Origin: Natrinema pellirubrum DSM 15624
GTDB lineage: Archaea > Halobacteriota > Halobacteria > Halobacteriales > Natrialbaceae
Assembly (NCBI RefSeq): GCF_000230735.2
Contig: NC_019962.1
Coordinates: 1,426,001-1,490,000 of the forward strand
Length of the DNA stretch: 64,000 nucleotides
Reading direction: 5' to 3'
This document shows, one piece after another, positions 1 to 64,000 of this stretch. The notes under the pieces are model-generated. The model did not search any database and had not been told where the DNA came from. It saw only the letters and a program-made list of their open reading frames with translations. Every line of letters starts with the position of its first letter. Position 1 is the first letter of the stretch. Both the position numbers and the translations under genes were made by a program.

Positions 1-489
1 GACAAGCGCGAACTCATCATCGACCTGCTGTTCGGCGACGGGGACACCGAGCGCCCCCGCGACGGCGACCTCGCCGCTCACGTCTCCGAACAGTTCCGCG
101 ACAAACTCGAGACCGAACTCGAGACGGCCCGCGAGAACCTCTCCGTGCGGGGCGTCGACGGGGTTACCGTCTCCGTTCTCGACACCGACGCCTTCACGCA
201 CCGGTACAACTTCCCGACCACGATCTTGCTGCTGGACGCGCTCCACCGCAGCGAACGCGACCGTGCCGACCCGCCGGTCGTCACGCTCGGCGTCGGCGAC
301 GACGAACTCCACGTCCGTGCGAGCGAACCGGTCGACGTCCGCGAACTCGGCGACGCCATCGCCGAGGCAGTTCCCAACGGCGGCGTCACCGTCGTCGGCG
401 GTCAGGACGGCCACGTCGAGTTCCTGCCCGGCGAACGCGATGCGGTTCGTGAGGCCGCGCTCGAGGCGCTCGGCGAGACGCTCGCGTAA
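1..489 (+). CDS. DHH-family phosphoesterase, C-terminal part
   Basis: The frame is open from base 1 and ends in TAA at 487-489, so only the last 162 residues are present. The part seen resembles the DHHA1 substrate-binding half of archaeal RecJ-like DHH phosphoesterases: a region ending in a helix with a YNFPTTILLLDALH stretch, then glycine-rich strands (GGVTVVGGQDGHVEF) and an acidic C-terminal helix. The DHH catalytic motifs would lie upstream of the window. Family knowledge suggests a nuclease or oligonucleotide phosphodiesterase role, but the substrate cannot be judged from this fragment. No terminator is obvious in the 146 bases before the next gene. Confidence 0.6.
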   Translation, partial: DKRELIIDLLFGDGDTERPRDGDLAAHVSEQFRDKLETELETARENLSVRGVDGVTVSVLDTDAFTHRYNFPTTILLLDALHRSERDRADPPVVTLGVGDDELHVRASEPVDVRELGDAIAEAVPNGGVTVVGGQDGHVEFLPGERDAVREAALEALGETLA

Positions 490-635
490 GCCCCGTTCTT
501 CCTCCGTCGTCCGCTTTCACCACGAGCGACAGCGACGCCGTTCCGTGACCGACCGATCGGGAGTCCGTTCGGCTCGCCGATCGACGATCCCCTCGGACCA
601 CCAACGTATTTCCGCTCCACATCGAATGTATCCGT

Positions 636-1112
636 ATGAGCGGACTCGAGGGGAGCAGCCACAAACCGGGCGACGACGATCCGTGGACCCGACTCCGTGA
701 GAACGCCACCGGGATCGTCTCGTTGCTCGTGACGGCGATCTGGATGGGAGCGATGTTCACCGGTCAGGACTGGTGGCTCGCGGCGTTGCTCGTCGGCTAT
801 ATCGCCGTCGTCCCGGTCGTCGCGATCCTGTTCGGCGACGAGGATGACATCGAGGAGTGGGCCGACGAGTTCCGCTCGTCGGCGGGGACCGAACGAACCG
901 AGGCGACGACCGACACCGCGACGGACTCGCGTGACGCCCTCGAGACGCTGCGCGAGCGCTACGCCGCGGGTGAGTTGAGCGACGAGCAGTTCGAGCGCAA
1001 ACTCGAGCGCCTGCTGGACACGGAGTCGCTCGAGGACGCCCGGGAGTGGACACGAGAGCGCGACCGGACCGGCAACGGGGTTCCTGAACGGGACCTCGAG
1101 TACGACCGGTGA
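636..1112 (+). CDS. SHOCT-domain membrane protein
   Basis: A 158-residue protein with two adjacent hydrophobic segments (about residues 24-65) followed by an acidic linker and a C-terminal SHOCT motif (about 105-135, with the pattern LRERYAAGELSDEQFERKLERLL). SHOCT is a short helical domain found at the ends of many small membrane proteins and is thought to mediate oligomerisation. A weak TATA-like GTATTTC sits about 28 bases before the ATG, which fits a leaderless transcript. The gene is alone; the function is unknown. Confidence 0.75.
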   Translation: MSGLEGSSHKPGDDDPWTRLRENATGIVSLLVTAIWMGAMFTGQDWWLAALLVGYIAVVPVVAILFGDEDDIEEWADEFRSSAGTERTEATTDTATDSRDALETLRERYAAGELSDEQFERKLERLLDTESLEDAREWTRERDRTGNGVPERDLEYDR

Positions 1113-1193
1113 CGGTACGGACGGCTGACAGTCGCTTTCGGGCCGTCCGCGACGTCCTGCGATCGTACTGGGGACCCGTTCTAACGGTCCGGC

Positions 1194-1568
1194 TCAGTCG
1201 TCGGTCGGTTCGGCGTCGTCCGTTCGCTCGACGCGGTCGGGGCGTTCGACGGCGTCGGGATCGGGCCAGGTGACGCTTCCGAGGAACGGCACGCCGATCT
1301 GTTCGGCGGCCCGGGCGATCATGTGGGTGCCCGTCGGCACCGTCAGGAACAAGAAGCCGATCCCGATAAGGGCGGTCAGCCCCTCCGATCCGGGGCCGAA
1401 CTCGACGAAGCCGGCCAGGAAGATCGCGGCGGTGCCAAGCGTCGTGGGCTTGCTCGTGGCGTGCATCCGGTTGTAGACGTTGGGCAGGCGAAGCAGCCCG
1501 ATCGTCCCGACGGTTAGGAAGAAGACCCCGATGGCGATCAGGCCGACGACGACGGCGGTGTGGATCAT
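1194..1568 (-). CDS. mnhG: Na+/H+ antiporter subunit G (MnhG/MrpG)
   Basis: Last gene of the seven-gene Mnh/Mrp operon, 124 residues. It has three membrane segments in the first 95 residues with the family pattern FFLTVGTIGLLRLPNVYNRM and HATSKPTTLG, then a hydrophilic acidic tail. MnhG is a small membrane subunit of the multisubunit cation/proton antiporter that extrudes Na+ in exchange for H+. Its start overlaps the end of mnhF by four bases, indicating translational coupling. The subunit's individual role is not known. Confidence 0.9.
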   Translation of the reverse strand: MIHTAVVVGLIAIGVFFLTVGTIGLLRLPNVYNRMHATSKPTTLGTAAIFLAGFVEFGPGSEGLTALIGIGFLFLTVPTGTHMIARAAEQIGVPFLGSVTWPDPDAVERPDRVERTDDAEPTDD

Positions 1569-1855
1569 TCGATCACCTCCCCGTCGGTGACGAACTTGGC
1601 GACGGCGACGGTCGCGATGAAGCCGATGATCGCCAGCACGAGGCTCACCGTGATGAAGAGGCCCCGACCGGTCAGCAGCGCAAAGAGGACGGCAATCGCG
1701 ATGACGTTGGTCGCGATGGCATCGAGCGCGACCACTCGATCCGGGTTCGTCGGCCCGCGGATCACCCGGTAGCCACAGGCGACACAGAGGCCACTGACGA
1801 CCACGAGCGCGGCCCGGATCGCCGTCTCGAGGACGGCGGGATCGCTTTCAGTCAT
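1565..1855 (-). CDS. mnhF: Na+/H+ antiporter subunit F (MnhF/MrpF)
   Basis: Small membrane subunit with three helices and the conserved RGPTNPDRVVALDAIATNV pattern of the MrpF/PhaF family. Two in-frame ATG codons are possible; I use the inner one at 1855 (protein starting MTESDP, 96 residues) because the outer one at 1870 adds five residues inside mnhE. With either start it overlaps the end of mnhE, and its stop overlaps mnhG. It acts in the membrane as part of the antiporter complex. Confidence 0.88.
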   Translation of the reverse strand: MTESDPAVLETAIRAALVVVSGLCVACGYRVIRGPTNPDRVVALDAIATNVIAIAVLFALLTGRGLFITVSLVLAIIGFIATVAVAKFVTDGEVIE

Positions 1856-2453
1856 CGCCGACACCTCCACGTTGGCGGTCCGCCGTACTGTCTCTTTCCC
1901 CGCCGGAGACGACGATCGGCCGCGGCTCGTCGTCGGGCGAGGCGTCCTCGGCGAATATCTCGAGGGCGTAGTCCTCCCAGGTACGGATCGGCTCGGCGAT
2001 GGCCTCGGGGTTCCGGCCGTTGACGCCGTGGACGTACAGGGCGTTGGTCTCGTCGTCGTAGTCCAGGGTCACCGTGCCGGGCGTGATCGTGATGCTGTTG
2101 GCGATGACCGTGACCGCGACGTCGGACTCGACACGCAGCGGTACCAGGATCACCTCGGGCTCGATCGGCATGCCCGGCGAGAGGACGCGGTAGGCGACGT
2201 CGACGTTCGCCCACAGGAGTTCCCGCGTGAACGCCCCCAGATAGAGCCCGGCGTAGGGGAGCGCACGAACCCCGCGGCCGAGATCGAGTCGCCGACCGTA
2301 GAGCCGCCGGAACACGTACGCGATCGGCAATCCGACGATCAGTCCCGAGAGGAAGCCCCGAAGCAGCGAGATCGGCGTCAGCGGCTGGCCGACGACGAAC
2401 ACCCACAGGACGGCGAAGACGACGCCGACGACCGGCCAGGTGCGAACCCGCAT
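1848..2453 (-). CDS. mnhE: Na+/H+ antiporter subunit E (MnhE/MrpE)
   Basis: 201 residues. Two to three N-terminal membrane helices are followed by a cytoplasmic domain with the MrpE signature: VTVIANSITITPGTVTLD near residue 120 and YVHGVNGR after it. MrpE is an accessory subunit needed for stable assembly of the Mrp-type antiporter. The C-terminal acidic tail is a haloarchaeal extension. The ATG shares its first base with the last base of the mnhD stop codon (TAATG arrangement), so the two are very likely co-translated. Confidence 0.92.
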   Translation of the reverse strand: MRVRTWPVVGVVFAVLWVFVVGQPLTPISLLRGFLSGLIVGLPIAYVFRRLYGRRLDLGRGVRALPYAGLYLGAFTRELLWANVDVAYRVLSPGMPIEPEVILVPLRVESDVAVTVIANSITITPGTVTLDYDDETNALYVHGVNGRNPEAIAEPIRTWEDYALEIFAEDASPDDEPRPIVVSGGERDSTADRQRGGVGDD

Positions 2454-4117
2454 TAGTGATCACCCCCGCTCGAGCCGCCGAGTTCGCTCGCGTTCTGCGG
2501 GTCGACGGCGTCGACGTAGGTATCCGTATCGAGGGCGGCCTCCGCGGCCGTTTCCGCGAACTCGTAGACGGGATCGAAGCCGACTCCGACTACGACGATC
2601 GTGGCCGCAAGGACCACGAGGACGCCCACTTCGACGGGATCGATCGTCGCCGCGTCGACGGCGTCGGTTCGAGCGCCCCAGAAGCTCCGGTTCCACATGC
2701 GAGTCGCGTACGCGATCGTCAACAGTGAGCCGACGAGCAGGAGGACGAGAACGGGGCCGGCCCCCGCCCGCGCCGCGGCGTCGAAGACGAGGAACTTACC
2801 GAAAAAGCCCGACAGCGGCGGGATGCCGACGAGCGCGAGCGAGGCGATAAAGACCGCGATGGCAAGCGGTGGCGACCGGCCGGCCAGCCCGCCCAGATCG
2901 GCGAAGCGGCTCGTCCCCGTCGCCGAGCGCACGGTCCCGACCGCGAGGAAGAGCAGTCCCTTCGCCAGCGTGTGATTCAAGGCAAACACCAACGCGGCGA
3001 TGATCGCGAACTCGCGAAGCGTCGGGTCGACCGTCGACGCCGCGATCGCGACCGGAACGGCGATGAAGCCGACCTGGCCGATGCTCGAGTAGGCGAACAC
3101 GCCCTCCATGGTGTCGCGGCCGACGGCCCCGATGCCGCCCACGAGGATACTGCCGGCGCCCATGACGAGCAGCGCCGCGCCGACGAACGGCAGCGGCGAG
3201 TCGCCGGCGATCGCGGCGTCGACGACCGGCAGCGGGAGATCGACGGCGACCTCGGCACCGGCAAAGACCGTAAAGGAAAGCCGGATGATCGCGTAGATGC
3301 CGACCTTCTTGGTCGCGCCGGCGAGCAGGGCGGTGATCTGGGGCGGTGCGGCCCGGTAGGCCGTTGGGATCCAGAACTGGAAGGGGACCAGCCCGGCCTT
3401 GATCGCGAACACCGACAGGAGCATGCCGAGCAGGCCGACGACGGGCACGGGCTCGAGGCCGTAGGCGGCCGGCTCGGCGAGCCGTTGGGCGAGATCGGCC
3501 ATGTTGAGCGTGCCGGTCGTCGCGTAGATCCCGCCGACGCCGAGCAGGAAGACGGCGCTTGCAAGCAGATTGAGCGCGACGTACCAGAACGCGGCGCGGG
3601 TGTGTTGGGGACCGCCGCTGTAAGCAACGAAGACGTAGCTGGCCATCAGCATGACCTCGAACCAGACGAAGAGGTTGAAGAGGTCGCCGGTGAGGAACGC
3701 TCCCGTCACGCCCAGCGCGAGGAAATGAAAGAGCGGGAAGTAGTAACTCCGACCTTCCCCGCCGGGGAGGTGTCTGGTCGAGTAGACCAGCGATCCGATG
3801 CCGAGGATCGCGACCATCGTCAGCATGAACGCCGAGAGGCCATCCGCGACCAGCGTGATCCCGAATGGGGCCGGCCAGTCGCCGACCTGGTAGGTCGCGA
3901 TCCCCGGCGCGCCCGGCGCGAGGACGATATACCAGTCGATTGCCGCCACTGCGAGCCCGTAGCCCGCACCGGCTGCGAGGCTCACGGCCGCTCGAGCCCG
4001 GGGGTGGCGGCCGAGAAACAGCGTCGCGGCGGCCGCGACCAGTACGATCAACATCGGCGCGATCACGAGCTGTGACTCGGTTCCGACCGGCGTCGCGGTC
4101 ATCGTCGTCATCGTCAT
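2453..4117 (-). CDS. mnhD: Na+/H+ antiporter subunit D (MnhD/MrpD)
   Basis: 554-residue polytopic protein of the proton-antiporter family shared with complex I subunits L, M and N. The central antiporter domain carries the typical conserved segments FNLFVWFEVMLMASYV, KAGLVPFQFWIPTAYRAAPP and GATKKVGIYAIIRL, the last two holding the lysines and glutamates of the proton path. It is expected to be one of the two ion-translocating subunits of the Mnh complex. It overlaps mnhC by four bases at its start and mnhE by one base at its end. The C-terminus ends in a glycine- and serine-rich tail. Confidence 0.95.
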   Translation of the reverse strand: MTMTTMTATPVGTESQLVIAPMLIVLVAAAATLFLGRHPRARAAVSLAAGAGYGLAVAAIDWYIVLAPGAPGIATYQVGDWPAPFGITLVADGLSAFMLTMVAILGIGSLVYSTRHLPGGEGRSYYFPLFHFLALGVTGAFLTGDLFNLFVWFEVMLMASYVFVAYSGGPQHTRAAFWYVALNLLASAVFLLGVGGIYATTGTLNMADLAQRLAEPAAYGLEPVPVVGLLGMLLSVFAIKAGLVPFQFWIPTAYRAAPPQITALLAGATKKVGIYAIIRLSFTVFAGAEVAVDLPLPVVDAAIAGDSPLPFVGAALLVMGAGSILVGGIGAVGRDTMEGVFAYSSIGQVGFIAVPVAIAASTVDPTLREFAIIAALVFALNHTLAKGLLFLAVGTVRSATGTSRFADLGGLAGRSPPLAIAVFIASLALVGIPPLSGFFGKFLVFDAAARAGAGPVLVLLLVGSLLTIAYATRMWNRSFWGARTDAVDAATIDPVEVGVLVVLAATIVVVGVGFDPVYEFAETAAEAALDTDTYVDAVDPQNASELGGSSGGDH

Positions 4118-4467
4118 TTCCGATCACCCAGTTCCGTTACGTCCAACGTGTCGTGTTCCTCGTAGACCCGATACGACAGCACGAGCGCGAAGGCCGTCAT
4201 GCCGAAGCCGATGACGATCGCGGTCAACACCAGCGCCTGGACCAGCGGATCGGCGGTCTCCGGGACGTGGTCCCCATGACCGGCGAGTACTGGCACCGAG
4301 TCGGCGGTCGCCGGCGCGATCCCGCCCATCGCCAGCAGGTAGACGTTCGCGGCTTGACTGATGATCGCCAGCCCCCAGACGACCCGGATCAGGTCCCGCC
4401 GCAGGAGCAGGAAGGTCCCGAGGGCAAACAGCGCACCGACCGCGGCCGCCAGGGCGATCGCCGTCAT
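4114..4467 (-). CDS. mnhC: Na+/H+ antiporter subunit C (MnhC/MrpC, NuoK-like)
   Basis: 117 residues, three membrane helices, NuoK fold. The segment VWGLAIISQAANVYLLAMGG and the following DPLVQALVLTAIVIGFGMTA are diagnostic for MrpC. The open frame extends further upstream, but the ATG at 4467 overlaps the mnhB stop codon in an ATGA arrangement and gives the normal family length, so I use it. It is a membrane subunit of the antiporter complex. Confidence 0.93.
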   Translation of the reverse strand: MTAIALAAAVGALFALGTFLLLRRDLIRVVWGLAIISQAANVYLLAMGGIAPATADSVPVLAGHGDHVPETADPLVQALVLTAIVIGFGMTAFALVLSYRVYEEHDTLDVTELGDRK

Positions 4468-4928
4468 TCGGCTCCCACCACCGAGAGGATCGTGAGCAGG
4501 CCGCCGACGACCACGCAGTAGACCCCGAAGTCGAAGGCCATCGCGCTCGCGACCTCGAGGTGGTCGTAGATCGGCACCCCCTCGAGCATGACGAACGTCT
4601 GGGTCAGGAAGGGCCGATCGAAGACCAGCGGGACGAGTCCGCTGAGGACCGCGATCGCGAACCCGTAGGCGAACAGGCGGCGATACGCCAACACGACGCG
4701 GTCCCGGGAGGCTCCCTTGCCGGGATCGACCTCGCGGCCGAGGACGCCCCGCTCTAAGAAGTCGAGTCCGAACGCCATGTAGACGATCCCGAAGGCCGTC
4801 ACCGTGAGGACGCCGCCGATGAACCCGCCGCCGGGCAGGTTGTGGCCCTCGAAGAACAGCGAGATCGCGACGACGAGGACGATCGGGACGATCGCCCGCG
4901 CGGTCGTCCGCATGATGACCGTCGTCAC
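4464..4928 (-). CDS. mnhB: Na+/H+ antiporter subunit B (MnhB/MrpB)
   Basis: 154 residues with four predicted membrane helices and the MnhB-domain signature FFEGHNLPGGGFIGGVL near residues 24-40. The protein is a membrane subunit of the multisubunit Na+/H+ antiporter. It begins inside the last codons of mnhA (ATGA overlap at 4925-4928) and its stop overlaps the mnhC start, in line with a tightly coupled operon in the order A-B-C-D-E-F-G. Confidence 0.94.
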   Translation of the reverse strand: MTTVIMRTTARAIVPIVLVVAISLFFEGHNLPGGGFIGGVLTVTAFGIVYMAFGLDFLERGVLGREVDPGKGASRDRVVLAYRRLFAYGFAIAVLSGLVPLVFDRPFLTQTFVMLEGVPIYDHLEVASAMAFDFGVYCVVVGGLLTILSVVGAE

Positions 4929-7381
4929 GTGTCCTCACCTCCGCTGGGGCCGCCGTCGGTGCTGGCGTCGGCGGCGGTCGGTCCGTCGCCGCCGCTCGAG
5001 TCGGTCGACGGATCGTCGCCGGCGGGACTCGCGTCGCCGCGACCGCGCATGACGATCAGCGTCAGGATCGAGATCGAGGCGAGCGCGATCACGGCGAGTT
5101 CGCCGAGTGTATCGAAGCCGCGGAAGTCGACGAGGGTCACGTTGACGATGTTGGTCCCGCCGCCGCCCGGAACCGCCCGCTCGGCGTAGGCGCGGGCGAT
5201 CTCGGTCGGCCCGTCGGGCCGAGCGTCGGTCGTGACGAGGATCGTCACGAACACGGTCACGCCGACGGCGACCGAGAGGACGGCATCGCGGGCGACCCGT
5301 CCGACCTCGATCTCGTAGCGTTCGGGGATCTCCTCGACGACCAGCAGGAAGATCACCAGCACGAGCGTCTCGACGACCAGTTGGGTCAACGCGAGATCGG
5401 GCGCGCTCGCGAGGATGTAGAAGATGGCGATCATAAAGCCGAGGATCGAGAGGGTGAGGATCCCGGCGATGTGGCTGTCGGCGCGTGCGACCGCGACCGC
5501 ACCGACCACCGCCACGAGCAATACGAGGGCGATGGGGATCGTGACCTCGAGTCCGATCGTCGCCGGGACGATGGCACCGGCGGCCACGAACCCGGTGAGT
5601 GCGAGCGCACAGGTCGCCGCCAGCGTCCACGTCGCGTACGTCCGGAGATGGCCGTTGTGGACCCACTCGGCGAACAGCCGTCCCTCGTCGGTGAGTCCCT
5701 CGACGATGCGGTCGTACCACCAGTTCGCGCGGATCGGCGGGATCGCTGCCAGCCCCGCGCGGATGCCGTCGTGAATCCGTCCGTAGGACGGATACGCGAG
5801 GACGCCGGCCCCGATCGTGACCGCGCTCATGCCGACCGGCGTCGAGTACGAGGTCGGAAGGCCGACGTGCATCGCGTGGGGGTCGACCGCCGTCGCCTCG
5901 AGTCCCGACTGGACGACGAGGTCGACCGCTCGCTGCGGGTCGACGCTGACGATCGCGGCCAGCAACGCGAGGACGGCCGGCGGGACGAGCAGGCTCACGT
6001 TCGGCCGGTGGACGTGGCCGAGCGCCTCGGGGCGCTCGCCGAAAAACAGCGAGAGGAACTTCAGCGAGTAGAGGACGGTGAAGATACTGCCGAAGACGGC
6101 GACGGCGGGGTAGAGCCAACCCAGCAGTCCGATTTCGTGGTAATGGCTCGCCTCAACGGCGGCCTCGAAGAGCAGCTCCTTGGAGTAAAAGCCGTTGAAG
6201 GGCGGAATACCGGCCATGCTGAGCGCGACGACGCCGGTGATCGCCGCCGTGACGGGAAGATCGTGACGGAGGCCACCCAACTCCCGGATCTCGCGGGTCC
6301 CCGCTTCGTGGGCGATGATACCGGCGACGAGAAAGAGCGCGGCCTTGAACAGTGCGTGGTTGAGGAGGTGGAACACACCGGTTTCAGCGCCGTAGACGGA
6401 GGTAAAGCCGAAGCCGGCGACCATCAGCCCGAGGTGACTCGCAGTCGAGTAGGCAAGCAGTTCCTTGATGTCGGTCGCGGCAACGGCCATGATCGCACAG
6501 ACGGTCATCGTCGTCAGCCCGAGCGTCGCGAAGAGGAAGAGCCACTCCTCGCCGACGAGCATGGGCCGGATGCGGCCGATGAAGTAGACGCCGACTTTAA
6601 CCATCGTCGCCGAGTGGAGAAAGGCGGAGACGGGCGTCGGGGCCGCCATCGCGTTGGGCAGCCAGAAGTGGACCGGTACCTGCGCGGACTTGGTGCCCGC
6701 ACCGATCGCCAGCAGGCCGAGAACTGGGAGGAACAGGCCCCGCTCCCGCAAGGCATTGCTCATGGTCTCGGGGTTTTCGAGCATCGTGGCGAGGTCGAAC
6801 GCGGCCCCCGGCCCGAGGACGTCGCCGGCGACGATCGAGAGCAAGAGGAGGCCGACGAGCAGGAACAGGCCGCCACCGACGGTGATGAACATGGCCATCC
6901 GGGCGGCGTACTGCGAGGAGTCGTCGGCGGTGTAGTAGCCGATCAGAACGAACGAACAGAGGCTCGTGAGTTCCCAAAAGAGGAAGATCGCGACCAGATC
7001 GGCGGCCAGCGCGACGCCGACGATCGAGCCCATAAAGGCAAGCAGGGCGGCGTAGTACCGCGGGAGGCCGGCCTGCCCGTGCATGTATGCGGGGGAGTAC
7101 GTGAATACGAGCGCGCCGATACCGGTGGCAAGCATCGCGAACAGCAGCGCCCAGCCGTCCACGTAGAACCGAAGTGCGATATTCAGCGACGAGATCCACT
7201 CGAGGGAAACGCTGCCCTCGGTGCCGTACTGTGTGGCGAGCAGGCCGAACGACGCCAGCGAGACGACGGTTCCGACGAACCCGGTCGTTTCGCCAAGGAG
7301 ACGGAAGACGAGCGGCGTCAGTGCTGCCGCGACGAACGGCAACGCGACCGCGGCGACGACGACCGCCAGGTCGGGAGACAT
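4925..7381 (-). CDS. mnhA: Na+/H+ antiporter subunit A (MnhA/MrpA)
   Basis: 818 residues, the largest subunit. Residues about 1-480 form the complex I NuoL-like antiporter domain, with VPVHFWLPNAMAAPTPVSAF and HSATMVKVGVYFIGR as the conserved proton-channel segments. Residues about 630-700 match the MrpA C-terminal MbhD-type domain (ASAPDLALTQLVVETLVLV) and about 735-775 the MbhE-type domain (NVTLVDFRGFDTLGE). It ends in a low-complexity acidic tail typical of haloarchaeal proteins. It is the first gene of the operon, preceded by a CTTAAGG TATA element at 7412-7418. With MnhD it should carry the ion-translocating activity. Confidence 0.95.
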   Translation of the reverse strand: MSPDLAVVVAAVALPFVAAALTPLVFRLLGETTGFVGTVVSLASFGLLATQYGTEGSVSLEWISSLNIALRFYVDGWALLFAMLATGIGALVFTYSPAYMHGQAGLPRYYAALLAFMGSIVGVALAADLVAIFLFWELTSLCSFVLIGYYTADDSSQYAARMAMFITVGGGLFLLVGLLLLSIVAGDVLGPGAAFDLATMLENPETMSNALRERGLFLPVLGLLAIGAGTKSAQVPVHFWLPNAMAAPTPVSAFLHSATMVKVGVYFIGRIRPMLVGEEWLFLFATLGLTTMTVCAIMAVAATDIKELLAYSTASHLGLMVAGFGFTSVYGAETGVFHLLNHALFKAALFLVAGIIAHEAGTREIRELGGLRHDLPVTAAITGVVALSMAGIPPFNGFYSKELLFEAAVEASHYHEIGLLGWLYPAVAVFGSIFTVLYSLKFLSLFFGERPEALGHVHRPNVSLLVPPAVLALLAAIVSVDPQRAVDLVVQSGLEATAVDPHAMHVGLPTSYSTPVGMSAVTIGAGVLAYPSYGRIHDGIRAGLAAIPPIRANWWYDRIVEGLTDEGRLFAEWVHNGHLRTYATWTLAATCALALTGFVAAGAIVPATIGLEVTIPIALVLLVAVVGAVAVARADSHIAGILTLSILGFMIAIFYILASAPDLALTQLVVETLVLVIFLLVVEEIPERYEIEVGRVARDAVLSVAVGVTVFVTILVTTDARPDGPTEIARAYAERAVPGGGGTNIVNVTLVDFRGFDTLGELAVIALASISILTLIVMRGRGDASPAGDDPSTDSSGGDGPTAADASTDGGPSGGEDT

Positions 7382-7411
7382 TCGATACGCCGAGGATAGG
7401 GTGAGACATCC

Positions 7412-7418
7412 CTTAAGC
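7412..7418 (-). promoter_or_regulatory. TATA element of the mnh operon
   Basis: Read on the minus strand the sequence is CTTAAGG, about 34 bases before the mnhA ATG. That distance predicts transcription starting within about ten bases of the start codon. Confidence 0.5.
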
Positions 7419-7511
7419 GATTACCTTTCGGAAGCCCGACTGATAGACGGAACCATCACACACGGACTGGACGTCGCGGTGGTAGCGGCCGCATCGAAGA
7501 GTCCGACACGC

Positions 7512-7518
7512 TTATTCG
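7512..7518 (+). promoter_or_regulatory. TATA element of elp3
   Basis: CTTATTC-like AT-rich stretch in a GC-rich surround, about 27-30 bases before the GTG at 7542. It supports that GTG as the start of a leaderless transcript. Confidence 0.5.
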
Positions 7519-7541
7519 CGAACGGCGACCATTCGTACGTA

Positions 7542-9203
7542 GTGAGTACCGAGACGCCCGAACCGACCGAAACCGAAGCGTTCGAGCGGGTCTGTGAGAC
7601 GCTCGTCGAGCGGATCCTCGCCGGCGAGATCGAGCGCGACGAGGTCGAGAAAGCGAAGCTCGAGGCCTGTTCGGAACACTCGGCACCCAAGGTGCCGAAG
7701 AACTCCGAGTTGCTGGACTACGCGCCCGAGGAACACCGCGAGGATCTGGAAGCGGTGTTACAGCGCAAACCCGTCCGCACCGCCTCGGGCGTCTCGCCGG
7801 TCGCGATCATGACCTCGCCCGAGCGCTGTCCCCACGGGAAGTGTCTCTACTGTCCCGGCGGCCCCGACTCGGAGTTCTCGAGTTCCCAGAGCTACACGGG
7901 CGAGGAGCCCGCCGCCGCCCGCGGCGTCCAGAACGACTACGATCCCTACGGGCAGGTCACGCTCCGACTCGAGCAGCTGCGCCAGATCGGCCACCCCGTC
8001 GACAAGGTCGAACTCATCCTGATGGGCGGGACGATGACCGCCCGCAGCCACGACTACCAGGAGTGGTTCGTCAAGCGTGCCCTCGAGGCGATGAACGACT
8101 ACGACGTCGACAAGGAGCCGGAACCGGCTCAGGGCGTCAGCTTCGCCGAGGACCCCGAAGAATACGAGTGGCAGTACCTCGAGGACGTCATCGCCGAGAA
8201 CGAGACGGCCGACGTCCGCAACATCGGGACGACCTTCGAGACCAAGCCCGACTGGTGCGATCCGGAACAGATCGACCGGATGCTCGAGCTGGGCGGGACG
8301 AAAGTCGAGGTCGGCGTCCAGACGACCTTCGAGCGGATCAACCGGGAGATGCACCGGGGCCACGGTGCGCAGGCGTCGATCGACGCCAACCGCCGGCTCC
8401 GGGACTCGGCGTTCAAGGTCGGCTTCCACATGATGCCCGGCCAGCCCGGAATGAGCAAGGAGATGTGTCTCGAGGACTTCCGGCGGCTCTTCGAGGAGGA
8501 GCAGTGGAAGCCGGACTACCTGAAGATCTATCCGACGCTGATCGTCCGGGGAACGGCGACCTACGACTGGTGGCACAACGGCGAGTTCGAACCGCTGGGC
8601 AACGACGAGGCCGCGGAGCTGATCGCCGAGATCAAGGACATGATTCCCCGGTACACGCGACTCCAGCGCGTCCAGCGGGACATCCCCGCGGACTTCATCG
8701 ATGCCGGCGTCTGGAAGTCCAATCTCCGCCAACTCGCCCGCAAGCGCATGGACGAACACGGCTGGTCTTGTGACTGTATCCGTTGTCGCGAAGCGGGGAT
8801 GAACGACGAGGACGCCGAGAACGTCGACCTCGACGTGTTGACCTACGAGGCCTGCGGCGGCACCGAGCATTTCATTTCCTTCGAGGACTTCCAGAAGGAC
8901 CTGCTGGTCGGCTTCTGCAGGCTCCGGTTCCCCAACGACCCTGTCCGCCCGGAACTCGAGAACGCCGCGTTGATCCGGGAACTGCACGTCTACGGCTCCG
9001 AGGTCGCCATGGGCGACGAGAGCGAGACGGATCAACATCAGCATCAGGGCTACGGCCGCCGGCTAATGAATCGCGCCGAGGACCTCGCGGTCGACGCCGG
9101 CTACGACAAACTGAGCGTCATCTCCGGCATCGGCGCGCGGGAGTACTACCGGAACAAACTCGGCTACCATCAGGACGGCCCGTACGTGAGCAAACGTCTC
9201 TAG
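7542..9203 (+). CDS. elp3: Archaeal Elp3: radical SAM tRNA U34 carboxymethyl-forming enzyme
   Basis: 553 residues from the GTG at 7542. The frame is open further upstream, but this start gives the normal family length and sits one TATA distance after a promoter-like element. The radical SAM cluster motif is CPHGKCLYCPGG with C96, C101 and C104; a GNAT acetyltransferase domain ends the protein, with HQHQGYGRRLMNRAE as acetyl-CoA-binding signature and GIGAREYYRNKLGY near the end. Elp3 uses acetyl-CoA and SAM radical chemistry to make the cm5U family modification at the tRNA wobble uridine. It is divergent from the mnh operon. Confidence 0.93.
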   Translation: MSTETPEPTETEAFERVCETLVERILAGEIERDEVEKAKLEACSEHSAPKVPKNSELLDYAPEEHREDLEAVLQRKPVRTASGVSPVAIMTSPERCPHGKCLYCPGGPDSEFSSSQSYTGEEPAAARGVQNDYDPYGQVTLRLEQLRQIGHPVDKVELILMGGTMTARSHDYQEWFVKRALEAMNDYDVDKEPEPAQGVSFAEDPEEYEWQYLEDVIAENETADVRNIGTTFETKPDWCDPEQIDRMLELGGTKVEVGVQTTFERINREMHRGHGAQASIDANRRLRDSAFKVGFHMMPGQPGMSKEMCLEDFRRLFEEEQWKPDYLKIYPTLIVRGTATYDWWHNGEFEPLGNDEAAELIAEIKDMIPRYTRLQRVQRDIPADFIDAGVWKSNLRQLARKRMDEHGWSCDCIRCREAGMNDEDAENVDLDVLTYEACGGTEHFISFEDFQKDLLVGFCRLRFPNDPVRPELENAALIRELHVYGSEVAMGDESETDQHQHQGYGRRLMNRAEDLAVDAGYDKLSVISGIGAREYYRNKLGYHQDGPYVSKRL

Positions 9204-9580
9204 GCCGTTCGTGTGTGGCCGGGCCCGCTCGAGAGCCGATCGGGACCGCTGCCGGCCGCTCCGACTCCCGACTGCGACGAATCGAGACACGAAATCGCGT
9301 CGCGCTTCGAATTTTTCCTGCGGGAATAGTTCATGTTCTAAACGCACAAAATTTATTATTTTCCATAGTGTATACTCTCGTGCCGACAATCGTCGGCACC
9401 GTTGTCATCCCCTCTACCCCCCCATCCCACTCCGACAGCGGCACACCGCACTGTCCGCGAGCGCGCCGGCACCCATCCCGTCGCTCGACTCCCCCGAGAG
9501 CGACACCGGCACGCTCGGTTTCCGTTCTCGCAGTTCGCTCAAGGCGACGCCACGCTGCCGTGATCAGTACGGCGGCTCCG
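9204..9580. other. Gene-free stretch with an orphan AT-rich element
   Basis: No convincing coding frame. The middle (about 9340-9375) is strikingly AT-rich for this genome and includes AAATTTATTATTTTCC followed by ATAGTGTATAC, which looks like a TATA box plus upstream element. No gene start lies at a suitable distance on either strand, so it may be the elp3 terminator region or the promoter of a small RNA. Confidence 0.4.
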
Positions 9581-9934
9581 TCAGCGGCTCGCAATTTCGC
9601 GCAGGTATCCCGTCCGAACCTCGTAGACGAGAGCCGTCAGGAGGAGTCCGGTCCCGATCCCCCAGAACAGCCGCCGCTCCGCGTCGGTACCGGCGGTCCC
9701 GAACAGCAGACAGAGACCGCCGCCCAGCAGCAGGGCCGTCCGGATCCGAGTCGGCGCCGGCACCGCCTCGTCGCCGGTGGCCGCCAGGTACAGTTGCGGC
9801 CCGACGATCGGGATCGCGATCACCACCACGAACGCGTAGATCGGTCCCTCGAGGCCGAGGGCCGCACCGAGCAGGAAGGCGGCCAGACAGAGGGCGAACG
9901 CAACGGCGAGGACGCTGTTTTCGCGGGAGACCAT
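9581..9934 (-). CDS. Small four-helix membrane protein, function unknown
   Basis: 117 residues, nearly all in four hydrophobic segments (about 8-28, 31-52, 65-82 and 88-106), ending in a basic RTGYLREIASR tail. I recognise no family. It stands alone between elp3 and the ZIP transporter gene, both converging on or facing it, with no operon partner. The coding call rests on the regular alternation of helices and the haloarchaeal codon pattern. Confidence 0.6.
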   Translation of the reverse strand: MVSRENSVLAVAFALCLAAFLLGAALGLEGPIYAFVVVIAIPIVGPQLYLAATGDEAVPAPTRIRTALLLGGGLCLLFGTAGTDAERRLFWGIGTGLLLTALVYEVRTGYLREIASR

Positions 9935-10000
9935 ACGTTCGTGTGGATTCGGTAACGTATGTTTCCTTTGACCCGTAGGCCGGTGGACGAGACACCCCGG

Positions 10001-10834
10001 TCAGACCGCGAGGACGGTGTCGACGAGTAGCATGACCGCGAAGCCGAGGACGAACGTCGCCGTCGCGGTGTCGGCGTAGCCGTGGCCGTGGCTCGAGGGG
10101 ACCAGTTCCCGGAAGACGACGGCGATCATCGCCCCCGCAGCGAAGCCGGCAGAGAGGGGAAAGAGCCCGGAGACGACGGCGACGAGCGAGAAGCCGACGG
10201 CAGCGGCGATCGGCTCCGGGACGCCGCCCGAGAGCGTGGTGTACAGCAGCGTTCGGGGGGCGGAGACGCCGGCCCGGACGGCTGGCACCGCCATCGCGAA
10301 CCCGTCGGGGACGTTCTGGACGGCGATCGCCGTCGCGATGGCGAGGCCGAGCGCCGTCTCGCCGCTCGCAAAGGCGATCCCCACCGCCAGCCCCTCTGGG
10401 ACGTTGTGAATGGTGACGGCACCGCCGACCAGTGCGGCGCGACGCAGGTCGTCGGCATCGTCGCCGAGCGGGTCGAGGTCGCCGTCAGCCTCGGCTGACG
10501 GTAGCTCGCCGGCGGGGTCGAATTTCGGTCCCGTCCCTTCGACCCGTTCCCCGCGAAAGAGGAGATGCAAGTGCGGGAGAACGGCGTTGACGACCAGCAG
10601 GAAGCCGCCGCCGGCGAGGAGACCGGCGGTGACCTCGAGCGGCGACCCCATCTCGAGGCCGGGCAACACGAGGGCGAAGACCGCGGCCCCGACCATGATG
10701 CCGGCTGCGAGGCCGAGCGACCCGTCGTAGACGCGGTGGCTGATTCGGTCGGTGAGAAGGAGTGGTAACGCCCCGAGCCCGGTGGTACAGCCGGCGATGG
10801 TCGCGACGACGACGACTTCCTCGAGCGACGACAT
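10001..10834 (-). CDS. ZIP-family divalent metal transporter
   Basis: 277 residues from the ATG at 10834; an upstream in-frame ATG would add 37 residues that look non-coding. The protein has eight predicted membrane helices and the two ZIP metal-site motifs: HNVPEGLAVGIAFASGE in helix IV and NVPDGFAMAVP in helix V. A hydrophilic, acidic cytoplasmic loop with a short histidine run (LPHLHLLF) lies between helices III and IV, as in GufA-type ZIP proteins. Predicted to move zinc or iron into the cytoplasm; metal specificity cannot be read from the sequence. Confidence 0.88.
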   Translation of the reverse strand: MSSLEEVVVVATIAGCTTGLGALPLLLTDRISHRVYDGSLGLAAGIMVGAAVFALVLPGLEMGSPLEVTAGLLAGGGFLLVVNAVLPHLHLLFRGERVEGTGPKFDPAGELPSAEADGDLDPLGDDADDLRRAALVGGAVTIHNVPEGLAVGIAFASGETALGLAIATAIAVQNVPDGFAMAVPAVRAGVSAPRTLLYTTLSGGVPEPIAAAVGFSLVAVVSGLFPLSAGFAAGAMIAVVFRELVPSSHGHGYADTATATFVLGFAVMLLVDTVLAV

Positions 10835-10895
10835 ACGGGTTCCCTCCGACGCCGGCTCGAAAACGGTTGCGGTCGGATACGGCGGCCGACCGTCC

Positions 10896-11540
10896 TTAGT
10901 CGATCGAAACCTCGAGTTCGAGCAGTCCCAGATGTGGCGGCGCACCGCCGCCGTTGGTCCGGAACGCCTCTGGCGTCGAGTTGACGACGTCGTAGAAATC
11001 GGCCTGGCTGGTCGGGATGAGCGTGCTGCCGTCGTCGCGCTGGAGGAAGGCGGGCGTATCGGTTCCCTCGATCAGTTCCAGCTGTTCCTGCCAGTCCTCG
11101 TCGGCATAGATGAACGTGCCAAAGGAGAACCGGCCGGCGGCGAGGGCGTCGTGTTTCGAGAGGAACATCCCGGACTCCTCGGCGTTGTACTCCTCGTCGC
11201 TCACCCAGGCGATCGCCGCGATCCCCTCGGCCTGAAGGAGATAGAAGTCCCACGAGAGCGTCGCGTCGAAGACCGCCCAGATGCTTCGGGGGCCGACGGT
11301 GTGGAGTTCGACGCTGAACGCGGGCCGAAGTCGCTCACCTTCGGGCTCGGGGACGAACGTCGCGTCGTAGCCCGGCGAGCGAATGCCCCGATCGTGATAG
11401 ACGACGCCGTCCATATCGACATCGGCATCGATCCGGTCGACGATCCCGCGGACCGTCGCGCCGCCCTGTTGCTCGAGATGATCGAGAAAGTCCGGGAACC
11501 GGGAGACGTCGGTCCAGGGCGGTTCCTCGCCTGCGCTCAT
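10896..11540 (-). CDS. Conserved haloarchaeal protein of unknown function
   Basis: 214-residue soluble acidic protein without signal peptide, membrane helix or cysteine. It has a mixed alpha/beta character, with a tryptophan-rich middle (SIWAVFDATLSWDFYLLQAEG) and an ending LGLLELEVSID. I do not recognise the family. It ends 62 bases before the ZIP gene start on the same strand, so the two could be co-transcribed, but no function follows from that. The start MSAGEEPPW is the only good ATG. Confidence 0.6.
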   Translation of the reverse strand: MSAGEEPPWTDVSRFPDFLDHLEQQGGATVRGIVDRIDADVDMDGVVYHDRGIRSPGYDATFVPEPEGERLRPAFSVELHTVGPRSIWAVFDATLSWDFYLLQAEGIAAIAWVSDEEYNAEESGMFLSKHDALAAGRFSFGTFIYADEDWQEQLELIEGTDTPAFLQRDDGSTLIPTSQADFYDVVNSTPEAFRTNGGGAPPHLGLLELEVSID

Positions 11541-11781
11541 CGGGTCGGCCCCCCGTTCGTGACCGTCCGCGTTCGGTCAGTTCCTCCTCGCAGTCGCGCG
11601 TTCGACTCACGGGTGACGCCACCCACGGCCTCGTACATGCCCCGTACTGAGTGCCCGCGGGGATTAGATGTTCCGACAGCGACCGACGGGTGGGCGGTCG
11701 ACATCCTCGCGGACGCTCGCCGACGTGATCGACCGTCTCCGGAGCGACATCCCTTTTTGACCGGGCCGGGCAGTGTGTAGT

Positions 11782-13947
11782 ATGGATTCGAAGCGGGAGC
11801 TGACAAGCGTCGACCTCGCGGCCCTCGTCGGGGAACTCGGTACCTACGAGGGAGCGAAAGTCGACAAAGCCTACCTCTACGGCGACGATCTCGTCCGCCT
11901 CAAGATGCGGGACTTCGACCGGGGCCGACTGGAACTGATCCTCGAGGTCGGCGAGGTCAAGCGGGCCCACACGGTCGCCCCCGAGCGGGTGCCCGACGCC
12001 CCCGGCCGGCCGCCCCAGTTCGCGATGATGCTCCGGAACCGACTGTCGGGAGCGGACTTCGCGGGCGTCGAACAGTACGAGTTCGACCGCATCCTCGAGT
12101 TCGTCTTCGAGCGCGACGACGGCACGACCCGGATCATCGTCGAACTGTTCGGGCAGGGCAACGTCGCGGTCACCGACGGCGAGTACGAGGTGATCGACTG
12201 CCTCGAGACCGTCCGACTCAAGTCTCGGACGGTCGTCCCGGGCTCGCGCTACGAGTTCCCCGATACCCGGACGAACCCGCTGACGGTCTCCCGGGAGGCG
12301 TTCGACCACGAGATGGACGACTCCGACACCGACGTGGTCCGGACGCTGGCGACCCAACTCAACTTCGGCGGGCTCTACGCCGAGGAGGTCTGTACCCGCG
12401 CCGGCGTCGAGAAGGGGCTGGACATCGACGACGCCGACGACGATGTCTACGACCGGATCTACGAGGCCATCGAACGGCTTGCACTCGACATCCGCAACGG
12501 TAACTTCGAGCCCAGGCTCTACTTCGAGGGTGACGACGGGGACGAGGCCGACGGGGACGACGAAAGCGAGGGAACCGACGCAGGCGACGGTCCCGTCGTC
12601 GACGTCACGCCGTTCCCGCTCGAGGAACACGCGGACCTGCCCGCCGAGGGCTACGACTCGTTCCTGTCGGCGCTGGACGACTACTTCTTCCGGCTCGAAC
12701 TCGCCGAAGAGGAAGAGCCCGATCCGACCGATCAGCGGCCGGACTTCGAGTCCGAGATCGCCAAACACGAGCGGATCATCGAGCAACAGCAGGGGGCGAT
12801 CGAGGGGTTCGAGCAGGAGGCCGAGCAGTTACGCGAGCGAGCGGAGTTGCTCTACGCCGAGTACGGACTCGTCGACGAGATCCTCTCGACGGTCCAGGGG
12901 GCCCGCGAGCAGGACCGCGCCTGGGACGAGATCCGGGAGCGGTTCGAGGAAGGAGCCGACCGCGGTATCGCGGCCGCCGAGGCGGTCATCGACGTCGACG
13001 GCAGCGAGGGGACCGTGACCGTCGACCTCGACGGCGAGCGGATCGAACTGGTCGCCGATCGGGGCGTCGAACAGAACGCCGACCGGCTCTACACCGAGGC
13101 CAAACGCGTCGAGGACAAAAAGGAGGGCGCGCTGGCGGCCATCGAGAACACCCGTGAGGACTTAGAAGACGCCAAGCGACGCCGCGACGAGTGGGAAGCA
13201 AAGGACGCCGCGAGCGACGACGAGGACGAGGCGGACGACGAAGGGCCGAACCGGGACTGGCTCGCCGACCCCTCGATTCCGATCCGCGAGAACGAGCCCT
13301 GGTTCGATCGCTTCCGCTGGTTCCACACCAGCGACGACTACCTCGTGATCGGCGGCCGCAACGCCGACCAGAACGAGGAGATCGTCAAGAAGTACCTCGA
13401 GCCCGGTGACAAGGTCCTCCACACGCAGGCCCACGGCGGTCCCGTCACCGTGCTGAAGGCGACCGACCCCAGTGAAGCGTCCTCGAGCGACATCGAACTC
13501 CCCGAGTCGAGCATCGAGGAGGCGGCCCAGTTCGCGGTCTCGTATGCCTCGGTCTGGAAGGACGGCCGCTACGCGGGCGACGTCTACGCGGTCGATGCCG
13601 ATCAGGTCTCGAAGACCCCCGAGAGCGGCGAGTACTTGGAGAAGGGTGGGTTCGCGATCCGCGGCGATCGGACCTACTACCGCGATACCCCCGTCGGCGC
13701 GGCGGTCGGGATCCAGTGTGAGCCCTACACGCGAGTGATCGGCGGCCCGCCGTCGGCCATCGAAGACCGGACGGAGACGACGATCGAACTCGAGCCCGGG
13801 CAGTACGCCCAGGCGGACACGGCCAAACGGCTCTACCGGCGGTTCCGCGAGCGCTTCGAGGACGAGTCGTTCGTCCGCAAGATCGCCAGCCCGGACCGGA
13901 TCCAGCACTTCATGCCGCCGGGCGGTAGCCGGATCAAAGAGGAGTAA
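11782..13947 (+). CDS. rqcH: RqcH/NEMF-type ribosome quality-control protein (NFACT family)
   Basis: 721 residues from the ATG at 11782, chosen over a GTG nine bases upstream because a CTTTTTGA element lies about 27 bases before it. Order of parts: NFACT-N domain (about 1-200), acidic insert, a long coiled-coil middle (about 310-470, rich in E, Q and R heptads), then NFACT-R (about 490-600, with WFDRFRWFHTSDDYLVIGGRNADQ) and a C-terminal basic region. In bacteria and eukaryotes relatives recognise peptidyl-tRNA on stalled large subunits and add C-terminal tails; the archaeal role is inferred. No operon partner. Confidence 0.9.
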   Translation: MDSKRELTSVDLAALVGELGTYEGAKVDKAYLYGDDLVRLKMRDFDRGRLELILEVGEVKRAHTVAPERVPDAPGRPPQFAMMLRNRLSGADFAGVEQYEFDRILEFVFERDDGTTRIIVELFGQGNVAVTDGEYEVIDCLETVRLKSRTVVPGSRYEFPDTRTNPLTVSREAFDHEMDDSDTDVVRTLATQLNFGGLYAEEVCTRAGVEKGLDIDDADDDVYDRIYEAIERLALDIRNGNFEPRLYFEGDDGDEADGDDESEGTDAGDGPVVDVTPFPLEEHADLPAEGYDSFLSALDDYFFRLELAEEEEPDPTDQRPDFESEIAKHERIIEQQQGAIEGFEQEAEQLRERAELLYAEYGLVDEILSTVQGAREQDRAWDEIRERFEEGADRGIAAAEAVIDVDGSEGTVTVDLDGERIELVADRGVEQNADRLYTEAKRVEDKKEGALAAIENTREDLEDAKRRRDEWEAKDAASDDEDEADDEGPNRDWLADPSIPIRENEPWFDRFRWFHTSDDYLVIGGRNADQNEEIVKKYLEPGDKVLHTQAHGGPVTVLKATDPSEASSSDIELPESSIEEAAQFAVSYASVWKDGRYAGDVYAVDADQVSKTPESGEYLEKGGFAIRGDRTYYRDTPVGAAVGIQCEPYTRVIGGPPSAIEDRTETTIELEPGQYAQADTAKRLYRRFRERFEDESFVRKIASPDRIQHFMPPGGSRIKEE

Positions 13948-14090
13948 TCGCGCCGACCCGCACGCGATGGCCGCGGATCACCGTGTCGAGTCGGTGTCGG
14001 ACCGGATCCCGTCCTCGAGGGCGTCGAAATAGAGAGTCAGAGTCGAATGCGCGTGCCAACCCGCTCGAATGCTCCCAGCGACGCGGACGA

Positions 14091-15134
14091 CTACTGCGAG
14101 ACTTCGAGTGCGGGTTCCGTCGTCCGCTCGAGCGTCTCGAGGTACGATTCGGCGTCGAGAGCCGCCATGCTGCCGGTTCCGGCGGCAGTGATCGCCTGTT
14201 GGTAGTTCGGATCGGCGACGTCGCCGGCGGCGAAGACGCCCTCGACCGCGGTCTCGGTCGTCGCGCGGCCGGCGTCGTCGGTTCGCGTGTGGAGGTAGCC
14301 GCTCTCGTCGCGGTCGACCGCGGTTCCCGCGAGGAAGTCGGTGTTCGGCGTGTGGCCGATCGCGTAGAACACGCCGCCGACGTCGACCGTCTCGCGTGTC
14401 ACGTCGGCACCGTTCGCGGCTTGCTCGAGGGGATACCCCTCGGGGTGCGAGACGAGCGTTGCCCCGGTGACGCCTTCGTCTTGGGAGCCCCGGAGCGCCT
14501 CGAGTTCCGTGTTCCAGCGGAACTCGATGGTCTCGTTGTCGCGGGCCCGGTCGGCCATGATCTCGGACGCGCGCAGTTCCTCACGGCGGTGGACGACGGT
14601 CACGCTGTCGGCGAACTTCGCGAGGAAGAGCGCTTCTTCCATCGCCGAATCGCCGCCGCCGATCACGAGGACGTCGTCGCCGCGGTGGAACGCGCCGTCG
14701 CAGGTCGCACACGTCGAGAGGCCATAGCCCATCAGCTCGTCCTCGTTTTCCGCGCCGACCCAGCGAGCGCTCGCGCCGCTCGCGACGATCAGCGCACGCG
14801 TTCGCAGCCGATCGCCGTTCGAGAGTTCGAGTTCGAACGGCCGGTCCGCGAGCGTCGCGTCCTCGACGGTCCCGTGTTCGAATTCGGCGCCGAAGCGCTC
14901 GGCCTGGTCCTTGCCGTTCTGTATCAGTTCCATCCCGCCGACGCCCTCGGGGAAGCCGAGGTAGTTCTCGACGTCCGTCGTCAGCGTCAGCTGGCCGCCC
15001 GGCTCGGGCCCCTCGAGTACCAGCGGCTCGAGGTCGGCCCGCGCGGCGTAGACGGCCGCCGAGAGACCGGCGACGCCGGAGCCGACGATCACGACGTTTC
15101 GAACGTCCGCGGTCGCGTCGGTTGCCTCGTTCAT
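14091..15134 (-). CDS. trxB: Thioredoxin-disulfide reductase
   Basis: 347 residues. The N-terminal FAD-binding GSGVAGLSAAVYAAR, the redox pair CATC (C142 and C145) and the NAD(P)H-binding GGGDSAMEEALF motif are all present, followed by the C-terminal FAD site GVFAAGDVAD. The HRREELRAS segment after the second GxGxxA is the usual place for NADPH phosphate contact. It reduces oxidised thioredoxin in the cytoplasm. Its start overlaps the end of trxA by four bases, so trxA-trxB form a two-gene operon controlled by the promoter in front of trxA. Confidence 0.94.
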   Translation of the reverse strand: MNEATDATADVRNVVIVGSGVAGLSAAVYAARADLEPLVLEGPEPGGQLTLTTDVENYLGFPEGVGGMELIQNGKDQAERFGAEFEHGTVEDATLADRPFELELSNGDRLRTRALIVASGASARWVGAENEDELMGYGLSTCATCDGAFHRGDDVLVIGGGDSAMEEALFLAKFADSVTVVHRREELRASEIMADRARDNETIEFRWNTELEALRGSQDEGVTGATLVSHPEGYPLEQAANGADVTRETVDVGGVFYAIGHTPNTDFLAGTAVDRDESGYLHTRTDDAGRATTETAVEGVFAAGDVADPNYQQAITAAGTGSMAALDAESYLETLERTTEPALEVSQ

Positions 15135-15490
15135 TCGGTGTATCTCTCGATCAGGGCACGGAGTCGGTTTTCCGGCAGCACGCCGGACTGCTGTTCGACC
15201 TGCTCACCGTCCGCGAAGAGGACGAGCGTCGGCACGCCGCGAACGCCGAACGACCCCGCGAGCTGCTGGTGTTCGTCGACGTCGACCTTGGCGATCACGG
15301 CGTCGGTCGTGTCGGCCAGCTTCTCGAGGACGGGATTGAGCATCTGACAGGGGCCACACCAGTCGGCGTAGAAGTCCACGAGAACGACCTCGTGTTCCGC
15401 CGTGACGTCCTCGAGGTGACTTCCGCCGTCGATGTAGATCGGTTCGTCGAGCGATCGTGCCGAAACGTCGTCGCGTGCATCAGTTGCCAT
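15131..15490 (-). CDS. trxA: Thioredoxin
   Basis: 119 residues from the ATG at 15490. It has the classical WCGPC active site (C45 and C48), the cis-proline loop RGVPTLVLF and a leading acidic extension of about 20 residues. It is a cytoplasmic dithiol carrier reduced by TrxB, encoded in the overlapping downstream gene. A CTTTAAG TATA element about 28-33 bases upstream indicates a short or absent leader, and an almost perfect palindrome sits just behind it, so expression is probably regulated. Confidence 0.93.
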   Translation of the reverse strand: MATDARDDVSARSLDEPIYIDGGSHLEDVTAEHEVVLVDFYADWCGPCQMLNPVLEKLADTTDAVIAKVDVDEHQQLAGSFGVRGVPTLVLFADGEQVEQQSGVLPENRLRALIERYTE

Positions 15491-15515
15491 CACCACTACG
15501 TATGGACCGACACTG

Positions 15516-15547
15516 CTTAAAGGTTTTGTACATAGTGTACAATATAG
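15516..15547 (-). promoter_or_regulatory. trxA promoter with a 17-bp palindromic operator
   Basis: Minus-strand TATA element CTTTAAG at 15516-15522. Behind it, 15526-15542 reads TTGTACA-TAG-TGTACAA on the plus strand, with perfect seven-base arms. The minus-strand reading continues as CTATATTGTACAC (15535-15547), which recurs in several promoters of the sulfur island. The operator centre is about 20 bases upstream of the TATA element, a position where archaeal activators often bind; repression is also possible. Confidence 0.65.
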
Positions 15548-15843
15548 TGGCGACTCCCCTCGAGAGTTCGATCCGTAATGGACGGCCGATGTGTCCGGAC
15601 GGATTCGCAACGCACATGTGGGCTGTATTCGGGGCTATCGGTGAGATGAACCGGGCCACCCCGATCGTTTGGTCCGGATGGTTTTGTGTAGATACATAAC
15701 AACCGAGCAGTCAACGGGCCGGTCACTCCGAGACATCCACGTCGAAGCGGGCAAAATACTCGGATCGCATCCCGATGCGAGCGTCGAACGGCGGTCCCCG
15801 TCGTTCGTCGCGCCGTCGTAGCGGTTTGAGTTTCCGGTCGTCA

Positions 15844-16269
15844 CTACCGGACTACGAGGACGGGAACCGGAGATCGTCGAACGACGGTTTCCGCGACGCT
15901 CCCGAGCAGGACGCGGGAGACCCCCTCCTTGCCGTGGCTGCCGATGACGATCAGATCGACCGATTCCGCTGCCGCCTGCGCGACGATGCGATCATCCGGT
16001 TCGCCCGTGACGACGTTCGTTTCGAGACTGCGACCGGACTCGGCTGCGAGTTCCGTCGCCGTCTCGAGGACATCGGCTGCGTGTTCCTTCGCTTTCTCGG
16101 AAACGGGTGCTTGCAGTTCCGGTCCGAGGAGTTGCGCCCAGCGCCCGTCGGGGATCTCGATGACGTACAGCGCGATGACGGTCGCGTCCGGGAATTCGTC
16201 GAAGGTCAACTCGAGAGCGTCCGTCGCTTGTGGCGACCCGTCGTAGGGAACGAGAACTCGATCGGCCAT
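15844..16269 (-). CDS. Universal stress protein (UspA family)
   Basis: 141 residues, single Usp domain. Starts MADRVLVPYDGSPQA and ends with the ATP-binding pattern GSHGKEGVSRVLLGSVAETVVRR and VPVLVV, so it belongs to the nucleotide-binding group. It is probably a soluble stress-response protein. A good TATA element (ATTTTATACC on the minus strand, 16291-16300) lies about 27 bases before the ATG, indicating leaderless transcription. It is a monocistronic gene; partners are unknown. Confidence 0.92.
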   Translation of the reverse strand: MADRVLVPYDGSPQATDALELTFDEFPDATVIALYVIEIPDGRWAQLLGPELQAPVSEKAKEHAADVLETATELAAESGRSLETNVVTGEPDDRIVAQAAAESVDLIVIGSHGKEGVSRVLLGSVAETVVRRSPVPVLVVR

Positions 16270-16290
16270 GACGAATGGCTTCGACCACCC

Positions 16291-16300
16291 GGTATAAAAT
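16291..16300 (-). promoter_or_regulatory. TATA element of the UspA gene at 15844
   Basis: Minus-strand ATTTTATACC, about 22-31 bases before the start codon at 16269. It is one of the clearest TATA boxes in the window. Confidence 0.6.
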
Positions 16301-16470
16301 CGTCACGCCGATCTCATGACCGAGAAATAGGTCCAGCGGCGCCGACAGTAATGAGTGTCCGCCGTCCACTGTGGCAGTACCCACACTGAACGGAACGGAT
16401 GAAACCGTCCACGGAGTCGCCTGCTGACACTGTTCTGGCAGTGATCCCGTGTCCGACGCTCGCCGGCGAA

Positions 16471-17619
16471 TCAGGCCGCGCAGTTGTTGGGGCCGAGTTC
16501 GAGTTCCGTCGCCTCGGACTCGTCCTCGGGCGGCTCCGTCCCAGTGTTGATCTCGAGTACGCGCTCGTAGTTCGGCGGTTTTTCCGGGTCGTTCTCGACG
16601 ATCCGATCGACGAACTCGTCCTCGTCCAATCCGATCAACTCGAGATCGTCGCGGAGGTCGCCCAGACGAGCGCCGATCAGTTCGCCCGGCGAGCCGACCT
16701 CGTATCGGTTCTCCGCCGTAACCGAGACGTGTCCCGGGAGGATCCGCGTCTCGTCCGGGAGTTCGAGAACGGTGTCGTGGATCGATTCGTACAGTAGTTC
16801 GGCGCCGTTGGCCGCGTCCTCGTCACCGAACTGAAGTTCCGTCCGGCCGACGGACTCGACGAACAGCGTGTCACCCGTCAGCAGCGCCTCGCCGTCGACG
16901 AGGGAGTTGACCATCTCGGTCGTGTGTCCCGGCGTCTGTAGCGTCTCGATTTCGACGTCGTCGAGGACGATCGTCTCGCCGTCGGCGAGCGGTTCGTAGT
17001 CGTATTCGACGCCCCGTTCGCTCGCGCGTTCGCCGAGATGGTAGGGAACGTCCAGCTCGGTCGCCAGTTTTCGCCCGCCCGAGATGTGATCGGCGTGGAC
17101 GTGGGTGTCGAGGACGCGCTCGATCGTGAGTCCGGCCTCCTCGGCGGCGATCTTGAACTGGTCCGTCTGTCGGGTCGGGTCGACCACGACCGCCGACTCG
17201 GCGGCCGTCGAGCCGACGACGTAGCCGAGACAGCCCTTTGCCCGGCGCTGTAGCTGCAGGACGACGAGATCCTCGTTTGCCGTCTCGACGGGGACGACCT
17301 CGTACACCTTGCTCCAGTCTTCCATGCCACCTTTCACGACGGCCACGTCGTCGTAGCCGCGTTGCTCGAGTTCGAAACCGAACGGCGTCGACGTGAGCCC
17401 CTTCCCACAGATCGCGACGATCGAGTCGCCGTTGCTCGCTGCCTCGATGCGCTCGATTTTCTCGTCATCGAACTCGTTGTGGGGGTCGAACGGGACGTTT
17501 TCGGCGCCGTGAATCCGCCACCCCTCGTAACTGTCTTCGGGGCGGGTATCGACGAGCGTAAACGACTCGTCCGAGTCGATCATCGCCGCGAGCCGTTCGG
17601 GAGATAGTTGGGTCACCAT
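16471..17619 (-). CDS. Rhodanese / metallo-beta-lactamase fusion (persulfide dioxygenase-like)
   Basis: 382 residues from the ATG at 17619. Residues about 1-115 form a rhodanese domain with the active-site loop CGKG (C71); about 130-350 form an MBL-fold hydrolase with the THVHADHISGG metal motif and later GHTTEM, TGDTLF and LPGH ligand segments. Such fusions are related to persulfide dioxygenases (ETHE1 family), which oxidise glutathione persulfide or similar species to sulfite, fed by the rhodanese. The C-terminal ELGPNNCAA recurs in the paralogue at 41745. No relative of the TATTGTRC motif is seen upstream. Confidence 0.85.
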   Translation of the reverse strand: MVTQLSPERLAAMIDSDESFTLVDTRPEDSYEGWRIHGAENVPFDPHNEFDDEKIERIEAASNGDSIVAICGKGLTSTPFGFELEQRGYDDVAVVKGGMEDWSKVYEVVPVETANEDLVVLQLQRRAKGCLGYVVGSTAAESAVVVDPTRQTDQFKIAAEEAGLTIERVLDTHVHADHISGGRKLATELDVPYHLGERASERGVEYDYEPLADGETIVLDDVEIETLQTPGHTTEMVNSLVDGEALLTGDTLFVESVGRTELQFGDEDAANGAELLYESIHDTVLELPDETRILPGHVSVTAENRYEVGSPGELIGARLGDLRDDLELIGLDEDEFVDRIVENDPEKPPNYERVLEINTGTEPPEDESEATELELGPNNCAA

Positions 17620-17935
17620 TGGACTCACCTTACAAGACTCATACTGCGAGCCCGTTGATAGGTATCGTCCCTGCACAGGCACCCTCGACGACCGGGACGG
17701 GATTCGACCGACTCGAGGGCGTGTCTCGCGGTCGATCGGCTCGCTGCGGGACACGCTTGGCCACCGCTATCGGAGCCGCTGAAACGAATGACAACGCTGT
17801 CGTGCGGTCGGGTGTGCAACGATTGTCAGTGGCGACGAGACGATCCCGGCAGGTCGGTGGCGACGTTCCCGTTCCAGTGATAGTACGGTCTCCAATAAGA
17901 GGGGGATTTTTAGCCGGCGCATCGTCGGAGAACGT
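17620..17935. other. Intergenic stretch between divergent genes
   Basis: No credible coding frame. The right end holds the promoter of the next gene: GGATTTTTAGCC at about 17902-17913, roughly 25-30 bases before the ATG at 17936. The left end, upstream of the rhodanese/MBL gene, has no clear TATA element. Confidence 0.5.
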
Positions 17936-18385
17936 ATGCAGGACCCTCGATGGCTGCAACTGAGCGAGGACGAAATAAACGAATTCCTCGGTCGCGGCGG
18001 GACCGGCGTCATCTCCTTCGCCACGGATCCCGACGAACCGCCGGTTTCGATCCCCGTCTCGTACGGGTACAGCGCGGACGTAAAGCGGTTTTACTATCGA
18101 CTCTCGATCCCACAGGACAGCAGAAAGGAGGACCTCGTGGATAACCCCGTCTCCTTCGTGACACACGACGAGACCGACACCGGCTGGCGAAGCGTCGTCG
18201 CCACGGGACGGCTTTCGGATACAGCCGATGCGCCGTACGAGTCGACGGAAATTCAGGGGATGTGGGGGATCCAGATCCCGATCATCGACGTGTTCGAGCG
18301 ACCGCCGAGGGAGATGACGTTCCGCTATTTCAGCCTCGATCCGGACGAGATAACGGGGCGGAAAGAGGTCCGGACCGATGCGTAG
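17936..18385 (+). CDS. Pyridoxamine 5'-phosphate oxidase-like FMN-binding protein
   Basis: 149 residues of the FMN split-barrel type. The pattern GVISFATDPDEPPVSIPVSYGY followed by SFVTHDETDTGWRSVVATGRL matches the haloarchaeal pyridoxamine oxidase-related family that binds flavin or F420. It probably performs a redox or cofactor-binding role in the cytoplasm; the substrate cannot be told. It is a single gene between two stress-related genes, preceded by a TATA-like ATTTTTA about 28 bases before the ATG. Confidence 0.8.
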   Translation: MQDPRWLQLSEDEINEFLGRGGTGVISFATDPDEPPVSIPVSYGYSADVKRFYYRLSIPQDSRKEDLVDNPVSFVTHDETDTGWRSVVATGRLSDTADAPYESTEIQGMWGIQIPIIDVFERPPREMTFRYFSLDPDEITGRKEVRTDA

Positions 18386-18618
18386 CGAGCGGACGTCCAC
18401 AACGGCTCATACGGGCAGCTGTCCCGATACCCCGTGCAATCGCGGGACGGTCGGGTCTCGTCGGAACTGACGGACGGCAGTCCGTGTGACACAGCAACTG
18501 TTGGGCAGATCGGCGTGAAGATCGAGCGCTCTGCTGTGGCCGTCGCCGGTCGGCCGCGAATTGGCGACCGACTTCGTAGTGACTTCTGTCCGACAGTGTA
18601 AGCGACGGGCGTGTTCCG

Positions 18619-19059
18619 TTATCGAACGATCGTCACCGGGACTGGGGAGCGCCGCGTGACGGTTTCGGCCACGCTTCCGAGCAGGACACGAGTGACGCCG
18701 GACCGACCGTGACTACCCATGACGATGTGATCGACGTCGTTTTCGTCGGCGTACTGGACGATCGTTCGAGCGGCCGGTCCAGTTTCGACCGCGGTGTCGA
18801 TCGTGGTCGTCTCGAGAACGCCTGCTTCCTCCGCTCGGTCGTGCGCTTCTTCGCCGAGTTCGTTACCCCGTTCGACGGCCTGATCGTGGATCTGTGGATC
18901 GTAGTAGCCGCCGCCCCCGTAATCACTGTATACTCCCGCCATCGGATCGACGACGTGTAACGTCGTGATTCGCCCGCCGTCGTGATTCGAGACCGCGTGA
19001 TCGAACGCGGCCCACGCTTGCGATGAGCCGTCCAACGGGACGAGTACGTGCGTTCCCAT
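18619..19059 (-). CDS. Universal stress protein (UspA family)
   Basis: 146 residues, one Usp domain. Begins MGTHVLVPLDGSSQA and ends with the ATP-binding signature GSHGRSGVTRVLLGSVAETVTRR and VPVTIV. A tyrosine- and glycine-rich insert (YSDYGGGGYYDPQIHD) in the first third is unusual compared with the other UspA proteins here. TATA-like CTTGTACG on the minus strand lies about 20-27 bases upstream (19079-19086). Likely a soluble stress protein, monocistronic. Confidence 0.9.
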   Translation of the reverse strand: MGTHVLVPLDGSSQAWAAFDHAVSNHDGGRITTLHVVDPMAGVYSDYGGGGYYDPQIHDQAVERGNELGEEAHDRAEEAGVLETTTIDTAVETGPAARTIVQYADENDVDHIVMGSHGRSGVTRVLLGSVAETVTRRSPVPVTIVR

Positions 19060-19245
19060 ACGGGAGACACGTCAGCAACGTACAAGAAACCCGCCGGAAA
19101 CGGCCCGCTCGCGATCGGTGCGAGCGCGATCGTCGCGGACTCGAGTACGGTCGTGTGACGGTCGTACCGACGAGAGAGTCCGCCGTCGTCACACTTGGGC
19201 CCCGAGACTAAGACGTCTCGTGTGGTCGGCCTATCCGGTGTCCTC

Positions 19246-19662
19246 ATGCCGATCGATGACTTAGCCCGCAGCGATGTCGTAACGGCCGCACCCGACGCAT
19301 CGGTCTCCGAACTCGCGGCGATGATGGACGAGGAGAACGTCGGGAGTATCGTGATTATCGACGACGATGCGCCGGTGGGTATCGTAACCGACCGCGACCT
19401 GACTGTGCGCGTCCTCGCCGACGGGACCGATGCCGAGCAGACGGCAGCGGAGATAATGACCGAGGATCCCTGTACGATCGAGCGAGACGACGGGTTCTAC
19501 GAGGCGACGGACCTGATGGCCGAACACGGCGTGCGCCGCCTCCCCGTCAGCGACGGCGACCAGCTCGTCGGCATCATCACGGCCGACGATCTGACGGAAC
19601 TCATCGCCGACGAGGAACAACAGCTCGCGGACGTCATTCGGGCTCAGCGCCCCGAATACTGA
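19246..19662 (+). CDS. CBS-domain pair protein
   Basis: 138 residues from the ATG at 19246 (an upstream in-frame start would add 17 residues without a better promoter). It consists almost wholly of two CBS motifs: the first with VGSIVIIDDDAPVGIVTDRDLTVRVL and the second with GVRRLPVSDGDQLVGIITADDLTELI. Such stand-alone pairs bind adenine nucleotides or SAM and act as energy or redox sensors, sometimes on thioredoxins. No regulated partner is adjacent. Confidence 0.88.
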   Translation: MPIDDLARSDVVTAAPDASVSELAAMMDEENVGSIVIIDDDAPVGIVTDRDLTVRVLADGTDAEQTAAEIMTEDPCTIERDDGFYEATDLMAEHGVRRLPVSDGDQLVGIITADDLTELIADEEQQLADVIRAQRPEY

Positions 19663-20173
19663 TTCCCGGCGATCTGTGGCCCGTCACCGTTCCCGTCGCG
19701 AGGCAACTCCGGTGGCGTGCGGCCGGCCTCGGCGACGACCGTGACACACCGACTCGTCCGCCGGTCGCTTGCCGGTCGCCGGTGACGGTGTGTCCGACTG
19801 CCGATCGTCCGGCAGTTTCGAACGCTCGAGCGCCTCGGACGGTCCCTTTTTCGGTGTGGTTGTGTGTATTTGGGACAAACTCCGATCGTATTCGGTGGCC
19901 CGTGAGGACGTCTGCTTGGGACCGGTGGCTGGTGAGGCCGCCGTAGACGGCACCTCGCTGACGAGCAGTGCTGCAGCGAGGAGATCGCCGGGTTCGCCGT
20001 ATCGAGGCTCCAGCACTCTCGGTACGCCACCGGTCGCGCGAACGGCAACCACGATCGGGCCGAGCAACGGCGTGATACCGACGTCGATCTCGTGGCGGTT
20101 CCGTGTGGACGACCGCACGCTGTTTCGTCGATTGGACCAGACTCCACTTATCGGTCGCCACCCAAGGACGCAC
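19663..20173. other. Gene-free stretch before nosL
   Basis: About 510 bases without a supportable gene. Open frames on both strands lack recognisable domains. The right end contains the nosL promoter: CACTTATCGG at about 20144-20153, some 25 bases before the ATG at 20174. The rest is GC-rich and featureless. Confidence 0.45.
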
Positions 20174-20764
20174 ATGGACGAGTCCCACGGAAGTGACAGC
20201 GAACGAAGCGTGTCGCGTCGAACGATCCTCGCCGGGTCGGCCCTCACCGGGCTGACCGCTCTGGCCGGTTGTCTCGGCGGTGACGAGGCGAACAGTCCCG
20301 ACCCGGTCACGATCGAGGACGGGACGAGCTGTGACAACTGCACGATGGCGATCGTCGACTACCCCGGACCGGTCGGCGAATCGTTCTACGACGACGCCGA
20401 GGAAGTACTCGACGAAGACCGTCCGGCACAGTTCTGCAGTTCCCTCTGTACGTACGCGTTCACGTTCGAACACGAGGACGAGCAAGAGCCGAGCGTGACG
20501 TACGTGACCGACTACTCGAGCGTCGACTACGAGGTCGATACCGGCGGCGACGCGCCCGAGATTACCAGCCACGTCGAAGCGGACGCCTTCGCGCCGATAA
20601 CCGATCTCACGCTGGTCGTCGACAGCGAGGTCGAGGGCGCGATGGGGCCGTCGATGATCGGCTTTTCCGACTCCGACGACGCGGACGCGTTCCAAGCGGA
20701 CTACGGCGGCGATCTCTACGAACACGGCGACGTGAGTCGCGACCTCGTGATGTCGATGATGTAA
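20174..20764 (+). CDS. nosL: NosL-family copper chaperone lipoprotein
   Basis: 196 residues. The N-terminus has a Tat twin-arginine motif (RR at 15-16, SRRTILAG) and a lipobox LAGC with C33 as lipid anchor, so the protein should be an exported lipoprotein. The NosL signature is CDNCTM (C53 and C56), followed by QFCSSLCTYAF and the GPSMIGFSDSDDADAF segment. NosL binds Cu(I) and helps load copper into nitrous-oxide reductase in bacteria. It faces nosDFY tail to tail, 33 bases apart. No nosZ is present, so its client here is unknown. Confidence 0.86.
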   Translation: MDESHGSDSERSVSRRTILAGSALTGLTALAGCLGGDEANSPDPVTIEDGTSCDNCTMAIVDYPGPVGESFYDDAEEVLDEDRPAQFCSSLCTYAFTFEHEDEQEPSVTYVTDYSSVDYEVDTGGDAPEITSHVEADAFAPITDLTLVVDSEVEGAMGPSMIGFSDSDDADAFQADYGGDLYEHGDVSRDLVMSMM

Positions 20765-20797
20765 CGACCGATCCCGCGATCGTGCCCGAAACGACAG

Positions 20798-21703
20798 TTA
20801 CCGATTCATTGCCGCGGTCGCGACGGCAAGGGAGCCGATCGTCCACACCGCGAGTCCGATCAGACTGGCCACTGGCGAGGCCGTCTGTGGTCCGGTTCCT
20901 GCCGCCGTTATCACGACAGTTTCGAAGACGAGTCCGCGGTACGCGCTGAGCGGACTCGCCGCGAGCGCGTAGACGAGCGATGACTCGCCCAGATAGCCGC
21001 CGGCGAGGCCGTAGACGAGTGCGAGATCCAGCCCCACCAGCACGACGACCAACGCGACGACGGACAGCGCGAGGGCGCTTCGCGTTCCGCTTACGAGCGC
21101 CGAGATCGCGATCGCGACAGCGAGGATCGATAGCGCGAACAGCGCGGTCAGCACGACGAACCGCGCGAACAGGAGCGGGGAGTCGGCACCGGCGTGGGAC
21201 GCGTACCGGCTGAACGGTTCCTCGCGACCGACGACGACCGCGCCGCCGACGAGCAGAAGCGACGCGGCGACCGTCCCGAGGAGTCCGACGGCCCTGCCGA
21301 CGAAGACGCCGATGACGTGTTCGCGCGGTGCGATCGGATACGTCTCGAGGACGTCGAGTTCGCCCCGTCGGCGGTCGCCGAGGATCGCCCGGTAGCCGAA
21401 CGCGACGGCCACGATCGGGACGAGCAACTCGAGCGGCGTCAGGAGATCGACGATCGTCGGGACGTAGCCGGCCCCGACACCGCCCCCGACCCACGCGATT
21501 CCCAGCAGGACGGCCGCGAACGCCGCGCCGAGGAGGACGAACGTCCGGGTCCGGGAGAGGGTCCTGAGTTCGCGGACGACGACGCGTTCGATCCGGCGAG
21601 TCGGCTTCGGCGCACGGTCGGCCGACCTCGGGGGCTCGAGGTCGGTCTCGTCGTCGGTCGCCGGCGGCGAGTCGTCGTGTACCGAGCGCGACGCACCGGT
21701 CAC
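20798..21703 (-). CDS. nosY: NosY-like ABC-2 permease
   Basis: 301 residues with six to seven membrane helices after a cytoplasmic N-terminal acidic and arginine-rich stretch (about 1-50). It has the ABC-2 permease layout of NosY: ERVVVRELRTLSRTRTFVLL before the first helix and LGDRRRGELDVLETYPIAPREHVIGVF in the first large cytoplasmic loop. It is translationally coupled to nosF (four-base overlap at 21700-21703) and ends the nosDFY operon. It is expected to form the membrane part of the transporter energised by NosF. Confidence 0.85.
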   Translation of the reverse strand: MTGASRSVHDDSPPATDDETDLEPPRSADRAPKPTRRIERVVVRELRTLSRTRTFVLLGAAFAAVLLGIAWVGGGVGAGYVPTIVDLLTPLELLVPIVAVAFGYRAILGDRRRGELDVLETYPIAPREHVIGVFVGRAVGLLGTVAASLLLVGGAVVVGREEPFSRYASHAGADSPLLFARFVVLTALFALSILAVAIAISALVSGTRSALALSVVALVVVLVGLDLALVYGLAGGYLGESSLVYALAASPLSAYRGLVFETVVITAAGTGPQTASPVASLIGLAVWTIGSLAVATAAMNR

Positions 21704-22437
21704 GCCGTCTCACCCCGGACTCGAACGCGACGGAGATCGCCGGTGATCGACGCCTCGTAAACGTTCTCGAGCGATTCGACGCCGAGGCGATCGCACAGCG
21801 CCGTCGGGGCCCCGCGTTCGACGACGGTGCCGTCGTCGAGGACGACCACCTCGTCGGCCGTCCGCTCGACGAGTTCGAGATCGTGCGAACTCACCACCAC
21901 CGCGGTTCCGGTGGCGGCGAGTTCGTCGGCCACCGCGAACACGTGCTTGCTCATCCCCGGATCGAGTCCGGACGCGGGTTCGTCGAGGGCGACCAGCGGC
22001 GGGTCACCGATCGTCGCCTGGGCGATCCCGACGAGTCGCGTCATCCCTCCGGAAAGCGCCTCGACCCGGCGCGTCGCGGCGTCTTCGAGTCCAACGCGCT
22101 CGAGTCGTGCCATCGCCTCGTCGCGGCCACCGCCGACGAGCGACGCGTAGAACGTGAGCGTTTCGAGGACGGTGAACCCGGGCCGAAACTCGGGATGTTG
22201 AGGGAGATACCCGACCTCGCGTGCGGCATCCGGCCCGTGATACGCGACGGACCCCCCGGTCGGTTCCTGGAGTCCGGCGAGCGTGCGGAGCAGGGTCGTC
22301 TTTCCGGTCCCGTTCGGACCGATCAGGGCCGTCACCGCGCCCGGTCGGACGGGGACGGATACGTCCTGTAGGATGGTCACGTCTCCGTACGCGAAATCGA
22401 CGTTCGATGCCTCGAGTAGGGGTTGGGCTGTCGTCAT
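21700..22437 (-). CDS. nosF: NosF-like ABC transporter ATPase
   Basis: 245 residues from the ATG at 22437, which overlaps the nosD stop in an ATGA arrangement. Walker A GPNGTGKTT, Q-loop QHPEF, ABC signature LSGGMTRLVGIAQA, Walker B PPLVALDEPASGLDP and the H-loop SSHDLELV are all present. It powers the NosY permease. In bacteria NosDFY forms a complex with NosD and is needed for building the CuZ sulfur-copper cluster of nitrous-oxide reductase. Confidence 0.9.
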   Translation of the reverse strand: MTTAQPLLEASNVDFAYGDVTILQDVSVPVRPGAVTALIGPNGTGKTTLLRTLAGLQEPTGGSVAYHGPDAAREVGYLPQHPEFRPGFTVLETLTFYASLVGGGRDEAMARLERVGLEDAATRRVEALSGGMTRLVGIAQATIGDPPLVALDEPASGLDPGMSKHVFAVADELAATGTAVVVSSHDLELVERTADEVVVLDDGTVVERGAPTALCDRLGVESLENVYEASITGDLRRVRVRGETA

Positions 22438-24419
22438 GGTTCGATCGTGAGTGAGCCGTCGCAGGACCTGGCGCGATCGGCGTAATCGGTCCGCTCGAGC
22501 AGTTCCGGGTTGTTCGGTTCGCACGTGGGCTCCGTGTCGGTGACACTACCCGTCCGCATTCCGGACACCGATGCTTCGAACCCCGAGAGCGCGTCGAGCG
22601 CCGGCGCTCGGGCGAGCGTCGCTGCCCCGTCGGTGTGGTGCATCCGACCGTCGACGGTGTCGGTCGGTGAATACGACCGGGACGGCGGGTCGCCGTCCGC
22701 GATACTGGTGGCTCCTTGCCAGTAGTTCCCGCGACCGTCGTGCGTCCAGACGCGCAACGGTCCGGCGCCCGCGGTGGCGTGGTCGTCGTTGCTGACGAAG
22801 TCGTTCTCGAGGACCCGGTTCGTCGGCAGTATCACCCGATCGTTGACGCCGACCTGATTCCCCGCGATGACGTTTCGCTCGTAGATCGAGCCGGACGCCG
22901 CCAGCTCTAGTCCGACGTCGTTGGCCTCGAGGACGTTCTCGGCGACGTACGTGTCCGAGCCGCCGACGTAGGCGCCGACCTGTGAGCCCCTGATCTCGTT
23001 GCCGACGATCGCGTTCCGCTCGGGCCCCGTCATGACGTAGATCCCCGTATCGACGACGTCGTTCAGTCGGTTGTCCGCGAGTAGCGTGCCGTCGGTATGC
23101 ATCAAGTGGATTCCCAGTAGGCTTTCGTCGATCGTGTTCTCCCGAATCACGATCCCCTCGGATCGGTACGCGTAGATCGCGTCCCGCCCGTCGACGATCG
23201 TCGTTTCCTCGATCACGCCCGGCGACCGGAACGCCATGATTCCGGCGAACCCGTCCTCCCACCGTTCGTTGCCACGGACCGTCGCGTTCCGAACGACCGT
23301 CTCGGGGCTCTCGCGAAGGATGATCCCGTTCGAGGGCGTCTCGATCGTCACGTTCTCGACCGACAGCCCCGCGGCGACGTGGGCCGAGATGCCGGCGTCC
23401 GCACCGGTGTAGTACGTCAGGAACTTCTCGTCCCAGGCGTCGTCGTCGATCGCCGGTCCGGGGACGTCCTCGGCACCGGAGGTCAGCGGCCCGACGCCGG
23501 TGATCTCGAGGTCACGGATTCCGACCCGCGGTTCGGTGACGGTCACGACCGACCCGTTGCCGTCGCCGCTGATCGTCGGTGTTCCGTCCCCGGCGAGCGT
23601 GATCGGACGGTCGATCTCGAGGGTTTCCTCGTAGGTCCCGTCGGAGACCAGAACCGTGGTGTTCGCTGGCGCTTCGTCGATGCCCGCCTGGACGGTATCG
23701 ACGACCGTGATATTGGCAGGGTCCTCGTCGATGCGCTCCCGAACGGCATCGGCGTCCGTTGCGACGACGGTCGAGACCGGCCGATCGGTGCGGGCCTGTG
23801 TCGACTCGACGGTCGCATCGGCACGGCGGTCCTGTTCGGAAACGCGGTCGCGGACGCCGGTCACGTCGTCGGTGTCGAACGACTGCTCGAGGGTTTCGTC
23901 CCACGAATACACCTCGCCGCCGTGAGCCGTCGCGAACGACGCCGCGTCCGCTTTGTCGGCGAACGAAACGACGGTCTCGCCCGACGGCGTTCGGGCCTCG
24001 CTGCCGACGACGAACCACGCGTCAGTGGCGTCGATCCACGGGAGCTGTCGGTCGGTGACCGGATACCCCTCCTCGTTCAACTCGACCGGCGCGTCGCCGT
24101 AGTCGGTGACGTACACCGCCAGCGGATAGCCAAAGCGCTGTTCGTGTCCGTCCTGTCGCTGGGCGTCGACGAACGTCTCGACGCCGTAGTAGCCGACGAC
24201 GTACTGATACTGCGAGTAAAACGCCTGCGCTCGTGGGAGCGTGACGTTCTCGTCGAGTTTCTGTTCGTTCTCGAGCGTGAGTCCCACGGAAACGGTTTCG
24301 TCGAACGGCGCCGGTTCCGGGGGCGCCGGATCGGCGTCACCGACGAAGAGGCCACCGAGTCCGACGGTGGCGACGAGTACGACGGCAGCCAGGACGATCT
24401 CTCGAGGTGGCCGGTACAC
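22434..24419 (-). CDS. nosD: NosD-like parallel beta-helix protein with N-terminal NosL-like domain
   Basis: 661 residues. A signal anchor (residues about 7-27) is followed by about 170 residues with NosL-like features: a region ending ATDAWFVVGSEARTP and FADKADAASFATAHGGEV. Residues about 225-600 form the right-handed beta-helix of NosD with many repeats of the N-x-I/V turn type (for example NRLNDVVDTGIYVMTG and NVLEANDVGLELAAS). Two cysteines are near the C-terminus. Exported or surface-bound, it should work with NosF and NosY. Operon order is D-F-Y with four-base overlaps. The NosL-like fusion is from pattern recognition and needs a profile search. Confidence 0.85.
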   Translation of the reverse strand: MYRPPREIVLAAVVLVATVGLGGLFVGDADPAPPEPAPFDETVSVGLTLENEQKLDENVTLPRAQAFYSQYQYVVGYYGVETFVDAQRQDGHEQRFGYPLAVYVTDYGDAPVELNEEGYPVTDRQLPWIDATDAWFVVGSEARTPSGETVVSFADKADAASFATAHGGEVYSWDETLEQSFDTDDVTGVRDRVSEQDRRADATVESTQARTDRPVSTVVATDADAVRERIDEDPANITVVDTVQAGIDEAPANTTVLVSDGTYEETLEIDRPITLAGDGTPTISGDGNGSVVTVTEPRVGIRDLEITGVGPLTSGAEDVPGPAIDDDAWDEKFLTYYTGADAGISAHVAAGLSVENVTIETPSNGIILRESPETVVRNATVRGNERWEDGFAGIMAFRSPGVIEETTIVDGRDAIYAYRSEGIVIRENTIDESLLGIHLMHTDGTLLADNRLNDVVDTGIYVMTGPERNAIVGNEIRGSQVGAYVGGSDTYVAENVLEANDVGLELAASGSIYERNVIAGNQVGVNDRVILPTNRVLENDFVSNDDHATAGAGPLRVWTHDGRGNYWQGATSIADGDPPSRSYSPTDTVDGRMHHTDGAATLARAPALDALSGFEASVSGMRTGSVTDTEPTCEPNNPELLERTDYADRARSCDGSLTIEP

Positions 24420-24835
24420 AGATGTCCTTGGATCGTCGGCGAAAAAGCCCCTCTGGTCCGTCTATCGAAAGGTTCCGTCGACGGCCGTGACATGGACCGG
24501 ACGGAAGCCAATCCCGTTCGGGGCGGCAGCCGCCAGCCCAGATCACCGACGGTCGGGTCCGGTCTCAGACGGACCAGTGTACGTCGGTTCCGGTGTAACG
24601 GCGACCATCCTGCGGGTACGCGACGCCGCGGGAGGCGACGTTGACGGATATCGCCGATCGATTGAACGTCTCGAAAGCGACGTGTAGCGACGTGCTACAT
24701 CGGGCCGAGGGCAGCATCGTCTCGTGGTTCGTCGACGAACAGTTCGGGACGGCGTCCGACCCCCGGTCGTACCTCGAGCGGTGAACAGCGGGAAGGGACG
24801 ACGGGCGCGGCCGGTTCGGTTTCCGCGGGTTCGAT
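24420..24835. other. Gene-free stretch upstream of nosD
   Basis: About 415 bases without a convincing coding frame on either strand. It should hold the nosD promoter at its left end. A small inverted repeat (CGACGTGTAGCGACGTGCTACATCG around 24680-24704, partly self-complementary) could be a terminator or operator; I see no other structure. Confidence 0.4.
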
Positions 24836-25069
24836 TCAGGTGTCGCAGTCCGAACAGCGGGTCCGAAACCGCAGTCCGATTCCGATCATGCCGAGCGTGA
24901 CGAGGGTGACCGCCAGTTGCACGACCCCGCTGCTCGCGTTCCCGGCCGCGGCTCCGCCGGCGACGGCAGCGGTCCCGCCGACCACCAGGCCGCCGGTTCC
25001 GAGACAACAGAGGCTCGCAACGCCCGCGAGTCCCAGAAGCGACCGTCGGGATGCCGAATCGGAGTTCAC
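24836..25069 (-). CDS. Small hydrophobic cysteine-containing membrane protein
   Basis: 77 residues from a GTG at 25069, starting after a TATA element (minus-strand CATATACC, 25093-25099) at the leaderless distance, which supports the start. RRSLLGLAG near residue 8 precedes a first helix containing CC (C20 and C21), then a glycine/alanine-rich second hydrophobic segment and a third helix, ending RTRCSDCDT with a CxxC. The family is not recognised. The paired cysteines at both ends suggest metal or thiol chemistry, which is inference. Confidence 0.55.
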   Translation of the reverse strand: MNSDSASRRSLLGLAGVASLCCLGTGGLVVGGTAAVAGGAAAGNASSGVVQLAVTLVTLGMIGIGLRFRTRCSDCDT

Positions 25070-25245
25070 ACCTCGACGTTCGATCGAGTGTGGGTATATG
25101 TGTTGTGGCGTTTTTCCGCCCGAGCGGACGGCCGGCGTTTCGGAACGGGGCGAAACGCGGGACCGCTGCTCCCGGTGGCGTGACGCGATGACGAGCCGTC
25201 CCGCCACCGCGGAACGTCGAATTCGGAAGTTCTTTTCGTGACGGG

Positions 25246-25260
25246 CACAATACTGTATAC
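25246..25260 (+). promoter_or_regulatory. TATTGTRC-type motif in front of the DUF302 gene
   Basis: Plus-strand GCACAATACTG (25246-25256), which reads CAGTATTGTGC on the other strand, between a TTCTTTTCG TATA-like element and the ATG at 25262. It matches the motif in front of trxA and several sulfur genes. Its place between TATA and start would suit repression. Confidence 0.45.
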
Positions 25261-25261
25261 G

Positions 25262-25702
25262 ATGACGTTGCCTATCGACCCGAGCCAGATCGATCCGGAC
25301 GAGATCGGTGCGACGCAGACGACCCTCGAGATGGACCACGAGGAAGCCATCGAACACGTCCGCGAGGTGTTCACCGACGCCGGCTTCGGGGTCCCCGTCG
25401 AGTTCTCCCCGTCGGAGCTGTTGAACGAGAAGGTCGACGCCGACCGCGACCCCTACTACGTCCTCGGGGCGTGTAACCCGGCGGTGGCCGACCGGGCGCT
25501 CGAGGCGACCGACGGGAAGATGGGCGCGCTGTTCCCGTGTAACGTCGTCGTCTGGGAGAAAGAACCCGGCCGCCAGCGCGTCTATCACGTCTCGATCATG
25601 CGCATCGCACGGCTCGTCGGGATTGCGCCGGACGACGAGGAGATGGCGGACATCGTCGCCGAGACTGGTGAACTCGTCGACGCCGCCTTCGAGGCCCTGT
25701 AA
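25262..25702 (+). CDS. DUF302 domain protein
   Basis: 146 residues from the ATG at 25262. The DUF302 fold shows in TTLEMDHEEAIEHVREVFTDAGFG, then YYVLGACNPAVADRALEATDGKMGALFPCNVVVWE, with two conserved cysteines (GACNP and FPCNV). DUF302 proteins are small cytoplasmic proteins of unknown function often found beside sulfur or redox genes. It is followed after two bases by a methyltransferase gene, so the two form an operon. The preceding motif at 25246-25256 links it to the thiol gene set. Confidence 0.85.
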   Translation: MTLPIDPSQIDPDEIGATQTTLEMDHEEAIEHVREVFTDAGFGVPVEFSPSELLNEKVDADRDPYYVLGACNPAVADRALEATDGKMGALFPCNVVVWEKEPGRQRVYHVSIMRIARLVGIAPDDEEMADIVAETGELVDAAFEAL

Positions 25703-25704
25703 CC

Positions 25705-26265
25705 ATGGGTCACCACACGTTCGACGCCGATCGAGCGGACAAGTTAGAGGACGCCGAGCAGCGATATCGGTTCGTCTCGGCCGAGGAACTGCTGTGGGCG
25801 CTCTCGCTGTCGCCGGACGATACCGTCGCCGACCTCGGGAGCGGGACCGGCTTCTTCACCGACGACGTCGCTCCACACGCCGGGGCGGTCTACGCGGTCG
25901 ATCTGCAGGCGGCGATGCACGAGTACTACCGCGAGAAAGGCGTTCCGGAGAACGTCGAACTCGTGACCAGCGACGTGAGCGACCTCCCGTTCGACGACGG
26001 CGACGTCGACGCCGCGTTCTCGACGATGACCTACCACGAGTTCGCGAGCGACGAGGCGATCGCCGAGGTCCGGCGGTCGCTCGCTCCGAACGGGCGACTC
26101 GTGATCGTCGACTGGGCGGCGACCGGCACCGGCGAAGCCGGTCCGCCGGTCGAGGAACGGTACAGTGCCGACGAGGCGGCGGACGCGCTCCGCGAGGCCG
26201 GGTTCGAGATCGAACACGCGGCCGTCCGTCCGGAGACGTTCCTGCTGATCGCGACACTCGAGTGA
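25705..26265 (+). CDS. Class I SAM-dependent methyltransferase
   Basis: 186 residues with the Rossmann methyltransferase core: motif I VADLGSGTGFFTDDVAP at residues about 41-57, the acidic motif II AVDLQ and the motif IV region FDDGDVDAAFSTMTYHEF. It resembles UbiE/ArsM-type small-molecule methyltransferases, but the catalytic cysteines of ArsM are missing, so arsenic methylation is unlikely. It is co-transcribed with the DUF302 gene two bases upstream. The substrate is unknown. Confidence 0.85.
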   Translation: MGHHTFDADRADKLEDAEQRYRFVSAEELLWALSLSPDDTVADLGSGTGFFTDDVAPHAGAVYAVDLQAAMHEYYREKGVPENVELVTSDVSDLPFDDGDVDAAFSTMTYHEFASDEAIAEVRRSLAPNGRLVIVDWAATGTGEAGPPVEERYSADEAADALREAGFEIEHAAVRPETFLLIATLE

Positions 26266-26308
26266 GCAGCCGGCTCACTCGAGCGGGTCGTGGCCGGCAG
26301 ACTCCGTT

Positions 26309-26608
26309 TCAGTCCGTCGGTTCGGGGACCTCGTCGGCTCCTGTCGCTCGGAGCCAGCCCTTGATCAGTTCGTTGACGTTGTGGAAGACGACCCCGACCG
26401 ACAGGAGCGTCGTCGTCAGGTAGATGACGAACCCCGGCGGGCCGCCAATCGTCGCGCCGAGGAGACCGCCGGTGATCCCGACGACCGTCAGCTCGAGCCA
26501 CGTCAGCAGGACTCGAGAGCCGAGTCGGGGCGGTCGTCCGGTCGCTGCCCGGTCGCCGATGCGGTCGTCGCGGGCCGCGGACCGATCGTCGTCGCCGTCG
26601 GCTGCCAT
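26309..26608 (-). CDS. Small membrane protein in the cytochrome bd operon
   Basis: 99 residues: an arginine- and aspartate-rich N-terminus (1-33) and two membrane helices (about 35-56 and 62-82), then VFHNVNELIKGWLRATG. Its ATG overlaps the cydB stop by one base (TGATG), so it is translated with cydAB. Small accessory subunits (CydX or CydH) support bd oxidases in bacteria; this protein is larger and not obviously related, so an accessory role is inferred only from position. Confidence 0.7.
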   Translation of the reverse strand: MAADGDDDRSAARDDRIGDRAATGRPPRLGSRVLLTWLELTVVGITGGLLGATIGGPPGFVIYLTTTLLSVGVVFHNVNELIKGWLRATGADEVPEPTD

Positions 26609-27609
26609 CAGTACGACTCACCCGTTTCGATCGGCCCGCTGAAGGCGGTGTAGAGGACCGCGAAGTAGACGAACACGAGCGGCAACAGGACGGCCGCGCC
26701 GACGGACATGAGATTGAGCTGCAGCGTCGAGACGATGGCCGTCTCGACCGTCAGTCCGGCCGCTCGATCGATGGACGGGTACATCAGGCCGGCGACGATG
26801 GCGACCAGCGCGAAGACCAGCCCCGCGGCCGCGCCGAACGCCGCGTAGTAGCGGTCCGCCCGCGTCGCCGCCACGTACACGCCGGCGAACGCGAGCGTCG
26901 CGAGGACGAGCGCCAGCACCGGTGCCGAGAGCAGGGCCGACCGCAACGCCGGTTCGACCGCGTACACGGAGCCAAGCGCCGCGACAACGAGGACGAGGTA
27001 CGCGCCGAGCGCGCGATAGCCGTCCATCTCGAGGTCGTCGCGTAAGTCACCTCGCGTCTTCAGTCGGAGGAAGGCCACGCCGTCGACGACGGTGAGCGCG
27101 ACGACGGCGAGACCGACGATCAGCGCCGGGAGGGTGACGATCGACGTCGCGCCGGTCACCCAGTTCGCGGTGAACATACCCAGAAAGAAGGGGGCGGTGA
27201 GGCTGCCGACGACGAACGCCCGGCCCCACCAGCGCTGCCAGCCGTCGTCGTGGCGCTGTTCGTACATCTCGGGTGCGAGTCCCCGAACGATGAGCGCGCC
27301 CAGAATGGCGAACATCAACAGGTAGTGGCGGCTGAAGAGGTTGGCGTAGACGGACGGAAAGGCCGCGAACAACGCGCCGCCGAAGACGACGAGCCACACC
27401 TCGTTGCCGTCCCAGAACGGCCCGATGGCCGCCAGCAACCGTTCGCGTTCGTCGTCGTCCTCGCGCGTCGCAAACAGCGCGCCGACCCCGAAGTCGAAGC
27501 CGTCCAGAAAGAGGAACATCGCGAGGATGAAAAACACCAGCCCGAACCAGAGGTCGGCCAGCGGGAGACCGAACAACGGCTCGGTCGCGAGCGCGGCCGG
27601 CTCAGTCAT
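26608..27609 (-). CDS. cydB: Cytochrome bd ubiquinol oxidase subunit II
   Basis: 333 residues, eight to nine membrane helices. The N-terminal FVFFILAMFLFLDGFDFGVGALF-like region (LWFGLVFFILAMFLFLDG) and the following GPFWDGNEVWLVVFGGALFAAFP are diagnostic for CydB. With CydA it forms the quinol oxidase that reduces oxygen to water, often at low oxygen or under stress, without pumping protons. It overlaps cydA by eight bases and the small downstream gene by one base. Confidence 0.94.
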   Translation of the reverse strand: MTEPAALATEPLFGLPLADLWFGLVFFILAMFLFLDGFDFGVGALFATREDDDERERLLAAIGPFWDGNEVWLVVFGGALFAAFPSVYANLFSRHYLLMFAILGALIVRGLAPEMYEQRHDDGWQRWWGRAFVVGSLTAPFFLGMFTANWVTGATSIVTLPALIVGLAVVALTVVDGVAFLRLKTRGDLRDDLEMDGYRALGAYLVLVVAALGSVYAVEPALRSALLSAPVLALVLATLAFAGVYVAATRADRYYAAFGAAAGLVFALVAIVAGLMYPSIDRAAGLTVETAIVSTLQLNLMSVGAAVLLPLVFVYFAVLYTAFSGPIETGESY

Positions 27610-29026
27610 CGGCGCTCACCTCCGACGCGGGCCGTTCCGACGCGTCCCGCGTCGCGAGGTCGTCCCCGTCCGGCGGGCCGGCCCGAACGATGCGGACGAC
27701 GACGTAGGTGTAGAGGGTCAGGAGGCCGAGGTAGACGACCGCGAACCCCACAAGCGTCGCCGTCGCCTCGGCGGCGGTCAACCCCGGCGAGACACCGTCT
27801 GTCGTCCGCAAAACGTCCTGTACGACCCACGGCTGGCGGCCGACCTCCGTGACGATCCAGCCCAGTTCGACCGCGACAATGCCGAGCAGCGTCGAGAGCA
27901 TCAGGGCCTTGTGAAGGAGATCGTCCTCGAGGAGTTCGCCGCTCCACCAGCGGTAGCCGCCCCAGACGGCGAGCAGGACGAACCAGAACCCGAGACCGAC
28001 CATCATCCGGAACGACCAGAAGACGATCGCCACGGGCGGCTGTTTTCCCTCGAACTCCTCGAGCCCCTGAATCGTCGCCTGCGGATCGCCGCCGCTCGCG
28101 AGCCACGACGCGCCACCGGGGATACCGATGCCGAAGATCTCCTTGGCACGCGGATCCAGCAGCTGGTTGAGGCTGGTCGGGAACGCGACGATGTACTCGG
28201 GGACGTAGGAGTCGGTCTCCCAGACGGCTTCCATCGCGGCGAACTTCTGGGGCTGGGTTTCCACGATGTGTCGCGCGTACAGGTCGCCGTGTAGCACCTG
28301 CAACGGCGCTGTCACGAGCAACGCGATGAGGCCGAACTTGAGCGTCGTCTCCCAGAACGCGACGTTCTCGACGGGGTACTCCCAGACGTGGTGTCTGAAG
28401 ACGAAATACGCGCCGAGCCCAGCCATAAACAGCGCGACGGACTCGACGGCGGCGTTTTGCATATGGACGAACATCCAGGGGAACCGGGGGTTGGCGTAGG
28501 CCGCGACCGGATCGACCAGTTCGACGATCGTATGTCCGTTCGCCGTCGTCAACTCGTAGCCCCGTGGGGTCTGCATCCAGGAGTTGGCGATCAGGATCCA
28601 GACCGCCGAGAGCCACGTCCCCAGTCCGACCGCGACCGCCGACACCATATACAGCGCGTTCCCGACCCGCTCGCGCCCGAAGACGAAGATGCCGAGAAAC
28701 GTCGCCTCGAGCATGAACGCCATCATTCCCTCGAGCGCGAGCGGACCGCCGAAGAGTTCGCCGGCGGTCGTCGAAAACGCCGCGAAGTTCGTCCCGAACT
28801 CGAACTCGAGGACGATACCGGTCACGGTGCCGACGACGAAGCTGACGGCGAAGATCCGGGTCCAGAACCGTCGCAACTGCTCGTAGATCGGCTCGCCGGT
28901 GCGGATGTCCTTCCACGTGAAGTAGACGAGGAAGGGGGCGAGCCCCATGCTCATCACCGGGAAGATGATGTGAACGATCGTGGTGAGCGCGAACTGCAGC
29001 CGACTGCCGAGGACTGGGTCGATCAT
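27602..29026 (-). CDS. cydA: Cytochrome bd ubiquinol oxidase subunit I
   Basis: 474 residues from the ATG at 29026; the frame stays open upstream but that part is arginine-rich and not protein-like. The protein begins MIDPVLGSRLQFALTTIVHIIFP with the haem b595 histidine in the first helix, has EGMMAFMLEATFLGIFVFG, and the quinol-loop end GRQPW in VTEVGRQPWVVQDVL. These are the hallmarks of CydA. It is the first gene of the cydA-cydB-26309 operon. The nearby DsbA-like and nos-type genes suggest an electron-transfer neighbourhood. Confidence 0.95.
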   Translation of the reverse strand: MIDPVLGSRLQFALTTIVHIIFPVMSMGLAPFLVYFTWKDIRTGEPIYEQLRRFWTRIFAVSFVVGTVTGIVLEFEFGTNFAAFSTTAGELFGGPLALEGMMAFMLEATFLGIFVFGRERVGNALYMVSAVAVGLGTWLSAVWILIANSWMQTPRGYELTTANGHTIVELVDPVAAYANPRFPWMFVHMQNAAVESVALFMAGLGAYFVFRHHVWEYPVENVAFWETTLKFGLIALLVTAPLQVLHGDLYARHIVETQPQKFAAMEAVWETDSYVPEYIVAFPTSLNQLLDPRAKEIFGIGIPGGASWLASGGDPQATIQGLEEFEGKQPPVAIVFWSFRMMVGLGFWFVLLAVWGGYRWWSGELLEDDLLHKALMLSTLLGIVAVELGWIVTEVGRQPWVVQDVLRTTDGVSPGLTAAEATATLVGFAVVYLGLLTLYTYVVVRIVRAGPPDGDDLATRDASERPASEVSADD

Positions 29027-29234
29027 GGCTGTTGGGAGCGGAACCTGTTGTCGGTCGTCCGTCCGTTCTCGTGAACCGCAAGCGGCTTCGATTGGATCTC
29101 GGTCCCACCGAGAAGTAGGGCTTGGGGTACGAACGTCGAAACAGCGCCTGACGCGGCCGTTTGCCGACGCAACTCCGATAGCCGGGCGACCGCCGAGCCC
29201 GTCGGACGGATGCCGGGTCCGACGCCGTTCGGTG

Positions 29235-29960
29235 CTACGCGTCCCTGACCCGTTCGATCGCGTCGTCGAACCGTTCCGGCGGCTGGGCACCGGTGAGCGA
29301 TCCGGCGGCTTCGGACTCCGGATCGAAGACGACGAACGAGGGCGTCCCCGAGATGCCGAACTCGGTCGCTCGTTCCGCATCGGCTTCGACCGCGGCTTCG
29401 AACTCCGACCGTCGGTCCTCGAGACACGACTCGAGGGCGTCCGCGTCGACGCCGTCGACGGAACGGGTGTACTCGAGGAGGTTGTCCGTCGACGCCCACC
29501 CCGAGTTCTTCTCGCCCTGTTCGTCGAACACCGCCGTATGCCAGTCCCAGTACGCGCCGGGATCGTCGTCGCGAACCCGCTCCCAGACGCACTTGCCGGC
29601 GACCGCGGCGGTCATCGAGTCCGCACCGAAATAGGGCAGCGAGACGAAGACGATGCGAACGTCGCCCGGTTCGACGTACTCCCGAACGAGATCGGGGAGC
29701 GTCTCCCGTTCGAACTGCTCGCAGAACGGGCACTGGAAGTCGGTCCAGTAGTAGATCTCGAGCGGTGCTGCCCGTGAGCCCATGATCGGCTTTCCGCCGA
29801 GGTCGACGCCGAACGCTGACGTCTCGTCGCTCGAGTGAAACGACGGGGAGAGATGCTGTGCGGTGTCGTCGGATCGCGTGAGATAGTAGGCGCCACCGGC
29901 GCCGAGTGTCACGACGGAACCGGCGAGGAACGCGCGACGGGATGGCTGATCGATCGACAT
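29235..29960 (-). CDS. Tat-exported DsbA/DsbG-like thiol-disulfide oxidoreductase
   Basis: 241 residues from the ATG at 29960. A twin-arginine signal (SRRAFLAGS, residues 7-15) leads into a thioredoxin-fold domain with the CPFC active site (C77 and C80) in YYWTDFQCPFCEQFE, a helical insert and a cis-proline ISGTPSFVVFDP. Two further cysteines lie in GKCVWERV and ESCLED. It should act outside the cytoplasm on protein disulfides, either as oxidase or reductase. It is divergent from a two-gene membrane operon across a 25-bp palindrome at 30005-30029. Confidence 0.87.
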   Translation of the reverse strand: MSIDQPSRRAFLAGSVVTLGAGGAYYLTRSDDTAQHLSPSFHSSDETSAFGVDLGGKPIMGSRAAPLEIYYWTDFQCPFCEQFERETLPDLVREYVEPGDVRIVFVSLPYFGADSMTAAVAGKCVWERVRDDDPGAYWDWHTAVFDEQGEKNSGWASTDNLLEYTRSVDGVDADALESCLEDRRSEFEAAVEADAERATEFGISGTPSFVVFDPESEAAGSLTGAQPPERFDDAIERVRDA

Positions 29961-30004
29961 TGAATTCTCGTGACCGTTTCCGATCCGGGACGGTAACGGA
30001 ATCG

Positions 30005-30029
30005 CCGATTTGCTGGCCCAGCAAATCGG
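30005..30029. promoter_or_regulatory. 25-bp perfect palindrome between divergent DsbA-like and membrane-protein genes
   Basis: Left arm CCGATTTGCTGG, one central C, right arm CCAGCAAATCGG: twelve perfectly matched bases on each side. It lies 45 bases from the DsbA-like start and 40 bases from the start at 30069, so it could serve both promoters. A 17-of-21 match precedes the neighbouring winged-helix gene (31190-31210), which makes that protein the likely binder. Confidence 0.7.
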
Positions 30030-30068
30030 AGTTGGTGATTTCAGGTCGTCCCCCGTCGATTCGATCGG

Positions 30069-30617
30069 ATGAATACACGCGCCACGGGTCGAGAGTATCT
30101 GACGAACCTCATTGCAGCGGTCTCGTATCCGTTCGAGACGTGGCGAAGGACGATCGGCGCCGTTGCCGTCACGGGTGCGACCTACGTCCTCCTGATTCTG
30201 AGTACGATGCCGGCGTTCTCGCTTCAGATGCTCGGCGACGGCCTCCACTGGTTCGAGTACGTCGTCGTCTCACTCACGGAGACGGTGTACCGAACCGACG
30301 GCTGGACCGGGCTCGGAATCATCGTCCTGTATGCACTCCTGTCGGGGATCGCTGTCGTCAACGCCGTCACACAGCTGCGACTCGTCGGCGTCTCGAGTCT
30401 CGCCGACCTCTCCGGGATCGTCCCCGGACTCCTTGCCTCTGGCTGTGCGAGCTGTGGTGCCGGTCTCCTCGGCTTTCTCGGGTTCGCGGGGGGCCTCGCG
30501 GCGCTCCCGTACGACGGCGCGCTGGTTCGCGTCGGCGGGCTCGTGCTGTTGCTGTTCTTCCTCGGACGGGCGGGCCATCCCGAACGGTGTACCATCGCGA
30601 CGGAGGGGGCGAAATGA
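30069..30617 (+). CDS. Membrane protein with an intramembrane CxxC pair
   Basis: 182 residues, four to five membrane helices. The key feature is GCASCGAG with C126 and C129 at the edge of a helix (residues about 115-140), plus one cysteine near the C-terminus (PERCT). I recognise no named family. The start codon follows a weak TATA-like GATTTCA by about 30 bases. It overlaps the next gene by four bases, so the two are coupled. A redox or metal role is inferred from the cysteine pair and the DsbA-like neighbour. Confidence 0.75.
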   Translation: MNTRATGREYLTNLIAAVSYPFETWRRTIGAVAVTGATYVLLILSTMPAFSLQMLGDGLHWFEYVVVSLTETVYRTDGWTGLGIIVLYALLSGIAVVNAVTQLRLVGVSSLADLSGIVPGLLASGCASCGAGLLGFLGFAGGLAALPYDGALVRVGGLVLLLFFLGRAGHPERCTIATEGAK

Positions 30618-31090
30618 CGGGACGGGGATTCCTCCGACCGATCCGCTCGGATCGTCGGGCGATGGGGTACGGAGCGGCCGCTGGAATCGGCGTGTTCCTG
30701 TTGTTCGGTCTCGTCACCGGCTTGCTCCCGAACCCGCTCTACGTTCGGATGGTCCCGCGGACGCCGATCGACTACCTGTTCCTGACGTCGACCGCACTGC
30801 TCGCCGGCGTGTACACCGCACAGCGGCTGGCGACCGAGCGAGTCGAACCCGGGCTCGAGGACGGCGACACGAGCAGCGAAGATCGCCTGGCGCTTGGCGG
30901 TCTCGTCGGCGGGTTTCTGGCAGTCAGCTGTCCGATCTGTAACGTCGTTTTGCTCGCGTTGTTCAGTTCCTCGGCGGTCATGACGTACGTCGATCCGTTA
31001 CGACCGGTTTTCGGAGCCCTCTCAGTGGTCCTGCTGGTCGGGCTGATCTACGTCCGCCACAGCCGGGCGTGTCCGACCTGTGCCGTCTGA
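30614..31090 (+). CDS. Membrane protein with two CxxC pairs
   Basis: 158 residues from the ATG at 30614, which overlaps the previous stop (ATGA). Four membrane helices. One cysteine pair, SCPICN (C106 and C109), lies at the start of the third helix; a second, CPTC (C153 and C156), is at the very C-terminus. The two-pair layout resembles DsbB or VKOR in that electrons could pass between pairs in a membrane protein, but there is no sequence match I can name. It is likely to work with the protein encoded just upstream. Confidence 0.75.
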   Translation: MTGRGFLRPIRSDRRAMGYGAAAGIGVFLLFGLVTGLLPNPLYVRMVPRTPIDYLFLTSTALLAGVYTAQRLATERVEPGLEDGDTSSEDRLALGGLVGGFLAVSCPICNVVLLALFSSSAVMTYVDPLRPVFGALSVVLLVGLIYVRHSRACPTCAV

Positions 31091-31189
31091 TCGGTTTTGA
31101 ACCGCGTTCGAACAGCCGTCCGCCCCGACGAGTCGCTATAACGGCATCTCACTGACGCCGCTCGAGGGGGAATACAAGACGGTTGTGGT

Positions 31190-31210
31190 GATTTGCCGGG
31201 TCAGCGAATC
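31190..31210 (+). promoter_or_regulatory. Second copy of the palindromic operator, upstream of the winged-helix gene
   Basis: GATTTGC-CGGGTCA-GCGAATC, matching 17 of 21 bases of the centre of the palindrome at 30005-30029. It lies just upstream of a CTATTTG TATA-like element (31216-31222) and about 40 bases before the GTG at 31247, which suggests autoregulation. Confidence 0.55.
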
Positions 31211-31246
31211 GTGGCCTATTTGCCGCTGAACGAGAGGATCTCTCGT

Positions 31247-31609
31247 GTGCAACCCGGTGGTTCCTCGGAGTCGACGGCGATCTTCCAACTCCTCGCGGAC
31301 GAGTACGCACGGAAGATACTCCTCGCCGCCGATCGGGACGGACCGAAGACAGCGAAGACGCTCAGCGAGGAGTGTGACGCCTCGCTGACGACGGTCTATC
31401 GCCGTGTGTCGACGCTGCAAGAATACGACCTCATCGAGGAATGCAGAACCGTCGACGCGGACGGCTCTCACCGAAGCGAGTTCGAAACCACACTCGAGGA
31501 ACTCCACGTCGACGTCACCGACGGACAACTCTCGCTGACCATGGAGACACGCGACGAACTCGCCGACAACTTCACCGACCTCTGGCGCGGGATCCGGGGT
31601 GACGAGTAA
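31247..31609 (+). CDS. Winged-helix transcription regulator (ArsR-like)
   Basis: 120 residues from the GTG at 31247, placed one TATA distance after CTATTTG; a start at 31193 would lie inside the operator. The HTH runs through about residues 10-75 (LLADEYARKILLAADRDGPKTAKTLSEEC then SLTTVYRRVSTLQEYDLIEE), with one cysteine in SEEC and one in EECR, followed by a beta-wing and a short helix for dimerisation. DNA-binding regulators of this haloarchaeal type often sit beside their targets. Stop and next start overlap as TAATG. Confidence 0.8.
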   Translation: MQPGGSSESTAIFQLLADEYARKILLAADRDGPKTAKTLSEECDASLTTVYRRVSTLQEYDLIEECRTVDADGSHRSEFETTLEELHVDVTDGQLSLTMETRDELADNFTDLWRGIRGDE

Positions 31610-31872
31610 TGGACGCGTCGTTCCTCCTCGCCAAACTGATTACGCTCGTTTTGAGTCTCGTCGTCGCGTATCTGGCGTTTCACGGCTATCGGCGGAGCGG
31701 ACAGACGCCGATGCTGTACGTCTCCGGTGGATTCGTCTTCATCGGTGCCGGGGCGATCTGTGAGGGGCTGATCTATCACGTGTTCGGGACGACGATCGCG
31801 TCCGCCGCCCTCGTGCAGGCAGTCATCGTCTCGAGCGGGATGGGACTCGTTTTGCTCTCGCTGACGAAGTGA
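31609..31872 (+). CDS. Small three-helix membrane protein coupled to the regulator (DUF7521-like)
   Basis: 87 residues in three membrane helices: FLLAKLITLVLSLVVAYLAF, MLYVSGGFVFIGAGAICEGLIYHVF and AALVQAVIVSSGMGLVLLSL. It overlaps the regulator gene by one base. Haloarchaea commonly pair this kind of small membrane protein with a winged-helix regulator; I think it belongs to the DUF7521 group, but the function is unknown. It may sense something at the membrane for its partner, which is inference. Confidence 0.72.
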   Translation: MDASFLLAKLITLVLSLVVAYLAFHGYRRSGQTPMLYVSGGFVFIGAGAICEGLIYHVFGTTIASAALVQAVIVSSGMGLVLLSLTK

Positions 31873-31885
31873 CGTTGCCCCGAAT

Positions 31886-32809
31886 CTAGAAGAACAGCGC
31901 CGGCACGGTGTTCCGGAAGATGTTGAGCGAGATGATAAACAGGAGTCCGACGACGAACCAGTCGAACGTTCGCTCGTCGAACTCGAAGCGCCGGAGGTAC
32001 GTACCCAGCAACAACCCGACGATGGTAACCACTGCGATCATCGAACCGAGCCAGAGCCGGTAGGTCGTCAGAAGATCGGTGAACAGCGCCATCTGGACGA
32101 GACGGACCGTAAAGATCGTCCCGAGTACCATCGACAGGCCGCCGATGTATCGCTCGGTGTCGCGTTCGAAGGTGTGGAAGTACGCCGGGAGGAGCGGCCC
32201 GAGGTTCGCGAACGCGAGCAGGAAGCCCTGAAAGAACCCGGCGGCGCCGAGGGCGAACGGGTGGTGGGCTTCCTCGACCGTGACGAAGTTCTGTACGAAC
32301 TGAAAGGCCACGTAACCGAAGAGGACGAGACCGATGACGAACGCGACGATCGGGCCGACGCTGAACGTCGCGAGCGCCGCAACGCCGACGATGGTCCCCG
32401 CGATCGCGAGTACCAGCAGCGTCCACTCCTCACGAACGAACGCCCGTCCCGTCCCGGTTTCGGCGATCTGGAACATGTTGAGCATCCACGGCGGGATCGC
32501 CAGGACGACGACAGCGACGGTCGGATCGATCACCGACGCGACGATCGGCGTCATGATGAGCGAGTAGCCGAACCCGGTCATGCCCTTGACGGCGCCGGCG
32601 ACGATCGCGATCAGGACGACCCCGGCGAGCAACTCGCCAGAGAGGTCGGACTGGACACCGTTCCCGACGTTCTCGAATCCGGGGAAGAAGACGACCGCGG
32701 CGACGAGAACGGCCACCGTCGCGCCGACCATCGTCACTTCCCGGTATCGGAACGCGAGGAGGTTGGTGAGAAACTGTTCGACGTCGACTCTGGATTCGGA
32801 GGTACTCAT
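31886..32809 (-). CDS. TauE/SafE-family anion exporter
   Basis: 307 residues from the ATG at 32809. Eight predicted membrane helices in two halves, each with the TSUP pattern: GMTGFGYSLIMTPIVASVIDP in the first half and FALGAAGFFQGFLLAFANLGPLLPAYF in the second. TauE/SafE proteins carry sulfite, sulfoacetate or related anions across the membrane. A second member is encoded at 34396. It is monocistronic and converges on the small membrane protein gene. No TATTGTRC motif lies in front of it. Confidence 0.85.
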   Translation of the reverse strand: MSTSESRVDVEQFLTNLLAFRYREVTMVGATVAVLVAAVVFFPGFENVGNGVQSDLSGELLAGVVLIAIVAGAVKGMTGFGYSLIMTPIVASVIDPTVAVVVLAIPPWMLNMFQIAETGTGRAFVREEWTLLVLAIAGTIVGVAALATFSVGPIVAFVIGLVLFGYVAFQFVQNFVTVEEAHHPFALGAAGFFQGFLLAFANLGPLLPAYFHTFERDTERYIGGLSMVLGTIFTVRLVQMALFTDLLTTYRLWLGSMIAVVTIVGLLLGTYLRRFEFDERTFDWFVVGLLFIISLNIFRNTVPALFF

Positions 32810-33085
32810 ACTAGTTCGAAGGTAGTAGAGACGGCGCGCACCGTCGTTTGCAGTCAATTACCGGGCCCGACGTATTCGACTGTGCGATACGGCGAGATTC
32901 ATCATCGCTCGAGTCACCGGTAGTCGACGACCGTCTCGAGATGGGCCTTCTCGAGGGCATTCACGAGGGGTTCCCGGAAACACCCGTGTCATAGATAGCG
33001 GCGATATTCGCTGTCCCTCCGCCGATGGCGGCGCGTCATCGTCGACCGCTTTCGATCAGTGGCTCGGTCTAGCAAGAGCAACTAG
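32810..33085. other. Intergenic stretch upstream of the TauE and thioredoxin genes
   Basis: No credible coding frame. It should contain the TauE promoter at its left end; no strong TATA element is seen there. The right end runs into the thioredoxin promoter described separately. Confidence 0.4.
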
Positions 33086-33118
33086 TATTGTACACTGGCC
33101 ACAAAACACTGAAATACG
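33086..33118 (+). promoter_or_regulatory. Promoter and TATTGTRC motif of the second thioredoxin gene
   Basis: TATTGTACAC at 33086-33095, identical over these ten bases to the trxA promoter motif, followed about 24 bases later (centre to centre) by a GAAATACG TATA-like element at 33111-33118. The element lies about 25 bases before the ATG at 33139. The spacing matches that at trxA (about 22) and at the DUF7512 gene (about 25). Confidence 0.6.
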
Positions 33119-33138
33119 TTCAGGGCCTACCAACAGTG

Positions 33139-33510
33139 ATGACCGACTCAACGCCACCGGAGTCAACCGGCGACGGCCCCACGACCCGAAGCCCCGTCGA
33201 GTTGACCGACGGGACCGACTACGACGACCTGCTCGCGACACACGATCTCGTCCTGCTCGAGTTCGTTACGTCCGGCTGTGGTATCTGCGCGTCCATGGAG
33301 CCGGTACTCGGTGCGGTCGCACGCAGCGCACCGGGAGTCGTCGCGACGGTCAACGCCGGTCTCGTTCCGGATCTCACCGCCGAATTCGACGTTCGGAGCG
33401 TCCCGACGCTCGTCGTCCTGCGTGACGGCGAGGCGGTCGCTCGCTTCGACGACGGCTTCCAGCAGGCCGACACGCTCGTCGACGCGCTCGAGGCCCACGC
33501 AGCACAGTAG
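33139..33510 (+). CDS. Thioredoxin-family protein with CGIC active site
   Basis: 123 residues from the ATG at 33139, the start that fits the promoter. Thioredoxin fold with CGIC (C47 and C50) in FVTSGCGICASMEPVL and the cis-proline SVPTLVVLRDGE. The N-terminal 25 residues are an acidic extension. The active site differs from the standard WCGPC of TrxA, so redox potential and partners should differ; it may act in sulfane-sulfur transfer rather than general reduction, which is inference. Confidence 0.87.
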   Translation: MTDSTPPESTGDGPTTRSPVELTDGTDYDDLLATHDLVLLEFVTSGCGICASMEPVLGAVARSAPGVVATVNAGLVPDLTAEFDVRSVPTLVVLRDGEAVARFDDGFQQADTLVDALEAHAAQ

Positions 33511-33885
33511 CGGGCCGCGTTCGGCCGACCGCTTGGCTTTCCTTCGGAGTCGTCTTTGTTCCTGACTCGAGACCGACGCGGTTCACTGGTTGATCTCGTC
33601 GATACGTCGAGCGACTGCCGTCGGACCGAATCGACATCTCTCAGAAACGCCATACCGACGCTCTCGCGGATCTCGGTTCGTCGGTCGAATCCGTCGAGTA
33701 TCGTACTCCCGACCGGAACGTCCCGTCCCTTGCTTTCTCACGAGGGGCGTCCGCTGCCGGCGGCCGGACCGGAGACGGGGTCGAATCGAGCGTTCGATTG
33801 CTGCGTACCGCTACAGCCGCGGGCTTTCGCGGGGCTACTGCTGTGAGAAGACGCGTATAATTAGCGGATATCGACCGGGAGACGG
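33511..33885. other. Gene-free stretch downstream of the thioredoxin gene
   Basis: About 375 bases with no supportable coding frame. Near 33853-33870 an AT-rich CGTATAATTAGCGGATATC element resembles a promoter, but no gene starts after it on either strand; it may belong to the 3' end of the minus-strand regulator gene. Confidence 0.4.
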
Positions 33886-34293
33886 TTAGCTCTGGGCAGG
33901 AATCTCGGTATCGGCCTCCGCATGTTCGTACTTGTCCTCGAACTCCTGGATGAGTTGCCCCATCTTCGCGTACCAGTCGTTTAGCTTTCGCTGCATGTCG
34001 TTTGCGATCTGGGTCGGGTCCGTCGGGTAGTAGACGTGATAGTACCCGCCCTGATCGTAGTTGATCTGCTCCTTTTGGATGAACCCGCTCTTGAGCAAGC
34101 GCTGGATCGATCGGTACGCGGTCGAACGCTCGCGGTCGACCCGATCGGCGACCTCGTCGATCGTCAGCGCTTGCTCGCTCTCGACGAGGACGCGAAAGCA
34201 GTCCTTGTCGAGTTGCTTGAGTCCGTGGATACATTCCAGTAACCCCTCACACTCCATGTCCTGCTGTAGTTGCTCTGCCATCGAGTTTGCCAT
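33886..34293 (-). CDS. HTH transcription regulator with three N-terminal cysteines
   Basis: 135 residues from the ATG at 34293. Cysteines at positions 15, 21 and 32 (MECEGLLEC and KDCF) precede a winged HTH at about 30-85 (LTIDEVADRVDRERSTAYRSIQRLLKSGFIQ), then YYHVYYPTDP and a C-terminal helix for dimer formation. The cysteines could sense oxidants, persulfides or metals. It lies among sulfur and thiol genes and is the best candidate to bind the TATTGTRC motif; this is inference. It is followed by a good TATA element upstream (minus-strand CCTTATAGCG). Confidence 0.83.
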   Translation of the reverse strand: MANSMAEQLQQDMECEGLLECIHGLKQLDKDCFRVLVESEQALTIDEVADRVDRERSTAYRSIQRLLKSGFIQKEQINYDQGGYYHVYYPTDPTQIANDMQRKLNDWYAKMGQLIQEFEDKYEHAEADTEIPAQS

Positions 34294-34320
34294 GTTACTA
34301 TCCGGTGATAGGGGCCGCAT

Positions 34321-34350
34321 CGCTATAAGGGTTGTGTGAATATCGTGCAA
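34321..34350 (-). promoter_or_regulatory. Promoter of the cysteine-containing HTH gene
   Basis: Minus-strand TATA element CCTTATAGCG (34321-34330). About 17 bases further upstream the plus strand reads AATATCGTGCAA (34339-34350), one base away from the AATATTGTGC form of the shared sulfur-gene motif, although in the opposite orientation to the TATA element. Autoregulation is possible but the match is weak. Confidence 0.45.
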
Positions 34351-34395
34351 TCTCGATGAACTGCGATGAAACGCAGCGAGCGGCGGAGAGCGTCC

Positions 34396-35436
34396 TCAGT
34401 CCGCCGACGGAACGGACGCGTTCGCCTGTGCGCGCATCTCCGTCACAGTGCTGTAGATCACGGCCCCGCTGACCATGAACGCCGAGAGCAGGATCAGGGC
34501 GAAGCCGACGGTGTTGAAGATCTCGATGGCGAAGTAGTCGCCGGCCTGCTGGAACGCCACGGCGATCGACCCGCCCAGGAGCATCAGTCCGAAGTAGACC
34601 TTGATGTCGTCTTCGTTGACGATGCTGGTCGCGGCCGAGCCGATCCGAGCGCCCAGTGCACTCCCTGCGAGCAGCGGCGCGACGATCGAGAGGTCGACGC
34701 CGCCCTCCATCCCGTAGAGGAACGACCCGATCCCGCCCGAGAACACGATCTCGAAGAGATCGGTCCCGACCGCGACGGGAACGGGCACCCCGATGAGGTA
34801 GAACATCGCGGGCATCCGGATGAAGCCGCCGCCGACACCCAGGAAGCCCGACAGCAGCCCCGTCGCGAACGCGACGCCCAGGACCATCCACAGCGAGACC
34901 TGGATGCCGCCCGCGATCGTCATCATCGGCGGGACGCGGTAGGACTGGATCTTCTTCGCGATGTCGGGGATCGCGTCCGGATCGATCTCGTCGTCGGCCG
35001 CGTCGTGGTGGCCGCCACCGGAACTATCGCTGCCGTCGTTTTTGAGCGCGTTCCGCGTGACGAACACGCCGATCGCGCCCAGCAGGACGACGTAGGTGAC
35101 ACCGATGACACCGCCGGCGAGGCCGAGATCCTCGAGGTAGAACACCCCGATTCGCCCGACCTCGATACCGACCGACGTCCCGACAATCATCAACCCGCCG
35201 AGTTTGTAGTCGACCTGTCCCAGGTCGTGGTGCTTTAACGTCGCGATGACCGCCGTCCCGAAGACGAAAGCCATCCCGCTCCCGACGGCGACTCTGGCGG
35301 GATACCCCATCACGAGCAACGCGGGCGTGACGAGGAACGAACCGCCCATCCCGAAGAAGCCGAACAGCACGCCGACCATGAAGCCGAAGCTCACGAACAG
35401 CACGAGCGTCGCCAGTGCGATTCCGAATAGCTCCAT
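34396..35436 (-). CDS. TauE/SafE-family anion exporter
   Basis: 346 residues, eight or nine membrane helices. N-terminal half: FGFMVGVLFGFFGMGGSFLVTPALLVMGYP; C-terminal half: GLLSGFLGVGGGFIRMPAMFYLIGVP, both typical of TSUP proteins. A histidine- and aspartate-rich cytoplasmic loop (GGGHHDAADDEID) sits in the middle. Predicted to export sulfite or another sulfur oxyanion. The ATG overlaps the stop of the 48-residue gene upstream by one base, so the pair is expressed together from a promoter that carries the sulfur-gene motif. Confidence 0.9.
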   Translation of the reverse strand: MELFGIALATLVLFVSFGFMVGVLFGFFGMGGSFLVTPALLVMGYPARVAVGSGMAFVFGTAVIATLKHHDLGQVDYKLGGLMIVGTSVGIEVGRIGVFYLEDLGLAGGVIGVTYVVLLGAIGVFVTRNALKNDGSDSSGGGHHDAADDEIDPDAIPDIAKKIQSYRVPPMMTIAGGIQVSLWMVLGVAFATGLLSGFLGVGGGFIRMPAMFYLIGVPVPVAVGTDLFEIVFSGGIGSFLYGMEGGVDLSIVAPLLAGSALGARIGSAATSIVNEDDIKVYFGLMLLGGSIAVAFQQAGDYFAIEIFNTVGFALILLSAFMVSGAVIYSTVTEMRAQANASVPSAD

Positions 35437-35582
35437 TATGCGTGCTTCACCCTATCGATGACCGGCGTTGCGACTCGCTCGAGCGCGCCGTACCCGACGT
35501 AGAGGACGACCGCCTCGAGGAGGACGGTACCGACGAGGATGGCTGCCTGTACTGCTGACGAAGACGCGGTGAGATCGATCAT
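35436..35582 (-). CDS. 48-residue single-helix membrane protein coupled to TauE (DUF7512-like)
   Basis: Short gene of 48 codons plus stop: MIDLTASSSAVQAAILVGTV begins the product, followed by one membrane helix (about 12-33) and a basic amphipathic tail ending RVKHA. Its stop overlaps the TauE start as TAATG. Haloarchaea often place such a tiny protein (I believe DUF7512) directly before a TauE gene, so it is probably an accessory subunit of the exporter. The coding call rests on coupling, promoter and composition. Confidence 0.75.
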   Translation of the reverse strand: MIDLTASSSAVQAAILVGTVLLEAVVLYVGYGALERVATPVIDRVKHA

Positions 35583-35946
35583 CGGGACCGACCACCGCCG
35601 TTCGGTTGTGTACATCTCATGGGTTTCTGCTCACTACTGTCTACCCGGAGGATGATTATAACGCTTTTGGGAAGTGCGCACAATATTACTGCAGTCTATC
35701 TCACGACTATCATACGAAGATATCCGGATAACTTACGGGGATATACGGGTCGAGCGGCGGTCCGTCTACACAGTTCGCGCGCGGTCGAACGGACCGGGTC
35801 GCGCGGTTTCTCCGATCACGCTCTCGGTATCATTCCGACTGACACTTGCCGATGTTCGGGTCACCGCCTGCTCCGTCCGTGACCGCGTGATTGCAATCGG
35901 TATTGATACCCGGAAACAATATAGAGCCGTCGGCCCTACGAGTAGT
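35583..35946. other. Intergenic stretch between TauE operon and tandem UspA gene
   Basis: No gene seen. Besides the minus-strand promoter it contains a ten-base perfect palindrome TATCCGGATA (35721-35730) beside a second GGATATAC, and the UspA promoter AACAATATAG (about 35915-35924), some 25-30 bases before the ATG at 35947. Confidence 0.45.
35655..35689 (-). promoter_or_regulatory. Promoter of the DUF7512/TauE operon with the TATTGTRC motif
   Basis: Minus-strand TATA element CGTTATAATC (35655-35664). About 25 bases further upstream the minus strand reads GTAATATTGTGC (35678-35689), sharing ATATTGTGCG with the MBL-rhodanese promoter. Transcription would start near 35633, leaving an untranslated leader of about 50 bases, longer than is usual here. 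Confidence 0.6.
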
Positions 35947-36792
35947 ATGAAAGCGATCTGTGCGACCGACCTCTCCGCCGCTAGCGAGGCGACGATCGAG
36001 AGCGAGACCTGTCTCGAGTGTCTCGAGCGGATCGGCGTCGAGGAGATCCATCTCGTGACCGTGATTCCGTCGAACGTCCACGCGGGCATGCCCGGGATGC
36101 ACTTCGAGGAACGCCGCGAGCAGGCCCTCGAGCGCTACCGCCGTGTCGTCGAAGACGCGGGCTTCGATGTCGAGACGCACGTCGTCCGCGGGACGCCCCA
36201 CCGACGAATCAACGGCATCGCCGAGGCCGTCGGTGCCAGCCTCACCGTCGTCGGCTCGCGCGGGAAGAGCCCGCTCGAGAACCGAGTCATCGGCTCGACC
36301 GCGCGCAACCTCGCGCGCACGACGGTCGTCCCGCTGCTGGTCAACCGGATCGAACGCGAGGCGGACGAGCCGGACGTCGTCCGCGAACACCTGTTCCAGC
36401 GCGTGCTGTACGCGACGGACTTCTCCGAGAACGCCGAGCGGGCCTTCGAGGCGTTCTCGTACCTCCGCCACGCGACCCAGGAGGCAACGCTGGTCCACGT
36501 CGAAACGCCGACGGACCCGGGGCTTCCCGAGGACGACGATCCCGAAGCGCGACTGACGGAGCTAGCGACGCGACTCGAGGACTGGGGGATCGAGACGCGG
36601 ACCGAAGTCCGCCGGGGCGATCCCGCCGACGAGATCCTCGCCGCGGAGGCCGAGTACGAGCCGACCACGACTCTCGTCGGCTCGCGCGGGCACAGCCGAC
36701 TCCGCCGACTGCTGCTCGGGAGCGTCTCCGAGGACATCGTCGCACGGGCGGACGGGAACGTCATGCTGATCCCGCCGAACCGATCGGCCTGA
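35947..36792 (+). CDS. Tandem universal stress protein (two Usp domains)
   Basis: 281 residues from the ATG at 35947, made of two Usp domains. Domain 1 (about 1-138) ends with GSRGKSPLENRVIGSTARNLARTT and VPLLVN; domain 2 (about 148-281) ends with GSRGHSRLRRLLLGSVSEDIVARA and VMLIPP. Both keep a nucleotide-binding-like glycine pattern. A likely TATA element, AACAATATAG, precedes the start at the leaderless distance. A stress role is assumed from the family; no operon partner is seen. Confidence 0.9.
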   Translation: MKAICATDLSAASEATIESETCLECLERIGVEEIHLVTVIPSNVHAGMPGMHFEERREQALERYRRVVEDAGFDVETHVVRGTPHRRINGIAEAVGASLTVVGSRGKSPLENRVIGSTARNLARTTVVPLLVNRIEREADEPDVVREHLFQRVLYATDFSENAERAFEAFSYLRHATQEATLVHVETPTDPGLPEDDDPEARLTELATRLEDWGIETRTEVRRGDPADEILAAEAEYEPTTTLVGSRGHSRLRRLLLGSVSEDIVARADGNVMLIPPNRSA

Positions 36793-36921
36793 CCGGCGGT
36801 CCGACACCGGAACCCGGCTCGCCACGCAGCGACACGAGTGCCGACGCGACCGCCGTCGCCGTCGCCTCGCGGGCAACTGTGGCCGGCCCGAAACACGCGT
36901 CCAAGACGGCGAGGCGACCGG

Positions 36922-37173
36922 TTATCCCGTCGCTCGGCCCAGCGCTTTCGCGAGTGCGAGCAGAAAACCGATTCCGGCCTGAGTGTCCGGATCGCGAAGC
37001 GCTTTCGCGACGCCGACCGGACCGACGGGGTCCGCAGGCTCGGCCCCGGCCTCGCCGACGGCCTCGAGCAGGTCCCCGAGCGTCCGAGCCACGTCGTCGT
37101 CGGCCGCCGTGTCGGCCACTTCCTCGAGGCGTGTTCCGGTCGCCGCGAGGTCCGTGACCATGCCGTCGTCCAT
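36922..37173 (-). pseudogene. Truncated DUF1641 gene
   Basis: The last about 83 codons read like the C-terminal half of a DUF1641 protein: MDDGMVTDLAATGTRLEE, then PVGPVGVAKALRDPDTQAG and IGFLLALAKALGR, the most conserved segment of the family. Haloarchaeal DUF1641 proteins are usually about twice as long. The frame continues upstream but the residues there are not family-like, and I found no missing half in the other two frames. It is therefore most likely a 5'-truncated remnant. DUF1641 genes often adjoin sulfide-quinone reductase-like genes; none is adjacent here. Confidence 0.55.
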
Positions 37174-37294
37174 CGCACAACACGCGTAGCGACGCAGCTG
37201 CAACGACCCGGCGGTGGATACTGACCGTTCGAACAGCGTCTCTCCGCCGTTCGTGAACACCGAGCGACGGCAGCTCCAATCTCGGTGGGCCGTG

Positions 37295-38692
37295 TCAGTC
37301 ACCAGTGGCGCTTGCGACGACGATCCGGCAGACGATCGTCCCGGTGATAGCGACGACGGCGCGCCCATTCAGCCCCAGTGAGATGCCGGCAAGCGACGTG
37401 AACGTACTCAGCAACGAAAACAGAACGACGACGGGTAGCACCCAGCTGACGGTCATCACCCACGGCGTGGCCAGCGCGTCCAAGCGGCCGGCACCAGCGC
37501 TGAACTCCTCGATTGCCTCCGTCCGCAGGATCCACCCGGCGATCGCGAGAAACGCGAACAGCCCGACCGACAGCATGATATCGACGAGCGGTCCGGAGAC
37601 GAACCGGAAGACCGAACTCGCGAGTGCCAGTCCGCCCCCGGTCACTGCGATCAGAAGCGAGACTCCCACTGTCGCCCGTCGGCGCGAGACGCCGTACTCG
37701 TCGACAAGTGTTGCAACAGGTGTCTCGAGGAGGCTGATGCCACTGGTCACGGCGGCCAGCAACACGGTTGCGAAGAAGACCGTCGCGACGACGGCACCCC
37801 CCGGTAGCGAGCCGAACACCGACGCGAGCGCGACGAATAGCGCCCCCGGACCGCCCTGTCCCGGATCGATACCCTGTGAGAACAGCAGCGGGATCACGAT
37901 CAGTCCGGCGAGTACCCCGATGACCGTATTCGAAATCGCGATGACGAGCGTGGCACGGGGAAGCGACGCATCGTCCTCGAGGTAGGACGCATAGGTAAGC
38001 ATCGCACCGGCACCGAGCGAGAGCGTGAACAGCGCTTGTCCCGCCGCCGGGCCGAGAATATTCACGAAGTTTGCAGCGAGGTACTCGCCGTCGAAGCCGA
38101 GATAGAACGCGTAACCGGCGGCAGTATCCGGCTGCGTCATCGTCCACGCCGCGAGACCGATAAGGAGTACCACGACGGCCGGGAGCATGACCTTCGAGAC
38201 CCGTTCGATGCCGCGGCTCACACCGAAGAAGACGATCGCGGCGATGATAGCGAGAAAGGCCAGATGGAACCCCACTGCCTGCAGGCCGTAACTCATCTGC
38301 CCGAAGTACTGCGCTGGCTGGCCGAAATACGCACCAACCGGCGAAACCAGCGTATAGCGGAGGATCCAGCCGCCAACGACCGAGTAGAAAGAGAGCATCA
38401 CGATCGTCGTGACCACGTTAAACGACCCCAGCGCCGATCCCTCGGGGGAACCGATGAGCGAGCGAAGGGCCCCGGTCGGCGTCTGTTTTCCGCGTCGCCC
38501 CAGCACGAATTCGGCAAGGAGGCCCGGCACGCCGACGCCGATGATCAACAGTAGATACATCACGAGGAACGCACTCCCACCGTTCTCGGCCGTCAGCCAC
38601 GGGAACCGCCAGATGTTCCCGAGTCCGGCGGCGCTGCCGACCGCAGCGAGAACGAACCCCAGATTCGAAACCCACGAGTCACGAGTAGCCAT
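37295..38692 (-). CDS. Sodium-dependent transporter (SNF / neurotransmitter:sodium symporter family)
   Basis: 465 residues with eleven to twelve membrane helices. The first helix has the signature WVSNLGFVLAAVGSAAGLGNIWRFPWLTAENGGSAF-like order (key parts AAVGSAAGLGNIWRFP and NGGSAFLVMY), which holds the sodium- and substrate-binding residues of LeuT-type symporters. It imports an amino acid or similar compound driven by the sodium gradient, which the Mnh antiporter would help maintain. It is monocistronic. The substrate cannot be read from the sequence. Confidence 0.93.
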   Translation of the reverse strand: MATRDSWVSNLGFVLAAVGSAAGLGNIWRFPWLTAENGGSAFLVMYLLLIIGVGVPGLLAEFVLGRRGKQTPTGALRSLIGSPEGSALGSFNVVTTIVMLSFYSVVGGWILRYTLVSPVGAYFGQPAQYFGQMSYGLQAVGFHLAFLAIIAAIVFFGVSRGIERVSKVMLPAVVVLLIGLAAWTMTQPDTAAGYAFYLGFDGEYLAANFVNILGPAAGQALFTLSLGAGAMLTYASYLEDDASLPRATLVIAISNTVIGVLAGLIVIPLLFSQGIDPGQGGPGALFVALASVFGSLPGGAVVATVFFATVLLAAVTSGISLLETPVATLVDEYGVSRRRATVGVSLLIAVTGGGLALASSVFRFVSGPLVDIMLSVGLFAFLAIAGWILRTEAIEEFSAGAGRLDALATPWVMTVSWVLPVVVLFSLLSTFTSLAGISLGLNGRAVVAITGTIVCRIVVASATGD

Positions 38693-38813
38693 CAGTGTGG
38701 ACGCTCGTTAAGGGAGAGATAAGTCGGTATTGATTCGGCCGGTTACACGCTGTTCGCCGTCCACGACCCCCTACGCTGGATCCGGACGCGATAGTGCCGA
38801 GCCGACGCCAGTA

Positions 38814-39284
38814 CTAGACCTCGAGTTCGGTACCACAGTCCGGGCATTCCATCGCCGGCTCCCCGCCGGCCATCGTGAACTCCATGTACTCGCTTTCGCC
38901 ACAGTCCCGACACGGTACTGCGACTCGGATGTCGGTCGACTCCTGTGGCGTGCCGAGCGCGAGCGCACGGAGGGTCTCGTCGGCTTCGTTTCGCCCCTGC
39001 TGGTACTCCCCCGCATCGAACCGGATCAGCTCCCCTTCGCTGACGGTGACGGTTTCGCTAGCCGCCCCTAGCTCCGGCTTCGTCTCGAACGTGGCCTCCC
39101 CCTCGAGGACGAAAAACGTCTCCTCTTGGTCGAGATGTGTATGGAGGCTGCCGGCGAACTCCTCGCCCGACTCGAGTGCGTAGTAGTTCATCGAGAAATC
39201 CGTGGCATCGAGCGGGTCCGATACGCTTCGTCGCTTCTGGCCTCCCGATTCCGGCGTCATGTCGTCGAGATCTATCTTCTGCAT
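38814..39284 (-). CDS. Cupin protein with C-terminal zinc ribbon
   Basis: 156 residues from the ATG at 39284. A cupin fold at about 30-110 shows in SLHTHLDQEETFFVLEGEATFE (metal-type residues H48, H50 and E55) and ELIRFDAGEYQQGRNEADE; a zinc ribbon follows with C125, C128, C147 and C150 (CRDC and CPDC). The cupin may bind a small metabolite or metal and the ribbon may mediate protein or nucleic-acid contact. It lies 160 bases downstream of the PiT gene on the same strand. Confidence 0.85.
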   Translation of the reverse strand: MQKIDLDDMTPESGGQKRRSVSDPLDATDFSMNYYALESGEEFAGSLHTHLDQEETFFVLEGEATFETKPELGAASETVTVSEGELIRFDAGEYQQGRNEADETLRALALGTPQESTDIRVAVPCRDCGESEYMEFTMAGGEPAMECPDCGTELEV

Positions 39285-39446
39285 GCAACCACGGATAGCG
39301 GTCTCGAGGACGAAAAGGATACTGCGACTCGCAAGCGGTATCCCGGTGTCCGTCACCCCTCGAGAACGCATGGACGACCGCGACAGCGACCGGGAGCCGA
39401 CCGAAACGGGCCGACTCCCTCGAGTCGGCCGCGTCCGCCAGCGGTC

Positions 39447-40619
39447 TCAGAGTTCCAGCAGGAACATCAAGCCGTAGCCGAGTCCGAACGCGAGTCCGAA
39501 CGACCCGACCCACGCGGCGACGGTGAGGCCCAGCTTACGGGGGCTGACACCGTCCCCACCGGTGACCGCGAGTCCGCTGCCGATGATGGCGCTGACGATG
39601 ATCTCGTTGAACGAGACCGGGACCCCCAACAGGACCGCGGTCTGTGCGATGAGAAACGAGGGGACAAGCGTCGAGATCGACCGGCGCGGCCCCAGCGACG
39701 CGTACTCCTGTGAGATCGACTTGATCATGCGGGGTGCGCTCGTCCAGGAGCCGACGAGGATCCCGACCCCACCGCCGAGCAACACCACGACCGGCGACAC
39801 CGTCGGCAGGTCCTCGAGGAGCGGGAACAACGGACCGACCGCCAGTCCGACCTGACTCGCGCCCGCCGAGAACGCCACGAGCGAACCGAGCGCGAGCAGG
39901 AACCGACGCAGGCCGCCGGCCTGATCACGACCGACGTCCCAGCGAACGACGGCCGCGGCGATCGCGCCGAAGCCGAGCGAGATCGCGGTCACGGTGGCGA
40001 CGCCGTCGACGGGAACCAGCGTGGCCCCGGCGGCCGCGAGCGTGCCTCCGACCGACGAGAGAAACGAGAACTCGAGGGTCGCGACGACCGTGCCGACGAT
40101 CCCGGCGAGGATCGGGACGCTGACGTCTTCCGGGACATCGGGTCGCGGGAGGATACTGGCGAGCCCATAGGCGATCCCGCCGCCGACGAACGGCGTGAGT
40201 AGCCAGACCGCGCCGATTTCGGCGTACTTCCCCCAGGCCGGATCGCCGCCGAGCGCGAAGCCGACGCCGATGACCGAGCCGGTCACGGTGAACGCGGTCG
40301 CGATCGGGTAGCCGGTGGAGATGCCGATCGCCATCAGGCCGGCACCAAGCAGCAACACGACGATGACGCCGGCGGTCGGGAGCGTGACACCCTCAACGAG
40401 GCCGCTCCCGACGGCTTCCGAGACGCTCGCGCCTTGTGTCACCGCGCCGGCGAACCCGAGGATCCCGACGAGAAACGCCGCGCGCATCGTCGAGATGGCG
40501 TTCGCCCCGACGGCCGGGGCAAACGGCGTCGCGCCGCTCGAGCCGGCGCCGATCACCCAGGCCATAAACAGGCTCGCGAGCGCGGCGGCTGCAAACAGTA
40601 GTATCGTTCCTGGATCCAT
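39447..40619 (-). CDS. PiT-family inorganic anion permease
   Basis: 390 residues, ten or more membrane helices with the two PiT repeats: SSGATPFAPAVGANAISTMRAAFLVG at about 27-52 (family GANDFANA-like pattern) and a C-terminal copy, VSFNEIIVSAIIGSGLAVTG. Usually phosphate transporters, but some members carry sulfate (CysP). It is the fourth gene of the operon MBL-rhodanese, YedE, YedE and PiT, which makes a sulfur anion a realistic substrate; this is inference. Start at 40619 chosen because upstream codons are arginine-rich. Confidence 0.85.
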   Translation of the reverse strand: MDPGTILLFAAAALASLFMAWVIGAGSSGATPFAPAVGANAISTMRAAFLVGILGFAGAVTQGASVSEAVGSGLVEGVTLPTAGVIVVLLLGAGLMAIGISTGYPIATAFTVTGSVIGVGFALGGDPAWGKYAEIGAVWLLTPFVGGGIAYGLASILPRPDVPEDVSVPILAGIVGTVVATLEFSFLSSVGGTLAAAGATLVPVDGVATVTAISLGFGAIAAAVVRWDVGRDQAGGLRRFLLALGSLVAFSAGASQVGLAVGPLFPLLEDLPTVSPVVVLLGGGVGILVGSWTSAPRMIKSISQEYASLGPRRSISTLVPSFLIAQTAVLLGVPVSFNEIIVSAIIGSGLAVTGGDGVSPRKLGLTVAAWVGSFGLAFGLGYGLMFLLEL

Positions 40620-40672
40620 TAGTGTTCGAATTGCCTTCTTTTCAGTTTGCGAAACACGAGACGTGAAGGGCG

Positions 40673-41134
40673 TTAGTCGGCACCCGCGGGGGCCGCGTCG
40701 GCCGCGGCGCGCTTGCTTCGCCAGGCTCCCTGCAGGTACGCGCCGACGAACATGCCGGCGAGCGCCCACAGGATGGTGACGTTACCGACCCCGAGGCTGG
40801 CGTAGGCGGCACCGGGACAGATGCCCGAGAGGCCCCACCCGACGCCGAAGAGCGCGCCGCCGATCAGGACGTTCCGGTCGAACGGCTTCAGCCGGCGTTC
40901 GTATCGGTCGCCCGTCAGCGGCGCGCTGTCACGTATCCGGGGCATCACGGCGAAGGCGATCCCGGAGACGATCGCCGCGCCGAACATGACGAACAGCAGT
41001 CCGAAGTCCTCGAACTGCAGGAAGTTCAGCACGACCTCCGGACGCGCCATCTGGCTGAACCCGAGCCCGAACCCGAAGATCAGGCCGCCGACGAGGATCA
41101 GCGGCATGAACAGGGGATGGCGGTCGCCGCTCAC
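40673..41134 (-). CDS. YeeE/YedE-family transporter (second, DUF6691-type half)
   Basis: 153 residues from a GTG at 41134, preceded by a strong GGAGGTGA ribosome-binding sequence. Four helices, with LILVGGLIFGFGLGFSQMARPEVVLNFLQF and LIGGALFGVGWGLSGICPGAAYASLG, the latter carrying the conserved cysteine of YeeE/YedE proteins that binds the sulfur anion. Together with the 185-residue partner upstream it should form a thiosulfate or related transporter. A 17-codon open frame (41131-41184) overlaps both genes by ATGA-type junctions and may simply couple their translation. Confidence 0.88.
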   Translation of the reverse strand: MSGDRHPLFMPLILVGGLIFGFGLGFSQMARPEVVLNFLQFEDFGLLFVMFGAAIVSGIAFAVMPRIRDSAPLTGDRYERRLKPFDRNVLIGGALFGVGWGLSGICPGAAYASLGVGNVTILWALAGMFVGAYLQGAWRSKRAAADAAPAGAD

Positions 41135-41180
41135 GGGTCGTCACCTCCCTGCTCGCCAACTCGAGCGGTGACCGTCTCGC

Positions 41181-41738
41181 TCATGGCGACACCCCCAGTG
41201 CCGAAACGGCCTGTGCGGTCACGATCGCGACCGTCAGGAACGTCGCCACGCCGACCAGCGACGTCTTCGACGCCGACCCGACGCCACAGACGCCGTGGCC
41301 GGACGTACACCCTTTGCCGATTCGGGTGCCGATCCCGACGAACACGCCGCCGACCAGCAGCCGCCAGGGCTGTACGTCGGTCGACCAGAGGGTCACGCCG
41401 CCGACCTCGTACAGTTCGCCGGTGGTCCCGGGCTCGTAGAGCGAGGTCGTCAACACGCCCGACTGGACCGTCGCCGCGAACGCGAACGCGCCCAGGATGA
41501 TACCGAGCGTGAACACGACCCGCCAGTCTCGCGAGGAGACGTACTGCTGGAACCGGGACTGCCCCGAGACGTACGACAGCGTCGACTCGAGGAACGTACT
41601 CGCCCCGGCCGGGATACCGGTCCCGACGTAGATCACGACCGTGCCGAGACCGACGAGTAGTCCGCCGATGGCGTAACGGCTGATCCCGTTGGGGAACAGC
41701 TCGGCGGTCAGTTGGAGCGCGATTGGATCAGCTACCAT
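41181..41738 (-). CDS. YeeE/YedE-family transporter (first half)
   Basis: 185 residues, five membrane helices. Conserved segments YAIGGLLVGLGTVVIYVGTGIPAG near the start and LLVGGVFVGIGTRIGKGCTSGHGVCGVG, where the cysteines lie in the sulfur-anion path (GKGCTSGHGVCG). Members import thiosulfate or sulfide-derived species (YeeE with TusA-like partners in bacteria). It follows the MBL-rhodanese gene after six bases and precedes the second YedE, so the operon links import with sulfur processing. Confidence 0.9.
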   Translation of the reverse strand: MVADPIALQLTAELFPNGISRYAIGGLLVGLGTVVIYVGTGIPAGASTFLESTLSYVSGQSRFQQYVSSRDWRVVFTLGIILGAFAFAATVQSGVLTTSLYEPGTTGELYEVGGVTLWSTDVQPWRLLVGGVFVGIGTRIGKGCTSGHGVCGVGSASKTSLVGVATFLTVAIVTAQAVSALGVSP

Positions 41739-41744
41739 GTGGCG

Positions 41745-42938
41745 TTAGTCACCGGCGAGCGACTCCTGACTCGCCGCGCAGTTGTTCGGGCCGAGTTCGA
41801 GTTCGAACGCCTCCTCGTCGTCGGCCGCTTGCTGCCCGAGGTTCGTCGCGATGATGGCCTCGTAGTTGGCCGGTCGGGGCGGCATGTCCGAGAGGATCAG
41901 CTCGACGAACTCGTCCTCGTCCATCGTCAGGGCATCCATCTCCTCGACGAGGTCGCCGATCGGCGCGGTGTAGGTGCCGTCGTCGGCCGGGACGGCGGAA
42001 TCGCTGAAGTGAGCGCCGCCGATCAGGGTCTCGTCGGGCAGGGCGAGGACCCGCTCCTGGAGCGACTCGTAGAGGGTTCGGGCCGCGTCGGGGGCCCCAT
42101 CGTCGCCCTCCTCGAGGTCGGGGCGGGCGACGCTCTCGATGAAGAGCCCGTCGCCGGTCGCGAGCAGGCTCGCATCGAGCAGGTACGAGGTCATCCCGGT
42201 CGTGTGGCCGGGCGTCGCGATCGTCTCGATGGTGGCGTCGCCGACCTGGAACTGGTCGCCGTCCTCGGCCTGGGTCAGCTCGTCGGCGTAGGTGACCCCG
42301 CGGTCGACCGCCGCTGCGGGGATGACGCCCTCGACCCCGTCGTCGTCGAGGTCGCGGACGCCAGAGATGTGGTCGGCGTGGATGTGCGTATCGAGTGCGT
42401 ACTGCAGGTCGACGCCCAGCTCTTCGGCGTCAGCGAGGTAGCGATCGGTAAACGCCCGCAGCGGATCGACGACGGCGGCCTCACCGCCGTCGACGAGCAG
42501 ATACCCGAGACAGCCCGAGGAGGGGCGCTGGTACTGGTAGAGCGTCCCCGAGCCGTCGTAGCCGGTGACCTCGACACGCTCGTAGATGCGCGCCCAGCCG
42601 TTCATCCCGTCCTCGAGGTGGTTGACATCGTACCCGCGGTCCGCGAGCGTGCCTGCGACGAACTCGCTGGCACCGCCCTTGGCACAGAGGACGGTCACCT
42701 CTCGATCCTGGGGAATCCGTGCAAGGATGTCGTCGTCGATCTCGTCCTCGAGGAACTCGAAGTACGGGACGTTGATCGACTCGACGGTCTCGCCGTCGAC
42801 GTGCCACTCGTCGTAGTCCGATTCCATACGCGCATCGAGGAGCGTGACGTCTTCGCCCGCGTCGATGCGGCTCTTCAGCGTGTCCGGCGTGATCGTTTCG
42901 ACTTCTGTGTCAGGGGTCGGGAAGTCTTCTGGGTTCAT
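41745..42938 (-). CDS. Rhodanese / metallo-beta-lactamase fusion (persulfide dioxygenase-like), second copy
   Basis: 397 residues from the ATG at 42938. Rhodanese domain at about 14-120 with the catalytic loop CAKGG (C85), then an MBL domain with THIHADHISGV, GHTTGMTS and GDGLFIES. It shares with the paralogue at 16471 the ending ELGPNNCAA, but the hydrolase ligand segments differ slightly (IGGAHF in place of LPGH). Persulfide oxidation or sulfur transfer is likely. First gene of an operon with two YedE genes and a PiT permease; its promoter holds the shared motif. Confidence 0.88.
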   Translation of the reverse strand: MNPEDFPTPDTEVETITPDTLKSRIDAGEDVTLLDARMESDYDEWHVDGETVESINVPYFEFLEDEIDDDILARIPQDREVTVLCAKGGASEFVAGTLADRGYDVNHLEDGMNGWARIYERVEVTGYDGSGTLYQYQRPSSGCLGYLLVDGGEAAVVDPLRAFTDRYLADAEELGVDLQYALDTHIHADHISGVRDLDDDGVEGVIPAAAVDRGVTYADELTQAEDGDQFQVGDATIETIATPGHTTGMTSYLLDASLLATGDGLFIESVARPDLEEGDDGAPDAARTLYESLQERVLALPDETLIGGAHFSDSAVPADDGTYTAPIGDLVEEMDALTMDEDEFVELILSDMPPRPANYEAIIATNLGQQAADDEEAFELELGPNNCAASQESLAGD

Positions 42939-42967
42939 TGTCGTACATCCCTCTGTATTGGCTGGTC

Positions 42968-43013
42968 GCATAAAAGGATTTGCATAGTAGTTCCTTCAAC
43001 GCACAATATAGGG
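42968..43013 (-). promoter_or_regulatory. Promoter and TATTGTRC motif of the MBL-rhodanese/YedE operon
   Basis: Minus-strand TATA-like CCTTTTATGC (42968-42977), with CTATGCAAAT a little further upstream as an alternative. The minus strand at 43001-43013 reads CCCTATATTGTGC, the motif shared with trxA (CTATATTGTAC). It faces a second copy at 43141-43152 in front of tusA, so the divergent operons could share a regulator. Confidence 0.6.
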
Positions 43014-43125
43014 CCAGTAGGATGTGGGGTGGGACCCCTCTCAAGAGGCGATAAACGCAACCTAAGGGTTGTATTGCGCCTGTGCGGAGGACTGGTTGTT
43101 TGTGTATTCCACAATAACCGACATC

Positions 43126-43152
43126 CTTTTAACCTCGTGCCCAATATTGTGT
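43126..43152 (+). promoter_or_regulatory. Promoter and motif of the tusA-dsrE operon
   Basis: TATA-like CTTTTAAC (about 43126-43133) followed directly by CCCAATATTGTG at 43140-43151. Here the motif lies downstream of the TATA element, over the expected start of transcription, unlike the other promoters. CCCWATATTGTG is shared with the opposing promoter at 43001-43013. Confidence 0.55.
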
Positions 43153-43185
43153 AGTAGCTCCAATACAGATACGGAGTATCCAACT

Positions 43186-43431
43186 ATGAGTGACGAATTC
43201 GACATCACGGAGACGCTCGACGTCAAAGGTGCATCGTGTCCCATGCCAGTCGTCAAGGCCAAGTCGGCTATCGACGACCTCGACGAGGACGACGTTCTCG
43301 AGGTCGTAGCGACGGACTCGGGCAGTATGAGCGACATCGACGGCTGGGCGACCGGGACCGATGGCGTCGAACTCCTCGAGCAGGTCGAGGACGGCGACGT
43401 CTACAAACACTACGTGCAGAAGACGGCGTAA
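43186..43431 (+). CDS. tusA: TusA/SirA-family sulfur carrier protein
   Basis: 81 residues from the ATG at 43186. The family motif ASCPMPVVKAK carries the persulfide-forming cysteine C18; the rest has the two-layer fold pattern DVLEVVATDSGSMSDIDGWA. TusA-type proteins accept sulfane sulfur from rhodaneses or desulfurases and pass it on to thiouridylation or oxidation enzymes. It is coupled to the DsrE-like gene one base downstream and is divergent from the MBL-rhodanese operon. Confidence 0.93.
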   Translation: MSDEFDITETLDVKGASCPMPVVKAKSAIDDLDEDDVLEVVATDSGSMSDIDGWATGTDGVELLEQVEDGDVYKHYVQKTA

Positions 43432-43432
43432 G

Positions 43433-44011
43433 ATGAGTACGGACACACCGTCGGCGACGGACGGCGAGCCGATGACCGAGGAGGAGTTGCGGGCACAGGT
43501 CGCGGAACTCGAGGAGAAAGTCGCCGCGCTCGAGACGGCAGTCGGCGACGATCAGCAGAAGATGACCATCGTCGCCACGCAGGGCAGTTTCGACATGGCG
43601 TATCCGCCGCTGATCCTCGCGAGTACGGCGGCCGCTTTCGGCTGGGATGTCGTCGTCTTCCACACGTTCTGGGGGCTCGACATCCTCCACGAGGAGAAGT
43701 CGAAAGACCTCAAGCTGAGTGCCGTCGGTAACCCGAGCATGCCGGTCCCGAACGCCGTCGCTGCGCTGCCCGGGATGGACATGATGGCCACGAAGATGAT
43801 GCAAAAGAAGATCGACGAGAACGGGACCGCCACCATCGAGGAGTTGATCGATCTCTCACTGGAAAGCGGCGTCGACCTGCAGGCCTGCCAGATGACGATC
43901 GAGTTGATGGACTACGACGAGGACGACTTCTACGACGGCGTCACTACGGGTGTGGGTGCAGCCACTGCGTTGCAACACATGGCCGAATCCGACATCCAAC
44001 TCCTCGTCTGA
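43433..44011 (+). CDS. DsrE/DsrF/DrsH-like sulfur carrier
   Basis: 192 residues from the ATG at 43433, two bases after the tusA stop. An N-terminal coiled-coil-like acidic helix (about 14-40) leads into the DsrE fold with MTIVATQGSFDMAYPPLILASTAAAFGWDV and a single cysteine at about 152 (LQACQMTIELM), which would carry the sulfur. DsrE-like proteins exchange persulfide sulfur with TusA partners in sulfur-oxidising systems. Co-transcription with tusA supports that pairing here. Confidence 0.9.
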   Translation: MSTDTPSATDGEPMTEEELRAQVAELEEKVAALETAVGDDQQKMTIVATQGSFDMAYPPLILASTAAAFGWDVVVFHTFWGLDILHEEKSKDLKLSAVGNPSMPVPNAVAALPGMDMMATKMMQKKIDENGTATIEELIDLSLESGVDLQACQMTIELMDYDEDDFYDGVTTGVGAATALQHMAESDIQLLV

Positions 44012-44181
44012 TCGCTGACCGACACCGAGTCGACGTTTTCGAAGCCGTACCTTCCGTCCTCGAAGCGAGTGCCATCGGGGCAGCCACGGGTCCCGCCGTC
44101 AGCTACGGGCCACGCTCCCGCTGGCCGGTGGCTGCATCTGCCGGCCCCACGACTACACCGCGGTTCGTGGACGCGACCACC

Positions 44182-44475
44182 ATGGTCGATATCGATACCG
44201 ACACCGATTCGGACCCCGAACTCGGGACCGCGACGATCGTCTACGAGACGCCCGGCGAGACCGACGAACGGGCCACGGTCGACAACGACCGCATCGCTTA
44301 CTTCCAGGATCACTGGCTGTTCGCGTACGGGACCGACGACGACGGCAACGACGTCGTTCGCCGGGTCCCCAAAGAGCGTGTGCACTACGTCGAACGATCC
44401 GTCGAGGAGATCGAGGCGACCTTCGAATCCGGCCTCGAGAAGGCCAAAGGAAAACTCGAATCGCTTCGGGACTGA
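44182..44475 (+). CDS. Small acidic haloarchaeal protein, function unknown
   Basis: 97 residues from the ATG at 44182, starting MVDIDTDTDSDPEL. Soluble and very acidic, no cysteine and no membrane helix. The middle has a beta-rich pattern (GTATIVYETP and RIAYFQDHWLFAYG) and the end a helix with VEEIEATFESGLEKAKGKLESL. No family is recognised. It follows the DsrE-like gene by 170 bases on the same strand and may be separately transcribed. Confidence 0.6.
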   Translation: MVDIDTDTDSDPELGTATIVYETPGETDERATVDNDRIAYFQDHWLFAYGTDDDGNDVVRRVPKERVHYVERSVEEIEATFESGLEKAKGKLESLRD

Positions 44476-44504
44476 TGAACCCGCTCTGGCAGTGTCGTCC
44501 GCGT

Positions 44505-45116
44505 CTACCGGTACTCCGAGGCCGGTTCGTCCACGTGTGATTCCCGGATCGAGATCCGGATGTCGGAGCCGTCCTCGAGTTCGCCCGTCGATCGGTCGGT
44601 ACCTCCGTGTTCGGACGAGTCGCGTTCGACGGTTCGCATCCGTTCGCGTTCGGACGCGTCGTACGCCGAACTCATCGCGATCAGGAACCCGACCATCGCC
44701 GTCACGAGCGCCACGACGCCGATGGCGACGGCACCGATCGAGGCCACGGTACCGGAGAGGACTTCCCCGGAGACCAGAAGCGAGACGGCCGTCACGACCG
44801 CGATCAGGGTCAGGAGCCGGGCGAGCCGGCCGGTGTCGAGCCCCCGGTAGCTCTTCTCACCGGTCGTATCGGCCAACACCGACAGGATCCCCTCGTAGGA
44901 GTCGTCGCCCCGCGCGTTCCCCAGCGAGTGGATCGACTGTGCGACCCAGACGCCGGCGGTGAAGTTCAGGAACGCGACGAACGACACGAGTCCCACTTGG
45001 CCGCCGACGAACAGTCCCGACACGATCGCCCCTGCAAACGTCATCGCCATGATGGCGTGGGTCACCAGCGACCGCGTTCCGAAGTCTTCTAACTGAGCCA
45101 TGTATCCCATGTTCAT
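44505..45116 (-). CDS. Four-helix membrane protein, function unknown
   Basis: About 203 residues from the ATG at 45116; a start at 45101 (MAQLEDF) is also possible. Four membrane helices, two near the N-terminus (ALVTHAIMAMTFAGAIVSGLFVGG-like region) and two in the middle, then a charged tail rich in E, R and S. I recognise no family. A 20-bp palindrome with TTGTAC character sits upstream (45162-45181), resembling the thiol-gene operators, so it could belong to the same regulon; this is weak evidence. Confidence 0.6.
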   Translation of the reverse strand: MNMGYMAQLEDFGTRSLVTHAIMAMTFAGAIVSGLFVGGQVGLVSFVAFLNFTAGVWVAQSIHSLGNARGDDSYEGILSVLADTTGEKSYRGLDTGRLARLLTLIAVVTAVSLLVSGEVLSGTVASIGAVAIGVVALVTAMVGFLIAMSSAYDASERERMRTVERDSSEHGGTDRSTGELEDGSDIRISIRESHVDEPASEYR

Positions 45117-45161
45117 ACTATACTTAGGTCCGCACCGGGCATAGCGTCGACCCCTGACTAT

Positions 45162-45181
45162 GTTAATTGTGTACAATTAAC
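45162..45181. promoter_or_regulatory. 20-bp palindrome with TTGTACAC core
   Basis: Nine-base arms GTTAATTGT and ACAATTAAC separated by GT. Read on the minus strand it contains AATTGTACAC, close to the TATTGTACAC of the trxA and second thioredoxin promoters. It lies 46-65 bases before the minus-strand gene that begins at 45116 and about 133 bases before pelA on the plus strand. Confidence 0.55.
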
Positions 45182-45313
45182 GCGAATTTCAACACTCAGT
45201 GAGATGTCGTAGAGCCACCGGACGGCAACCGGATGGGATGGGGGCAACCCCTCGAGTCGCCGATGGGCGCACCGATCGCAGTCCACTTACCGCCACCCTG
45301 CGAACGAACGGCC

Positions 45314-46381
45314 ATGCAGATCAAAGACCGGGAGCAGGTCGAGGGCGGCCGCGAACGGGTCACGGTCGTCCCCGAGAGCGTCGACGACCTCTGGCACCTG
45401 CAGTACGTTCTGGAGCCCGGCGACCGCGTCGCGGGCGATACGACCCGGCGGATCCAGCGCAACGACGACCAGATGCGCGATACCGGCGGCGAGCGCGAAC
45501 ACATGTGGGTCGCCATCGCCGTCGAGGACGTCGAGTTCCACAAGTTCGCCAATCGGCTGCGCGTCGGCGGCGAGATCGTCGCCTGCTCGCGCGAGGACCA
45601 GCTGAACTTCCATCACACCCTCAACGTCGAACCACGCGACGAACTCTCGATCGAGAAGCGGTTCAAACCCGACCAGGAGGCCCGCCTCGAGGAGGCCGAA
45701 GAGGCGACCGAAAACCCCGACGTGGCCATCGCGACCGTCGAGGAAGGTCAGGCCCACGTCCACACGGTCGCCCAGTACGGTACGGAAGAGCGGGCGACGA
45801 TCACCGGCACGACCGGCAAGGGCGAGTACGCCCGCGGCCGGTCGGAACTGTTCGAGGAACTCGGCGAGGTTCTCAAACGGCAGGACGTCGACGCGATCAT
45901 CCTCGCCGGCCCCGGCTTCACGAAACAGGACGCCTACAAGCACCTCGAGCAAAACGAGCCCGAGGTCGCCGAGACCGTTACGATGGTCGATACGGCCGCG
46001 GTCGGCGACCGGGGCGTCCACGAGGTACTCAAACGGGGCGCAGTTGCGGACGTCCAAGAGGAGACCCGCATCGAGAGCGAGGCCGAGTATATCGACGAAC
46101 TCACGCGGCGCATCGCGGACGGTGCCAAGGCGGCCTACGGCCCCGAACAGGTCGAAAAAGCAGCCGAATTCGGCGCGATCGAACACCTGCTCGTCCTCGA
46201 CGACCGCTTACAGAAAGAACGCGGTCCCGACGGCGAGTGGGCGATCAGCGTCGATGACGTCATCCGGACGACCGAGCAGAAAGGCGGCGAGGTGACGGTC
46301 TTCTCGAGCGAGTTCCCACCCGGCCAGCAGCTGTCGAACCTCGGTGGGATCGCCGCCCTGTTGCGGTATCGGCTCGAGTGA
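45314..46381 (+). CDS. pelA: Pelota (archaeal mRNA surveillance protein)
   Basis: 355 residues from the ATG at 45314. Three domains of the Pelota/eRF1 type: an N-terminal Sm-like domain with [22 protein letters not shown], a middle domain with [18 protein letters not shown] and [18 protein letters not shown], and a C-terminal domain ending [21 protein letters not shown]. It has no GGQ motif, as expected for Pelota. It binds stalled ribosomes and, with ABCE1, splits them. TATA-like CACTTACC about 25 bases upstream supports a leaderless start. Confidence 0.95.
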
Positions 46382-46406
46382 GTCCGTCGGCCTCGCCAAC
46401 GGGCGC

Positions 46407-47159
46407 TTAGTCGCCCCTGACCTCGTCGCTGGCTTCGATGAGTTGGATCAGCACCGAGGCGAACACCGACTCCGAACTCCAGATCGCCGTCTCGCCGCTC
46501 TCCCCGCCGAGGACGCTCAACAGGATGCTGTCGTCGTCAGCGACGGCGATGCGGCCGGAGCGTTGATCGTCATCCCGGTGGCTCGGTGGGGTGTCGACGA
46601 CGATCCCCTCATGGTCGGCGAACCGCTCGTGGATCGCCGGCGTCCTGCTGACGATGACGACCGAGACGCCGGCCGCCGCCCGCTCGGAGAGGGTCCGCTC
46701 GATCGAGTCGGTCACCAGTTCCGAGAGGCGCGTCCCGAAGATGATCCGGTCGTCGGCCTTCGAGACGAGTTCGATGATCCGGTCGGTAACGCGGTCGCGA
46801 CCGCGGACCGTCCAGATATCCTCCTGGGTTTCCTCACCCGAAGGTTCGTTCTTGACCGTTTCGACGTACTCGAAGGCCCGGTCCTGTTCGCGTTCGAACT
46901 GATTCCGGAGCGTCTCCCGAGCGGTGTCGACGCTCACCGGCCGGTACCGGATCGGGTTCGACTGCTGGACCTCGAGCAAGCCCTTCGATTCCAAACTCTC
47001 GGCGACGCTGTAGACCTGCGACCGGGGGACGTCGGTGACCTCGGCGACGTCGCGGGCGGTCCCCGCGCCGAGCCGGTGCAAGGCGATGAAGACCTTGGCC
47101 TCGTAGCTGGTCAGCCCCAGCGTTTCGAAGGCGTCGACGGCCGCGTTCTCGTCGCTCAC
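46407..47159 (-). CDS. TrmB-family transcription regulator
   Basis: 250 residues. N-terminal winged HTH at about 12-75 (LGLTSYEAKVFIALHRLGAGTARDVAEVTDVPRSQVYSVAE), a coiled-coil linker, then a regulatory domain with VRGRDRVTDRIIELVSKADDRIIFGTRLSEL and IHERFADHEGIVV. Its start overlaps the RND gene stop by four bases, so the two are co-transcribed and the regulator probably controls the exporter. No sugar-binding motif can be named. Confidence 0.88.
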   Translation of the reverse strand: MSDENAAVDAFETLGLTSYEAKVFIALHRLGAGTARDVAEVTDVPRSQVYSVAESLESKGLLEVQQSNPIRYRPVSVDTARETLRNQFEREQDRAFEYVETVKNEPSGEETQEDIWTVRGRDRVTDRIIELVSKADDRIIFGTRLSELVTDSIERTLSERAAAGVSVVIVSRTPAIHERFADHEGIVVDTPPSHRDDDQRSGRIAVADDDSILLSVLGGESGETAIWSSESVFASVLIQLIEASDEVRGD

Positions 47160-50152
47160 TCGTTGCTCCCTCCGTCGTCGGTCGGTTCGCCGCCGTCACT
47201 GGCGGTCGGTGCGGAGCCGGTGGCGCCGGCCGTATCGAACGAGACGTCCGGGCCGAAGTACCGCGTCCACAACACGAGCAGCGACGGGAGGACGACGACG
47301 CTCGCGAGGAACGCGTACGTGATCGTCAGCCCGGTGATGATCCCGAACTGCTGGAGCGCGGGGAGGATCGCGAAGGCGAGCGTCCCGAACCCGCCGACGG
47401 TCGTCGCCGCGCTGCCGAGCAACGCGCCGCCGGTGCCGGTGACGGTCGTCTGCAGCGCCGACCAGACGTTGCCCTGGCGCTCGAGTTCGAGCCGGTAGCG
47501 TTCGCTGATGTGGATGCTGTAGGCGACCCCGAGCCCGACGGTGAGGCTCGTGATCATCCCCGTGAGGACGTTGAAGGGCATCCCGATGAGATACATCGTG
47601 CCGAGGATCCAGGCCACGGAGAACGCGACCGGGAGCAGGGTGACCGCCCCCAGCGACGCGCTGTTGCCGGCCAGCCAGTAGGCGGCGGTGAGGAACAGGA
47701 ACACCGCCACGAGCGTGATCAGCAGGCTCTCGAGGACGGTATCGAGCAGGTCCTGTTCGACGATGTGGCTGACGATCGGATCGCCGGTGGCGATGGCGCT
47801 CCACTCGCCGTCGCCGCGATCTTCGTAGTCGTCGGCGATGGTCCGCATCTCTTCGGTCGTCTCGCTGGCGGATGCATCGCCCTGAACGCCGACGATCAGT
47901 CGTGCGGACTCGTACTCGCCGCCGTCGGTCCGGTGGAGGACCTGGCTCGCGGCGTCTTCGTCGATCTCGAACAGCTGGTCGTACAGCGCCGAGACGTTCT
48001 CGTCGGGGACGCCGTCGCCGTCCGTATCGGCCGCGGTGAACGATTCGTTGAACGACTCGTTCTGGCCGGCGACCCGTTCCATCGTCGAGAGCGGCCCCTG
48101 AATGTCGGCGTCGCCGGTCGCGAGCGTGTAGGCAACACCGCCCTCGGCGGCGGCGTCGTCCCGTGCCTGATCGGTCGCGTTCAGGAACTCGTCGTCGGCG
48201 ACATCACCCTCGACGAGGATCTGTGCCTGACTGTTTTCCGGCTGGAAGTGTTCGTTGACGTACTCGAGGTTGTCCTTGGCGTGGTACTCGCCGGGAGCCA
48301 TCCCGCCGGGCAGGTTCTGCGTCCACTCCGGCGGGCTGTCGGCGAGGAAGTCCTCCTGCTGGAAGCTGGTGTCGACCTGCGTCGCCCCGTAAGCACCGCC
48401 GGCGGTGATCAGCGCGACGACCAGCAGGACGGCAAGCGGGAACCGACGGGCGGCGGTCGAACCGACCGTCAGCACCTCGCTGAAACGGCCGCCACCGGTC
48501 CCGAAGGCCCGTTTGCGGCGGTCGAAGCCGCGGGATTCGAGGAACTCGTCGATCTCGACCTTTGCGGCGGGGATCAACGCACCGAAGACGATCAGCGCGG
48601 CGACGATACCGACGGAGCTGACGACCCCGAACTCGCGGATGGGGCCGATCGGACTGACGAGGTTCGAGAGGAACCCGATGACGGTCGTGGCCGTCACCCA
48701 GACGAGGGCGGCGCCGACGCCGGCCAGCGCGACCGTCATCGAACCGCGGACGGTCCCATCGGCGCCGTCGGCCTCGCGCTGTTCGCGGTGGCGCATGAAG
48801 ACGTGGATCGCGTAGTCGATCGAGAGCCCGATCAGCAACACCGGGACCGCGACGAACATCTGGTTGAACGCGATATCGGCCCAGCCCATGAAGCCGAACG
48901 TCCAGACGAGGACGGCGACGATGCCGGCGACCCCGAGGACGATATCGAGCGGGTCACGATAGGCGACCAGCAGGGCAACGACGACGAACAACAGCGCGAG
49001 CGGGCCGACGATGGCGAGGCTGTCGCCCATCGAGCGGTCGATCTCGTCCGTGATGACGCCGGCACCGAAGACGAGATAGTCCTGCTCGTGTGACTCCGCC
49101 ATATCGCGGATCTCGAGTTGGCTATCGAGGATCTCGTCGCTGATCATGCCGCTTTCCATCCCGCCCGCGGTGTCGCCGGCGGTCGACTGCGTGATCGCCG
49201 TCATGCGGGTTTCGGCCGCCGTCGAGCCGGGTTCGTACGACGACGGCATGAACCCGATCGCGAAGTTGTCGTCGCCCTCACCCGACAGCGTCTCCTCGAG
49301 GGTTCGCTCGAACTCCTCATCGTCGAGATCCTCGAGGGCCGCGATCTGTTCCTCGAGCGGCGGTTGCTCGCTGCTCTGGAGGGCAGCGTACTCGGCCTCG
49401 AGGACGCCGACGGTGCCGTTCCGATACGCTTCCTGGCGCTGGGCCGAGAGTCGCTGGTACTCGGGATCTTCCGCCGGCGCGTCCGTCTGTGATCGAATCT
49501 CGTACTGCTGGGACTCGATCTCACGGACGTCCTGAACCGCAGCCTCGTACCGCGCGGTCTGGGTTTCGGAAAGGCCGGCCGTCGCGTTCTCGACGGTGGC
49601 GTTGAGTTGTGCCTCGAGTTCGGCGGCCTGTCGCTGGTACTCGGGGTCGGTCTCGTTGTACGAGTCGTTCAGTTGCTCGTACTGTCGCTGGATCCCGACC
49701 GTCGTGTTGAGCCCGTCGCTGAGCCGCGACCGGGTCTCGTTGAGTTCGGCCGCCCGTTCGTTTTTGATCACCGACGTCGCGATGACGTTCTCGACGCCGA
49801 CCATCGACTGGTTCTCGACCAGCGTCTCGTTGATCGACTCGTCCTCGCGGATCTCCTGTTGTAGCTCCAGAGAGTCGATCAGAGACTCTTTCGTGAGAAC
49901 GTTGTCGTCCTCGCTACCCCGAACGATCAACTGGACGGTCGTGGCGTTTTCCCGTTGTTCGCTGGTAAAGTTCTCATCGATCCGCTCGAGGGCTTTCGCC
50001 TCGTCGGAGTCGCTCTCGAACTGATCGAGCGAGGAGTCGTCGTCGACCATCGGCATGCCTGCACCGACGACTGCCGTCGTGAGCAGGAGGACGACGAGTA
50101 CGATTCTCGTGTGAGACATGAGGGCGTCCGCGAGTCGATCGGGAACGCTCAT
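47156..50152 (-). CDS. RND superfamily exporter (MMPL/SSD type)
   Basis: 998 residues from the ATG at 50152, which follows a strong GGGAGGTGA ribosome-binding sequence eight to nine bases upstream. Two repeats, each an extracellular domain plus a bundle of helices. The first repeat has GLSIDYAIHVFMRHRE, holding the proton-path aspartate; the second has GLGVAYSIHISERYR with alanine in that position. A long coiled-coil-rich outer domain fills about 50-330. The substrate is unknown; lipids, hydrophobic compounds or solutes are typical for the family. Co-transcribed with the TrmB regulator. Confidence 0.9.
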   Translation of the reverse strand: MSVPDRLADALMSHTRIVLVVLLLTTAVVGAGMPMVDDDSSLDQFESDSDEAKALERIDENFTSEQRENATTVQLIVRGSEDDNVLTKESLIDSLELQQEIREDESINETLVENQSMVGVENVIATSVIKNERAAELNETRSRLSDGLNTTVGIQRQYEQLNDSYNETDPEYQRQAAELEAQLNATVENATAGLSETQTARYEAAVQDVREIESQQYEIRSQTDAPAEDPEYQRLSAQRQEAYRNGTVGVLEAEYAALQSSEQPPLEEQIAALEDLDDEEFERTLEETLSGEGDDNFAIGFMPSSYEPGSTAAETRMTAITQSTAGDTAGGMESGMISDEILDSQLEIRDMAESHEQDYLVFGAGVITDEIDRSMGDSLAIVGPLALLFVVVALLVAYRDPLDIVLGVAGIVAVLVWTFGFMGWADIAFNQMFVAVPVLLIGLSIDYAIHVFMRHREQREADGADGTVRGSMTVALAGVGAALVWVTATTVIGFLSNLVSPIGPIREFGVVSSVGIVAALIVFGALIPAAKVEIDEFLESRGFDRRKRAFGTGGGRFSEVLTVGSTAARRFPLAVLLVVALITAGGAYGATQVDTSFQQEDFLADSPPEWTQNLPGGMAPGEYHAKDNLEYVNEHFQPENSQAQILVEGDVADDEFLNATDQARDDAAAEGGVAYTLATGDADIQGPLSTMERVAGQNESFNESFTAADTDGDGVPDENVSALYDQLFEIDEDAASQVLHRTDGGEYESARLIVGVQGDASASETTEEMRTIADDYEDRGDGEWSAIATGDPIVSHIVEQDLLDTVLESLLITLVAVFLFLTAAYWLAGNSASLGAVTLLPVAFSVAWILGTMYLIGMPFNVLTGMITSLTVGLGVAYSIHISERYRLELERQGNVWSALQTTVTGTGGALLGSAATTVGGFGTLAFAILPALQQFGIITGLTITYAFLASVVVLPSLLVLWTRYFGPDVSFDTAGATGSAPTASDGGEPTDDGGSNE

Positions 50153-50223
50153 GTGTTCACCTCCCGGTTCGGTCGTGGGGATTCGCATCGGATCATTTCT
50201 GTTGTTATGATCCTACAAACGCG

Positions 50224-50281
50224 ACCGCACATATCTTTTTGGAAACGGGATCTAAAAGAGATAAAATCCAATATGTGTGGT
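50224..50281. promoter_or_regulatory. Inverted repeat in the RND/TrmB promoter region
   Basis: ACCGCACATAT (50224-50234) and ATATGTGTGGT (50271-50281) are inverted copies matching in ten of eleven bases, 36 bases apart, in an AT-rich region holding TTTTT and AAAAG stretches. Placed upstream of the RND gene, it may be the operator of the co-transcribed TrmB regulator, possibly with looping. Confidence 0.5.
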
Positions 50282-50332
50282 TAAAGGTTTCAAAAATCAC
50301 TTATACCATTGACTTTCTTCCCCTCCTGACCG

Positions 50333-51082
50333 TCACTCGTTTCGACCCGATTCGATCGAAACCGTCTGGAGGTCTTCGGCGAACCGAACGTCGCCGTCGT
50401 AGTGGGCTCCGATCGACTCGAGCATTTCCTCGTGCTGGCCCTCGGTGTGGGGGTAGAGGTGGGTCAGGTAGACCCGGCCGATCTCCCGGCCGGCCAGTGC
50501 GCGGCCGAGGCTGTCGGGCGTCGGGTGGTTCGAGACGTCGACGCCGTCGGGGAACGAACAGTCGTGGGCGAGGATCGCCGATCCCTCGGCGAAGTTGGCC
50601 AGCCCTTCGAAGGCCTCGCTGTCGCCGCTGAAGGTAAACCGGTCGTCGAACCGGTAGGCCAGACACGGCAGGGAGTGACGCGTCTCGTAGGCCGAGACGT
50701 CGAACCCGGCGACCGAGAACTCGCCGGGGACGACCTCCCGGACCTGCAGGTCGATCTTGTCCTGCATGTACTCGTGGACCGCCAGCAGGTCGTCGAGCAA
50801 CGCCTTGGTTCCCTGCGGCCCGACGACCTCGAGGTGATCCTCCCCGGCGAGCCAGCGGGCCTTCAGCAGCGGGAGCAGGTCGGAGACGTGATCGAGGTGA
50901 TGGTGGGTCAGCAGCACCGTCGAGACGCCCTCGTAGCCGACGCCGGACTGTTGGAGCCGCTGGAGGGCCCCGGCTCCGCAGTCGATCAGGACGGTCCGTC
51001 CGTCCTCCTGGACGAGGATGCCCGCCTGAAACCGTTCGCCAGTGGGCAACGCCGAACCCGTTCCGAGAAAGGTGACACGCAT
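50333..51082 (-). CDS. MBL-fold hydrolase, RNase Z-like
   Basis: 249 residues from the ATG at 51082; upstream codons are arginine-rich and non-coding in look. Metallo-beta-lactamase fold with the motif HHHLDH in LLTHHHLDHVSDLL, the later DDRFTFSGDSEAFEG (aspartate ligand) and LTHLYPHTEG. This order of motifs resembles RNase Z, but the first motif differs from the usual HxHGDH, so tRNA 3'-processing is not certain; a generic phosphodiesterase is possible. Monocistronic, opposite the small gene at 51354. Confidence 0.8.
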   Translation of the reverse strand: MRVTFLGTGSALPTGERFQAGILVQEDGRTVLIDCGAGALQRLQQSGVGYEGVSTVLLTHHHLDHVSDLLPLLKARWLAGEDHLEVVGPQGTKALLDDLLAVHEYMQDKIDLQVREVVPGEFSVAGFDVSAYETRHSLPCLAYRFDDRFTFSGDSEAFEGLANFAEGSAILAHDCSFPDGVDVSNHPTPDSLGRALAGREIGRVYLTHLYPHTEGQHEEMLESIGAHYDGDVRFAEDLQTVSIESGRNE

Positions 51083-51353
51083 ACGCTGGAGTGGCACGTC
51101 CGCCCCGATAAGGGTACCTCTCGCGAGCGCACCGGTCGGTACGAACGGATCACGGCGACGACCGCCGCGGACGCGACCGGTTTCGCGGTCAGCAGGTGTT
51201 CCGTCCCCGTCCCGAGGACACGAAGATTCAAGCGGTTCGACGCCACATCGTCGGGTATCGATCGATGGCATCGCTTCCGACGGCCCGCGGTCACGGACGC
51301 TCGAGGGGCGACGTGACGGCCGTCGTCGACGACGGCGATCGGACGGTGAGCCG

Positions 51354-51614
51354 ATGATCGAGGGCCTCGAGGACGCGCTCCCGCCGGCGATCACGACGGC
51401 GACGGTCTATCGGATCGCCGGCTGGCTCCTGCGGCTCTACGTGGCCGGCTGTTTGCTCCTCGGAACCTACAGCCTGCTGTGGGTCCTCGAGGTCGGCGGC
51501 GTCCTCCCCGACCGGTGGCTGTCGACGGCCTGGATCGGCATCGCCGGGCTGGGGTCCGTGTTCCTCGCACTCGCGATTCCCCTGTTCTATCTCGCTCGCG
51601 GCACGGACGGGTGA
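51354..51614 (+). CDS. Small membrane protein, function unknown
   Basis: 86 residues from the ATG at 51354. Two membrane helices: VYRIAGWLLRLYVAGCLLLG with the following TYSLLWVLEVGG, and WIGIAGLGSVFLALAIPLFYL. No family recognised. It lies 55 bases before the next gene on the same strand, so an operon is possible. Confidence 0.6.
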   Translation: MIEGLEDALPPAITTATVYRIAGWLLRLYVAGCLLLGTYSLLWVLEVGGVLPDRWLSTAWIGIAGLGSVFLALAIPLFYLARGTDG

Positions 51615-51669
51615 CCGAACGCGATCGGGGGGTTTACCCCCTCGCCGTCCCGACGGGACGACGAACACC

Positions 51670-52503
51670 ATGACGGTCGTCCTCGCCGGCGTCGGCGCTG
51701 ACAGCACGAACCTCGGTGCCCTGGCTCCGCTGTACGACGACGGGCGGTTCGAGTACGTTCCGATCCCCGAGAAGACCCGCGAGACGGCCGAGACCGAAAC
51801 GCTCGGCTCGTGGGAGCTGCGGGCCGGTGACGGCGTCGCCGCGGACTTGACGACCCGTATCACGCCACAGCCGGTCCACGACGGGAGCGAGACCGTCGCC
51901 GGCGACGCCCTCGAGTCCTGGCCGCTCCACCGTGACCCCAACTTCGCGGCGCTGACCTACGGCGAACACCGGACCAGCGGCTACGTCTCGCGGCTGCGCG
52001 CGCTCGAGCCGGGCGACGTCGTCGGGTTCTACGCCGGCCTGCGCCGGCCCGACGGCGACCGCGCGCACCGCTATCTGATCGGCTACTTCACCGTCGACGA
52101 GGTTGCCGTCGTCGGCCCGGAGATGCCGCCGGCCGAGCGGGAATCGATCCTCGCTTCCCACCCCGAGAACGCACACGCGAAACGCGCACAGAACGGGGAT
52201 CTCTACCTCGAGAAGCCGGTCGTGATCGTCGACGGCCGCGAACCCGGCGGGCTCTTCGAGCGGGACCCGATCCGGCTCAGCGACTACTACGTCAAGCCGG
52301 GCAACGAGCGGGCACAGTACTACCTCCGCGAAGAGATCGACGCGGAGTGGAACGTCCGGGCCGGCGGCGAGAACATGATGTACAAACCGGCCTATCGCTG
52401 TGCCCTCACGGGGTCGTCCTTTCGAGACCTGATCGGGGTTCCGGGCGCGCGGACGGCGGCGGAACGCGACCGCTGGAACCCGGGTCGCCCTCGGCAGCCG
52501 TAG
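51670..52503 (+). CDS. Nmad3-like protein of unknown function
   Basis: 277 residues. The N-terminal segment VVLAGVGADSTNLGALAPLYDDGRFEYVPIPEK and the following YGEHRTSGYVSRLRALEPGDVVGFYAGLR look like the nucleotide-modification-associated domain 3 family, predicted in some phages and bacteria to act on modified bases. There is no other phage or DNA-modification gene nearby. No catalytic residues can be assigned. The similarity is from memory of the pattern, so I hold it at moderate confidence. Confidence 0.6.
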   Translation: MTVVLAGVGADSTNLGALAPLYDDGRFEYVPIPEKTRETAETETLGSWELRAGDGVAADLTTRITPQPVHDGSETVAGDALESWPLHRDPNFAALTYGEHRTSGYVSRLRALEPGDVVGFYAGLRRPDGDRAHRYLIGYFTVDEVAVVGPEMPPAERESILASHPENAHAKRAQNGDLYLEKPVVIVDGREPGGLFERDPIRLSDYYVKPGNERAQYYLREEIDAEWNVRAGGENMMYKPAYRCALTGSSFRDLIGVPGARTAAERDRWNPGRPRQP

Positions 52504-52534
52504 GCAGCGGTCGGCGGCGGATCGACTCCTGCCG

Positions 52535-52876
52535 TCAGGACGAGACCGTTTCGATCCCGTCGAGAAGCGGTGCAATGTCGTCGACGTTCGGTCCGGTCGT
52601 CACCGTCGCGTCCGACCGGTCGTACTCGACGACGTCGTGATCGTCGAGTTTCGGCAGGTAGTAGTGGATCAGCTCGACGGTGATCGCACGACGATCAGTC
52701 CATCCGGCGGTACTCTCCTCGAGGGAGCGATCCGACGCGGCGAGGCGACGACCGAGTTCGTCGGGCGACGCCGGCTCGTCCGCCCGAAGCGCCTCGAGGA
52801 CGGCCCGGTGTGTTTCGTCCGCGAGCAGCGTGTAGATGGTCTCGGTCTCGAGGGCGGTCTGTCGGGAACGGGACAT
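52535..52876 (-). CDS. DUF7344-type winged-helix protein
   Basis: 113 residues. Winged helix with ETIYTLLADETHRAVLEALRADEPASPDELGRRL and AITVELIHYYLPKLDDHDVVEYD. The pattern YTLLADETHRAVLEAL is common in the haloarchaeal DUF7344 group, whose members are putative transcription regulators. No cysteine and no sensor domain. It is a single gene; neighbours do not point to a target. Confidence 0.78.
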   Translation of the reverse strand: MSRSRQTALETETIYTLLADETHRAVLEALRADEPASPDELGRRLAASDRSLEESTAGWTDRRAITVELIHYYLPKLDDHDVVEYDRSDATVTTGPNVDDIAPLLDGIETVSS

Positions 52877-52997
52877 AGCGGTGGGTCAGTTCGGAGCGCA
52901 ACAGCGGTATCCCCTTACTAGTTGGGCACCCAGCGATAGTCACACGCGGTTCCGCATCGCTCGGTTTCATGTGCCAACGGCTCGAAACCGCGACCCA

Positions 52998-53543
52998 GTG
53001 ACGGGTTCCGACGATACGACGCCACGACACGAGCGCGTCGAACGCCACGCGACGCCCGGGCCGCGCAACTCGCTGGCCCACTGGACGGCCGCCCGCAACC
53101 CGCTCCGGGTCGCGATCAACTACGTCGTCGTCTGGCTGGTCCGGATCTCGCCGAGTCTCACACTCAAGCGCTGGCTCCTGCGCCGGATCGGCGTCACGGT
53201 CGGCGAGGGGGTCTCGTGGGGGCTCGAGGCCACGCCGGACGTTTTCTGGCCGGACCTGATCACCGTCGAGGCCGACGCGATCGTCGGCTACGACGCGACG
53301 ATCCTCTGTCACGAGTTCCTCTACGAGGAGTACCGGACCGGCGAGGTCGTCGTCGGCGAGCGAGCGATGATCGGCGCGGGCGCGATCGTACTGCCCGGCG
53401 TCGAGATCGGAGCGGGCGCTCGGGTGGCGGCGAACTCGCTGGTGACTCGTGACGTCCCACCGGGGACGACGGTCGCGGGGGTCCCCGCGGAACCGATGGG
53501 TGAACCGGCCGGTGACGGACCGACCGACGAACGGCCGGACTGA
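52998..53543 (+). CDS. Hexapeptide-repeat acyltransferase
   Basis: 181 residues from the GTG at 52998. A hydrophobic stretch near residue 35 (VVVWLVRISPSLTLKRWLLRR) precedes a left-handed beta-helix built from hexapeptide repeats (GEVVVGERAMIGAGAIVLPGVEIGAGARVAANSLVTRDVPPGTTVAGVPAEP), typical of LacA/WbbJ-type O-acyltransferases. It likely moves an acetyl group from acetyl-CoA to a sugar. The start is uncertain; an earlier start would add about 50 residues. Single gene. Confidence 0.8.
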   Translation: MTGSDDTTPRHERVERHATPGPRNSLAHWTAARNPLRVAINYVVVWLVRISPSLTLKRWLLRRIGVTVGEGVSWGLEATPDVFWPDLITVEADAIVGYDATILCHEFLYEEYRTGEVVVGERAMIGAGAIVLPGVEIGAGARVAANSLVTRDVPPGTTVAGVPAEPMGEPAGDGPTDERPD

Positions 53544-53603
53544 CGGCTGCTCGCTCGAGCGGGCAGAAAAACGGACTCTCGGAGTCGGGGCGTCGAAACC
53601 GAG

Positions 53604-54773
53604 TTACAACGACGACCAGGACTTGCGGGCCTCGTTCCAGGAGGTGATGTCGGCGATCCAGCGGGCGGCGATCATCTTCTTTAAGTTCTTGGCCGGGATG
53701 CCGCCGAAGGTGTCGACGGGCAGGGAGATGCCGAAGGCGGGCTTGACCTCGTGGGCGACGGCTTCGTCGCCGACGGAGATGACGGTCCCCTTGTCCTCGT
53801 GTTCCCAGGTCTTCAACGGGCGGTTCTGGATCGCGCGGGCGATGTTCTCGCCGGCGACTTCGGCGGCCTGCCAGGCGGCCTGTGCCGTCGGCGGTGCGGG
53901 CTGGTCGCCCTGATCGATGATCGCCGAGTCGCCGATGGCGAAGACGCGCTCGTCGGAAGTCTGGAAGTTCGCGCTCGCGTTGACGCGGTTGTGTTCCTTC
54001 TCGAGGTCGGCGGTCTCCATCGCGTCGCGGCCCGTAATGCCGCCGGTCCAGACGAGGACATCGTGATCGAGGGGCTCGCCCTCGTCGAACTCGATGTGGT
54101 CCTCAGTGGCCTCGGTGATCGGGTCATCGGTGTGGATCTGGACACCGGCGTCCTCGAGGAGGTCCCGCAGGGCCTGCTGGATCTCGGGGTCGTTGCCGGG
54201 GAAGATCTCCTCGAGGGCCTCGACGAGGTGGATCTCGATCGGCGCGCGGTGTTCGTCGCGGAACTCGGCGATCTCGCCGGCGGTCTGGATGCCCGAGAGG
54301 CCGGCACCGCCGATGACGACCTGTGCGGGCTCGCCGCGGGTCGCCTCCTGACTGGCGTCTTTGACCGCTTCGTGGATCTCCAGCGCGTCGTCTAAACTCT
54401 TCAGGGTCAGGGAGTGTTCCTCGAGGCCGGGGATACCGTAGTAGGCGGTCTGGCTGCCCAGTCCGACGAGAACGTAGTCGTACTCGACGTCGTCGGTGTC
54501 TTCGAGTTCGACGACCTGCTCGTCGACGTCGAGGCCGACGACCTCGTCCTGGATAAAGCGGGTCGCGGGGTCGGCGATCTCCTCGACGGGGAAGGTGATG
54601 TCCGAGCGGACGCTGGGATCGCGGATGACGCGGTGGGATTCGTGGAGAACGAGGTGATAGTCGACGTCGGCGATCCAGGTCAGTCGCGCGTTGCCCCCGA
54701 GTTCGGATTGGAGCTTCGTGATCGCACCGGTTCCGGCGTAGCCGGCTCCGAGTACGACGACGTTCTCAGTCAT
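53604..54773 (-). CDS. Type II NADH dehydrogenase-like FAD oxidoreductase
   Basis: 389 residues. FAD-binding GAGYAGTGAITKL at the N-terminus, the second dinucleotide site IGGAGLSGIQTAGE and the C-terminal FAD motif FAIGDSAII with APPTAQAAWQAAE, together typical of NDH-2 and the related sulfide-quinone reductases. No redox cysteine pair is seen at the usual SQR positions, so NADH:quinone oxidation is preferred. It would feed electrons to the quinone pool used by cytochrome bd. TATA element CTTTGTATC lies about 25 bases upstream. Confidence 0.88.
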   Translation of the reverse strand: MTENVVVLGAGYAGTGAITKLQSELGGNARLTWIADVDYHLVLHESHRVIRDPSVRSDITFPVEEIADPATRFIQDEVVGLDVDEQVVELEDTDDVEYDYVLVGLGSQTAYYGIPGLEEHSLTLKSLDDALEIHEAVKDASQEATRGEPAQVVIGGAGLSGIQTAGEIAEFRDEHRAPIEIHLVEALEEIFPGNDPEIQQALRDLLEDAGVQIHTDDPITEATEDHIEFDEGEPLDHDVLVWTGGITGRDAMETADLEKEHNRVNASANFQTSDERVFAIGDSAIIDQGDQPAPPTAQAAWQAAEVAGENIARAIQNRPLKTWEHEDKGTVISVGDEAVAHEVKPAFGISLPVDTFGGIPAKNLKKMIAARWIADITSWNEARKSWSSL

Positions 54774-54880
54774 ACGGCATACTGAGAAACACTATGATAC
54801 AAAGCTGTTGAAACCGGTTGCCCCACGAACGATGTTGACAAACGTCTCGTTTCGTGGAGCGGGCGTCGACGACTGGTCGG

Positions 54881-55807
54881 TCAGAAGATGCGCTTGCCGA
54901 ACGTACTCGCGGTCAGTTCGGCTGCCAGCGTCGCCGTCTCGTTGCCCTCGTCCAAGATCGGGTTGACCTCGACGACGTCCATCGATCTGAGGACGTCGTC
55001 CGCGCGGTCGCGCCGCGAGAGGGCCTCGAGGGCGGCGTGGGCCTCCCGGTAGGTGACGCCGCCGCGGACGGGGGTGCCGACGCCGGGCGCGGTCTTGGGA
55101 TCGAGCCAGTCGAGGTCGAGGCTGACGTGGACGCCGTCGGTCCCGTCGGTCGCGACAGCGAGCGCGTCCTCGACGACGGACGAGACGCCCCGCTGATCGA
55201 TGTCGGACATGGTAAAGACGGTCAGTTCGCTCTCCCGGAGCAGTTCGCGTTCGCGATCGTCGATGCTCCGGAGACCGACGTACGCGATCGAAGACGCCTG
55301 GAGCCGGGGGGCGGGAGCCCACTCCGTCTCGCCGAACGACCCGTGGCCAAGCGCCGCGGCCAGCGGCATCCCGTGGACGTTGCCGCTGGGCGAGGTCTCG
55401 GGCGTATTGATGTCGGCATGGGCGTCGAACCAGATCGCGCCGAGATCGGCCTCGCGTGCCGACCCCGCCAGTGAGCCGATCGCAACCGAGTGGTCGCCAC
55501 CGAGAACGAGGGGGAACTCCCCGTCCGCGAGCGTCGCCGCGACGCGGTCGCTCACTCGCCGACAGACGTCTTCGACCTCCCGGAGGAACTTCGCGTTCCC
55601 GTCGGTGGGCTGGTCGGCGTCCGGATCCCGTTCTTCTGCCCGGGGCATCGTCAGGTCGCCGTCGTCGACGGGTTCGACGTCCGCCTCGGCGAGTCGGTCG
55701 GCCAGATCCGCGTATCGGATCGCGGACGGTCCCATGTCGACCCCCCGGCGGTTCGCCCCGTAGTCCATCGGCGCGCCAATGATCCTGACGGTTCGGTCCA
55801 TATCCAC
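54881..55807 (-). CDS. rocF: Arginase / agmatinase-family ureohydrolase
   Basis: 308 residues (an inner ATG at 55801 would give 306). The binuclear manganese motifs are GGDHS, DAHAD in [14 protein letters not shown] and [23 protein letters not shown] and the SLDLD core fit arginase better than agmatinase. It hydrolyses arginine to ornithine and urea, or a related guanidino compound. The gene is single and lies upstream of a divergent DtxR regulator, 91 bases apart. Confidence 0.88.
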
Positions 55808-55872
55808 GATAGGGGGTCGACCGGCTTGGTCGTGGCGATCCCGTGGCGTTCTCGAGGGCGACAGGTTTAGGG

Positions 55873-55886
55873 TTAGACCCGTCTAA
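55873..55886. promoter_or_regulatory. Palindromic operator in the DtxR-family promoter
   Basis: TTAGAC-CC-GTCTAA, perfect six-base arms, overlapping the promoter region with GGTTTAGGG just upstream (55864-55872) as TATA element. The site lies 13 bases before the first ATG of the regulator gene, so binding by the regulator itself would block its own transcription. Confidence 0.6.
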
Positions 55887-55898
55887 ATCCGGGACAGC

Positions 55899-56585
55899 AT
55901 GATGCTGAGCGACGTGATGGAGGACTACCTCAAGGCGATCTACCAGCTCCAACGCGGGACCGACGAGCGGATCCGCACGTCCGAGATCGCCGGGGAGTTA
56001 GACGTCACGTCGCCGACGGTCACCAGCATGCTCGACAAGCTCGAGGAACGGGAACTCGTCGACCGCGAGAAGTACCGCGGCGTCACGCTGACCGACGAGG
56101 GCGAGACGGTCGCCCTCGAGATCGTGCGCCACCACCGCCTGCTCGAGGCCTACCTCACCGAGCATCTCGACTACGACTGGTCGGAGGTCCACGCCGAGGC
56201 CGACCGACTCGAACACCACATCAGCGAGGATTTCGAGGCCCGCGTCGCCGACGCGCTCGGCGAGCCCACGGTCGATCCCCACGGCTCGCCGATCCCGGGC
56301 GCCGACCTCGAGCCGCCCGAGCGGCCCGCAGGCAAGGCCATCTCCGAGTTCGAGGAGGGGGCGATCGTCACCGTCGCGGAGGTTGCCGACCGCGACCCCG
56401 AGGTTCTCTCCTATCTCGCCGACCGCGGCGTCGAACCCGGCGTCGAACTCGAGATTCTCGAGGTCGCCCCCTTCGGCATGGTGACTGCTCGCTCGAGCGA
56501 GAGCGAGGAGCCGGTATCGCTGCCCGAAACGGTCGCACACCACGTCCGCGTCGTGACCCCGGCAGAGCCGGATCCACAGGGATAG
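55899..56585 (+). CDS. DtxR/MntR-family metal-dependent regulator
   Basis: 228 residues; two consecutive ATG codons at 55899 and 55902 are both possible starts. HTH domain at about 1-65 (EDYLKAIYQLQRGTDERIRTSEIAGELDVTSPTVTSML), metal and dimerisation domain at about 70-140 with HHRLLEAYLTEHLDYDW and HAEADRLEHHIS, then an SH3-like FeoA-type C-terminal domain. It senses Mn(II) or Fe(II) and represses uptake genes. It is transcribed away from the arginase gene and has a palindrome in its own promoter. Confidence 0.92.
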   Translation: MMLSDVMEDYLKAIYQLQRGTDERIRTSEIAGELDVTSPTVTSMLDKLEERELVDREKYRGVTLTDEGETVALEIVRHHRLLEAYLTEHLDYDWSEVHAEADRLEHHISEDFEARVADALGEPTVDPHGSPIPGADLEPPERPAGKAISEFEEGAIVTVAEVADRDPEVLSYLADRGVEPGVELEILEVAPFGMVTARSSESEEPVSLPETVAHHVRVVTPAEPDPQG

Positions 56586-56749
56586 TTCGCAAGCGTTTGA
56601 CTCCCGGTGAATCGTGCCAACGGACACCTAGTTTCCGTCGCGGAACGAAAAGAAACATCTTCACGTCCCCCGTGCAAACGTCACGTTCCCCCACGAATCC
56701 GACGGACTCACCCGCCGGGTTTAAGGAAACCAAATACGAATAAATACCT

Positions 56750-57283
56750 ATGTCATCCATCGAACTCACACCCAGCCAGAAGAAAATCCTCCGCGCGCTC
56801 ACGAACCTCCACAAAGAGTCCGAAGATGCCATCAAAGGCGAGGACATCGCGGAACAGGTCGACCGCAACCCCGGCACGATCCGTAACCAGATGCAGAGTC
56901 TCAAAGCCCTCCAGCTCGTCGAGGGTGTACCGGGGCCGAAAGGTGGCTACAAGCCCACTGCAGCCGCCTACGAGGCACTCGAGATCCAGCAGATGGACGA
57001 GCCCGCCGCGGTCCCGATGCAACACGAGGGCGAACCAGTCGACGCCACCATCATCGAGGAAATCGACCTCTCGAGCGTTCACCACCCCGAACTCTGCCGG
57101 GCTGAGATCCACATTCAGGGGACGCTGAGCGACATCCACGAGGACGATTCGGTCACCGTCGGTCCGACGCCGCTCTCGAAGCTGCTGATCGAGGGAACAG
57201 TCGACGGCAAGGACGACACGAACAACATCCTGATCCTGCGGATCGACGACATGGTCGCGCCCGCCGAGGAACCGGCCCACTGA
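56750..57283 (+). CDS. HTH protein, putative transcription regulator
   Basis: 177 residues. N-terminal winged HTH at about 5-75 (LTPSQKKILRALTNLHKESEDAIKGEDIAEQVDRNPGTIRNQ and QLVEGVPGPKGGYKPT), then a beta-rich C-terminal domain (about 100-170) with HHPELCRAEIHIQGTL and TVGPTPLSKLLIEGTVDG that may bind a ligand. Haloarchaea carry highly conserved members of this type. Promoter: AATAAATACC about 15-25 bases before the ATG. It is followed by gyrA on the other strand. Confidence 0.82.
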   Translation: MSSIELTPSQKKILRALTNLHKESEDAIKGEDIAEQVDRNPGTIRNQMQSLKALQLVEGVPGPKGGYKPTAAAYEALEIQQMDEPAAVPMQHEGEPVDATIIEEIDLSSVHHPELCRAEIHIQGTLSDIHEDDSVTVGPTPLSKLLIEGTVDGKDDTNNILILRIDDMVAPAEEPAH

Positions 57284-57392
57284 TCGGCACTCGACCGCCG
57301 TCTCTCCGTCCATCTAGCGTCTGCTCTCTCCGCCGTATCGGTTCGAAAACAGCGTTTTTCGCCCGCTTGAGCAGCGCCGAGTCGCGGCCGGT

Positions 57393-59882
57393 TCAGTCCG
57401 TCGCGTCGACCGGTTCGTCGCCGGTTTCGGCGGCGGCTGCCGGGATGTCGTCGACCGCAGCGACTGCGTCGCCCTCCTCGACGTCCATGACGATCACGCC
57501 CATCGTGTTCCGGCTGACGGTCGAAATCTCGTCGACGCGGGTCCGAACGATCTGCCCACGTTCGCTCATCAGTACGAGCTGGTCGTCGTCGGAGACGGCT
57601 TTGACGGCCGTCACGGGCCCGTTTCGCTCGCCGGTCTTGATGTCGATCAGGCCCTTGCCGTACCGGGACTGGGTGCTGTACTCCGAAAGGGGTGTGCGCT
57701 TGCCGTAGCCGTTCTCGGTCACTGTCAGCAGCGCCTGCTCGTCGCCTTCGTCGGTCGCGACCAGTCCGGCCACGGCATCGCCGTCCTGCAGTTTGATGCC
57801 GTTGACGCCGCGAGCGTTTCGCCCCATCGCGCGGACTTCGTCCTCGTCGAAGCGGATCGTCATCCCGCCCTCGGTCGCGATGACCAGGTCCTGCGAGCCG
57901 TCGGTGACCTCGACGTCGACGAGTTCGTCGCCCGCCTCGAGATCGGCGGCGATGATCCCCGTCGAGCGGATGTTGTCGAACGCCTCGCCGGCGGTGCGTT
58001 TGACGTAGCCGTTCCGGGTGGCCATGGTCACGTACTCGTCGTCCTCGAGGGCGTCGGTGTCGACGATGGCCGTGATGTCCTCGCCGGGATCGAGGTCGAG
58101 GATGTTGACCGCGGATTTCCCGCGGGCCGTCCGGCCCATCTCGGGGATCTCGTAGGTCTTGAGCCGGTAGACCTCGCCCTGATTGGTAAAGCAGAGCAGG
58201 TAATCGTGGGTGTTCGCCCGGAAGACCGTCGCGACGCGGTCGTCTTCCTTGACATCCGCGCCGATGATGCCCTTGCCACCCCGTCCCTGGGGGTCGAACT
58301 GGTCGATCGGCATCCGCTTGACGTAGTCGTCTTCGGTCATGACGACGACGACCTCCTCCTCGGGGATGAGGTCCTCGTGGGTGACCGTCCCCTCGTCCTC
58401 GACGATCGAGGTCCGGCGGTCGTCGGCGTACTCGGCTTTGATCTCGCGGAGTTCCTCCTTGATGACTGAGAGCAACTCGTCCTCGCTCTCGAGGATGGCG
58501 GTCAGGCGCTCGATCTCGGCCTGGACCTCCTCGTACTCCTCGTTGATCTCCGCGGCCTCCATCGAGGTGAGACTCCCCAGTTGCATCCGGACGATGTGGT
58601 CGGCCTGGTCCGCGGAGAAGTCGTAGGCGTCCTGGAGGTTCTCCTTTGCGTCCGATCGGGTCTCGCTGTTCTGGATCAGTTCGACCACGTCCTCGGCGTT
58701 CTCGACGGCCGTCAGCCGGCCCTCGAGGATGTGGGCGCGGTCCTCGGCCTCCGCAAGGTCGTACTCGCTGCGCCGGCGGACGACCTCGCGGCGGTGGGCG
58801 ACGTACTCCTCTAACGTCTCCTTGAGCGAGAGGACCCGTGGCTGGCCGTCGACCAGCGCGAGGTTGATGACGCCGAAGGTCTTCTCGAGGTGGTTCTCGA
58901 GCAGTTTGTTCTTGACGACCTCGGCGTTTGCCCCGCGGTTGAGTTCGATGACGATCCGGACGCCGTCGCGGTCGGACTCGTCGCGCAGGTCGGAGATCCC
59001 CTCGATCTCCCCTTCGTTGACGTCGTCGGCGATGCGCTCGACGAGGCGGGCCTTGTTGGCCTGGAACGGGAGTTCGGTGATGACGATCCGCTCACGCCCG
59101 TTCTTCCACTCCTCGACCTCGAACTCGGCCCGGACGCGGAGGCGGCCACGCCCGGTCTTGTAGGCGGAGTAGATCGCGTCGCGCCCGACGATGTTCGCGC
59201 CGGTCGGGAAGTCGGGTCCCTTGACGTGTTCCATCAGGTCTTCGACCGTCGCGTCGGGGTCGTCAATCAGTTCGATCGTCGCGTCGATCACCTCGCCGAG
59301 ATTGTGCGGCGGGATGTTCGTCGACATCCCGACCGCGATCCCGGAGGATCCGTTGACGAGTAGGTTCGGGAACGCTGCCGGCAGGACGTCGGGTTCCTGC
59401 AGGCGGTCGTCGTAGTTCGCGGAGAAGTCGACGGTGTCTTTCTCGATGTCCGCGAGCAACTCCTCGGAGATCGGCGACATCCGGGCCTCGGTGTATCGCT
59501 GTGCGGCGGCCGGGTCGCCGTCCATCGAGCCGAAGTTCCCCTGGCCGTCCACGAGGGGATATCGCATCGAGAAGTCCTGGGCCATCCGGACCAGGGTGTC
59601 GTAGATCGCGCTGTCACCGTGGGGGTGGTAGTCACCCATCGTCTCCCCGACGATCGAGGAGGATTTGCGGTGGCTCGAGCCGCTCGAGACACCCATCTCG
59701 TGCATCGCATAGAGGATGCGCCGGTGGACGGGCTTGAGACCGTCCTCGACGCGGGGCAGCGCCCGCCCCGCGATGACGGACATCGCGTAGTCGATGTAGC
59801 TCTGTTCCATCTCGTCCTCGATGCGGACGTTCTCTACCGCTCGCGCCTCGATATCAGTCGGATCGGGTACGTCTGAACTCAT
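57393..59882 (-). CDS. gyrA: DNA gyrase subunit A
   Basis: 829 residues. Breakage-reunion domain with [34 protein letters not shown] and the catalytic tyrosine Y130 in [11 protein letters not shown]; the quinolone-resistance position equivalent is S91. C-terminal beta-pinwheel repeats include GRGGKGIIG (GyrA box-like) and [12 protein letters not shown]. The subunit forms the DNA gate of gyrase. It follows gyrB by 21 bases, so both are transcribed together, subunit B first. Confidence 0.97.
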
Positions 59883-59903
59883 GTAGTTACCTCACCTCGG
59901 CTC

Positions 59904-61835
59904 TCAAATGTCGATCCACTCGGCTTCCGGCGCGTGTTCCTTGATGAACTGCTTGCGGGGTTCGACGGCGTCGCCCATCAGGACGGAGAACATCTTGTCC
60001 GCCGCGGCCGCGTCCTCGATGGTGATCTGTTTGAGGATGCGGTTGTCCGGGTCCATCGTCGTATCCCAGAGCTGTTGGGGGTTCATCTCGCCTAACCCCT
60101 TGAACCGCTGGACCTGCGATGGGTTGCCGTCGCATTTCTCCGCGACGATCTCGTCGCGTTCGGCCTCCGTCATCGCGTCGTAGGTCTCGCCGCGATAGCG
60201 GATCCGGTACAGCGGCGGCTGGGTCGCGTAGACGTAGCCACCCTCGAGCAGCGGGCGCATGTGCCGGTAGAAAAACGTCAGCAGGAGCGTCCGGATGTGA
60301 GCCCCGTCGACGTCGGCGTCGGTCGCCATGATGATCTTCTTGTACCGGACGTCCTCGATGTCGAACTCGTCGCCGATCCCCGCGCCGATGGCGGTGATCA
60401 TGTTCCGGATCTCGTCGTTCTCGAGGATGCGATCGAGCCGGTGTTTCTCGACGTTGAGGATCTTCCCTTTGATCGGCAGGATGGCCTGGAGGTCGGGGTT
60501 GCGGGCCTGTTTCGCACTGCCGCCCGCGGAGTCACCCTCCGCGATGAACAGTTCGGCCTCTTCGGGGTCTTTGGTCTGGCAGTCGGCCAGTTTCCCGGGG
60601 AGGGAGGTCGACTCGAGGGCGGACTTGCGCCGCGTGAGTTCCTCGGCTTTCTGGGCGGCCATTCGGGCCTTGGCGGCCTCGACGGCCTTGTTGACGATCG
60701 ACTCGGCGGTGTCGGGGTGTTCTTCGAAGTAGGTGCCGAGCCCCTCGTGCATGGCGCTCTCGACGATTCCTCGAACTTCGGAGTTGCCGAGTTTCGTCTT
60801 CGTCTGGCCCTCGAACTGGGGATCGGGGTGTTTGATCGAGATGACCGCCGTCAGTCCCTCGCGGATGTCCTCGCCCGTGAGGTTGTTATCGAGGTCCGAG
60901 AGGAGGTCGTTCTCGTTGGCGTAGTCGTTGACCGTCCGGGTCAGAGCGGTCTTGAACCCGGTGAGATGGGTGCCACCCTCGCGGGTGTTGATATTGTTCG
61001 CGAAGGCGTGGATCGAGCCCTGCAGTTCCTGTGTGGCCTGCATCGCGACCTCGATCTGGATGCTCTGTTCCTCGTCCTCGAAGTAGATGACGTCCTCGTG
61101 CATCGCCGAGCGCGTCTCGTTCAGGTACTCGACGAACTCGCGGATGCCGCCGTCGTACTCGTAGGTCTCGGAGACCACGTCGCCGTCGTCGGTCTCCTCG
61201 CGCTCGTCGCGGAGCGTAATGCGAACGCCCGAGTTGAGGAAGGCCAGTTCGCGGAGCCGGTTCGACAGCGTCGAGAACGACATCTCGCCCGTCTCGAAGA
61301 TTCCGGTGTCGGGCCAGAACTGAATCTGGGTGCCGGTCTCCTCGTCGGACTCCATATCGCGGACCCGCTCCATGTCGCCGACGGGTTCGCCGCCTTCGAA
61401 GGCGTGGCGGAAGACCCCGCCGTCGCGTTTGACCTCGGCCTCGAGTCGTTCGGAGAGGGCGTTGACGACGCTGACGCCGACGCCGTGGAGGCCGCCGGAG
61501 ACCTGGTAGGACTTGTTGTCGAACTTGCCGCCGGCGTGGAGGACGGTCAGAATGACCTCGAGTGCAGGGCGGTCGTACTCCTCGTGTGTGTCGACGGGGA
61601 TGCCGCGGCCGTCGTCGGCGACGCTCACCGAGCCGTCCTCGTGGATGGAGACGGTGATGTCGTCGCAGTGGCCGGCCAGTGCCTCGTCGATCGAGTTGTC
61701 CACCACTTCGTAGACCAGATGGTGGAGTCCTCGAGAATCGGTAGAGCCGATGTACATCGCCGGTCGCTTTCGTACAGCCTCCAGGCCCTCTAAGACCTGA
61801 ATCTGCCCGGCTCCGTACTCGCTTTCCTGGGACAT
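59904..61835 (-). CDS. gyrB: DNA gyrase subunit B
   Basis: 643 residues from the ATG at 61835. ATPase domain with EVVDNSIDEALAGHCDDI and DDGRGIPVDTHEE, transducer segment, then the TOPRIM domain with EGDSAGGSAKQARNPDLQAILPIKGKILNVEK and DADVDGAHIRTLLLTFFYR. It drives negative supercoiling by ATP hydrolysis. A CTTTTATTAGG TATA element lies about 35-40 bases upstream (minus strand, 61867-61877). First gene of the gyrBA operon. Confidence 0.97.
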   Translation of the reverse strand: MSQESEYGAGQIQVLEGLEAVRKRPAMYIGSTDSRGLHHLVYEVVDNSIDEALAGHCDDITVSIHEDGSVSVADDGRGIPVDTHEEYDRPALEVILTVLHAGGKFDNKSYQVSGGLHGVGVSVVNALSERLEAEVKRDGGVFRHAFEGGEPVGDMERVRDMESDEETGTQIQFWPDTGIFETGEMSFSTLSNRLRELAFLNSGVRITLRDEREETDDGDVVSETYEYDGGIREFVEYLNETRSAMHEDVIYFEDEEQSIQIEVAMQATQELQGSIHAFANNINTREGGTHLTGFKTALTRTVNDYANENDLLSDLDNNLTGEDIREGLTAVISIKHPDPQFEGQTKTKLGNSEVRGIVESAMHEGLGTYFEEHPDTAESIVNKAVEAAKARMAAQKAEELTRRKSALESTSLPGKLADCQTKDPEEAELFIAEGDSAGGSAKQARNPDLQAILPIKGKILNVEKHRLDRILENDEIRNMITAIGAGIGDEFDIEDVRYKKIIMATDADVDGAHIRTLLLTFFYRHMRPLLEGGYVYATQPPLYRIRYRGETYDAMTEAERDEIVAEKCDGNPSQVQRFKGLGEMNPQQLWDTTMDPDNRILKQITIEDAAAADKMFSVLMGDAVEPRKQFIKEHAPEAEWIDI

Positions 61836-61946
61836 GTAAAACCTGCTTTCGGATAGCGGTCCGGCCCTAATAAAAGTCACGTGTACGCGCGCGAGCGCGG
61901 ATCCGGTGAATCGCGGCGGCGAAACCGAACCTGCCGTCGAAGCGGC

Positions 61947-62648
61947 TTAGATGACCGCGTCGAACTCCTCGTGGCCCTGAATGTCGACGCCCTCGCCGGT
62001 GACTTCCGCGAGGAAGACGCCGTTGCCCGAGCCGGTGTCGCGCTCGACGGCGCTTTTGATCGCGCGGGCCGCGACGGACTTCGCGTCCTCGAGCGAGAGG
62101 TCGTCCTCATACTCCTGCTCGAGGAGGCCGTAAGCCAGTTGCATCCCGGAGCCGGTGACGGTGTAGTCGTCGGCCATGACACCGCCGGCGGGGTCGATGC
62201 TGTAGACGTGACTGCCTTCGCTGTCGACGCCGCCGAGGATGGGGTTGATCGCCCGGAACGGGCCGCCGCGGGCGAAGTTACCCGCCAGCGTCGCCAGCGC
62301 CTCGATCGGCATCGGCTCGTCGCGCCGGGATTCATAGAGGTTGACCTCGGCTCGCAGCGTCGAGATGAACGACTGCGCGCCGCCGACGGAGCCGACCAGC
62401 GTCAGTGCGCCGGTCGGGTGGATCTGCTCGACCTTCTGGACGTTCTTGTTCGAGACGAACCGCCCGCCGAGGCTGGCGCGCATGTCCGTCGCGATGACGA
62501 CGCCCTCGTCGGTCGTGATGCCGATGGTCGTCGTCCCGGTCTTGGTGACCGTCCCGTCGTCGCCGGTCTGGCTGCCGTTCGGCAGCGACCCCAGTTCGGG
62601 CTCGTACGGCGACGGGTCGCCGTTGCCCTGCGAGAGCGGGTTATTCAT
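61947..62648 (-). CDS. psmB: Proteasome beta subunit
   Basis: 233 residues from the ATG at 62648. A propeptide of about 38 residues ends at KTG-TTT, so autocatalytic cleavage should free the nucleophile T39. Mature part has TTTIGITTDEGVVIATDMRASLGG and GGVMADDYTVTGSGMQLAYGLLE, with the conserved catalytic lysine expected in the RASLGGRFVSNKNVQKV segment. It forms the inner rings of the 20S proteasome. It overlaps psmA by eight bases at its start. Confidence 0.95.
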   Translation of the reverse strand: MNNPLSQGNGDPSPYEPELGSLPNGSQTGDDGTVTKTGTTTIGITTDEGVVIATDMRASLGGRFVSNKNVQKVEQIHPTGALTLVGSVGGAQSFISTLRAEVNLYESRRDEPMPIEALATLAGNFARGGPFRAINPILGGVDSEGSHVYSIDPAGGVMADDYTVTGSGMQLAYGLLEQEYEDDLSLEDAKSVAARAIKSAVERDTGSGNGVFLAEVTGEGVDIQGHEEFDAVI

Positions 62649-63381
62649 CGCTTTCCTCCGTGTCGATCTCCGCGACGATCGACTCGAGGCGCTCGTCGTC
62701 GACCGTACTGAACGACTCGTCCTCGGTCGTGATCGTCGCGACGTCGACCGCTTCGGCCGCGACGGACTCCTCTTCGGGCTCGTTGAGCGCGCTGATGGCG
62801 AGTTCGATGCCGGCATCGATGTCCAGGTCCTCGCGGTACTCCTCCTCGAGGTAGCCCTGGATGACGTCGCGGTCGCCGCCGACGGCGGCGGCCTGCCACT
62901 CGTAGTCGGTGCCGGAGGGGTCGGTCTCGAACAGCCGCGGCTGGCCGTCCTCGACACCGCCGACCAGCAGCGCGACCCCGAACGGTCGCGCGCCGCCGGT
63001 CTGGGTGTACTCCTGGATATGATCGGTGATCGATCGGGTCAGCGTCTCGACGCCGATATCCTGACCGTAGCGGAGCTGTTCGCCCTGTGCGCGTCGCCGT
63101 GCGAGGTCGATCAACTGGCGCGCATCGGCGACGTGGCCGGCGCTTGCGACGCCGACGTGGTCGTCTGCCTTGTGGATCTTCTCGACGCTCGAGCGCTCCA
63201 TGAGCGGCGAGCTGATCTGGCGGTTCGCGGCGAGGACGACGCCGTCGGGCGTTCGAACGCCGACGCTCGCGGTACCGCGTTTGACGGCTTCGCGAGCGTA
63301 CTCGACTTGGTAGAGGCGTCCGTCCGGGGAGAAGATGGTGATACCCCGGTCGTAGGCCTGCTGTTGGGATTGTCCTTGCAT
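62641..63381 (-). CDS. psmA: Proteasome alpha subunit
   Basis: 246 residues. Starts MQGQSQQQAYDRGITIFSPDGRLYQVEYAREAVKRGTA, the diagnostic alpha-subunit N-terminal (gate and H0 helix). Forms the outer rings that bind regulatory ATPases. It precedes psmB with an eight-base overlap, so both subunits are made from one transcript. A TATA element, GCCTATATATTTC on the minus strand (about 63408-63420), lies about 27-39 bases upstream. Confidence 0.96.
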   Translation of the reverse strand: MQGQSQQQAYDRGITIFSPDGRLYQVEYAREAVKRGTASVGVRTPDGVVLAANRQISSPLMERSSVEKIHKADDHVGVASAGHVADARQLIDLARRRAQGEQLRYGQDIGVETLTRSITDHIQEYTQTGGARPFGVALLVGGVEDGQPRLFETDPSGTDYEWQAAAVGGDRDVIQGYLEEEYREDLDIDAGIELAISALNEPEEESVAAEAVDVATITTEDESFSTVDDERLESIVAEIDTEESDE

Positions 63382-63407
63382 TTGGTCTTCACCTGTGGTA
63401 AGGGATA

Positions 63408-63420
63408 GAAATATATAGGC
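63408..63420 (-). promoter_or_regulatory. TATA element of the psmA-psmB operon
   Basis: Minus-strand GCCTATATATTTC, about 27-39 bases before the psmA ATG. One of the strongest TATA elements in the window, as expected for a highly expressed operon. Confidence 0.65.
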
Positions 63421-63861
63421 CTTCTTCTGAAGGCAACTTGGCCTGTATCGGCCGCTTCGACCCGAACTCCCAAGAAAGTGGTGCCAGCAGGGACTCGAGA
63501 GGGTCGGCCCGATACGGGACCGATCGGCGGCGTCGGCCGACTCTCGAGAGACGACGTCTCGATCGGGTCGGCGGGCTGATCGGTCGGTGTCGGCGATCGT
63601 TGCCGCTCCGAGCCCGACGCCCTCGAGGTCGTCACGCTGGGTCGATCCGTCATGAATCGGTAAACATCGGATTACTCGAGTCGGCGTTGCGAGGGGTGGG
63701 CTGCTATCTCAAGCTTTCCGCTCAACCGGATCCCAATCGTTGCTTCGGGTACAGCATTCCGTGCGACAGTACACAGGTGCAATTCGTCCGGCCGCGAGTC
63801 GATGCGGCCGGACTGGCTCGAGCGGGCAACACGTCTGCCGGTTTTCGGAGCAGTCCCACAC
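63421..63861. other. Gene-free stretch between psmA and the Nramp-like gene
   Basis: About 440 bases without a supported gene. A 70-codon minus-strand frame at 63709-63921 has several cysteines but overlaps the start of the next gene and has no recognisable domain. No clear TATA element is seen for the gene at 63862. Confidence 0.4.
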
Positions 63862-64000
63862 ATGGAAGAACACAGTACCGTGGTCGACGTTCCTGTCGAA
63901 AAGGCCAAACAAACAGTTCACCAGTACGGGCTCGGTCTCCTCTTCGCAGCGAATATTTTCGGAGCCGGGTCCGTCTACATCCTGACACAGGCGGGCGTCA
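63862..64000 (+). CDS. Nramp-like divalent metal transporter, N-terminal part
   Basis: The first 46 codons are in the window, from the ATG at 63862 to the window end. After an acidic start (MEEHSTVVDVPVEKAKQ) comes YGLGLLFAANIFGAGSVYIL, which looks like the first helix of haloarchaeal Nramp/Mn2+ transporters. The gene continues beyond the window. The family call rests on a short segment. Confidence 0.55.
   Translation, partial: MEEHSTVVDVPVEKAKQTVHQYGLGLLFAANIFGAGSVYILTQAGV

Follow-up and report, generated by a model that had tools for sequence, protein, structure and literature searches.

Several haloarchaeal regulators have been described whose sites lie close to the BRE and TATA box. OxsR of Haloferax volcanii is a thiol-based, single-domain winged-helix regulator, and its sites upstream of the BRE/TATA activate transcription (PMC9426492). 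In the gas-vesicle genes of Halobacterium salinarum, the GvpE sites are two-half elements of about 20 nt that adjoin the BRE between divergent promoters (PMC4390858). Similarly placed sites can also serve repression in haloarchaea (PMC6085418), and the CsmR sites likewise adjoin the TATA box, the direct sign of CsmR being unsettled (PMC13286277). Here we analyzed a palindrome in Natrinema pellirubrum DSM 15624, within a stretch of 64,000 nucleotides (the window, from whose first letter all positions are counted unless a contig is named).

A first-pass annotation of this DNA had described a 25-bp perfect palindrome with twelve-base arms between two divergent genes, along with a 17-of-21 copy upstream of a winged-helix gene, and had read them as a dedicated, autoregulated operator. 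The palindrome, the winged-helix gene and the divergent genes were found as described (Table 1). The palindrome consists of 12-bp arms around one central base (CCGATTTGCTGG-C-CCAGCAAATCGG), and a 25-bp palindrome was matched once in the window versus not at all in 100 shuffles. The second copy, GATTTGCCGGGTCAGCGAATC, matches 17 of 21 positions of the first and is unremarkable when judged solely as a dyad. It is nevertheless a genuine copy, since a search of the whole 4.35-Mb genome allowing up to three mismatches returned these two places only; the reversed control palindrome gave no match in the same search. The scattering that the annotation had named as a possible refutation was therefore not seen.

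Table 1. Positions of the palindromes, TATA-like elements and genes of the module within the window.
Feature	Position	Strand	Remarks
DsbA-like thioredoxin-fold protein, CPFC motif	29235..29960	-	Predicted target; Pfam Thioredoxin_4 9.7e-22; site upstream in relatives
TATA-like element TTACCG of DsbA-like gene	29991..29996	-	Presumed promoter element; 10 bp from operator 1; position kept in relatives
Operator 1 (candidate)	30005..30029	no strand	Perfect 25-bp palindrome; conserved 21-bp core 30007-30027; common to two divergent promoters; kept in relatives
TATA-like element gaTTTcag of membrane protein A gene	30037..30044	+	9-11 bp from operator 1; ~29 bp before ATG
Small membrane protein A	30069..30617	+	Predicted target; invariant CASC and C174, H170 nearly invariant
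Small membrane protein B	30614..31090	+	Two invariant CxxC motifs; distant MerT resemblance; operon with A
Operator 2 (candidate)	31190..31210	no strand	21-bp variant copy, 36 bp before regulator gene start
TATA-like element GCCTATTTG of regulator gene	31217..31221	+	6 bp from operator 2; ~28 bp before GTG; conserved GTGGCCTATTTG
Winged-helix regulator, 120 aa	31247..31609	+	Presumed operator binder; HTH_20; GTG start
DUF7521 membrane protein	31609..31872	+	Presumed regulator partner; overlaps regulator stop codon; Pfam DUF7521 8.2e-17
TauE/SafE-family permease	31886..32809	-	Frequent module neighbor, without own site
Thioredoxin-like protein (CGIC)	33139..33510	+	Frequent module neighbor, without own site
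Sta1/Lrs14-like protein	33886-34293

The winged-helix regulator passed only the general Pfam models HTH_20 and HTH_24. It did not reach the ArsR/SmtB metalloregulator model (NCBIfam NF033788; 19.5 bits, cut-off 55) or the TrmB domain (PF01978; 16.6 bits versus 25.6). Its fold was modeled as a winged helix (pLDDT 81), and the top match among solved structures was the ArsR-like Phr of Pyrococcus. The closest named relatives by regulator were Natrinema thermotolerans and N. mahii, and a clean score gap separated orthologues (at least 145 bits) from paralogues (at most 119 bits).

The presence of the site followed that of the regulator orthologue among the 125 genomes of the family. The site was found in 55 of the 60 genomes with an orthologue versus 4 of the 65 without one (Fisher P 1.5e-24, a value that ignores shared ancestry), and five orthologue-bearing genomes had no recognizable site. 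Among the genomes with a site and no orthologue, one (G069) has the second type of module discussed below, one (G027) has its site at a contig end, and in a third (G048) the match is a variant palindrome. The annotation had also proposed a search next to orthologues of the winged-helix gene. In 26 of the 30 closest named relatives the site, with 0-3 mismatches, lay just before the regulator gene, and in nearly all of them the distance was exactly 36 bp; the palindrome was absent upstream of the regulator in eleven more divergent named relatives (50-62% identity). Upstream of some of these divergent relatives we noted, by eye, a dyad resembling GATTTGGT-CAC-ACCAAACG. In loci L115-L121 a possible diverged operator, CGTTTGGTGTGACCAAATCG, replaces the palindrome upstream of the regulator homologue, and these loci could serve the study of specificity change.

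Matches to the palindrome were carried by 59 of the 125 family genomes, mostly 1-5 each and usually clustered within ~10 kb, and the reversed control gave one match or none in the same genomes. At the level of the class, 74 of 391 genomes matched a degenerate form (up to two mismatches) versus a single genome with a control match. A set of 131 sites that differed in their flanks, some of them from close relatives, gave the consensus GATTTGCTGRNYCAGCAAATC, in which the half-sites are near-invariant and the center is free. The innermost pair of the dyad was mismatched in 86 of these sites while both half-sites were conserved, a pattern that favors a dimeric protein and disfavors an RNA stem.

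Gene maps of the relatives revealed five recurring genes with sites before them. From the site to the gene start the distance was 41 bp for membrane protein A in nearly all relatives, about 45-50 bp for the conserved start of the DsbA-like gene, and 57-60 bp for a carbamoyltransferase gene. Besides these and the regulator gene, the fifth recurring target was a secreted lipoprotein (family F18) with a faint polysaccharide-deacetylase resemblance, which also has a fixed spacing to its site. The carbamoyltransferase, of the NodU/CmcH type, occurs under the same palindrome in many relatives (L035, L036, L044, L051, L066 and others). Where further genes had entered between the DsbA-like gene and membrane protein A (L033, L034, L035, L044 and L066), every promoter retained or gained its own palindrome; the newly inserted genes with a site include the carbamoyltransferase and the lipoprotein.

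In all five target classes a TATA-like element begins 6-12 bp downstream of the palindrome end, so that the site lies immediately upstream of the BRE/TATA, as an upstream activating site would. In the genes of membrane protein A and the regulator, about 28-29 bp separate the TATA-like element from the start codon. Based on this spacing and the general layout of haloarchaeal promoters, the transcripts of these two genes are predicted to be leaderless. In one relative (L057) the regulator's upstream GTG frame is broken by a stop codon, which supports the downstream start.

For membrane protein A no Pfam family was found, a search of solved structures gave no match, and the AlphaFold model (pLDDT 46) was too poor for use. 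The neighbors of the module include genes whose products resemble sulfur-related proteins in sequence (TauE, rhodanese-MBL and a SoxB-like 5'-nucleotidase-family protein). In addition, a cytochrome bd oxidase-like gene pair (26608-29026, minus strand), named from its sequence, adjoins the module here and in L060, and does not in most relatives.

Together, the sequence of the palindrome, its uniqueness, its fixed spacing, its presence together with the regulator and its reappearance before target genes that were newly inserted form the direct basis for our interpretation that it is very probably the dedicated operator of the 120-aa winged-helix protein. The site stands in the regulator's own promoter and in neighboring target promoters, and is rare elsewhere in the genome. 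The annotation's proposal of a dedicated operator is thus strengthened by rarity and by the tracking of the orthologue, and its suggestion of autoregulation is consistent with the position of the second site. A dimer of the regulator would bind the consensus. Operator 1 would serve both divergent promoters, that of the DsbA-like gene to the left and that of membrane genes A and B to the right, and operator 2 would serve the promoter of the regulator and its DUF7521 partner, resulting in autoregulation. The regulon is best read, from its gene content, as controlling an extracytoplasmic thiol, copper or sulfur module. The signal is probably extracytoplasmic thiol, copper or reactive-sulfur stress, perhaps relayed via the DUF7521 membrane protein.

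If the palindrome is such an operator, we lean toward upstream activation as its mode. The operators end 6-12 bp upstream of weak TATA-like elements, beside the BRE, which makes the activating mode the more likely one; a dimer beside the contact of TFB (transcription factor B) with the BRE could recruit TBP/TFB, with the palindrome acting as an upstream activating site for leaderless genes. The main alternative keeps the same operator and the same protein and differs in sign only, and we regard it as a serious contender that falls somewhat short of an even chance. The dimer beside the BRE/TATA would block TFB/TBP until released by a signal, in the style of the ArsR family. The ArsR/Phr-like fold is in keeping with such a repressor, a winged-helix dimer that occupied 21 bp would extend into the BRE, and haloarchaeal repressor sites that cover or adjoin the BRE have been reported (PMC6085418). 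The strong TATA boxes of the second module (TTTATATA) are no less compatible with a repressor than with an activator, whereas the TATA-like elements of the first module are weak. In addition, all the sites lie upstream of the TATA-like element and none over the TATA or the start, a placement that the OxsR rule ties to activation (PMC9426492).

Binding of the palindrome by another regulator, such as the Sta1/Lrs14-like protein encoded nearby, appears improbable. Its gene is present in 22 of the 58 site-bearing loci, but is absent from most of them and no site was seen before it, whereas the winged-helix/DUF7521 pair is in 49 of the 58, with a site in its own promoter. Among the families tested, the next gene family was found in 30 of the 58. 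Based on the contrast of 22 with 49 loci, we rejected the Sta1/Lrs14-like gene as the general binder. It is scarcely credible that the palindrome acts in RNA, as a terminator or attenuator hairpin, or that it is the repeat of a mobile element. A perfect inverted repeat could fold, but this one is placed upstream of the TATA-like elements of genes of the leaderless type, and among the sites the innermost pair is usually mismatched; on these grounds the hairpin was rejected. The two copies in the source genome, both tied to defined promoters, led us to reject a scattered repeat.

The palindrome extends beyond what the annotation had noted, to a regulon of multiple promoters and a module of a second type. 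In this module, as found in other families, a regulator paralogue of 116 aa and two DUF7521 genes are divergent from the gene for a halocyanin-like copper protein, and the same palindrome lies between regulator and halocyanin-like gene (L067, L072-L074, L076, L078, L080-L082). This module type also occurs within the family (L037, L151), and its neighbors are aconitase, YHS-domain permease, DUF302 and sometimes P-type ATPase genes. The aconitase-family gene beside halocyanin and regulator (L037, L067, L074-L082, L151) is odd in a metal or thiol module; the extra aconitase might replace a damaged iron-sulfur enzyme. In the source genome, a further regulator paralogue forms a pair with DUF7521 on contig C2 (C2:54000-66000, L149). 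A related dyad, GTTCTGAGTCAGAAAAC, precedes its TATA box, and the neighbors of the pair are a heavy-metal-binding domain protein, a His-rich protein that resembles a P-type ATPase, and a YHS-type permease. Judging by the neighbors of the second module and of the C2 pair that resemble metal-related proteins in sequence, the signal may lean to copper or thiol stress; the sulfur-related neighbors keep the choice broader than these two.

Most DUF7521 genes of the source genome directly follow a winged-helix regulator, and four further pairs show dyads at a similar place. At C1:406318 (L141) the dyad is a perfect palindrome of another sequence, CACGACTGCAGCGGCTGCAGTCGTG; it lies 39-42 bp upstream of the start, is closely followed by a TATA-like TTTATG, and is beyond chance. 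The dyads before C1:3662223, C1:1351601 and C2:60406 were individually weak by shuffling. We tentatively speculate that regulator and DUF7521 protein form a split membrane-sensing unit, with a soluble DNA binder and a signal-receiving membrane protein, and that haloarchaea have a family of such pairs with private palindromes beside the TATA. This general pairing is the more interesting point, offered here as a proposal.

Local winged-helix regulators with a dedicated palindromic operator are a familiar kind of system. A search of the literature for the motif, DUF7521 or HVO_A0261 in haloarchaea found no relevant report, and the motif and regulon were not found in the literature searched. The analysis provides a testable operator and regulon for an uncharacterized but common haloarchaeal pair of winged helix and DUF7521 protein. 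One switch would link unknown cysteine-bearing membrane proteins with DsbA-like, SCO1, TauE and multicopper-oxidase genes. That halocyanin genes on other contigs have the same palindrome next to them suggests a metal or thiol stress circuit that is portable.

Of the known systems, OxsR shares with this locus a small winged-helix protein, a motif upstream of the BRE/TATA and thiol-relay genes as targets (PMC9426492). However, OxsR is a TrmB-family protein whose motif is CG-rich and whose C24 lies at the dimer interface, whereas the regulator here is of the HTH_20 type with an AT-rich-armed palindrome, and its invariant C43 sits in the helix-turn-helix. Phr of Pyrococcus furiosus resembles the regulator in predicted fold, as the best solved match by structure, but is only 20% identical to it, and the regulator falls outside the ArsR/SmtB model. 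The GvpE sites are alike in being two-half elements that adjoin the BRE between divergent haloarchaeal promoters. In contrast to the winged helix here, GvpE resembles a leucine-zipper protein, and it has two overlapping sites, unrelated in sequence to the palindrome, where this locus has one symmetrical site common to both promoters.
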